From contig JALSME010000114.1 in NCBI GenBank assembly GCA_026987955.1, positions 1 to 34,691 of the forward strand: DNA of 34,691 nucleotides. Reading direction: 5' to 3'. Below the pieces are notes generated by a model. It was not told the origin of the DNA and ran no database searches. It saw nothing but the letters and a program-made list of their open reading frames with translations. The translations under genes and the position numbers were made by a program. Shown here in pieces: positions 1 to 34,691 of the stretch. Source of the DNA: Sulfurospirillum sp. GTDB taxonomy: Bacteria; Campylobacterota; Campylobacteria; Campylobacterales; Sulfurospirillaceae. Within the stretch, counting starts at the first letter, position 1, and each line of letters begins with the position of its first letter.

Positions 1-81
1 ATGAAAACACTCTCAACCCCTGTTGTAGCTTTAGTGAGAGGAATTTTTGAGGGACTTTGTTCCTTAAAAAGGAGACATTAA
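1..81 (+). CDS. 3' end of an upstream gene, product unknown (partial)
   Basis: An open frame runs from the first base of the window to TAA at 79-81 and encodes 26 residues ending in a basic tail (LCSLKRRH). It stops immediately before fliQ, whose Shine-Dalgarno (AGGAG near 70-74) lies inside its last codons, so it is probably the C-terminus of the preceding operon gene. The ATG at position 1 may be an internal methionine. I do not recognise the product from this fragment. It could also be a very short ORF of its own. Confidence 0.4.
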   Translation: MKTLSTPVVALVRGIFEGLCSLKRRH

Positions 82-348
82 ATGGAAGCAAAGTTAATTG
101 GACTTGGAGTTGAAACATTTAAACTTGCACTCATGATGGCACTTCCTATGCTTATGGCAGGGCTTCTTGCTGGGCTTGTAATTAGTATATTTCAAGCTAC
201 AACCCAGATCAACGAGATGACACTTAGTTTTGTACCAAAAATTATACTTGTTATTGTGGTTGCAATTTTTACTATGCCTTGGATGATGAATATGATGATA
301 GAGTTTACCCATAGAGTCATCACCATGATCCCATCTTTTATATTTTGA
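82..348 (+). CDS. fliQ: Flagellar export apparatus protein FliQ
   Basis: This 88-residue hydrophobic protein is an inner-membrane component of the flagellar type III export gate, where it acts with FliP and FliR. It shows the family layout: a short polar N-terminus, a first membrane helix around residues 13-37, the conserved segment FQATTQINEMTLSFVPK around 37-53, and a second helix around 54-70. The length matches the family. A clear AGGAG lies about 8 bases before the ATG. Its TGA overlaps the TTG start of murB, so the two are probably translationally coupled. The fliQ-murB pairing is also known from Campylobacter and Helicobacter. The type III secretion homologue is unlikely in this context. 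Confidence 0.93.
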   Translation: MEAKLIGLGVETFKLALMMALPMLMAGLLAGLVISIFQATTQINEMTLSFVPKIILVIVVAIFTMPWMMNMMIEFTHRVITMIPSFIF

Positions 349-1115
349 AAACACTCAATCTAGCAACTTATACAAGCATCAAGATAGGACCTGTTGTTGA
401 TGTTCAAATCATAACAGAGCCTCTACATGTAGAGCATTTTATCATAGGTGGGGGAAACAACCTACTTGTCTCTTCAAACCCTCCAAAGCTAGCGATGCTT
501 GGAAAAGTTTTTGATTTTTTACATATAAAAAACAGTTTACTACATATCGGAGGTGCAACACCTAGTGGTAAAATACTCTCATATGCAAAAAAGCATAACA
601 TAAAAAACTTTGAACTCATGCAAAAACTTCCAGGTACTCTTGGGGGTATGATAAAAATGAATGCAGGGCTTAAAGAGTGGGAAATTTTTAACCATCTTAT
701 TGCCATAAAAACAGAGTATGGGTGGATAGAAAAAAAAGATATAGAGTTTGGATATAGGCACACTAACATAAATGGCACTATATATGAAGCTTCATTTGAG
801 ATACAAAATGGCTTTGATAACTCTCTTTTAGAAATGTTTAAGAATTTTAGAGACAACCAACCAAAACTACCTAGTGCTGGTAGTTGTTTTAAAAATCCAC
901 CTAACAATTTTGCTGGTAAACTTATAGATGAAGCTGGTTTAAAAGGATTTAAGGTAGGCAATATGGCTTTTTGTGAAACTCATGCAAACTTCTTGGTAAA
1001 TCTTGGAGATGGTACTTTTGAAGAGGCAATGGAGCTTATAGAATTGGCAAAAAAAAGAGTCTATGAAACAAGTGGAATCAACTTATACCTTGAGATACAA
1101 GTAATCAAAAGCTAG
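345..1115 (+). CDS. murB: UDP-N-acetylenolpyruvoylglucosamine reductase MurB
   Basis: A 256-residue FAD enzyme that reduces UDP-GlcNAc-enolpyruvate to UDP-MurNAc with NADPH in cytoplasmic peptidoglycan synthesis. Visible motifs are the FAD-binding GGGNNLL at 35-41, GTLGGM at 97-102, the Tyr-Arg pair at 137-138, SAGSCFKNP at 177-185 with the proton-donor serine at about 180, and the C-terminal active-site glutamate in YLEIQVI (about 250). It is short compared with E. coli MurB but matches the compact Campylobacterota form. The start is TTG at 345 inside the fliQ stop (TTGA overlap), the only start that keeps the full N-terminal FAD domain. Its 3' end overlaps the convergent tsaD by 11 bases. 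It carries an exact CTCTACATGTAGAG palindrome at 421-434, translated as part of PLHVEH. Confidence 0.93.
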
Positions 1116-2082
1116 TTCTAGGGTTTACTCTTATATCATCTAAAGATGCAAATTTACTCAGCCCAAATGCATCAACAGCACATCTTCCTATCATAGCAGC
1201 ATTATCAGAACAAAATCTTAAATCTGCTACATGTAGGTTCATGCTATACTTGCTGCATAGTTTTTGAATTTCACCCCTTAGATATTGGTTTGCGCTCGCT
1301 CCTCCAACTATGGCAAAATCATCAAAGCTTTTAGATTGTAGCACTTTTTTAAGCTTATGCACAAGATGTTTTGTAGCAACTCTTTGAAAAGATGCACATA
1401 TATCTTGCTTGTCATTTGGGTTTTCTTCTATGACGAGTCTAACCTGATTTTTAAGTCCTGAGTAGCTAAAAGCTAGTTTTGGGGTTCTTAAAAGAGGAAC
1501 TGTAAAATCAAACCTATTTTCATCTCCATCTTTTGCATACTCTTCAACAATGGGACCTCCAGGATACCCCAAGCCCATCATCTTTGCTACTTTATCAAAA
1601 CTTTCTCCAAAGCTATCGTCTAGTGTGGTTGCTATAACTTCTATGCTATCATAGCTATCAACTTGCAAAAGCTGAGTATGCCCTCCAGAAACCAGCAAAA
1701 CAAGCAATGGAAATACAGTTTTTGGTTTGTCTATAAACAAAGAGTATATGTGCCCCTTAAGGTGGTTGATCGGAAGTAAAGGGATATCTAAAGATATGCT
1801 CAATGCCTTCGCCATGCAAACTCCCTCTACAAGAGTTACACTTAGACCGGGCTCATTAGTAACTGCAACTGCCTTAAGACTAGGAAAGTACTCTTTACAC
1901 TCTTCAAGTATGTTTGGTAATGCCACAGCATGAAGACGAGCAGCAAGCTCTGGGACAACTCCTCCATACTTTGAGTGATCTACTTCTTGAGAAATTTTTT
2001 TATGAAAAAGTAGCTTAGCATCACTAACCCTAGTAACTGCTATTGAGCTATCATCACAACTACTCTCTATGCTCAGTATCAC
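1105..2082 (-). CDS. tsaD: tRNA N6-adenosine threonylcarbamoyltransferase TsaD
   Basis: A 325-residue ASKHA-fold enzyme that transfers the threonylcarbamoyl group from TC-AMP to A37 of ANN-decoding tRNAs, working with TsaB and TsaE. Motifs seen are the N-terminal [21 protein letters not shown] at 41-52, the metal-binding HLKGH at 107-111 (usual HxEGH with Lys for Glu), [29 protein letters not shown], and [11 protein letters not shown] near the C-terminus. The start overlaps the stop of the upstream csd4-like gene as ATGA, suggesting coupling. In Campylobacter jejuni the same order, pgp1 then gcp/tsaD, is known, so the linkage looks ancestral. The CTACATGTAG core at 1227-1236 lies inside the gene. 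Confidence 0.95.
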
Positions 2083-3392
2083 TTGAACTCCACTAAAAAC
2101 ATACCTAAAAATCTATTTTTAGTCTTATTATCATAGACTTCTACTCTATACCTTTTTCCATCTTTATCGACAGAGAATCTTTTTATAGTATATTTTTTAC
2201 GGATATTTAATCCTGATTCGTTTTTATGTTTTCTATTGACATAGCCTATGACATTGATACGAAATCTTTTATCTTTTTTTACATTAAAGTATTTTTTTAC
2301 CTCAACTAGACTTCCCATAGCTACTTTTTGCATTTTACCATCTACTACAACATCTAATCTCCCATCAAAATCATCATATTCAAAATACTGAGGAACTAAA
2401 GTTGTCAGCTTTCTATTACCATAGTAAACAACATATTTGCCCTTTTCTTCTAAAACTGTCATCACTGGACTACTTGGTTTGAAAGATATCTTAGCACCCC
2501 GCTCTACTGGGAAGTAGGCAATACGAGAGCGAACACGAGAGAGTGGAATATATATTTTTTTATCGTTGAAAGAGATAAATATATCATTATCTATCACATT
2601 TTTAAGCTCTTTTGCTGTTAAATCAAACTCTCTTGTATACTCAATTCCCATAACATCCATAAACTTCTCTAAAGCTAAAAGCTTGTAGTAAACTCTCTCA
2701 TGAACAGGAAGTGCCTTGCTAGACTCATTGCCAAAAGCAGCCTTTCCTTTGCCTATAGCATAGTAAGTCAGAGTTTTACTCATCTCTTTCTCTTCATATG
2801 TTTTTTTCAGGTGTGTTTTTGTGTTTTTTGTATGAAAAACATGCTCTTTTTTCAATAAATGCTTATTTATATGTTCATCAACTTTATTAGCAATCTCTTC
2901 AAGATTTCCATACTTTATACCCTCTACTACAGCCTGATCTATGATGCTTGCTTGACCCCATTTACTTGGTCTATGGTTCTTATCTACATATTTTTTTCTA
3001 TAAAAACCACTTCCATCATGAAGGTTGATAACCATTTTTATATTATCTTTTTGTATGATTTTTTTCATCCTATCTATAGAATGAAAGTCATGATCATTTG
3101 TAGGTAAATTTGCAAACTTTCTATTCATATCTCCATATGGTCCACGATTTCTCTTAATTATTGAGTAAAAATTAAAATTTGGGACTATCCAAACTGAACC
3201 TTTTGTAATTTTATAGTGAGTAGAGAGAATGGATGCAGCCATAAAACCACCAGGCTCATCTCCTTGAATGCCTCCAACTACTAAAAGTGTATTGTTATCA
3301 TCCGTTGAACCCTTTTTTATAAGGGTAAAATCAAATCCATCTGCAAAAACCAATCCTGCAAAAAGGATAAATGTACTAAATAATCTTAACAT
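2079..3392 (-). CDS. csd4: Csd4/Pgp1-type peptidoglycan carboxypeptidase (M14/M99)
   Basis: A predicted periplasmic zinc carboxypeptidase that trims muropeptide tripeptides to dipeptides; in Helicobacter (Csd4) and Campylobacter (Pgp1) this activity sets helical cell shape. The family hallmark is visible: instead of HxxE the first zinc motif is [10 protein letters not shown], giving Gln43 and Glu46, and the third ligand is His125 in [10 protein letters not shown]. These lie three residues from the numbering I recall for H. pylori Csd4. The ATG at 3392 is preferred because it begins a normal signal peptide ([19 protein letters not shown]); an in-frame ATG at 3416 would add an acidic MELDLSLG in front. 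The start overlaps the upstream M15 gene by 17 bases, and the stop overlaps tsaD. The roughly 200-residue C-terminal part holds beta-rich domains. Confidence 0.85.
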
Positions 3393-4128
3393 GCCAAGGC
3401 TCAAATCTAACTCCATCTTTGTTGTTTATTGTATATCTCATCGAGATATATGGTAGTTTCTGCAATCTCCAAAACTCTTGTGTTCTTGCAAAGGAAACTG
3501 TAAAATTTTTATATCCCCACCCTTTTTTACCTACATCAAAATCACCTATAGAGTGGTACGAGTAAGCAGGAGGTGCAAGAGAACGAGATGCCTTAGTTAT
3601 ATTGCCTTTTGTTGATTTTATCTTGCGAAAGTAGAGATCCATCTGCTTTGGAACTCCTCTTACTCCAGAGGTCAAGACAAGTGACTTTCCCACATCAGAT
3701 ATAACTCTACTGTATGACTCATCTGAATGACCTTTAAAGAGGTAGTGTCCTGTCCTTGGAATTTTAATCACATCTTTTTTGTTGATTTTTGTTGTTATCG
3801 ATGGAACTGTTCTGCTTCCATAAAATCCATGCTCATTTGGATCGGCATAAAATATCTCCTCCATAAAGTCAAGCTCTACTTTTGTAAATCTACCTATCTT
3901 GGAGTATCTTGCGGCAGTTTTAAGCATATCGTCATAACATAAAATGTTAAAATTACCGTGCCCTACATACCTTTTTACAAGATCTATTTTTTTACTAACA
4001 CTAAAAAAGACAGAAATCTGTTCATCGCTTAGCCATACCGATTCATCTTCTTTTTTTATATGTTTCACATGAGTCATAGCAGATAGAGAACTAGCTGCTA
4101 CTAAACCCAAAAATGCTCTTCTTTGCAT
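3376..4128 (-). CDS. M15-family peptidase with Tat-like signal peptide
   Basis: A 250-residue exported protein. The N-terminus MQRRAFLGLVAASSLSA has a twin arginine followed by a hydrophobic stretch, like a Tat signal. The C-terminal half resembles M15 (VanY-like) D,D- or L,D-carboxypeptidases: SYHSIGDFDVG would supply the first His and Asp zinc ligands, and RFEPWH near the C-terminus would supply the catalytic Glu and last His. The His-to-Asp spacing is a residue shorter than in classical VanY, so this may be a distinct subfamily. It overlaps the csd4-like gene downstream, which implies a joint role in peptidoglycan trimming. A putative promoter and a stem-loop lie just upstream. Substrate specificity cannot be read from the sequence. 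Confidence 0.75.
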   Translation of the reverse strand: MQRRAFLGLVAASSLSAMTHVKHIKKEDESVWLSDEQISVFFSVSKKIDLVKRYVGHGNFNILCYDDMLKTAARYSKIGRFTKVELDFMEEIFYADPNEHGFYGSRTVPSITTKINKKDVIKIPRTGHYLFKGHSDESYSRVISDVGKSLVLTSGVRGVPKQMDLYFRKIKSTKGNITKASRSLAPPAYSYHSIGDFDVGKKGWGYKNFTVSFARTQEFWRLQKLPYISMRYTINNKDGVRFEPWHVKII

Positions 4129-4150
4129 ACTTTTCCATTTTTTATGTATT

Positions 4151-4182
4151 AGACTTCTTGCATAACCCCTTGCAAGAGGTCT
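4151..4182 (-). other. Stem-loop in the leader of the M15-csd4-tsaD transcript
   Basis: AGACTTCTTGCA (4151-4162) pairs with TGCAAGAGGTCT (4171-4182) over 12 positions, one of them not Watson-Crick, around an 8-base loop. There is no U-run on either side, so it is not a canonical terminator. On the - strand it begins directly after a TATAAT box at 4183-4188, so a transcript starting there would open with this hairpin. It could stabilise or regulate the mRNA, or act as a weak terminator for sdaA. Confidence 0.5.
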
Positions 4183-4188
4183 ATTATA
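4183..4188 (-). promoter_or_regulatory. Putative -10 box for the M15-csd4-tsaD operon
   Basis: On the - strand this reads TATAAT preceded by TGG, about 55 bases before the M15 start codon and after the sdaA stop codon at 4257. No convincing -35 element is visible, which is usual for sigma-70 promoters in this phylum. Confidence 0.45.
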
Positions 4189-4256
4189 CCAAATTTATCT
4201 CTATAAATTCTCTTAAGTGTTAAGGGTACCTCTAATATACCCATCCTTGATTTATA

Positions 4257-5639
4257 TTAACACTCCACAATATTCACGGCAAGCCCGCCTTGCGAGGTTT
4301 CTTTATATTTGCTCATCATATCTTTTCCAGTTTCATACATAGTCTTTATAACACTATCAAGTGAAACAAAGTGGCTACCGTTTCCATTGAGTGCCATACG
4401 AGCAGCATTAACTGCCCTTACTGATGCTACAGCATTTCTCTCTATACAAGGAACTTGTACTAGTCCACCTACAGGATCGCAGGTAAGACCAAGACTATGC
4501 TCCATCGCAATCTCTGCTGCATTTTCTACTTGCTCTATAGTCCCACCCATAACTTCTGCAAGTCCAGCAGCCGCCATAGAACAAGCTACTCCAACTTCGC
4601 CCTGACAACCAACATCTGCTCCACTAATAGAGGCATTTTTCTGACATAAAAGTCCTACTGCTCCTGCGGTAAGTAAGAAATTTATGATTTTATCTTCATC
4701 GTACTCTTTAAAGGTGTTACCTAAAAATTTATTCATATAGTGCATTACAGCAGGGATAATACCGGCTGCTCCATTTGTAGGAGCAGTTACGACCTTTTTG
4801 CCACATGCATTTTGCTCATTTACTGCTAATGCCCATAGATTTATCCAGTCCATTACCTCAAGTGGATCTATCATAGAAAATCCATCTTTTTTACTAAGTC
4901 TATCGTATATGCTTTTTGCCCTTTTTTGAACACCTAGAATTGGAAGTTCTCCTGTACTAGAGCAACCATCCCTTACGCACTCCTCCATCACTTTCCAGAT
5001 CTTTAAAAGCTCACTTCTTATCTCAAATTCACTTCTAAAAACCTTCTCATTTTCCATCATTAAAGCACTAATTGAGAGAGAGTTTTTCCTGCACTCCTCT
5101 AAGAGTTCATCTGCACTATCAAACCCAAATGGAAAATCTATCTTTTTTTCAAGCTTTTTCCTACTGATATCATCTTCACTAAGAATAGCGCCTCCACCTA
5201 TAGAATAGTATGTTTTTTTCTTTAGTAGCTTATCTTGTGAATCATATATATAAAAGCTCATACCATTTGGATGGAAGTCTAAAAACTTATTTGCATACAG
5301 AGTTACATCTTTATCAAAATCAAAACTTACTTCTTTCATCTCTAAAAGATTAATTTTTTTATACTCTAAAACATCTTCCAACCTCTGTTTGGCATGACTC
5401 ATATCAACGCTCTCTGGCAGATACCCCATCAATCCTAAAACAACTGCTTTATCGCTACTATGCCCTCTTCCTGTTGCACCAAGTGATCCAAAAAGATTTA
5501 CTTTTACTTTACAACACCTATCTAATAGTTTGGCACTAAAGGCTTCTGTTGCAAATAGTTGAGCTGCCTTCATGGGTCCAACTGTATGTGAACTTGATGG
5601 TCCAATACCAATCTTGAAAAGCTCAAATACACTATCCAC
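4257..5639 (-). CDS. sdaA: L-serine ammonia-lyase (L-serine dehydratase, Fe-S type)
   Basis: A 460-residue single-chain [4Fe-4S] enzyme converting L-serine to pyruvate and ammonia. It has the N-terminal beta-domain motif [13 protein letters not shown] (residues 11-23) and the catalytic alpha domain with [14 protein letters not shown]. The cluster cysteines are in [10 protein letters not shown] and [18 protein letters not shown], and the protein ends in a cysteine (NIVEC), as in the family. The length is normal. The start is GTG at 5639, overlapping the stop of the upstream Cache-GGDEF-EAL gene by 8 bases, so the two are probably coupled. In this phylum serine is a common carbon source, but here the enzyme could equally serve amino-acid turnover. 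Confidence 0.95.
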
Positions 5640-8130
5640 AATATCCCCTTTTGATTAACTCATCTACTTCAACAAGTGGCAGTGGCTTACTAAAAAGATA
5701 GCCTTGCATTAGACTACACCCCTGTGCTGTGAGAAAACCTTTTTGCATATCTGTTTCTACCCCTTCAGCTAAAACTTTCATCAAAAGACCATTTCCAAGT
5801 GCGATAATAGTCTTTGCAATAGCTCTATCTTCAAAACTACCTTCAATATTTTTTACAAATGCTCTATCTATCTTTAGTTTTGTAACAGGAAGCTCTTTTA
5901 AGTATGCTAAAGATGAGTGTCCTGTTCCAAAATCATCTATAGAAACATCTATGCCCATCAGCCTTAATCTATTTAAAATAGATATAGATTTATCAAGATT
6001 TTTCATGATATATCGCTCAATCACTTCAACCTCTATCCACTCTGGCTTACATAAGTTTCTCTCAAGTGCATCTTTTATGTACTCTATTAGGTCACTATTG
6101 TCTAGCTGGTATGCCGCTACATTGACCGCTATCTTTTCTATATCATACCCTTTGGACTTCCACTGCACAATCTGTTTCATAGACTCATCTATAACCCACT
6201 TGCCTATATCTATGATAATACCACTCTCTTCAGCTAACGATATAAACTGATCTGGGAAGATTAAGCCCTTTGTTGGGTGATTCCATCTTATAAGAGCCTC
6301 TACACTCACTATTTTGCTGTCTATTGCATTCACAACTGGCTGATAATGCAAAACAAACTCTTGGTTCATGCAAGCTAAGCGAAGAGAGTCTTCCATCTTG
6401 ATTTTTGTTATAATCTCCTCATTCATCCTATTTGTAAAAAATCTATAAGCATCTCTTCCACCTGTTTTTGCTTGATACATCGCTATATCTGCATTTTTTA
6501 AAAGAGTGTTTGGATCTTCTCCATCAGTTGGATATATACTTACTCCAAGGCTCAATGTTGTGCTATAACTAGACTCTCCTATCAATATTGGTTTGTTTAT
6601 ATTCTTCTGTATGTTGTCTATTATTTTTATAATATCCCGTATATTTTTATAGTTTTCTACAACTACCACAAACTCATCTCCACCAAATCTTGCTGCCAAA
6701 TCTGACTCTCTTATAGAGCCCTGTAACCTTCTAGCAACCTCCTTTAGTATAATATCACCACTATCATGTCCCATTGTGTCATTTATAACTTTAAAGTTAT
6801 CAACATCTATAAAAAATATTGCTATTTCACGACCATCTCTTTTTGAAAGGCTAATGGCTTGATTTAGTCTATTAATAAGCATAATTCGATTAGGTAAATT
6901 TGTAAGATAGTCATGCTCAAGCTGATAAACAAGCTGCTCTTTTTGTGCCATAGTCTGCCTATGCTTAATTACTAAATGCTTCTGATAAGTTTTTAATATA
7001 CTCTGCAACTTATAAGATACTATAAGAGTGACTATAAGCATGATTGCTAGTACAAGTGCCGTAGCATAACTAATATTATCTACCACAGATTCTAGTTTTT
7101 CTTTTAAAGTTCTTCGTTTTTCTTTTATCTCTTTTAACAAATCATTATAGTAAGCTCCCGTTCCTATGACCCACCCAAGCTCTGGGACATCTTTTATAAA
7201 AGATGTTTTATACTCACTTTCTCCTAGCTCTTTATCGAAAGATGTGATATATGTCATAAAAAACCCTTCTGGCTGAACTCTTGCACCTTTTATTATGTTT
7301 TTTGCTATATACTCATTCTTAGTTGCTTTATTCCAAATATTTGTTCCTATCAACTTTTTATCACGGTTAGCTATTACCATCCCATCATAATCAAAAGCAA
7401 ATATATACCCTCTATCTTCATGCTTTATGTTCATAAGAAGTTTTTGCATCTTTGGTTTTATACTTGAGATTATGTCTTCTTCGTATCTTGCAGTCACTAT
7501 GTATATACCTAACTTTTTATAACCTTTTACATAACCAATTTTTTTCTTCATATCCAATGAGTCAGGTTTATACCAGTACCACTCATAGTAACCCTCATTA
7601 GAATTTTTCACAATTTTTATTGAATCTTTGATTGGGTATTGTCCTCTTGCATCTTTAAAATATAAAAGGTTTATATTTTCTTTTGAAGGCAAAGTTGGGA
7701 GCAACACACTATTACCTTTTATATCAAATATATCATAATACCCTGTTTTATTATCAAAAAATCGCACATCTCTAAAATGCTGTTTAACCAGCTCTATTAT
7801 CTTATCTTTTGGTAGATCTTTATTGTTTTTGTATATCAAATCAATCATATTTACAGCAAAAGTGGTCATGCTCTTTACTTCAACTCTTGCTTGTTTTTTT
7901 AAGATATCTGTAGTAGTAACAATATAATTAGAAATGTCCATGATCTTTTCATATGCACGAACTTTACTCTTTTTTACGATATCTTGCCTGACTTTTTCAA
8001 TATCTGCATCATAGATACTTTGTTCATAACTCAAAAAGATTTGAACCAAGGCAAATGATGTAATAGCAATGCCAAGAAGAGGTAATATAACTATTAACCT
8101 AGTAAGCTTCGTACTCTTTTTATCATCCAT
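5632..8130 (-). CDS. Cache-GGDEF-EAL c-di-GMP signalling protein
   Basis: An 832-residue membrane protein. Residues 12-34 form a first membrane helix, about 40-345 a large extracytoplasmic region with Cache-type segments (for example GYIFAFDYDGMVIANRD and ELGWVIGTGAYY), and 356-374 a second helix. The GGDEF domain follows, with GGDEF intact at 483-487 and an RxxD inhibitory site (RESD, 474-477). The EAL domain has EAL at 611-613, DDFGTG at 732-737 and AEGVET near 788-793. Both catalytic motifs look intact, so it may both make and degrade c-di-GMP in response to a small ligand. The stop overlaps the sdaA GTG start, hinting that the ligand might be an amino acid or organic acid; this is inference. 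Confidence 0.92.
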   Translation of the reverse strand: MDDKKSTKLTRLIVILPLLGIAITSFALVQIFLSYEQSIYDADIEKVRQDIVKKSKVRAYEKIMDISNYIVTTTDILKKQARVEVKSMTTFAVNMIDLIYKNNKDLPKDKIIELVKQHFRDVRFFDNKTGYYDIFDIKGNSVLLPTLPSKENINLLYFKDARGQYPIKDSIKIVKNSNEGYYEWYWYKPDSLDMKKKIGYVKGYKKLGIYIVTARYEEDIISSIKPKMQKLLMNIKHEDRGYIFAFDYDGMVIANRDKKLIGTNIWNKATKNEYIAKNIIKGARVQPEGFFMTYITSFDKELGESEYKTSFIKDVPELGWVIGTGAYYNDLLKEIKEKRRTLKEKLESVVDNISYATALVLAIMLIVTLIVSYKLQSILKTYQKHLVIKHRQTMAQKEQLVYQLEHDYLTNLPNRIMLINRLNQAISLSKRDGREIAIFFIDVDNFKVINDTMGHDSGDIILKEVARRLQGSIRESDLAARFGGDEFVVVVENYKNIRDIIKIIDNIQKNINKPILIGESSYSTTLSLGVSIYPTDGEDPNTLLKNADIAMYQAKTGGRDAYRFFTNRMNEEIITKIKMEDSLRLACMNQEFVLHYQPVVNAIDSKIVSVEALIRWNHPTKGLIFPDQFISLAEESGIIIDIGKWVIDESMKQIVQWKSKGYDIEKIAVNVAAYQLDNSDLIEYIKDALERNLCKPEWIEVEVIERYIMKNLDKSISILNRLRLMGIDVSIDDFGTGHSSLAYLKELPVTKLKIDRAFVKNIEGSFEDRAIAKTIIALGNGLLMKVLAEGVETDMQKGFLTAQGCSLMQGYLFSKPLPLVEVDELIKRGYCG

Positions 8131-8175
8131 AAATAACCCTAAATCTTTACTTGATTTATTCTACAATAACTAACC

Positions 8176-8760
8176 TTACCTAAGTGTTATAACTACCTCT
8201 GGAAACTTCAGTATTCTCTCAACTCTCTCTTGCCAGAGGTCTTTAAACTCTTCTCTCTCCTCATCAGTTGCCGTACCACTTAATGTTTTTTGCATAAGAG
8301 GACTCATCTTTGGATTTGGAGCCAATCCATTTGGATCATAATCAATATCTACTACTTTTCCACTTCTATCAACTAGTCTCATGGATGAGTCAATATCTGC
8401 ATTAAAATGCATCAAACCTCTTCTGTCGTACTTCCCTGATAGTCCATGAAAGCCACTTTTTGAAGTTGCCCCTGTAATTTGAGCTACTACATTTGAAACA
8501 ACACCTGTAGTTCCTTCACTTATGTCATCTTTAAGATATACATTAATTTCTCCCCTTTTTGGAGTATCAAACCTCTTCAACCCCTCTTTAAGCATCAAAA
8601 AAGCACCTGCAACGGTAGGACAACTATGCCCCGCACTCTTTACAACATCTAAGTACGAAAACTCAATCTCTCCACCTTCAAAAGCTCCAAGCATATCGGA
8701 TAACTCGTCTGTAATCCTAATTTTCTCCGCTTCATCAAAAAACTTTGGGTATCTCATCAT
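8176..8760 (-). CDS. FmdE-like protein of unknown function
   Basis: A 194-residue cytoplasmic protein. The segment VVKSAGHSCPTVAGAF with a His-Ser-Cys-Pro core resembles the metal-binding N-terminal domain of FmdE-type proteins (named after a formylmethanofuran dehydrogenase subunit), which also occur widely outside methanogens. It lacks obvious membrane helices. The ATG at 8760 is chosen because AAGGATTT precedes it at good distance; a longer frame to 8820 would add a leader that overlaps the duplicated segment at 8798-8825 and has no ribosome site. It is followed by the Cache-GGDEF-EAL gene 45 bases on. The biochemical role is unknown; metal or pterin binding are possible. Confidence 0.65.
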   Translation of the reverse strand: MMRYPKFFDEAEKIRITDELSDMLGAFEGGEIEFSYLDVVKSAGHSCPTVAGAFLMLKEGLKRFDTPKRGEINVYLKDDISEGTTGVVSNVVAQITGATSKSGFHGLSGKYDRRGLMHFNADIDSSMRLVDRSGKVVDIDYDPNGLAPNPKMSPLMQKTLSGTATDEEREEFKDLWQERVERILKFPEVVITLR

Positions 8761-8797
8761 AAATCCTTTTTTGTTTATATGATACAATACTATCAAT

Positions 8798-8829
8798 AAA
8801 AAAGAATTGATTCTATGCAAGAGTTCTAC
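8798..8829 (+). repeat. Imperfect copy of the methyltransferase gene start
   Basis: The segment around 8798-8825 matches 8899-8926 at about 25 of 28 bases, including the ATG and the sequence ATGCAAGAGTT. The upstream copy opens a 12-codon frame at 8815-8853 (MQEFYDRRLCFR) that resembles the real N-terminus MQELWNKKFSR. It looks like a decayed partial duplication or a leader peptide. A short hairpin (TTGTACT at 8860-8866, AGTACAA at 8879-8885) lies between the copies. Confidence 0.55.
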
Positions 8830-8915
8830 GACCGTAGGTTGTGCTTTAGATGATATGAATTGTACTTGGACTTGTTCGAGTACAAGAAGAAGTAAGATGA
8901 AAAAGGATTGATTTT

Positions 8916-9518
8916 ATGCAAGAGTTATGGAATAAAAAATTTTCAAGAGAAGGTTATCTGTATGGAACAGATGTAAATAGTTTTATAAAAGAGCATACTC
9001 ATCTCTTAGAAAAAAACTCTAAAATTTTGTGTCTAGGAGAGGGAGAGGGAAGAAATGCAATTTTTTTAGCAAAAAGAGCTCTACATGTAGAGGCATTAGA
9101 TGCTAGTGATGTAGGACTTTTAAAGCTTCAAAAACGAGCACTCAAAGAAGATGTAGCCATAACTATAAGGCATACTCTCATAGAAAACTGGGAACCTGCT
9201 CATAAATATGATGCTATCATATCATCATTTATGCACCTACCTCGTGATGAGCAAAAAGATATGTTTATAAAGTCGATCGACGCACTAAATGAAAATGGCT
9301 ACTTCATCGCTGAGTTTTTCAGTGTAGACCAAATGTACTTTCTAAGTGGTGGTCCAAAAGATACAAATCTTCTTTATCAATTAGATGAGCTTTATCAACT
9401 GTTTTCAGCACTTCCTTGCACTATATGCAAACTATCACAAGAGATTGTTGACTTAGATGAAGGTAGCGGACACAAGGGAGAAGCTAGTGTAATTAGAATT
9501 ATCTTAAGGAGGAACTGA
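8916..9518 (+). CDS. Class I SAM-dependent methyltransferase
   Basis: A 200-residue cytoplasmic methyltransferase with motif I ILCLGEGEGRNAIFLA (about 37-52), an acidic residue after the second strand in ALDASD, and IISSFMHLP in the motif IV position. The N-terminus (MQELWNKKFSREGYLYG) resembles TehB/thiopurine-type small methyltransferases, which act on tellurite, thiols or other small molecules. The substrate cannot be predicted. The exact palindrome at 9079-9092 encodes LHVEA. The gene is followed after two bases by the response regulator, whose Shine-Dalgarno lies in its last codons, so it heads a probable five-gene operon. Confidence 0.82.
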   Translation: MQELWNKKFSREGYLYGTDVNSFIKEHTHLLEKNSKILCLGEGEGRNAIFLAKRALHVEALDASDVGLLKLQKRALKEDVAITIRHTLIENWEPAHKYDAIISSFMHLPRDEQKDMFIKSIDALNENGYFIAEFFSVDQMYFLSGGPKDTNLLYQLDELYQLFSALPCTICKLSQEIVDLDEGSGHKGEASVIRIILRRN

Positions 9519-9520
9519 GA

Positions 9521-10162
9521 TTGAATAAGAGAAAAATACTTCTTCTTGAAGATGATGAAATTTTATCTCAAACTTTAAAAAAACTCCTTACTCTTGAAGG
9601 CTATACTGTTACCCTAGTTCAAGATGGAGAAGATGCCCTAGATATCACATATAATGAAAAATTTGATCTATATCTGCTTGATATAAATGTCCCACTTATA
9701 AATGGTATAGATTTTTTAAAACTACTAAGAGATGCTGGTGATAAAACTCCTGCTTTTTTTCTTACCGCACTTCAGGATATAACTTCCCTATCAGATGCCT
9801 TTGATAGTGGATGTGATGACTATATTAAAAAGCCATTTGATATAGATGAGCTTCTTATACGAGTTAAGGCCTCTCTAAAAAAAGATAACCCATTTGTAGA
9901 GTACAAAAACATAAAATTTGATACTTTTAAAAATATGGTATATATAGATGAAGAAGAGGTAAATCTTGGAAATGTAGAGAAAGGGATTCTCTCACTGCTT
10001 ATAAAAAATGTTGGTATGAGTATAGATAAGTCAATATTTTTTGATGCGATGATAAGACCTAGTGACTCAGCACTGAGGGTTATAATAAATAAACTAAGAA
10101 AAAATTTAAACCTAAACATAAAAAGTCTAAAAAACATAGGATACAAACTTGAGAAGTCCTGA
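9521..10162 (+). CDS. OmpR/PhoB-type response regulator
   Basis: A 213-residue two-component regulator. The receiver domain (4-120) has the acidic pocket EDD at 10-12, the phospho-acceptor Asp54 in LLDINVP, a Thr in FFLTA and the Lys in KKPF (about 105). The C-terminal winged-helix DNA-binding domain (130-213) is short and ends in RVIINKLRKN and NIGYKLEKS. The start is TTG at 9521 with a strong AAGGAGG at 9506-9512. It overlaps the downstream kinase gene by 14 bases. It probably controls the two small exported proteins downstream or other envelope genes. Confidence 0.9.
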   Translation: MNKRKILLLEDDEILSQTLKKLLTLEGYTVTLVQDGEDALDITYNEKFDLYLLDINVPLINGIDFLKLLRDAGDKTPAFFLTALQDITSLSDAFDSGCDDYIKKPFDIDELLIRVKASLKKDNPFVEYKNIKFDTFKNMVYIDEEEVNLGNVEKGILSLLIKNVGMSIDKSIFFDAMIRPSDSALRVIINKLRKNLNLNIKSLKNIGYKLEKS

Positions 10163-11183
10163 AAAAAAATCATTTATTACTATTTTTAGTATCTCTTTTA
10201 CATCTCTGTTTTTATTTGGTTGCCTAATTGCATACTCTTACTATGAAGAAAATAAAGACCATATAGAGAGAGATATACTATATCAAATGAAAGAGTATGC
10301 ATTTGATTTTAAAGATAAAAAATTTTCATTAGATATCATAAAAGCAAGCCCTGAGATGAAGTTTTTTAAAATGTACCAGGATGATAAAATACTATATTCA
10401 TTTTTTAGGTTTCCAAAAGATGATACTTTGGTTCTAAAAGTAATATACAAACAAGAAAATTTTAAAGAGGATTTAAAAGTACTGATATATAAAACTATAG
10501 TTTTATCCTCACTTGCAATTGTTTTTATTTTTATTTTTTCATCTGTTTTTGCATTTTATGCAATTAAACCTATGAAGCAATCCATAGATCTGCTTGAAAA
10601 TTTTCTAAAAGATTTGATTCACGATCTTCATACACCTGTTACCTCTATACTTCTCAATACAAACCTTCTAGCTAGAAGGGAAAAATCTGAAGAGCTTGAA
10701 AGAATAGAGCTTAGTGCAAAAACAATAACTTCGTTGTATAAAAATTTAGAAACACTACAACAGACAAAAAACAATAGCAATGAGCCAATTGCACTACATA
10801 CATTGATAGAAGAAAAAATTAAGGTTTTAAAAAAACTATACCCTTCAATACAAATCAAATCAAATGTTCATTTATCTTATGTACAAGGCGATCAAATATC
10901 TATTTCTAGAATTATTGATAATATCGTAACAAATGCTTGTAAGTACAATAAAAAAAATGGAAAAGTTTTTATAGAGATAAATGGAAAAGAATTAATAATT
11001 AAAGATACCGGTATTGGTATCAAGAATCCTCATAAAATATTTGATAAATACTACAAAGAAAACGAAAGAGGCTTAGGACTGGGTATGAATATTGTCAAAA
11101 GGCTTTGTATTCAGGAAAATATAGCAATAGAGATAAAAAGTGAACTTTCAAAAGGAACTACTGTAAAACTAATTTTCAACTAA
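10149..11183 (+). CDS. Sensor histidine kinase
   Basis: A 344-residue membrane kinase partnered with the preceding regulator. There are membrane helices at about 9-31 and 115-138, with a small extracytoplasmic sensor (32-112). It has an H box with phospho-acceptor His158 (IHDLHTPV), an N box with Asn262 (DNIVTNACKYN), a G1 box DTGIG at 286-290, and GLGLG at 308-312. No HAMP domain is evident. The TTG start at 10149 lies inside the end of the regulator gene, giving translational coupling. The sensor loop is too small for a Cache fold, so the signal is unknown; the acidic proteins downstream suggest a cation or envelope cue. Confidence 0.9.
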   Translation: MRSPEKKSFITIFSISFTSLFLFGCLIAYSYYEENKDHIERDILYQMKEYAFDFKDKKFSLDIIKASPEMKFFKMYQDDKILYSFFRFPKDDTLVLKVIYKQENFKEDLKVLIYKTIVLSSLAIVFIFIFSSVFAFYAIKPMKQSIDLLENFLKDLIHDLHTPVTSILLNTNLLARREKSEELERIELSAKTITSLYKNLETLQQTKNNSNEPIALHTLIEEKIKVLKKLYPSIQIKSNVHLSYVQGDQISISRIIDNIVTNACKYNKKNGKVFIEINGKELIIKDTGIGIKNPHKIFDKYYKENERGLGLGMNIVKRLCIQENIAIEIKSELSKGTTVKLIFN

Positions 11184-11227
11184 TACTTCTTTCTTATACT
11201 TTCACTACATAAAAACAAGGAGACAAA

Positions 11228-11794
11228 ATGAAAACTATAGGAAAGATGATATTACTATCAACAGTAACAGCGAGTGTACTCTTCAGTGCAACTCCAGCGA
11301 CAACAACGGGTACAGGTGCAACAGCAGCAGCAGCAACTCCTCCAGCAACAACAACTGGCACAGCGGTAACTCCTGCGGTGGTAACAAATACAAATATACA
11401 GGTTTTATCTCAACAAATGAAACAAACTGCAGATCCCGCACAAAGAGCTGCTCTTATGAACCAAGTAAAAATGGGACTTGCTACTCTTAATGAAGAAGAA
11501 AGAGAGAATACTCTTGAAGGACTAAAACAAGAGATTGAACGAGAGCATGAAGGTGATCAAAAAGAGATGGAAAATGACGATAAGAATGACGATAAGAATG
11601 ATGACAAGAATGATGACAAGAATGATAATGGAAATTATAATGACAGCAGTCATGATGGCGACAGTGATGGTGGCGATGGCGATGGTGGAGACAGTGATGG
11701 TGGAGATAGTGATGGTGGCGACAGTGATGGTGGAGACAGCGATGGTGGAGACAGCGATGGTGGAGACAGCGATGGTGGAGACAGCGATGATTAA
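11228..11794 (+). CDS. Secreted acidic repeat protein
   Basis: A 188-residue protein with a signal peptide (MKTIGKMILLSTVTASVLFSA). A Thr/Ala/Pro-rich linker follows (22-55), then a predicted helical segment (56-105) and a strongly acidic tail. The tail has four NDDK units followed by about eight GGDSD units and no hydrophobic anchor. The DNA shows matching 12-bp repeats near 11575-11628 and 15-bp repeats from about 11650 to 11790. A tail this rich in Asp would bind Ca2+ or other divalent cations; this is inference. A good AAGGAG precedes the ATG. I do not recognise a named family. The lipoprotein start overlaps the last codons. Confidence 0.75.
   Translation: MKTIGKMILLSTVTASVLFSATPATTTGTGATAAAATPPATTTGTAVTPAVVTNTNIQVLSQQMKQTADPAQRAALMNQVKMGLATLNEEERENTLEGLKQEIEREHEGDQKEMENDDKNDDKNDDKNDDKNDNGNYNDSSHDGDSDGGDGDGGDSDGGDSDGGDSDGGDSDGGDSDGGDSDGGDSDD
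11575..11790 (+). repeat. In-frame 12-bp and 15-bp tandem repeats
   Basis: Near-identical 12-bp units (AATGACGATAAG variants) are followed by 15-bp units of the form GATGGTGGAGACAGC. All lie in the coding frame of the acidic protein and keep the frame, so copy-number change would alter tail length without frameshift. Confidence 0.85.
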
Positions 11795-12059
11795 TAAAAA
11801 TCATATTTTAATACTAAGTTCAATTTTCCTTTTTAGCGGTTGTGCACTAACAAATAAGTTCTCGTATGATACAGATAAGGATGGTGTTGCAAACTACAAA
11901 GATATATGCAAAGTAACACCAATTGGTGCAAAAGTTGATAAATATGGCTGTGCGCTTGATGAAGATTTTGATGGTGTAATAGATATGTACGATAAATGTC
12001 CGAGAACAAAAGCATCAGAACTAGTAGATGGAACTGGTTGTACAATAAAAAAAATATAA
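11787..12059 (+). CDS. Small lipoprotein with thrombospondin type 3 calcium motifs
   Basis: A 90-residue protein with a lipoprotein signal (lipobox FSGC, Cys19). It has two TSP3-like calcium-binding units, DTDKDGVANYKDIC and DEDFDGVIDMYDKC. These units usually form the linker in OmpA-like outer-membrane proteins, but here no OmpA peptidoglycan-binding domain follows, so the protein is essentially signal plus linker. The ATG at 11787 overlaps the acidic-protein gene by 8 bases. An upstream extension in this frame would read through the repeat array as Met/Val/Glu repeats and is not credible. It may work with the acidic protein at the outer membrane. Confidence 0.75.
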   Translation: MINKNHILILSSIFLFSGCALTNKFSYDTDKDGVANYKDICKVTPIGAKVDKYGCALDEDFDGVIDMYDKCPRTKASELVDGTGCTIKKI

Positions 12060-12086
12060 AAGTACCGTTAAACCCATAGCCCAAAA

Positions 12087-13214
12087 TTAGTGAGATGGCA
12101 ATAATTTAATATTAACTATCTCACTAGGGGCTAAAACTCTTATGGGTGGACCCCAATAACCTACCCCACTACTTACAAAAATCTGTGTTTTTTTAGAGTG
12201 CTGGTAGAGTCCGCTTAAATATGGCTGATCTAATAAAACCAAAAGTCCAAAAGGAAAAATTTGACCTGCATGTGTATGTCCGCTAAGTATTAAATCGATA
12301 TTTTCGTCTTTTAACTCTTTAGTTATTTTTGGCTGATGAGCTAGTAAAATAGTAGGTAAATTCTTATCTACATGTAAAAGAGCTTTTTTTAAGTCTGGTT
12401 TTAAAATACCAAGTCGTCTTCCCATTAAGTCTGTAATTCCTACTAAGTTTATTTGGTTGTCAATAAATACATTTTCATTTGTTAAAACCTTTACATGTAA
12501 AGACTCTAAGAGTGAACATATTGCTTCAACTCCATGAAAATACTCATGATTGCCGCTCACAAAATAGACTCCAAATCTACTTTTTATATCTTTAAGAGCA
12601 TCTAGCTTGTCTTCAATTTCATCGACATGTAAGTCAACTAAATCACCTGTGATGACTACTATGTCCGCATTAAGGGTGTTAATATCTTTTACAATAGTTT
12701 CTAAAAACTCTTTACCCAAACTTTTCCCTATATGCACATCACTAATTTGGACAATATTTAACTCTTTTTTGAGTCCTTCTATGTTTATGTCAACTTCATT
12801 TATGATTGGTTTTTTAAAGCCATTGAAAAAACCTTTTAGCATATATGAAAAAGCCAAAATAAGCATAGTAACATCAAGCAGGGTTTTTAACATTAGTCTT
12901 CTTGATTTATCGAATGGTACTTTGTTCAATGGAATATGAAAAATATCATAAACAATAGAGATACAAAAAAGCATAAAGGATATGCCAATTAACGAAGAGA
13001 AAAAAGTAAAAAGATAACTAGGCATTATGCCTGAACGAAGTGTTAAAAAATAGAGTATTTCACCAAAACTTATAGCTATCATTATCCATTTTAAAATAGA
13101 TTTATGCTTTTGAAAAGGTTGTAATTTTGATAAAAATCTACGATAGATGTAGGCATTAAGCCCTGCTATAACAAGAGTGGCTACTACTGAAAATATGATT
13201 CTAAATAGTTCCAT
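12087..13214 (-). CDS. Membrane-anchored metallophosphoesterase
   Basis: A 375-residue protein with four predicted membrane helices in the first 125 residues, then a calcineurin-like phosphoesterase domain. Metal ligands are visible in QISDVHIGK (Asp159, His161), GDLVD (190-194), GNHEYFHG (from 221), and the late AHQPK and SGHTHAGQIFPF. The family (YaeI/YkoE-like) hydrolyses phosphodiesters or phosphomonoesters, often in lipid metabolism; the substrate here is not predictable. It follows the alanine symporter by 15 bases on the same strand and has its own AAAGG site, so it is probably the last gene of the uraA-agcS transcript. It carries palindrome variants at 12368 and 12489. Confidence 0.85.
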   Translation of the reverse strand: MELFRIIFSVVATLVIAGLNAYIYRRFLSKLQPFQKHKSILKWIMIAISFGEILYFLTLRSGIMPSYLFTFFSSLIGISFMLFCISIVYDIFHIPLNKVPFDKSRRLMLKTLLDVTMLILAFSYMLKGFFNGFKKPIINEVDINIEGLKKELNIVQISDVHIGKSLGKEFLETIVKDINTLNADIVVITGDLVDLHVDEIEDKLDALKDIKSRFGVYFVSGNHEYFHGVEAICSLLESLHVKVLTNENVFIDNQINLVGITDLMGRRLGILKPDLKKALLHVDKNLPTILLAHQPKITKELKDENIDLILSGHTHAGQIFPFGLLVLLDQPYLSGLYQHSKKTQIFVSSGVGYWGPPIRVLAPSEIVNIKLLPSH

Positions 13215-13229
13215 GTAGTAGCCTTTTGT

Positions 13230-14567
13230 CTATTTTAATGTTTTTAGTGTTTTAAAATATTTATTTGTTTCACTAGAGATTACTTTTGAAAGAATCAATA
13301 GTGCAAGCAGGTTAGGAGCAGCCATCAAGCCATTTGCAAGGTCTGAAAAGTTCCATACAAACTCTAGTTTCATCATTGCACCAACCATAACCACTGCTAT
13401 AAAAATAACACGATATAGCTTTACAAGTTTTTCACCAAAGATAAACTCAAATGCTTTTTCACCATAATAGCTCCAACCAAGAATTGTAGAGTATGCAAAA
13501 AGAACAGTTGCTACGATAATAACATATCCACCTATGTCTCCTAAGTGGTATGAAAAACTCTGCATTGTAAGCAATCCTGCACTCCCACCCTCTTGCCAAA
13601 ATGGAGATATAAGAATGATAAGAGCTGTCATAGTACAAACCACAAGAGTATCAATAAAAGTCTGTGTCATACTAACTAACGCCTGTTTTGCTGGTACATT
13701 TGTCTTTGCAGCTGCTGCTGCGATTGGAGCTGATCCAAGACCTGATTCATTTGAAAAAACACCACGAGCTACACCAAATCTAATCGCAGCTGCGATTGTA
13801 GCTCCTGCGAAACCACCACCAGCAGCAATAGGATTAAAGGCATGATAAAAAATAAGCCCAAAAGCCCCACCAATTTTGTCTGCATTCATAACTAAAATGA
13901 TAACAGCACATATAACATAAGCAGCAATCATAACAGGAACCAACTTTGATGTAAACTTACCAATAGATTTAATGCCACCAAGTATAACAACCGCCGTTAA
14001 GGTCAGCATAACAACACCTGATACCCAAGTAGGAATGTCCATCTGAGAGTTAAGCAAAGTTGCAACTGCATTTGACTGAGTCATATTGCCAATACCAAAG
14101 GCTGCGAGTGCCGTAAATATAGCAAACGCCATACCTAACTTTGGAAGTTTTGCACCATCTCTAAGATAGTACATAGGTCCACCCTTCATGCCATTTGCTC
14201 CAATCGAACGGTACTTAACAGCAAGAATTGCTTCAGAATATTTTGTAGCCATACCTACAACACCAGTAACCCACATCCAAAAAACAGCACCAGGACCGCC
14301 AAGTGTGATAGCAGTAGCAACACCAACAATATTGCCAATACCAACCGTAGCAGCCAAAGCTGTCATAAGAGCAGCAAAGTGAGAAATATCGCCCTTACCG
14401 TCTTCATCTTTGTCAAAAATCAACTTTATTGCATGCGGAAGTGCCCAAAACTGCATACCCTTAAGTATAACTGTTAAGTACACACCTGTACCAACCAATA
14501 AAATCAGCATAGGAGGTCCCCATACTATACTAGATAATGTAGAGACTAAATTCTCAATATATTCCAC
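13230..14567 (-). CDS. Sodium:alanine symporter (AGCS family)
   Basis: A 445-residue transporter with about ten membrane helices. The family pattern is evident: VWGPPMLILLVGTGVYLT near the N-terminus, TALAATVGIGNIVGVATAI, GAVFWMWVTGVVGMATKYSE, and FSNESGLGSAPIAAAAAKT. Members import alanine or glycine with Na+ or H+. The start is GTG at 14567 preceded by AGAAGG; no better ATG is near. It lies 27 bases after the NCS2 permease stop. Pairing with a serine dehydratase elsewhere in the window fits an organism that takes up small amino acids, but that link is only inferred. Confidence 0.92.
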   Translation of the reverse strand: MEYIENLVSTLSSIVWGPPMLILLVGTGVYLTVILKGMQFWALPHAIKLIFDKDEDGKGDISHFAALMTALAATVGIGNIVGVATAITLGGPGAVFWMWVTGVVGMATKYSEAILAVKYRSIGANGMKGGPMYYLRDGAKLPKLGMAFAIFTALAAFGIGNMTQSNAVATLLNSQMDIPTWVSGVVMLTLTAVVILGGIKSIGKFTSKLVPVMIAAYVICAVIILVMNADKIGGAFGLIFYHAFNPIAAGGGFAGATIAAAIRFGVARGVFSNESGLGSAPIAAAAAKTNVPAKQALVSMTQTFIDTLVVCTMTALIILISPFWQEGGSAGLLTMQSFSYHLGDIGGYVIIVATVLFAYSTILGWSYYGEKAFEFIFGEKLVKLYRVIFIAVVMVGAMMKLEFVWNFSDLANGLMAAPNLLALLILSKVISSETNKYFKTLKTLK

Positions 14568-14594
14568 TTTAAACCTTCTTTTTATATAAAGACA

Positions 14595-15848
14595 TTAATA
14601 TCCATCCAGATGTTTTGTTCTTGGTAAAACAAGATTTAAAAAAATCCCAACAATTGCACCAAGACCAATTCCACTAAAACCAACTCCACCAAAGTTGAAG
14701 CTCATACCACCAATAGCAAAAACTAAGATAATAGAAACAATAATCATATTGCGAGGATCCTGAAGATCCACTTTTTCTTTTATAAGAGTTCCCATGCCAA
14801 TAGAAGCGATAATTCCAAAAAGAAGAAGCAAAATTCCACCCATTACAGGAACTGGAATAGTACTTAAAAGAGCCCCAAGCTTTCCTACAAAAGCCAAAGC
14901 AATCGCAAAAAGTGCCGCCCATGTCATAATAGCTGGATTAAAAGCTTTTGTAATTGTTACTGCACCTGTTACTTCAGAGTAAGTCGTGTTTGGTGGTCCA
15001 CCAAAAAGGGCAGCCGCACTAGTTGCAAGCCCATCTCCAAGGAGTGTGTTTTTAAGACCTGGCTTTTGCAAATAGTCTCTTTTTGTAACATTTGAGATGG
15101 CTAACATATCACCTATATGCTCAACTGCCGGAGCAATTGCAATGGGAAGTATATATATAATAGCTTCAAGGTTAAACTCAGGAGCTACAAACTTTGGCAT
15201 AGCAAACCAAGGAGCTGCCGCAACTGCATCAAAACTGACAATGCCAAACATCAAAGATACAACATAACCCACGATAATACCACAAAGTATTGGCAATAAT
15301 CTAAACACCCCTTTCCCTAAAAGTGTAGTTAAAAGTACAACCGTTAGAGTTATAAGTGAAATTGTAATAGCTACTGGAAACTCCACTAACACGACTGAGC
15401 CATCTCCTGTTTTTCCCATAGCCATAAAAACTGCTACAGGAGAAAGAATCAGACCAATAGTCATAATAACAGGTCCAACTACAACTGCTGGCAAAAGAGT
15501 ATGTAAAAACTCACTTCCTTTTACGCGTACCAAAAAGCTAAGTACAACATAAAAAAGTCCTGCTGCAAAAAGGCCACTCATAGTTCCTGCTACTCCCCAA
15601 GTTTGCACCCCATATATGATGGGAGCTATAAAAGCAAATGAAGAAGCCAAAAAGATTGGCGGAACTGCTTCTTTGTTAACAAGCTGAAATATAAGCGTAC
15701 CAATGCCCGCTGTAAACAACGCAACGCTAGGGTCAAGCCCCGTAAGAATTGGAACCAAAACAAGCGCACCAAACGCCACAAACAAAAACTGCAAACCAAC
15801 TATGCTATCTTTCAAGCTAAAGTTATACTCTGTACTACTGCTGTACAT
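14595..15848 (-). CDS. uraA: NCS2 uracil/xanthine permease
   Basis: A 417-residue NCS2 nucleobase transporter with about 14 membrane segments. Substrate-site residues are in PAVEHIGD (Glu and His) and the signature GGPPNTTYSEVTG. The pattern is closer to UraA-type uracil permeases than to purine permeases, so uracil is the likeliest substrate; the specificity is inferred. A strong AAGGAGG precedes the ATG. The upstream edge is unusual: the nested inverted-repeat element ends only 20 bases before the start codon, just ahead of the Shine-Dalgarno. Any promoter for this operon must therefore lie inside the element or further up in dxr. Confidence 0.85.
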   Translation of the reverse strand: MYSSSTEYNFSLKDSIVGLQFLFVAFGALVLVPILTGLDPSVALFTAGIGTLIFQLVNKEAVPPIFLASSFAFIAPIIYGVQTWGVAGTMSGLFAAGLFYVVLSFLVRVKGSEFLHTLLPAVVVGPVIMTIGLILSPVAVFMAMGKTGDGSVVLVEFPVAITISLITLTVVLLTTLLGKGVFRLLPILCGIIVGYVVSLMFGIVSFDAVAAAPWFAMPKFVAPEFNLEAIIYILPIAIAPAVEHIGDMLAISNVTKRDYLQKPGLKNTLLGDGLATSAAALFGGPPNTTYSEVTGAVTITKAFNPAIMTWAALFAIALAFVGKLGALLSTIPVPVMGGILLLLFGIIASIGMGTLIKEKVDLQDPRNMIIVSIILVFAIGGMSFNFGGVGFSGIGLGAIVGIFLNLVLPRTKHLDGY

Positions 15849-15868
15849 ACATCCTCCTTAATTTTTAC

Positions 15869-16143
15869 AATATAGCCATCCAAAAACAAACTAAGGCATA
15901 CTAGTAAGTCATAAGTGAGTGAGATGTGAAGTATCTATCTTGAAGCCTTTACTAGTAAAGGTGAGAGATAGATGCTTTGCAGATTGCTTACTTATGACTT
16001 ATCCAAAGGACGATAAGAGAAGCATACACTTGACTTCGTTAAAAGGTTTTAAAGCTACTAGTAGCTCTTGCAACCTTTTGCCTCGCAATTGCATACTTCT
16101 CTTATCGCTAGTATGCCTTAGTTTGTTCTTGGATGGCTATATT
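15869..16143 (+). repeat. Nested inverted-repeat element, possible structured RNA or MITE
   Basis: Outer arms 15869-15904 and 16108-16143 are 36-bp inverted repeats with one mismatch. Between them arm B (15905-16001) and arm C (16011-16107) each fold on themselves; both have 12-bp perfect basal stems (15905-15916/15990-16001 and 16011-16022/16096-16107). TCCAAAGGA (16002-16010) forms a mini stem between them. No base is left unpaired at the junction. Arm tips are the palindromes CCTTTACTAGTAAAGG (15946-15961) and AGCTACTAGTAGCT (16053-16066), both with core ACTAGT. The dxr stop codon lies inside the right outer arm. No transposase and no clear target duplication are seen. The name of the element, if it has one, is unknown to me. 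Confidence 0.85.
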
Positions 16144-17194
16144 TCCTAACTTCTCTATCTATCTCAAATATATCATCTAAACTTTTTGGATTTACATCTT
16201 CAAACTTTTTATATGCTTTTTTTGTAAATTCTGCAAGCTCTAGTATATTTAATTCATTTTTAAAAAACTTACCTATAGCTATCTCATTGGCTGCATTTAC
16301 GACAACTCCTCTTTGAGGATTTGCTAAAAGGCTATTTTTGATTTCCCATATGGGGTATCTTTCACTCTTTATCTCTCTAAAATCAAGAGACCCCACTTTG
16401 CATAAATCTATCGGTTTTACGATTCTAGTATCTACTTTTCTTAGAAGTGCATAAGCGATAGGCAGCTGCATATTGGCATCTGCTAGATGAGCTGTGCTAC
16501 TTCCATCTTTGAAGTCTATCATAGCGTGAATTACAGAACGAGTTTCCATGATAGCATCTACATTGTCTATATCAAAAAGCCACTTTGCCTCAAGCAGTTC
16601 AAAAAGCTTGTTGGTCATAGTTGCACTATCTATTGTGATTTTGTTTCCCATTGACCAGTTTGGATGCTTCAAGGCTTGTTTTGGAGTCTGTTTTGAAAGT
16701 TCGCTCAAAGGAGTATCTCTAAATGCCCCACCACTTGCCATGATAGTCATCTTGCTTATCTCTCGTCCACTTTGAAGATACCAAAGTCCAAAATGCTCAC
16801 TATCTATAGGTGTAATTTTAGAGCAATCTAAAAGATGCCCAGCAACTACCAAAGACTCTTTGTTCGCTAAGGCTAGTTTTTTGCCAAGTTCTAGTGTTTT
16901 TATAGTTGGTGCAAGCCCGACAAAACCTACAAGAGCATTTACTACCAAGTTCGAAGTTGAGCTTTCTATAACTTCTAGTATACCTTGTGTACCATAAAAT
17001 ACATTTGTATGCTCTACATGTAGAGCTAACTCTTTTGTTGCTACACATACAAACTTTGGCTGGTGTTTTGCTATCTGCTTGTTTAAAAGCTCTATGTTTG
17101 TGCCTGCAACTAAGGCCTCTACATGTAGAGCAAATTTATCGGCAATTTTGAGTGCATTTACACCAATTGACCCAGTTGATCCAAGTAGTACCAA
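16118..17194 (-). CDS. dxr: 1-deoxy-D-xylulose 5-phosphate reductoisomerase
   Basis: A 358-residue MEP-pathway enzyme making 2-C-methyl-D-erythritol 4-phosphate with NADPH. The N-terminal Rossmann motif LLGSTGSIG begins at residue 3, and LALANKESLVVAG, PIDSEHFGLW, ASGGAFRDTP, HPNWSMGNKITIDSATM and NAANEIAIG cover the NADPH, metal and substrate sites. The start is TTG directly after the cdsA TAA and in the same frame; nothing further upstream is open. The last eight codons (from YSHPRTN back to Lys) read into the nested inverted-repeat element, which supplies the stop codon. Two exact palindrome copies (17012-17025, 17117-17130) encode LHVE. Confidence 0.95.
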   Translation of the reverse strand: MVLLGSTGSIGVNALKIADKFALHVEALVAGTNIELLNKQIAKHQPKFVCVATKELALHVEHTNVFYGTQGILEVIESSTSNLVVNALVGFVGLAPTIKTLELGKKLALANKESLVVAGHLLDCSKITPIDSEHFGLWYLQSGREISKMTIMASGGAFRDTPLSELSKQTPKQALKHPNWSMGNKITIDSATMTNKLFELLEAKWLFDIDNVDAIMETRSVIHAMIDFKDGSSTAHLADANMQLPIAYALLRKVDTRIVKPIDLCKVGSLDFREIKSERYPIWEIKNSLLANPQRGVVVNAANEIAIGKFFKNELNILELAEFTKKAYKKFEDVNPKSLDDIFEIDREVRKYSHPRTN

Positions 17195-17959
17195 TTAAGC
17201 GATTCCAGTCAATACAAATATCATGATTACTACAGCAAAAAGATAGCCATCAAGTCTATCCAAGAAACCACCATGCCCTGGAAAGATTGAACCACTATCT
17301 TTGAGCCCTGCTTCACGCTTAAGGTAGCTTTCAAACAAATCTCCCCAAACAGAAGATACTGACACTAAAAACGAAGTAATAACCGCAACTAATAAAGAGT
17401 AGTGCATAAGTCCCACAAATGTTCCAGCAACTGTTGCAACAACAATACCACCAATCACACCTTCCCAAGTTTTATTGGGACTTGTTGGAGAAAATGGAGT
17501 TTTACCTATGCTTTTTCCAACAAAGTAAGCTGCTGTATCAGTAAGAGCAACTATAACAACTAACCATATCAACATGTTGATACCAAAGTCTTTATATAGA
17601 GTAAACAAAAATAGCATTGAGATAGAAGGATAGAAAAATGGTGCTAGTGCCTTGTAGTTTACCTTTTTTTTATGTGCCATCACTGAAGTAGCAATAACCA
17701 AAACAACAAAAATAAGCCCAACTGGTTGAGAGTAAAAAGCAGCAGCTATCCAAATCAAAGCTGCATAAACATAAAGCTTGTTATCTTCTTCTCCAAAAAG
17801 CTTCATAGCCTCATGAAAAGAGAACATATATGCTATTCCCAATATCGCCCAAGTAAGAAACAGACTATCCATCACTGCTGTTATAACTGCTATTGCTAGT
17901 AGTACTAATCCAGTTAAGATTCTCTGTTTATTTGCATCATAAATCTCTTGAATATCCAT
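17195..17959 (-). CDS. cdsA: Phosphatidate cytidylyltransferase CdsA
   Basis: A 254-residue inner-membrane enzyme that forms CDP-diacylglycerol from phosphatidate and CTP. It has about seven membrane helices. The family signature is at the C-terminus: SPTSPNKTWEGVIGG, GDLFESYLKREAGLKDSG and IFPGHGGFLDRLDGY. AAGG precedes the ATG at good spacing. It ends directly against dxr, an arrangement also known in Campylobacter. Confidence 0.95.
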   Translation of the reverse strand: MDIQEIYDANKQRILTGLVLLAIAVITAVMDSLFLTWAILGIAYMFSFHEAMKLFGEEDNKLYVYAALIWIAAAFYSQPVGLIFVVLVIATSVMAHKKKVNYKALAPFFYPSISMLFLFTLYKDFGINMLIWLVVIVALTDTAAYFVGKSIGKTPFSPTSPNKTWEGVIGGIVVATVAGTFVGLMHYSLLVAVITSFLVSVSSVWGDLFESYLKREAGLKDSGSIFPGHGGFLDRLDGYLFAVVIMIFVLTGIA

Positions 17960-18013
17960 AAATATAGCCTTAAATTTTTTCTTTAGTTTATCTAATGTTT
18001 AGTGAGTTTTTGC

Positions 18014-18337
18014 TTATACGGTAATATCGAGTCTTCTTGAAGGAGTATCATCTTCGTCATCTTTTAGGTGTTTATGCTGTGTATCTTTTGTGGTCTCTTC
18101 CTCTTTTGCACCACTCTCCTCTTCATTTTTCTGTTTTTGATGCTCTTTTTCTGGGTCTATTTTGTAAGTTTCTTCAGTGGGACGAACTTCTTTTACTACC
18201 GCCTCTTTTTCATTGGCAATAGCTGTGGCCATAACATTTTGCATTTCATTTCTGTTTTGAACTGCTGTTTGTTTAGTCGCTGCAGCTGTTACATTTTGAT
18301 TTGTATATATTATTGCACCCATTGGACTAATTGCCAT
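18014..18337 (-). CDS. Small charged protein of unknown function
   Basis: A 107-residue, highly polar protein with no membrane helix or signal peptide. Residues 1-45 are Ala/Asn/Gln-rich and may be helical; residues 46-107 are dominated by Glu, Lys and Asp and look disordered. A clear AGGGAG precedes the ATG. It sits 11 bases after the NFACT gene and 54 before cdsA, in the slot where Campylobacter has a small uncharacterised gene between the NFACT gene and cdsA. I do not recognise a family. Confidence 0.65.
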   Translation of the reverse strand: MAISPMGAIIYTNQNVTAAATKQTAVQNRNEMQNVMATAIANEKEAVVKEVRPTEETYKIDPEKEHQKQKNEEESGAKEEETTKDTQHKHLKDDEDDTPSRRLDITV

Positions 18338-18348
18338 AAAATCTCCCT

Positions 18349-19677
18349 TTACTCCTCAAAATACATTGTTTTGTACTCTACATACTCTACATTTGCACCA
18401 TTTTTAACCGTTACATTCCTTCTTTGAGTATAATCGACTAAATAAGTTCCTTTTTTAGTCACACTAAACTCCACACAAATCTTTGCTGCAAAGTCTAAAA
18501 CGGACTGAGGAACACTACTCTTATCTGTTCTTATTATAACATGACTTGATGGAATACCTTTTATATGAAACCAAATATCTCTCTTTTTTGACTCTTTAAG
18601 TAACTCTATGTTACCTTTTTCATTTTTACCAAGCATAATTTTAAATCCTTCCATGAAAAAGGTCTCATAATGCTTTATCTCTTTTTTAGCTTTCTTTGTC
18701 TGTTTTTGTCTAGGTAACAGTATATTTATCTCACTTTCATCGTCACATTTCTCAACTGCTCTTTGCATTTTTTTAAAGAATGCAATCTTATCATTGAGGT
18801 TTTCCCTCTCTTTGTAGAGTGACTTTGCTTTTCTTTTTAGTTTTTTTGAGCTATCAAAAAGTATGTTACCAGCTTCACTAGCACTTCTTGCCTCTTTTGG
18901 TAGAGTTATTTCTACTTTATTACCCTCAAAATCATCTAATTTTATAATATTTTCATATGCTTTTACCTTATGAATATTACTCAAAACTAGAGTTCCCCAA
19001 AGTTTGTACTTCTCACTTTTTCTTAAAAGTTCTTCTTCATCATCAAGTCTATCAAAAAGCTTTTGAAGTTTGTCTATTTTCTTTTGTAGAGCTATTAGTT
19101 TTTGATTTTTTATACTATTTAGCCTTAAAAGTGCTCTCTTTTCATACTCATTCTTCAAGTATGCATCTACATTTTCACCAACACAAGAAGGTGATTCTTT
19201 GAACTCACGAGGAGGCAATACTTCAAGCTCTTCACCAACTTTGATAGAGCGATATGAAACACTAGAGTCAATATGCCTCAAAGCCTCCAAAACCACCTCG
19301 TTTTCATCAAGTATGATAGCGTTTGTGTTGCGTCCTGTAAACTCAAACTGCAAAATCGTACTTTGTGCTTTATAGCTAGAATTTGAGCTTACATGTAGAC
19401 GCAAAATCCTATTACCCTCCACTACTTCAAGTGAATTTATATGACTTCTTGAAAAACGCTTATAAAGAATGACATCAAAAGGGGCATTATAAAGTTTTGC
19501 GCGCCTAAAATGCTCTTTTTTAAATATGTGCGAATCTCCTCTTTTCATATCAAAAAATATTGCTTCATCTTTGTTAAAAACTATCTTTATGATGCTGTCT
19601 TCAACTCTGCCTATACTTGTTATGGATCTATATTTTTGTAAGTATTTAGTTACTTCTAGTAGTTCATTTCTTTTCAT
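18349..19677 (-). CDS. NFACT-family protein (RqcH/FbpA-like)
   Basis: A 442-residue protein of the family that includes RqcH, which recruits Ala-tRNA to stalled large ribosomal subunits for C-terminal tailing, and which has also been described as fibronectin-binding. The NFACT-N part is at 1-170 (FTGRNTNAIILDENEVVLEALRH around 110-132), a coiled coil with two helical arms at about 175-335, and NFACT-R from about 340 (DIWFHIKGIPSSHVII). The usual Asp-Arg pair of active RqcH appears to be Asn89-Arg90 here. It is shorter than Bacillus RqcH (about 570). The start ATG at 19677 opens an operon with cdsA and dxr. Confidence 0.88.
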   Translation of the reverse strand: MKRNELLEVTKYLQKYRSITSIGRVEDSIIKIVFNKDEAIFFDMKRGDSHIFKKEHFRRAKLYNAPFDVILYKRFSRSHINSLEVVEGNRILRLHVSSNSSYKAQSTILQFEFTGRNTNAIILDENEVVLEALRHIDSSVSYRSIKVGEELEVLPPREFKESPSCVGENVDAYLKNEYEKRALLRLNSIKNQKLIALQKKIDKLQKLFDRLDDEEELLRKSEKYKLWGTLVLSNIHKVKAYENIIKLDDFEGNKVEITLPKEARSASEAGNILFDSSKKLKRKAKSLYKERENLNDKIAFFKKMQRAVEKCDDESEINILLPRQKQTKKAKKEIKHYETFFMEGFKIMLGKNEKGNIELLKESKKRDIWFHIKGIPSSHVIIRTDKSSVPQSVLDFAAKICVEFSVTKKGTYLVDYTQRRNVTVKNGANVEYVEYKTMYFEE

Positions 19678-19720
19678 TTTTACCTCTTTTTTTATCTAAA
19701 CAAGTCCAGATAAAATTCCT

Positions 19721-19746
19721 CTCACTGAAGCTTCGGCTTTGGTGAG
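19721..19746 (+). other. Stem-loop with TTCG tetraloop between divergent promoters
   Basis: CTCACTGAAGC (19721-19731) pairs with GCTTTGGTGAG (19736-19746) over all 11 positions, two of them G-T, around a TTCG loop. There is no T-run on either side. It lies in the leader region of the - strand NFACT transcript, where the wobbles would become C-A mismatches. Confidence 0.5.
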
Positions 19747-19757
19747 ATTATAGTATA

Positions 19758-19763
19758 ATTATA
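19758..19763 (-). promoter_or_regulatory. Putative -10 box for the NFACT-cdsA-dxr operon
   Basis: The - strand reads TGGTATAAT here, about 80 bases before the NFACT start codon. A + strand TATAAT at 19754-19759 partly overlaps it. Confidence 0.45.
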
Positions 19764-19805
19764 CCAAAAAGGGGAATTTACTCTCTATTAGTTAAGTCAT
19801 ACAAC

Positions 19806-19811
19806 TATAAT
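19806..19811 (+). promoter_or_regulatory. Putative -10 box for the haemoglobin gene
   Basis: TATAAT about 68 bases before the ATG, overlapping an AACTATAA motif (19803-19810) and close to TTAGTT at 19788-19793. It would give a leader of about 60 bases that contains the full hairpin at 19840-19893. Confidence 0.4.
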
Positions 19812-19839
19812 AAATATTTTTGTGATATTTAAAGAATTA

Positions 19840-19893
19840 AATTGTATAGTTCATGCTATTTTATAAGGATAAACAAAAATGAACTATACAATT
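19840..19893 (+). promoter_or_regulatory. Hairpin enclosing ribosome site and start codon of the globin gene
   Basis: AATTGTATAGTTCAT (19840-19854) is a perfect 15-base reverse complement of ATGAACTATACAATT (19879-19893). The start codon is the first three bases of the right arm, and the AAGGAT ribosome site (19865-19870) lies in the 24-base loop. The folded mRNA would hide the start codon. It could equally be a dyad for a DNA-binding regulator. Confidence 0.75.
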
Positions 19894-20313
19894 ACACAAG
19901 CACAACTAGGAACTAGACCGAATGTACAGATTCCAAATCCAAAATTTTACGAAGTATTAGGCGAAGAGGGTATGAGAAAACTTATATCTGACCACTATGA
20001 TATATTAGTTACAACTAAGATAAAAAATCTTTTTCCACCTACTCCTGAACTGTTGGAAAAAGCAAAACAGCACTCAGCAGATTTTTTTATACAGATTTGC
20101 GGTGGACCACAATACTTCAATGCTACTAGAGGAGCACCTCAAATGGCAAGAAGACATGCCCCTTTTAAGATTACTATGGAAGCTAGAAAGGTTTGGTTAG
20201 AGTCGTATATACCTGTCTTGCAGGCACTTGAGATAAGTGATGAACTTAAACAGTCCTTTTGGAATTATCTGGATATCTTTTCTATATGGATGATGAATTC
20301 TAGCGAGGATTAA
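19879..20313 (+). CDS. Truncated haemoglobin (group II-like)
   Basis: A 144-residue heme protein. The segment GGPQYFNATRGAPQMARRHAPFKIT resembles group II truncated globins; the proximal heme ligand would be His93 in ARRHAPF, and Trp106 in ARKVWL is at a conserved position. An N-terminal extension of about 20 residues precedes the globin fold. Roles known for the family include oxygen handling and nitric oxide or nitrosative defence. The gene stands alone between two opposite operons, with its own leader hairpin and a terminator. It is not the group III Ctb type best known from Campylobacter jejuni. Confidence 0.85.
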   Translation: MNYTITQAQLGTRPNVQIPNPKFYEVLGEEGMRKLISDHYDILVTTKIKNLFPPTPELLEKAKQHSADFFIQICGGPQYFNATRGAPQMARRHAPFKITMEARKVWLESYIPVLQALEISDELKQSFWNYLDIFSIWMMNSSED

Positions 20314-20340
20314 AAAGAGAGGGGAACTCCCTCTCTTTTT
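20312..20340 (+). terminator. Bidirectional intrinsic terminator
   Basis: AAAAAGAGAGGG and CCCTCTCTTTTT form a 12-bp stem around GAACT, with T-runs at the proper end in both directions. It serves the globin gene (+) and the fumarase gene (-). Confidence 0.9.
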
Positions 20341-20349
20341 TGATGAAAA

Positions 20350-21840
20350 CTATATAGTTCTCCACTTTTCAGGTCCAGTCGTGTGGATAGAAACACCACT
20401 ACTATCGACCGCAACAGTAACAGGCATATCTTTTACTTCAAACTCATAAATCGCTTCCATACCAAGCTCTTCAAAAGCAACTACTTTTGCTTTTTTGATT
20501 GATTGGCTTATAAGGTATGCAGCTCCTCCCGTTGCTATGAGGTAGATTGACTTGTACTCTTTGATAAGGTCGATAGTTGGCTGTTTTCTCTCAGCTTTTC
20601 CTATCATACCGAGTATATTTATCTCCATCATATCTTTAGTAAACTTGTCCATTCTTGTCGAAGTTGTTGGTCCTGCTGGTCCTACCGCTTCATCACGAAC
20701 AGGATCAACTGGTCCAACATAGTAGATAAATCTACCCTCTAAATTTACTCCATTTGGAAGTGGTTTATTTGCATTTTTGTACTCTACTATCTTTTTATGT
20801 GCTGCATCTCTTGCTGTTAAAATTTTACCGCTTAAAAGAAGAGTGTCGCCTGATTTGAACTGACTTAGATTCTCTTTTGTCAACTCTTCAATATTTACTT
20901 TTTTAATTGTATCCATTGGAAGTTCTAAATCTGGCCAAGTGTCTAAATCTGGCTTTTCAAAAACAGCTGAGCCATTTCCATCTAGCTCAAAGTGAATGTG
21001 TCTAGTTGCTGCACAGTTTGGAATCATAGCTACTGGCAAAGATGCTGCATGACATGGATAGTCTAAGATTTTTACATCTAAAACAGTTGTAACACCGCCA
21101 AGTCCTTGAGCTCCAATACCTACTTTGTTTATGTCCTCAAAAAGCTTTAGTCTAAGCTCTTCAAGTGCATTTTGTGGACCTCTTTTTTGTAGCTCATGGA
21201 TATCTACATGCCCCATTAAAGCCTCTTTTGCCAAAAGCATAGACTTCTCTGGGTTTCCACCAATTCCTATGCCTAAGATTCCTGGAGGACACCAACCTGC
21301 ACCCATATGTCTTACATTTTCCATAACCCAGTCATATACGCTATCACTTGGATTTAAAACTGCAAATTTTGACTTGTTTTCACTTCCGCCACCCTTTGCA
21401 GCAACTGTGATTTCTATCTTGTCTGAGTTATTTACACTATAGTGAATTACCGCAGGAGTATTATCTTTTGTATTTATTCTAGCTCCTGCAGGATCACTTA
21501 CGATTGAGTATCTAAGAGTGTTATCAGGATCTTTGTAGCCTAGTGCAACTCCCTCATTGATAACATCTTCTAACTCTTTATCAATATCTAACTTTGCATT
21601 TAGTCCAACCTTAATAAAAACATTGACCGAACCAGTATCTTGACAAAGTGGACGATGTCCCATAGCACACATCTTTGAGTTGATCAGAATCTGACCTATT
21701 GCATTTTTAGCTGATTCTGACTTTTCTACATTATAAGCCTCAACCATGCCCTCAACAAAGTCTTTTGGATGATAATAAGATATATATTGAATTGCATCAG
21801 CAATACTCTGTCTTATGTCATCAGAAGTAATTTTCCCCAT
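20350..21840 (-). CDS. Class I fumarate hydratase (Fe-S)
   Basis: A 496-residue single-chain iron-sulfur hydratase interconverting fumarate and malate. The N-terminal alpha domain has the cysteine motif GHRPLCQDTGSVNVF, AKGGGSENKSKFAVLNP, MLLAKEALMGHV and IPNCAATRHIHFELDG. The C-terminal beta domain has GPTTSTRMDKF and ATGGAAYLISQSIK. In a chemolithotrophic member of the phylum it would work in the reductive TCA cycle. Class I enzymes can also hydrate mesaconate, which is notable because a mesaconyl-CoA hydratase gene lies 2-4 kb away. A strong AAGGAG precedes the ATG. Confidence 0.92.
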   Translation of the reverse strand: MGKITSDDIRQSIADAIQYISYYHPKDFVEGMVEAYNVEKSESAKNAIGQILINSKMCAMGHRPLCQDTGSVNVFIKVGLNAKLDIDKELEDVINEGVALGYKDPDNTLRYSIVSDPAGARINTKDNTPAVIHYSVNNSDKIEITVAAKGGGSENKSKFAVLNPSDSVYDWVMENVRHMGAGWCPPGILGIGIGGNPEKSMLLAKEALMGHVDIHELQKRGPQNALEELRLKLFEDINKVGIGAQGLGGVTTVLDVKILDYPCHAASLPVAMIPNCAATRHIHFELDGNGSAVFEKPDLDTWPDLELPMDTIKKVNIEELTKENLSQFKSGDTLLLSGKILTARDAAHKKIVEYKNANKPLPNGVNLEGRFIYYVGPVDPVRDEAVGPAGPTTSTRMDKFTKDMMEINILGMIGKAERKQPTIDLIKEYKSIYLIATGGAAYLISQSIKKAKVVAFEELGMEAIYEFEVKDMPVTVAVDSSGVSIHTTGPEKWRTI

Positions 21841-21869
21841 CTATTCTCCTTCTCTTAAAGTTTTTATAA

Positions 21870-21875
21870 ATTATA
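21870..21875 (-). promoter_or_regulatory. Putative -10 box for the fumarase gene
   Basis: The - strand reads GGTATAAT about 30 bases before the fumarase start. It lies within a 15-bp inverted repeat shared with the opposite promoter. Confidence 0.5.
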
Positions 21876-21889
21876 CCTATATATTTTGA

Positions 21890-21895
21890 TATAAT
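21890..21895 (+). promoter_or_regulatory. Putative -10 box for the flavin reductase operon
   Basis: TATAAT about 50 bases before the ATG at 21945. It is the mirror image of the - strand box at 21870-21875: 21861-21875 and 21890-21904 are perfect 15-bp inverted repeats separated by 14 bases. Confidence 0.5.
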
Positions 21896-21944
21896 TTATA
21901 AAAATTTATACTTACATGACCAACTAAAGTAAAAAAGGTAAAAA

Positions 21945-22508
21945 ATGATTTTAGATTATAAAAATATAGAAGATATGACACGATACAAAATTATGTCAGA
22001 TACGGTCATCCCTAGACCTATTGCATGGATAGTTACAGAAGACAACGGAGTTATAAATGCGGCTCCCTTTTCCTACTTTATACCCCTCTCAAGCAACCCT
22101 GCAACAGTGATTGTAGCAATTGGTATGAAAGATAAAACTACACCTAAAGATACTCTTGCAAACATACAAAAACACAAAAAAGCTACTATTTGCTTTGCAA
22201 ATAAAGACAATCTAGAGCAGTTAAAACTCTGCGCAACTCCACTAAGCAAAGAGCAAAGTGAAGTAAAAGAGTACTCAATAGAGGTTCAAAAAGTCTTAGA
22301 AGATTTTCCTCCTATGATAAGCTCTTCACAATCTGCTCTTTTTTGTGACTACTACTCTACTGTTGAGATTCCCGGCAAAACAACCCCAGTGATTTTAGAG
22401 ATAAAAAAACAGTTTATTGAAGATAATCGCATAGATGAAAATAGTCACATAGAAGTTGAAAACATAGGAAGAAATGGAGCATTTTTTAGTGCTATGGTAA
22501 AAATATAA
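21945..22508 (+). CDS. Flavin reductase-like FMN-binding protein
   Basis: A 187-residue cytoplasmic protein of the flavoredoxin/flavin reductase split-barrel family. The N-terminal core has VIPRPIAWIVTEDNGVINAAPFSYF (family FMN-binding region), followed by NPATVIVAIG and KDTLANIQ. Family members bind FMN and transfer electrons to partner oxygenases or electron carriers. The partner is not evident. AAAGG precedes the ATG, and the stop overlaps the next start by one base (TAATG). Confidence 0.85.
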   Translation: MILDYKNIEDMTRYKIMSDTVIPRPIAWIVTEDNGVINAAPFSYFIPLSSNPATVIVAIGMKDKTTPKDTLANIQKHKKATICFANKDNLEQLKLCATPLSKEQSEVKEYSIEVQKVLEDFPPMISSSQSALFCDYYSTVEIPGKTTPVILEIKKQFIEDNRIDENSHIEVENIGRNGAFFSAMVKI

Positions 22509-22738
22509 TGAAAGTAAAAGATGTAGCAGAGTTTATGCTAAAAGAGTTAAATAAAAAAGGTGTTTTACCCCAGGTAGGACTAGCAGATATCATCAAGGAC
22601 AAGTTTGGTGAGGAATTTGTGTTTAAAACTACACACGGAACTATAACCATAGACCGAAAAGTAATAAGAGAGTTTAACAAACTAAAAGGTGACGATGTCT
22701 GTTGGGATAAAGATGGATGTTGTTGGGAAAAAATTTAA
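22508..22738 (+). CDS. Small conserved protein of unknown function
   Basis: A 76-residue protein with an N-terminal helix (VKDVAEFMLKELNKKG), a compact middle (ADIIKDKFGEEFVFKTTHGTITIDRKVIREF) and a C-terminal Trp/Cys patch (DDVCWDKDGCCWEKI). The middle part resembles a widespread small domain with a helix-turn-helix-like appearance (I think DUF6953, not certain). The clustered C-x5-CC is unusual and could bind metal. It is coupled to the flavin reductase gene by TAATG. Confidence 0.7.
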   Translation: MKVKDVAEFMLKELNKKGVLPQVGLADIIKDKFGEEFVFKTTHGTITIDRKVIREFNKLKGDDVCWDKDGCCWEKI

Positions 22739-22739
22739 A

Positions 22740-22841
22740 ATGGCAAAAGGAAAAGACAGTCAAAAGGCTGTAAAAAAAGTGGCAAGTAAATCACTAAAAG
22801 AGAAGAGACAAGAAAAAAAAGCTAAAAAATCTAACGGGTAG
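22740..22841 (+). CDS. 33-residue lysine-rich protein
   Basis: ATG at 22740, one base after the preceding stop, to TAG at 22839-22841. It encodes MAKGKDSQKAVKKVASKSLK and a further 13 residues ending KKAKKSNG, with about 14 lysines. Similar very short Lys-rich proteins starting MAKG or MSKG and containing KEKR are found across bacteria, which supports a real gene. Its charge suggests nucleic acid or ribosome binding, which is inference. A ribosome site could come from GGGAAAAAA at the end of the previous gene. Confidence 0.65.
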   Translation: MAKGKDSQKAVKKVASKSLKEKRQEKKAKKSNG

Positions 22842-22850
22842 TTTTTTATG

Positions 22851-22883
22851 CTCTACATGTAAGGAAAACCCTTACATGTAGAG
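22851..22883. repeat. Hairpin made of two facing TACATGTA palindrome copies
   Basis: CTCTACATGTAAGG (22851-22864) and CCTTACATGTAGAG (22870-22883) are perfect reverse complements with an AAAAC spacer. It lies between convergent genes, but no T-run follows on either strand, so it is not a standard intrinsic terminator. Confidence 0.85.
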
Positions 22884-22888
22884 AGCTG

Positions 22889-23869
22889 TTAAAAAAATCT
22901 CTTATTTACCTCATCACTCAGTTTTACTCCGCTAAAGTGAGCTCGTTGGAGTAGCTCCCAAAAGTATCTGTATGTTGCTCTGTCATGAAGTTCTCCATCG
23001 TACTGAATTGGTCCCCATGATGCGTCTTGAGCTGCCATTAAGATTCCCTCAGCTGCTTTTAGTTCATCAAAATCTGGTTTCATCGCATCTACTATAGCTG
23101 TGATTTGTGTTGGGTATATACTCCACATTCTCATAAAACCAAACTCATTTCTTGCTCTTGATGCATCACTATATGTTTGGTACTGATTTTTTAAATCTAG
23201 TGTTACATTGTGACATGGGATTACATTGTTTGAAAGAGCTGCTTGTGTTACCTCTGCTTTTGCACGGCTAAGAAGTTTGTGTTCAAACTGCCCTGGACTC
23301 CTCATATTTGAAGCTGGAATTGCCCCTTGGTAGCCAGATACAAAGTCCATAAGTCCAAAGTCCAAGACTTGTAACCAAGGAAGAGTTGCAATTTTTTCTA
23401 TATCTCTAAGTGATCCATGTGTTTCAATAAGAATATGAATTGGAATCTCTCTTGAGATATTAGAATCTTTACAAGTTTTTTGAATATACTCAATCTGCTC
23501 CTTGACATCTTCATAGCTAGTACACTTTGGAATCGTGATATAAGCTAGTTTTTCGCCTGCATTTGGCACTAAGATATCAACATCACTCTTCCAGTTTTCA
23601 TTTGAGTAGTCGTGGATTCTTACTCCCGCCATTCCGTGAGTATTTGCATCAGAATTTACAACTCGTACAACCATATTAGCATGCTCTACTTCAGAGCCAA
23701 CTTGTGCACCATCTTCACAATCACAAGTTATATCAAAGATAGGACCTAGCTTTTTTTGTAACTCTAATGCTTTTAGTATAAGCTTTTCACTTCCTGCAAA
23801 GTGTTCGCAACTTGGTATTATAGGTAGGCTCTTGCCTGATTCAAATAGTTCTTCATTTGGGTGTGTCAT
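22889..23869 (-). CDS. HpcH/HpaI-CitE family CoA-ester lyase
   Basis: A 326-residue TIM-barrel lyase, probably cleaving a 3-hydroxyacyl-CoA such as beta-methylmalyl-CoA or malyl-CoA. Catalytic positions look intact: FDITCDCEDGA (acidic metal ligand region), GVRIHDY with the substrate Arg, HILIETHGSL with the Glu, and LDFGLMDFVSGY with the Asp. The C-terminal WSIYPTQI matches the barrel end. It diverges from the classic Mcl of Rhodobacter and Chloroflexus as I recall them. Its ATG overlaps the stop of the mesaconyl-CoA hydratase gene (ATGA), which strongly ties the two reactions together. Confidence 0.82.
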   Translation of the reverse strand: MTHPNEELFESGKSLPIIPSCEHFAGSEKLILKALELQKKLGPIFDITCDCEDGAQVGSEVEHANMVVRVVNSDANTHGMAGVRIHDYSNENWKSDVDILVPNAGEKLAYITIPKCTSYEDVKEQIEYIQKTCKDSNISREIPIHILIETHGSLRDIEKIATLPWLQVLDFGLMDFVSGYQGAIPASNMRSPGQFEHKLLSRAKAEVTQAALSNNVIPCHNVTLDLKNQYQTYSDASRARNEFGFMRMWSIYPTQITAIVDAMKPDFDELKAAEGILMAAQDASWGPIQYDGELHDRATYRYFWELLQRAHFSGVKLSDEVNKRFF

Positions 23870-24921
23870 TTTATTCCTTTAATTGGTATTATAATTGTAT
23901 AGTCTAAATCAAGTACAACATTTTTGAGGTACTTTCCCTGTTCGTCTTTTGGATTTTTTACATCCTCTGGAAGCATGTTTTTAAGTGCTACGGTTCTTAA
24001 TCTTAGTAGCCCTATATCTTCTCTTTTATGTTCTATCTTTTCTAAAATTTCTGTATAGGCATATATAGTATCTCCAGCATAAGTAGGATTTGCATGTGAG
24101 CCTGCATTTATAGCATATATCCACATTGCATTTTGAAGACCATTAAACGAAATAGTTCTTGCTATTGAAATCACATGGCCCCCATATATAAGTCGCTCTT
24201 TCATGGGAGTATTTTTCATCATAAAGTCATCAAAATGCACTTTTGCATTGTTTTGATAGAGCTTCGTTGCTAAAGTGTGATCACTATTATCAACCGTTAT
24301 CCCCTCTGGGTGATTTAACCTCTCCCCTACTTTGTAGTCATCAAAAAAGTACTCTCCTCCAGTCAAAACAGGCTCTACATGTAGAGCTGTTGGGATATTA
24401 ATTTCATCCAAAATCGGTGTTGTTTTTTTAAGAGTTGGTACTGAATTTATATCACTTTTAGTACTTTTGTCTTTTTTATGAACCATAACCCACCGTTTTA
24501 GATTTAAAATCTCATCTCCATTTTGATTGTGTCCAACGGAGTGTACATAAACTACTCCACTTTTTCCACTTGAATTCTCTTTTAAGCCTATAACTTCACT
24601 CTGCAAAGATACCGTATCTCCTACAAATGCCGGATTTTTAAAGCTTACCTCTGCATAACCTAAATTTGCAATGGCATTGAGTGATATATCTTGAACTGAC
24701 TTCCCAAATGTTAGATGAAAAAGCAACATATCATCAATTGGTCTTTTCTCGTACCCCATCTGTCTAGCCAATACATCACTAGAGTGTAAAGCAAAACGAC
24801 TTCCTGTTAAAGCTATATAAAAACTAACATCTCCATCACTAATAGTTCTTGGAAGTGGATGAATTATCTTCTGTCCTATAGCAAAATCTTCAAAAAAGTT
24901 GCCTATATTTATCTTACTCAT
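23866..24921 (-). CDS. mch: Mesaconyl-CoA hydratase (beta-methylmalyl-CoA dehydratase), double MaoC fold
   Basis: A 351-residue protein with two hot-dog (MaoC) domains. The first (about 8-150) has ALTGSRFALHSSDVLARQMGY, where the usual hydratase Asp/His region is altered, as in Mch proteins. The second (about 185-335) has KLYQNNAKVHFDD and IYGGHVISIARTISFNGLQNA, with HANPTYAGDT, which are features I associate with Mch of the ethylmalonyl-CoA and 3-hydroxypropionate routes. The enzyme would interconvert mesaconyl-CoA and beta-methylmalyl-CoA. It has a strong AGGAG and lies 8 bases after the ligase-lyase gene. An exact palindrome at 24373-24386 encodes LHVEP. Confidence 0.85.
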   Translation of the reverse strand: MSKINIGNFFEDFAIGQKIIHPLPRTISDGDVSFYIALTGSRFALHSSDVLARQMGYEKRPIDDMLLFHLTFGKSVQDISLNAIANLGYAEVSFKNPAFVGDTVSLQSEVIGLKENSSGKSGVVYVHSVGHNQNGDEILNLKRWVMVHKKDKSTKSDINSVPTLKKTTPILDEINIPTALHVEPVLTGGEYFFDDYKVGERLNHPEGITVDNSDHTLATKLYQNNAKVHFDDFMMKNTPMKERLIYGGHVISIARTISFNGLQNAMWIYAINAGSHANPTYAGDTIYAYTEILEKIEHKREDIGLLRLRTVALKNMLPEDVKNPKDEQGKYLKNVVLDLDYTIIIPIKGIK

Positions 24922-24929
24922 ATCTACTC

Positions 24930-27452
24930 CTAAAATGCTGTCTTACCAATTTCTTGGTATCTGTCATATAGAGTTATAACTCTTTGTGCCCACTCGATTC
25001 TAGTTCTATCTATTAACTCATTACGGTACTGTATAACTTCTCTTCCACTTTTTTGTGCTTTTTCAAATGCCTCAATCATCCCTTTTGCATCTTCTACTTC
25101 ACTCTTTTTAGGGGTAAAAATATCGTTAATATACTCAAGCTGGATTGGATGAATTGCGGCTTTTCCATCACAGCCAAGATAAAAAGCATCTTTTGAACTT
25201 GCTTCACATGAGAACTCATCACTAACATCAAAATGAGGTCCGTCTATAACTATCTTTCCATATGCTCTTGCTGCTAAAACTATCTGTGCCATGTAGTTAA
25301 AAATTGCCTTTGAATTTCTCTTGAGGCTAATTTGCAGCCTTTGAGCTAATGTGTTTGAGCCTATCATCACGCACTTTAGTTTTGTACCAGCTGCACATAT
25401 AGCTTGTATATTTAGAACTCCTAGAGGTGATTCTATCCCTATCATAAGCTCTAATTTTGGATTTATACTTTCTATGATTTCGTCTGCACTCATAACATCC
25501 CCAGCACTCTCTATACATGAGAAAAGAATAGCATCAATATCAAGTTTTTTTGCTAGTTCAATATCTAGTTTTAAATCTGGACTGTTTAGCTTATTTACTC
25601 TTAATATTCTCTCACTTGTTCCAAAATCACTACTCTTTGCAAACTGCTTTGCAATCATAACTCTTGCAGCATCTCTTTGCTCTTCTAAAATACCCTCCAG
25701 ATCAAAAATCACAGCATCTGCAAGAAGTGTTCTAGACTTATCTATATACTTTTCACTATAAGGAGGAACAAAAAGCATCGATCTTCTTGCTCTGTATGGC
25801 TCTACTTTTGGACTTTCTACGACATCTTTATTTCCCTCTAAAAGCTGCTTTGTTAACTCTTTTCTTAAAACTTTTCCATTTTTTGTTTTTGGATAGTCAT
25901 TTACAATATAAATCTGCTTAGGAGCCTTATACTTTGCAAGATTCTTCTGTCCATATGCCAAAATTTCCTCTTCCTCTTCTTTAGTAATATCCCCTTTTGG
26001 TATTACCGCAATAGAAACTATGGTTTTGTATGCATCTATATCAATACCAAGAGCAACACAATCAGCCACTTTTGGATGAGTTTTTATAACCCTCTCAATC
26101 TCATGAGGACTTACACGAAAACCAAAAGTATTGATGATGTCATCTTTTCTTCCAAGAAACCAGATGTAGCCATCTTTATCTCTTTTCGCATAATCACCTG
26201 TAAAAAAGTAGCCATTGTGTCTTGCTTTTGCAGTATCCTCTTCTAAGTTCCAATACTCCAAAAACAACCCTGGATCATCTTCTCCTATACAAATCATACC
26301 CTCTTCTTCTGCTCCAACCTCTTCAAGAGTATCAGGATTGAGCAGCTTTACATTGTGTCCTGGTTGAACAAATCCAGCACTTCCTGGTCTAATCGCTCTA
26401 AATTTTGAATGCGATATATAGTAAGAAAACTCACTCATACCTATAGCTTCATATATATTTTGTTTAAATCTATCTTGCCATAAAGTTACCATCTCACTAG
26501 AGAGATGCTCTCCTGCACTCATACAGTGCCTTAAGCTTGGGCAGTCATCTATTGTAAAATCTGTCTTTTGTAAAATCTGTCTATATATAGTTGGTACACC
26601 AATGAAGATGGTACACTCATGCTTCTTAATAAGCTCTACCCAACTCTTTGCATCATTTGCTCCCTCATGTGCAATCACTGTATGCCCACGGTAGAGTGGA
26701 TCCATAAGAGCTGAGCCCAAAACATAGGTCCAGTTAAATTTACCAGAGTGCATAATACGGTCATTCTCTTTAAAATCAAACCAATACTCACTTGCAGGCT
26801 CTCTTCCTATAAGTGAGCTATGTGCATGTAAAACCCCTTTTGGAAAACCAGTAGTTCCTGATGTGTATACCAAATAAGCTGGTTCCCTTGACTTTGAATT
26901 ATAGTGATTTGAAGAGTCATCAAAACTCTCTAAAACCTCATCGAGTGCATAAACTTGTATGTTATTTGGCTTTTTTAATTCATCAATACTATTTATACCT
27001 GAAACAATGATATGATTTAAATTGTCAAGATTTTCTAAATATGGTAAAAGATTGTCATACATTGAAGCAGACAAAACTATAGCCTTTGCTTGTGAGTCTG
27101 TTGCTAGATACTTCACTTCACTTCCACTAAGAAGTGTTGAGGTTGGAACTGCAATTACCCCACCCTTCATAGCTCCAAAAAATGATACAGGATAAGCCAA
27201 AGAATTTTTAAGACAGATTAGAACTCTATCTCTAACATCAACTCCGATTGAGCTAAGAAAATTAGAAAATCTATCTGATTTTACAGCCAAGTCTTTATAT
27301 GTAACTTCACTTGTTCCTAGATTTGTATCTTCTATAATCATAGCAATATTTTCTTCTTTTGGGCTACCTAAGTGCTTAGTTGTACATGCAACCCCTATGT
27401 TTAAAAACTCTGGAACTTCTATCTCTAGCTGTGGATACTCTTTATTATTCAT
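24930..27452 (-). CDS. Acyl-CoA ligase fused to a degenerate CitE-like domain
   Basis: An 840-residue fusion. Residues 1-545 are an AMP-forming acyl-CoA synthetase: P-loop YTSGTTGFPKG (196-206), AGEHLSSE, YEAIGMSE, FFTGD with Asp420, and the catalytic lysine in KNGKVLRK (about 527). Residues 555-800 are a CitE/HpcH barrel that keeps the Arg in ILRVN (618), the Glu in GIES (674) and GKAAIHP, but has DLEG for DLED (584-587) and GSNT for the usual GxxD (698-701), so metal binding is doubtful. A benzoate-CoA-ligase-like subgroup is likely; the substrate is probably a C4-C5 dicarboxylate judging from neighbours. GAAGGGA precedes the ATG. Confidence 0.85.
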   Translation of the reverse strand: MNNKEYPQLEIEVPEFLNIGVACTTKHLGSPKEENIAMIIEDTNLGTSEVTYKDLAVKSDRFSNFLSSIGVDVRDRVLICLKNSLAYPVSFFGAMKGGVIAVPTSTLLSGSEVKYLATDSQAKAIVLSASMYDNLLPYLENLDNLNHIIVSGINSIDELKKPNNIQVYALDEVLESFDDSSNHYNSKSREPAYLVYTSGTTGFPKGVLHAHSSLIGREPASEYWFDFKENDRIMHSGKFNWTYVLGSALMDPLYRGHTVIAHEGANDAKSWVELIKKHECTIFIGVPTIYRQILQKTDFTIDDCPSLRHCMSAGEHLSSEMVTLWQDRFKQNIYEAIGMSEFSYYISHSKFRAIRPGSAGFVQPGHNVKLLNPDTLEEVGAEEEGMICIGEDDPGLFLEYWNLEEDTAKARHNGYFFTGDYAKRDKDGYIWFLGRKDDIINTFGFRVSPHEIERVIKTHPKVADCVALGIDIDAYKTIVSIAVIPKGDITKEEEEEILAYGQKNLAKYKAPKQIYIVNDYPKTKNGKVLRKELTKQLLEGNKDVVESPKVEPYRARRSMLFVPPYSEKYIDKSRTLLADAVIFDLEGILEEQRDAARVMIAKQFAKSSDFGTSERILRVNKLNSPDLKLDIELAKKLDIDAILFSCIESAGDVMSADEIIESINPKLELMIGIESPLGVLNIQAICAAGTKLKCVMIGSNTLAQRLQISLKRNSKAIFNYMAQIVLAARAYGKIVIDGPHFDVSDEFSCEASSKDAFYLGCDGKAAIHPIQLEYINDIFTPKKSEVEDAKGMIEAFEKAQKSGREVIQYRNELIDRTRIEWAQRVITLYDRYQEIGKTAF

Positions 27453-27464
27453 TTTTCTTCCCTT

Positions 27465-28598
27465 CTATATCTGACCAAATGGCCAGTTCTCTTTTATGGT
27501 ATGTATTGGCATCATGCTTAAAACTTTTAGTGCAAAGTTTTTATCCTCACTATTTAGGCTCTTAAGTGCATTTGCTCTTAATATGTTCTGCAAAGATTTA
27601 CCAAACATAGGAGGGTCTAGCATCTCTCCTTTGTAGCGAATTGCTCCACCAAGAAGTGCCTCTGCTTGAATGGCTTGCTTTAAAATATCTATATCATTTT
27701 GTATCTCTAATGGAGATGGAGTAAATGCTACTTTGCATATGTTTATATGATTTGGGGTGATTACTTGTTTACCTGTAAGCCCCATAGCTGTCTCTCTTTT
27801 AGCATGCTCATACACATGTCTACTCTCATCATCTCCATGCAAATCTAGCCATCTTCTTATATCTTTCTTTTCCAAACAACTATCTGGAAGTGAATTTGGT
27901 GTCAAAAGGACTTCAACTCCTCCTATGACTCCACGACCTTTGATTCTTGCTTCCATAGTCAATATGTTGAAAAAAGTCTCAAGCTCATCTATCCAGCCCT
28001 CAGGTGTTATCTTATAAGCCATGGCTTTTGAGAAATCATGTATACCAAAAACCACATGCTTTACCGTTGAGTGCGTCATAAGCCTATCTGCAATTTGCAA
28101 AGATTTTGGATGCTCAATGATAGGCTGTATTGTTAAGTTACTTCCAATAGAGACAAGCCATGAAGAGAGGTCACGAATTTCGGCATCACCATAAACCTCT
28201 CCAGCTTTAGCTAAAACTAAAACATCTATATATTTGTGTATCTGTTTTATAAGTTTTAAGTCCTCTTCATACTCAGGTGTTCTAAAGGGGTTAATCCTAA
28301 TTGCAATCTGAAAATCTCTCTGCGGAAACTTTGGCAACTCCTCAAGCAGAAGTTCGCGAGACAACTCTTTCATGCGACATCCATCTTCAAGATCAAACAA
28401 AAGTGTATGTGCCTTTGTCTTATAGGCATGCTTTTGCAATCTAAACTTTGCCTGCTCTATTGTCTCATATGAGCCATCAAGGGGATTGTACTTAATTGGC
28501 GGATAATAGATCTGAATCCCAGGCCAAACTCCACCTAGAATTGGAGTTAAGTCATCATCAACTGTCAGTTGTGCTATATTATTGTAAGATGAGTTCAT
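27465..28598 (-). CDS. CitE-like CoA-ester lyase, long form
   Basis: A 377-residue TIM-barrel lyase of the CitE/HpcH superfamily, longer than CitE (about 290). Catalytic motifs look intact: LLFDLEDGC, AIRINPFRTPEYEEDL with the Arg, IQPIIEHPKSL with the Glu, and VVFGIHDFSKAM with the Asp. An N-terminal extension of about 65 residues and a C-terminal helical tail are present. It opens the operon, 12 bases before the ligase-lyase fusion, with AGGACA as ribosome site. It could cleave citramalyl-CoA or methylmalyl-CoA, or run in the synthetic direction; the sequence does not decide. Confidence 0.78.
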   Translation of the reverse strand: MNSSYNNIAQLTVDDDLTPILGGVWPGIQIYYPPIKYNPLDGSYETIEQAKFRLQKHAYKTKAHTLLFDLEDGCRMKELSRELLLEELPKFPQRDFQIAIRINPFRTPEYEEDLKLIKQIHKYIDVLVLAKAGEVYGDAEIRDLSSWLVSIGSNLTIQPIIEHPKSLQIADRLMTHSTVKHVVFGIHDFSKAMAYKITPEGWIDELETFFNILTMEARIKGRGVIGGVEVLLTPNSLPDSCLEKKDIRRWLDLHGDDESRHVYEHAKRETAMGLTGKQVITPNHINICKVAFTPSPLEIQNDIDILKQAIQAEALLGGAIRYKGEMLDPPMFGKSLQNILRANALKSLNSEDKNFALKVLSMMPIHTIKENWPFGQI

Positions 28599-28734
28599 AA
28601 TTTTGTCCTATTGTTTAATTGGTAGTATTTATACATATTAAATATAAATTAAAATATAGCTAATTTATAGCTAATTATTTTTTAATATTATTTTTATAAT
28701 CACTCTTAAAGGCTATATGATGGGTGTTGTCAAT

Positions 28735-28752
28735 ACTTGGCAAAATTCAAGT
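28735..28752. promoter_or_regulatory. Putative operator between the CoA-ester operon and the IclR gene
   Basis: ACTTGGCAAAATTCAAGT is an 18-bp dyad with 5-bp outer arms plus a wobble. It lies in the divergent intergenic region, the usual site for IclR-family binding. Direct repeats of TATAGCTAATT (28656-28677) are also present in the same region. Confidence 0.35.
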
Positions 28753-28809
28753 TTTGTATAGTGAGAAAATATTTTTAAATCTTCTTATATACTAAAATAA
28801 AAAATTTGC

Positions 28810-28815
28810 TATAAT
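28810..28815 (+). promoter_or_regulatory. Putative -10 box for the IclR gene
   Basis: TATAAT preceded by TTGC, about 30 bases before the IclR start codon at 28845. The remainder of the 246-base gap is very AT-rich and has no ORF. Confidence 0.45.
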
Positions 28816-28844
28816 TTGACAATATGTAACATAAATGAGGCAAA

Positions 28845-29558
28845 ATGAACCAAAGTAAATCACTTACAAAAGGTCTTTCTATATTAAAAGAGATTATGCT
28901 TAGCGAAAACTCTCTTACTGCAAGTCAGTTATGCCTGAAACTAGACATAGACAAAAGCACAATGTCACGGCTACTAAGTGCCCTCATAAAAGAGAGCTTT
29001 ATAGAGTATAAAGAGAACTCAAAAGAGCTAATTTTAAGTGACCTACTTCGAAAAATAACACAACATGAAAACAGAGAAAAACTAGTAGAAAAAACGAAAG
29101 GAATCCTAGATGAGATTTTCTACATCACAGATGAGTGCTCATATATTGGAATTCTTGACAATAACTCTGTTTTGTATCTAAATCAGGTTGACAAATCAAA
29201 TAGAGTCATAAAGACAAGAGACTCCATAGGAAAACATGCACCAATTCACACAAATGGATTTGGAAAAATTCTTGCTGCTTTTGGAGATGTAGATATAACT
29301 AAACTAGATTTTAAAAAATACACTACTAACACTATAACAAGCATAGGAAGATTTAAAAAAGAGCTAGAAATTGTAAGACAAAGGGGCTATGCCATTGGCA
29401 ACGAAGAGCATGAGTTTGGACTAAAATCGATAGCAGTTCCATACTTCAATAACAAAAGTGAGTTTATAGGGGCTATTGGAATCTCTGGGCTATCTGCGAG
29501 AATGGATGAAGCAACAACTCATCAAATAGGACAGAAAATATTTAAAACTATCAATTAA
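28845..29558 (+). CDS. IclR-family transcriptional regulator
   Basis: A 237-residue regulator. The N-terminal winged helix (5-65) has LTASQLCLKLDIDKSTMSRLLSALIKESF; the C-terminal effector domain (75-235) has SVLYLNQVDKSN, IHTNGFGKILAAF, and RGYAIGNEEHEFGLKSIAVPYF, with GAIGISGLSARM. IclR proteins bind small carboxylic acids and control neighbouring catabolic genes. It is divergent from the four-gene CoA-ester operon and is the obvious regulator of it. The GGCAAA before the ATG is a weak ribosome site. Confidence 0.9.
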   Translation: MNQSKSLTKGLSILKEIMLSENSLTASQLCLKLDIDKSTMSRLLSALIKESFIEYKENSKELILSDLLRKITQHENREKLVEKTKGILDEIFYITDECSYIGILDNNSVLYLNQVDKSNRVIKTRDSIGKHAPIHTNGFGKILAAFGDVDITKLDFKKYTTNTITSIGRFKKELEIVRQRGYAIGNEEHEFGLKSIAVPYFNNKSEFIGAIGISGLSARMDEATTHQIGQKIFKTIN

Positions 29559-29643
29559 ATCTCTATGCTTTTGTAAAAGTTACATGATAAAATCAATTTT
29601 TTAGTTTAATTTTGCTAATATAAAACAAAAAAAAGGTTCATCA

Positions 29644-30903
29644 ATGGGGCAAACTATTACAGAAAAAATTTTTAGTGCACATGTGGGAAGAGATGTCTAC
29701 GCTGGAGAAATTATAGAATCTCCCATAGACATGGTCATAGGGAATGACATAACAACGCCTATAAGTATCAAAGCTTTTGAAGATAGTGGGGTAGAAAAAC
29801 TAGCAAATCCAGATGGTTTTTCAATCGTTATGGATCACTTCATACCTGCAAAAGATATAGCTTCTGCAAATCAAGCAAAAATAAGCCGTGATTTTGCATA
29901 TAAACATGACTTAAAACACTTTTTTGATGAGAAAGATATGGGTATAGAGCATGCTCTTCTTCCCGAAAAAGGACTTGTAGTTCCTGGAGATGTTATCATA
30001 GGTGCCGATAGCCACACCTGTACGCATGGTGCTCTTGGAGCATTTGCTACTGGCATGGGTAGTACTGATCTTTCATTTGCTATGATAACTGGAGGAAACT
30101 GGTTTAAAGTGCCTGAAGCCATAAAGGTTGTTTTTAGTGGAAAACCTGCAAAGCATATATATGGAAAAGACCTTATCTTAGAAGTTATTCGTATGATTGG
30201 GGTAGATGGTGCACTTTACAAAACTCTAGAGTTTACTGGAGATACCATATCTCACCTTGGAATGGCTGACAGATTTAGCCTATGCAACATGGCCATTGAA
30301 GCTGGTGCAAAAAATGGCATAGTTGGGGTAGATGATATAACCAAAGAGTTTTTAAGTGACAAAACACTAGCAAGAGAGCCAAAAGAATTTTACAGTGATG
30401 ATGATGCAAACTATGTTCAAACCCTTCACATAGATGTAGCATCACTAGAACCAGTCATAGCCTACCCTCATCTTCCTTCAAATGGTAAGCCAGTTTCTCA
30501 AGCAGTAGCCGATGATTTGGAAGTTGATCAGGTATTTATAGGGAGTTGCACCAACGGGCGTATAGAGGATTTAAGAATGGCAGCGAAGATTTTAGATGGT
30601 AAAAGAGTATCAAGAAAGACAAGACTTATCATAACACCAGCTACTCAAAAAATCTCACTTCAAGCACAAAAAGAGGGTTTAGTTGAAATCTTCATCAATG
30701 CTGGAGCAGTATTTTCAAACCCAACATGTGGAGCATGTCTTGGCGGATACATGGGCATACTTGGTAAGGGCGAGAGATGCATATCTACAACCAACAGAAA
30801 CTTTATAGGTCGCATGGGCGACAGAAGTAGCGAAATCTACCTTGCAAACTCTGCTGTGGCAGCTGCAAGTGCCGTCGCTGGAAAGATAGTAGACCCACGA
30901 TAA
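29644..30903 (+). CDS. leuC: 3-isopropylmalate dehydratase large subunit
   Basis: A 419-residue [4Fe-4S] hydro-lyase of the aconitase superfamily that works with LeuD in leucine synthesis. It has GADSHTCTHGALGAF, FIGSCTNGRIEDLRMA, ATQKISLQAQ and NPTCGACLGGYMG, which carry the cluster cysteines and substrate residues. The length matches the shorter LeuC/HacA subtype common in this phylum. No leuD is in the window. Though it lies behind the IclR gene, its close resemblance to what I recall of Campylobacterota LeuC makes leucine synthesis more likely than a role in the CoA-ester cluster. AAAAAGG precedes the ATG, and the stop overlaps mobA by one base. Confidence 0.88.
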   Translation: MGQTITEKIFSAHVGRDVYAGEIIESPIDMVIGNDITTPISIKAFEDSGVEKLANPDGFSIVMDHFIPAKDIASANQAKISRDFAYKHDLKHFFDEKDMGIEHALLPEKGLVVPGDVIIGADSHTCTHGALGAFATGMGSTDLSFAMITGGNWFKVPEAIKVVFSGKPAKHIYGKDLILEVIRMIGVDGALYKTLEFTGDTISHLGMADRFSLCNMAIEAGAKNGIVGVDDITKEFLSDKTLAREPKEFYSDDDANYVQTLHIDVASLEPVIAYPHLPSNGKPVSQAVADDLEVDQVFIGSCTNGRIEDLRMAAKILDGKRVSRKTRLIITPATQKISLQAQKEGLVEIFINAGAVFSNPTCGACLGGYMGILGKGERCISTTNRNFIGRMGDRSSEIYLANSAVAAASAVAGKIVDPR

Positions 30904-31463
30904 TGCTAGACTTGCCTTGTGTAGTAGTAGCAGGTGGTAAGAGTAGCCGCATGGGAAGTGACAAAGCGTTGCTCCCTTTTGGCTCATTTGCAACTCTAAC
31001 ACAGTATCAACTAGACAGACACAAAAATAGTTTTAGATCTCTACATGTAAGCTGTAAAGATAGAAAAAAATTTGACTTTGAGGCAGATTTCATCGAAGAT
31101 ACAGAGGAATTTTGTGAGTTCTCACCTCTTGTTGCAATCTACAGCATACTTTTAAAACTCCAAACTACTGTTTGCATACTAAGTGTAGATACTCCATTTG
31201 TTACAGTTGCTATGTATGAAAAGCTCTCTACATGTAGAGATGATTTTGATGTCGTAGTTGCTAGGTCTCCTTTTGGGTCTCACCAGCTTTGTGCTATCTA
31301 CTCTCCTGCTATTTTGCCCATCTTAAAAGAGCAGATAGAACAGAACAATCACAAGATACGAAACCTTTTAGATAGAGTAAAGACAAAGTATGTTGACTTT
31401 GAAGATGAAGAGATTTTTACAAATCTAAACCGACCAGAAGACTATGCCAAGGCAAACAGTTGA
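30903..31463 (+). CDS. mobA: Molybdenum cofactor guanylyltransferase MobA
   Basis: A 186-residue nucleotidyltransferase converting molybdopterin cofactor to its guanine dinucleotide form for DMSO-reductase-type enzymes. The N-terminal AGGKSSRMGSDKALL (GTP-binding loop and catalytic Lys) and LSVDTPFVT (metal-binding Asp) are clear. The ATG overlaps the leuC stop, and the TGA overlaps the TTG start of the next gene. Exact and near palindromes lie at 31226-31239 and 31039-31050; the first is read as STCR, a different frame from the LHVE seen elsewhere. Confidence 0.9.
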   Translation: MLDLPCVVVAGGKSSRMGSDKALLPFGSFATLTQYQLDRHKNSFRSLHVSCKDRKKFDFEADFIEDTEEFCEFSPLVAIYSILLKLQTTVCILSVDTPFVTVAMYEKLSTCRDDFDVVVARSPFGSHQLCAIYSPAILPILKEQIEQNNHKIRNLLDRVKTKYVDFEDEEIFTNLNRPEDYAKANS

Positions 31464-32614
31464 TAGACGCTCTTACAAATATACCCTCACAAAATGCTCT
31501 AAATGAGACAATAAAAAATCTTAGCCATCCAAAGCTACTACTCATAGACTTAAAAGATTTCAAAACTCTAAATCTCGAGCACTCTGATGAAGCTGGGGAT
31601 TTTGTGCTATGTGAGTTTGCAAAAGAGCTACAAAAGTTTGCCATGTCACATGGCATGAAAGCATTTAGGGTAGAAGAGGATGAGTTTTCTCTTGTAAAAG
31701 ATATGCCTTTTGACTTAACTGCAATGGAAAAACTCATATACTTAGTTGCAGATTTTGTAAAATCTCAAAGCTACACATATGATGGAAACTCTATAGATGT
31801 AGATGCTCACATAGGACTATGTCTAGATCAAAACAATCTAATGGCAAAAGCCAAAAAAGCACTCAAGGTGGCTCAAAATGAAGACCAACCATTTGTCACT
31901 TACTCAGAGTTTGTAAACAGACTGCTAGAAGAGAGTAGTGAAAAAATCTATGGGATGCTAAAAGAGTCTGTTACCTTAGGAACAATCACTCCGTTTTTTC
32001 AAAAGGTTGTTGATGAGAAAAATCAAACTACATATAGTGAAGTTTTTCTAAGAATTGTGACAAACAAAACCGTAGAGTCTCCAAAACTATTTCTTGATAT
32101 TGCCAAAAAAAGAGGCTTCTATGTGCAAACTGTTGAAAAGCTTCTAGAAAAAATCTCTAATATAAGTGGGGTAAAATCTATCAATATCTCTTGCGAAGAC
32201 CTCTTTGATGAAAAACTTTTTGCTCTCTATCTAAAAAATTCTAAAAACACAAATATGATATTTGAACTACAAAATGACTCATTTTTAGAAGATGAAAGAG
32301 TAGAAGAAAAAATCAAAATACTAAAAGAAAATAATATAAAAATCTGCCTTGATAATATCTGCTCAACTCAGGACCTAAAAAGGCTAGATATAGACTTCGT
32401 AAAAGTAAGAGGTGACCTCATCAGACTACTACACATAGACCAAAATGCTTCCTCTACATGCAAAGATATCATCTCTACATGTAGAGCACGAAACATAGAA
32501 ACTATAGCCTCTCACATAAACTCAAAAACAACACTAGATGAGACAAAAAAACTAGGATTTGACTACTTTCAGGGCTTCTTCTTGGATGAACCTACTTCCA
32601 CTTTTGCTGGATAA
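31460..32614 (+). CDS. Degenerate GGDEF-EAL protein
   Basis: A 384-residue cytoplasmic protein with the fold pattern of GGDEF (about 1-145) followed by EAL (about 155-380), but catalytic motifs are lost: GGDEF is VEEDEF (71-76), EAL is EVF (194-196), DDFGTG is DNICST (298-303), and AEGVET is ASHINS. It is therefore unlikely to make or cleave c-di-GMP, and may be a binding or scaffold protein. There is no membrane helix. The TTG start overlaps the mobA TGA, so its level is tied to leuC-mobA. Its 3' end overlaps the convergent EamA gene by 23 bases. Palindromes are at 32452 (near) and 32473-32486 (exact). Confidence 0.8.
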   Translation: MIDALTNIPSQNALNETIKNLSHPKLLLIDLKDFKTLNLEHSDEAGDFVLCEFAKELQKFAMSHGMKAFRVEEDEFSLVKDMPFDLTAMEKLIYLVADFVKSQSYTYDGNSIDVDAHIGLCLDQNNLMAKAKKALKVAQNEDQPFVTYSEFVNRLLEESSEKIYGMLKESVTLGTITPFFQKVVDEKNQTTYSEVFLRIVTNKTVESPKLFLDIAKKRGFYVQTVEKLLEKISNISGVKSINISCEDLFDEKLFALYLKNSKNTNMIFELQNDSFLEDERVEEKIKILKENNIKICLDNICSTQDLKRLDIDFVKVRGDLIRLLHIDQNASSTCKDIISTCRARNIETIASHINSKTTLDETKKLGFDYFQGFFLDEPTSTFAG

Positions 32615-33467
32615 TCAACCCTCCAATAATCAAAAATAGTGCTACTATAGTGGAAAATAGTATCTCCTCACCAACAAAGAAGTGAATAAACACTAAAGAT
32701 AAAAATGGTGATAAAAATATAAGATTTGATATCTTCGATATGCTAGATGTAAGATTTACAGCCTTTAGCCAAAAGATAAAAGTAATACCCATCTCAAAAA
32801 GTCCAATATAAAACACTCCTATAGTAGCCTCTATATTTGGCAAGTTAACCCCTCCACTAAAGGCTACATATATACTTATAAAAGTAGTCCCCACTAAAAA
32901 ATTGGCAAACAATCCAACTACTGCATCTACTTTTGAGCTTCGATTGAATATCCAGTAAAATGCCCATAAAACTGTGCTAAATAGTGCCAATATTACTCCA
33001 TATAAATCTGAAAAGTTAAGAGAGAAAGGATCGCCTTTAGTTGCGATTATCAAAACCCCAAAATAGCATATAAACCCAGCTAGTATATCTGCCTTGGTCA
33101 ATTTGTGCTTTAAAAATATAACACCCAAGTATGCCAACATCAACGCCCATGTATAGTTTATAGCTTGTGTTTCTTGTGCAGGCAGTAGGTCGTATGCTTT
33201 AAAAAGAACTAGATAGTATATAAAAGGATTAATTCCTCCCAAAACTGACACGAGTAATGGGCTTTTTACTATATATAAAAAAGCCTCTTTTAACTTCTTT
33301 TTATATAACAGTATACCGCCTAACAGAATAAGCGATACCCAAGATGAATAAAAAAGCAACTCTATGGGAGTTATATGCCTAAGAGTTATCTTAAAGGCTG
33401 TGGCTACTGTTGACCAAAAAAATACCGATACAAGTGCATATTTGTATGCTGATATTTGCTTACTCAT
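32592..33467 (-). CDS. EamA/DMT-family transporter
   Basis: A 291-residue inner-membrane protein with about ten hydrophobic segments in two EamA repeats. The first (about 5-140) has SVFFWSTVATAFKITL and ITPIELLFYSSWVSL; the second (about 150-290) has LFSTVLWAFYWIFNRSS and FLSLVFIHFFVGEEI. Members export amino acids or other small metabolites; the substrate is unknown. The ribosome site is weak. It overlaps the EAL-protein gene tail to tail. Confidence 0.85.
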   Translation of the reverse strand: MSKQISAYKYALVSVFFWSTVATAFKITLRHITPIELLFYSSWVSLILLGGILLYKKKLKEAFLYIVKSPLLVSVLGGINPFIYYLVLFKAYDLLPAQETQAINYTWALMLAYLGVIFLKHKLTKADILAGFICYFGVLIIATKGDPFSLNFSDLYGVILALFSTVLWAFYWIFNRSSKVDAVVGLFANFLVGTTFISIYVAFSGGVNLPNIEATIGVFYIGLFEMGITFIFWLKAVNLTSSISKISNLIFLSPFLSLVFIHFFVGEEILFSTIVALFLIIGGLIIQQKWK

Positions 33468-33564
33468 AAAGACTAAAAAAATTATAATTTAAGTTATCTA
33501 TCATGTTTATTACCACACCAACTAAATACCCAAAGGTTGACTATGAGTATAACATAAAAAAAGC

Positions 33565-33570
33565 TATAAT
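33565..33570 (+). promoter_or_regulatory. Putative -10 box for the Dabb gene
   Basis: TATAAT sits directly before an in-frame ATG at 33571, so that ATG cannot be the start of a transcript made from here. TTGACT at 33537-33542 is too far (22 bases) to be an ideal -35. Confidence 0.5.
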
Positions 33571-33606
33571 ATGACTATTATTACTCTATCAACAAAAAGG
33601 AATATC

Positions 33607-33897
33607 GTGATTAAACATATAGTATTTTTCAAATTAGAAGATAACTCTGATGAGCATAAAAATTTTGTTAGAGAAAAAATTATGTCTATGAAAGACAAGA
33701 TTGACGAGCTTAAGCAGATTGAAGTTGGCATAAACTTTGCCGATGAAGAGAGAGCCTATGATCTCTGTCTTATTAGTCAATTTGAAAGCAAAGGTGACCT
33801 CCGTGCTTATGCTGTACACCCTTTACATGTAGAGGTTATAAAGTATCTAAAATCAAAAAATACAATAACGAAAGTTGTAGATTATGAATGCAGTTAG
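33607..33897 (+). CDS. Dabb (stress-responsive A/B barrel) domain protein
   Basis: A 96-residue protein with the dimeric ferredoxin-like Dabb fold. MIKHIVFFKL opens the first strand, DFA-type residues lie in the middle, and HPLHVEVIKYLKSKN is the family's conserved His-Pro-x-His region. Function in bacteria is poorly defined. The start is GTG at 33607, with AAAAAGG at a proper distance (33594-33600); the in-frame ATG at 33571 sits right next to a -10 box and would add residues before the conserved N-terminus. A palindrome variant at 33821-33834 encodes LHVE. Confidence 0.8.
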   Translation: MIKHIVFFKLEDNSDEHKNFVREKIMSMKDKIDELKQIEVGINFADEERAYDLCLISQFESKGDLRAYAVHPLHVEVIKYLKSKNTITKVVDYECS

Positions 33898-33916
33898 ACT
33901 CAACTTATGAGTCTAA
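33894..33916. other. Stem-loop at the convergent gene ends
   Basis: TTAGACTC (33894-33901) pairs with GAGTCTAA (33909-33916) around AACTTAT. It contains the Dabb stop codon and overlaps the DMT stop codon. Without a T-run it may act as a weak bidirectional terminator or mRNA end stabiliser. Confidence 0.45.
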
Positions 33917-34691
33917 TGTATATCTTTTTAAACAAGGGAAGTGAAGAGACTATAGAGCCCAATACTATAAGTAAACATGCTATCCATATGGTGCTATTAG
34001 GTTTTGAAAGGCCTAATAGAATTAAAATCATAGTTGAGAGTAGTGGGGTAAAATAAGAGAGTGATCCTAGAAGTTGGATATCCCCTTTTTTCATGCCATA
34101 GTCCCATACAAAAAAAGCTCCCCCAACAGGACCTAGTCCAATCAAAACGATTATTATCGTCTCCTGCCAAGTAGGAACCACTGTTGTTTCAAAAGCAAAA
34201 TGAGCAAGTAGGGATAAAACAGCCGTAACACCACAATAAGCACCAACTGCACTCGTGGGAATATCTGCAAAATACCTAGATAAAACTGAGTAGATAGCCC
34301 AAATTAGAGCAGCTATAAAAGCATATAGGTATCCATCTGTATATTTTATATCAAATTCAAACTCTCCCCCATTGATAACCAAAAAAACAACTCCACTAAG
34401 TCCTAATATGACTCCTATCACATGAAACCATCTCAACTTTTCTTTAGGCAAAAATGAGCTAAATAGAACTATAAAAAGAGGCCAAAGGTAGTTAATGAGA
34501 TTTGCTTCAATAGCTGGTGCATTTCTTACAGCTAAAAAATAAAAATAGTGATATCCAAAAAGACCACTTACCCCAAGTAACCAAATCTTAAAAGGGTGCT
34601 TAAAATGAATCCAGATACCATTCTTCTCTTTTTTCCATATAATCAGACCAATTATAAAAGCTACAAAAAATGCCATAGAGGTAAGTTCAAA
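33900..34691 (-). CDS. EamA/DMT-family transporter (partial)
   Basis: The frame is open to the right edge of the window, so the N-terminus is missing. The visible 263 residues hold about nine membrane segments, including FGYHYFYFLAVRNAPAIEAN and LINYLWPLFIVLFSSF of the first EamA repeat and ALIWAIYSVLSRYF of the second. An ATG at 34676 would start inside the first helix region and lacks a ribosome site in view, so an upstream start is likely. It is not closely similar to the other DMT transporter 300 bases away, so the two are not a recent duplication. The substrate is unknown. Confidence 0.85.
   Translation of the reverse strand, partial: FELTSMAFFVAFIIGLIIWKKEKNGIWIHFKHPFKIWLLGVSGLFGYHYFYFLAVRNAPAIEANLINYLWPLFIVLFSSFLPKEKLRWFHVIGVILGLSGVVFLVINGGEFEFDIKYTDGYLYAFIAALIWAIYSVLSRYFADIPTSAVGAYCGVTAVLSLLAHFAFETTVVPTWQETIIIVLIGLGPVGGAFFVWDYGMKKGDIQLLGSLSYFTPLLSTMILILLGLSKPNSTIWIACLLIVLGSIVSSLPLFKKIYIRLIS

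Follow-up and report, generated by a model that had tools for sequence, protein, structure and literature searches.

REPINs are pairs of inverted hairpins, with each hairpin polar to one strand, and depend on a RAYT, a Y1 transposase. The bacterial MITEs designated Correia/NEMIS, ERIC and RUP have TA ends and form single hairpins, and the CIR repeats of Caulobacter and Brucella have two long inverted-repeat arms and a linker, with no outer stem (PMC2229807). The sequence described here, from a 34,691 bp stretch of Sulfurospirillum sp. DNA (hereafter, the window), is by anatomy a MITE. Like Correia/NEMIS, ERIC and RUP, it is short, non-coding and dispersed, with terminal inverted repeats, TA ends and a stable fold (PMC2229807) but, in place of their single long stem-loop, it has an outer stem that bears a 9-nt mini-hairpin between two ~97-nt arms and, unlike in those elements, one interior occurs with many different ends. 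When compared by anatomy, two long inverted-repeat arms joined through a linker are also present in CIR repeats, but CIRs lack both an outer stem and terminal repeats and their tip is GANTC (PMC2229807) whereas here there is an outer stem and the tip is ACTAGT. A link to IS5-family derived MITEs is suggested by one set of ends, designated type C (GGGCACCTCTAAAAACCC), that together with a 4-bp target duplication fit IS5-family elements of the same phylum; the interior is, however, common to subfamilies with other ends, and the ends of the window element are not type C. Two inverted hairpins, each strand-polar, are shared with REPINs, but REPINs are much shorter, lack terminal repeats of 32-36 nt and use a Y1 transposase, and the ends of RAYT genes are unmatched here. 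We found no description of these repeats from Campylobacterota in the open-access literature.

Anatomy and predicted fold of the element

The first-pass annotation of the window described 15869-16143 as a 275-bp element that folds as a four-helix junction with no unpaired bases. Read as RNA, this sequence is predicted to adopt the four-helix plan with a minimum free energy (MFE) of -142.5 kcal/mol, as compared with a mean of -60.9 kcal/mol (sd 4.7; z -17.5) for 200 dinucleotide shuffles, none of which was as low. Sequence and fold both reproduce the 36-nt outer inverted repeat with one mismatch (15869-15904 and 16108-16143), its exact abutment with the enclosed segments (15905-16001, 16002-16010 and 16011-16107), the mini stem TCC-AAA-GGA between the arms and the ACTAGT tip in both arms. 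The absence of unpaired bases holds at the junction but not inside the arms, both of which have internal loops and tip loops. Similarly, a 12-bp basal stem, attributed to both arms, is correct for arm 2 but the stem of arm 1 is longer and includes G.T pairs. The repeat does span 275 bp, but the element proper is the 267 bp between the TA dinucleotides (15873-16139; 32 + 97 + 9 + 97 + 32), the outermost AA/TT of the repeat being a chance extension as other copies share only TATA...TATA. The element is non-coding, and consists of the outer stem, two arms and the mini-hairpin (Table 1).

Table 1. Features of the element and flanking genes, in window positions
Feature	Position	Strand	Basis
TA target dinucleotide, left	15871-15872		Empty site in relatives; own flanks joined
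Left terminal inverted repeat / outer stem, 32 nt, TAGCCATCCAAAAACAAACTAAGGCATACTAG	15873-15904	+	Sequence and fold
Arm 1, 97 nt, ACTAGT tip; G.T wobbles on + strand	15905-16001	+	Fold and pair analysis
Mini-hairpin TCC-AAA-GGA	16002-16010	+	Position and size retained across nearly all subfamilies (CCC-NNN-GGG)
Arm 2, 97 nt, ACTAGT tip; conserved loop AGGC / AACGAA on - strand	16011-16107	-	Arm model R1
Right terminal inverted repeat / outer stem, 32 nt	16108-16139	-	Sequence and fold
TA target dinucleotide, right, within Tyr codon of former dxr C-terminus	16140-16141		Empty-site comparison
dxr (DXP reductoisomerase), last codons supplied by element	16118-17194	-	EVRKYSHPRTN in place of EVRKYCKN
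uraA-like permease	14595-15848	-	Start codon ~20 nt past element; directly after dxr in relatives

Two further features of the window are recorded here. The palindrome CTACATGTAG is highly iterated, with 8 occurrences (at 423, 1227, 9081, 17014, 17119, 24375, 31228 and 32475) where shuffles predict 0.03, and is also present at further loci of the same genome and in relatives. Between a two-component system and a phosphoesterase-like gene there is a 188-aa ORF (11228-11794) with an acidic DGGDSDGGDSD repeat tail.

Copies, empty sites and mobility

The element is mobile, dispersed in many copies and inserted precisely at TA. In the 143 contigs searched of its own genome there are three complete copies, 98-100% identical, and ~8 further pieces, most of which are truncated at contig ends, as would follow from repeats interrupting the assembly; elements of this kind are present in many environmental Campylobacterota. 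The window copy forms the 3' end of dxr, inside a co-directional dxr-uraA pair. In relatives, this site is empty and uraA directly follows dxr, as exemplified by a genome of the same genus (G003) in which dxr ends EVRKYCNG* and a uraA-like permease starts within ~20 nt. Joining the flanks of the window copy with one TA gives EVRKYCKN*, followed by a ribosome-binding site and the uraA start. A second copy interrupts a glycerate kinase gene, with the two halves at the end of contig C135 and the start of contig C28, paired on the basis of the gene halves and a 43-nt overlap inside the element. When these halves are joined with one TA, they form a full-length frame that matches PF02595 with 446 bits over profile positions 1-371 of 372. 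The TA at empty sites fits a target duplication, although a TA-ended element that inserted without duplication would look identical. Terminal inverted repeats of 32-36 nt are present, with compensatory changes at 17 of 32 pairs.

The element is thus short, non-coding, multi-copy and dispersed, as are MITEs in general. The first-pass annotation offered a MITE-like element or a structured RNA as explanations and, of these, the MITE-like reading is supported: near-identical copies are dispersed, empty sites exist, and both a target duplication and terminal repeats are present. A local rearrangement, which that annotation would have accepted given a single copy and no conserved pairing, is clearly excluded by the many copies and the strong conservation of pairs. 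A structured RNA in the sense of a free-standing regulator is not supported, given the unrelated insertion sites, and no Rfam 15 family was matched above its gathering score, the two far sub-threshold hits to miRNA models being due to chance.

A superfamily with a constant plan

The element belongs, as one subfamily, to a large MITE-like superfamily. Full-length relatives with 77-82% identity, in which the whole fold is retained, are present in another genus of the family, and the genome that carries the window also has subfamilies with the same plan but different sequences, designated A' (with TATACCCATCCTAAACC ends), B (AGTGCCTGACCACAATAAATG) and C (with the ends given above). A database scan, with one genome per GTDB species, for the 20-nt tip GGAGCTACTAGTAGCTTCAA identified at least 113 contigs; all of the matches listed are from Campylobacterota, mostly Sulfurimonas but with Arcobacter, Nitratifractor, Sulfuricurvum and unclassified Campylobacterales also among them. 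An arm covariance model has matches in 38 of 298 genomes of the class and in 16 of 58 genera, the copy numbers obtained being lower bounds as the best 13 candidates per genome were scored. Phage and plasmid collections contain no match to the element, and the tip sequence was absent from the viral contigs searched.

Most of the elements analysed are 266-280 bp in length. Among the 78 with an outer repeat that could be delimited, 75 have the outer stem, an arm of 96.5 +/- 1.8 nt, the 9-nt mini-hairpin and an arm of ~99 nt. The mini-hairpin is mostly C-C-C, three bases and G-G-G, with GAA/TTC, GTA/TAC or AAA/TTT as the most common central bases, and the plan is identical, in different letters, in GC-rich genomes (G039). 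Arms can be lost, as shown by partial deletion derivatives (L088, L089, L090 and L019) and by a bare 60-bp palindrome (L099; G015:C229:5747-5806) that consists of both A-type outer repeats alone, with the arms and mini-hairpin lost. At a separate locus (L321; G043:C31:4700-7200), a unit of ~800 bp, comprising a small element with GGGAACCTC ends together with a 124-aa ORF, recurs head-to-tail at exact 800-bp steps, with matches at seven steps. This is either a true tandem array or an assembly artefact.

Ends, target duplications and candidate transposases

Several end types, with different target duplications, occur on the one interior plan. Type C ends flank IS5-family transposases (PF01609 and PF05598) in two genomes (G043 and G044) and in a phage contig and, in a further genome (G212), they enclose a degenerate IS5-family transposase. 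The type C target duplication is 4 bp around TA, exact in 16 of 34 cases versus 4.1 expected. Type F elements have a 3-bp duplication (6 of 7; 2.9 expected), type D elements perhaps one of 5 bp (6 of 28; 1.6 expected) and types A, A', B and E have TA only. At the level of the class, there is good support for mobilisation in trans via the ends.

A transposase bounded by the ends of the window subfamily was not found. Its own genome has no match to PF01609 or PF13358, and no IS-sized pairs of A, B or D ends were detected. MAG assemblies lose multi-copy IS elements whereas closed genomes do not, and several closed genomes (G039, G179, G195 and G295 among them) have multiple elements each and no PF01609. 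For an IS630/Tc1-mariner partner, the TA target is appropriate, but the own genome is without PF13358 and, in relatives, the IS630-type genes examined have non-matching ends. The window subfamily does not classify as an IS5-derived MITE, given ends that differ from type C and a genome without PF01609. We also considered an autonomous parent with a gene between the arms; searching 100 loci with the arm model R1 returned only normal elements or two neighbouring ones. One of these loci (L104, 5862-6823) is a complete element and a half element that flank a small gene pair. That pair (5983-6757), located between the two separate superfamily elements, resembles nucleotidyltransferase and HEPN genes.

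Compensatory changes and strand polarity

The fold is maintained through compensatory change. In an alignment of 11 A elements, 99% of the cells are paired and 36 of 105 pairs have changed on both sides, as have 17 of the 32 pairs of the outer stem; there are 113 cells with double changes, compared with 36.2 after shuffling and 12 or fewer when the partners were slid. For 35 core arms, from different subfamilies, 92.6% of the cells are paired, 26 of 35 pairs have changed on both sides and 320 cells have double changes, compared with 106.5 after shuffling and at most 93 in the slid controls; both sets are of related sequences so that the shuffle counts are not probabilities, and the slid controls are the better guide.

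The two arms are mirrored. In most subfamilies, arm 1 has the internal loop AAGGC / AACGAA on the scanned strand and arm 2 has its reverse complement; in some subfamilies, including that of the window element, the loop of one arm is of another kind. Arm 2 of the window matches the model R1 with 84.6 bits on the - strand and 26.2 bits on the + strand and, in other genomes, 17 of 17 pairs of adjacent model matches, counted by eye, are ordered + then -. Mismatches in the basal stems have the same polarity. Read on one strand, G.T and A.C number 92 and 15, respectively, in arm 1 but 12 and 110 in arm 2. A set of 27 representatives, one per cluster below 80% identity, gives the same picture: for arm 1, G.T is more numerous than A.C in 21 of 27 and less numerous in 3 and, for arm 2, it is more numerous in 0 of 27 and less numerous in 22. 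This polarity is concentrated 12-17 bp from the arm base. The basal-stem polarity makes no use of the loops. Each arm thus seems to count as a folded strand on whichever strand has its 5' end towards the terminal repeat of that arm. Correction of palindromes could produce matched stems, but conserved loops and wobble zones should not survive it and, to judge from these sequence patterns, the interior therefore looks to be selected as a folded single strand of DNA or RNA.

Origin and possible function

The element is probably a non-autonomous, TA-inserting MITE moved in trans, and one subfamily of a Campylobacterota-wide group in which the interior is constant and the ends have been exchanged. 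A transposase supplied in trans would read the terminal repeats of the 267-bp element and insert it at TA. Type C ends and the target duplications point to mobilising enzymes of the DDE type, and the ends may have undergone many exchanges that fitted the elements to different transposases, an IS5-type enzyme among them, with the interior as the constant part. The interior presumably works as a folded single strand. We prefer folding of single-stranded DNA (ssDNA) during replication, given a design that suits either strand equally well and basal stems that tolerate little G.T. With the left arm folded on one strand and the right arm on its complement, the two ends would be brought together, and the element would thereby stay transposable whichever strand is exposed. 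A more specific proposal, for which we claim somewhat less than an even chance, is that the interior is a new selfish module in which mirrored strand-polar hairpins must fold single-stranded and which persists by swapping its terminal repeats, several transposase specificities then carrying one interior across a phylum.

The main rival to ssDNA folding, itself rather unlikely, is that the element, still a MITE, acts as RNA, the 5' arm of the transcribed strand folding to protect the host transcript by anti-termination, denial of access to Rho or stabilisation so that the host can tolerate an insertion whichever way it faces. Consistent with such an effect are the G.T (G.U) polarity, which always places the functional arm 5' on either strand, the location of the window copy within a co-directional gene pair and an MFE far under that of the shuffles, but G.T pairs are scarce in the outer stem and in the first 11 bp from each arm base, unlike in a freely wobbling RNA, some copies disrupt genes and no Rfam family corresponds. 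A role in regulating uraA, as a local structured RNA or attenuator, to which the position ~20 nt upstream of the start codon might point, is barely credible and, as the origin of the sequence, is refuted by the absence of the element from the same site in relatives and its presence at many unrelated sites; secondary effects on uraA are possible.

MITEs can originate by inverted duplication of a transposon end, and an architecture without function, in which such a duplication generated a palindrome with stems then kept matched by quasipalindrome correction, would account for arms that are mirror images and for double changes that outnumber single changes in the stems. This we consider improbable, as subfamilies that have diverged greatly and differ in their ends still share the mismatched loops (AAGGC / AACGAA), the wobble zone, the mini-hairpin and the overall length, all of which correction should erase. 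Some of the compensatory changes could result from palindrome-correcting template switching and not from selection, although such switching should erase the mismatched loops conserved here. Movement as folded ssDNA by a RAYT-type (Y1 HUH) transposase, as for REPINs, is slightly less probable again. It would be in keeping with mirrored strand-polar hairpins and with the Y1_Tnp genes, of which the own genome has 3 and which are present in 31 of the 45 genomes searched, but the RAYT genes are bounded by ends of the GGGGTCAGG type, unlike those of the element, three genomes (G042, G045 and G052) have elements without a Y1_Tnp match, and the 4-bp and 3-bp target duplications and IS5 ends indicate DDE enzymes for those subfamilies. 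The RAYT-like Y1 transposase genes catalogued (L267-L286), 1-5 per genome, have their own ends of the CCTGACCCC type.

The elements break MAG assemblies of this group and disrupt genes. Bacterial MITEs are usually regarded as deletion remnants with an irrelevant inside, whereas here the ends vary and the inside is constant. The fixed ~267-bp plan, conserved loops and opposite arm polarity provide a testable case for a selected MITE interior, which may turn out either to assist transposition as folded ssDNA or to act as an RNA that, irrespective of orientation, renders insertions harmless.
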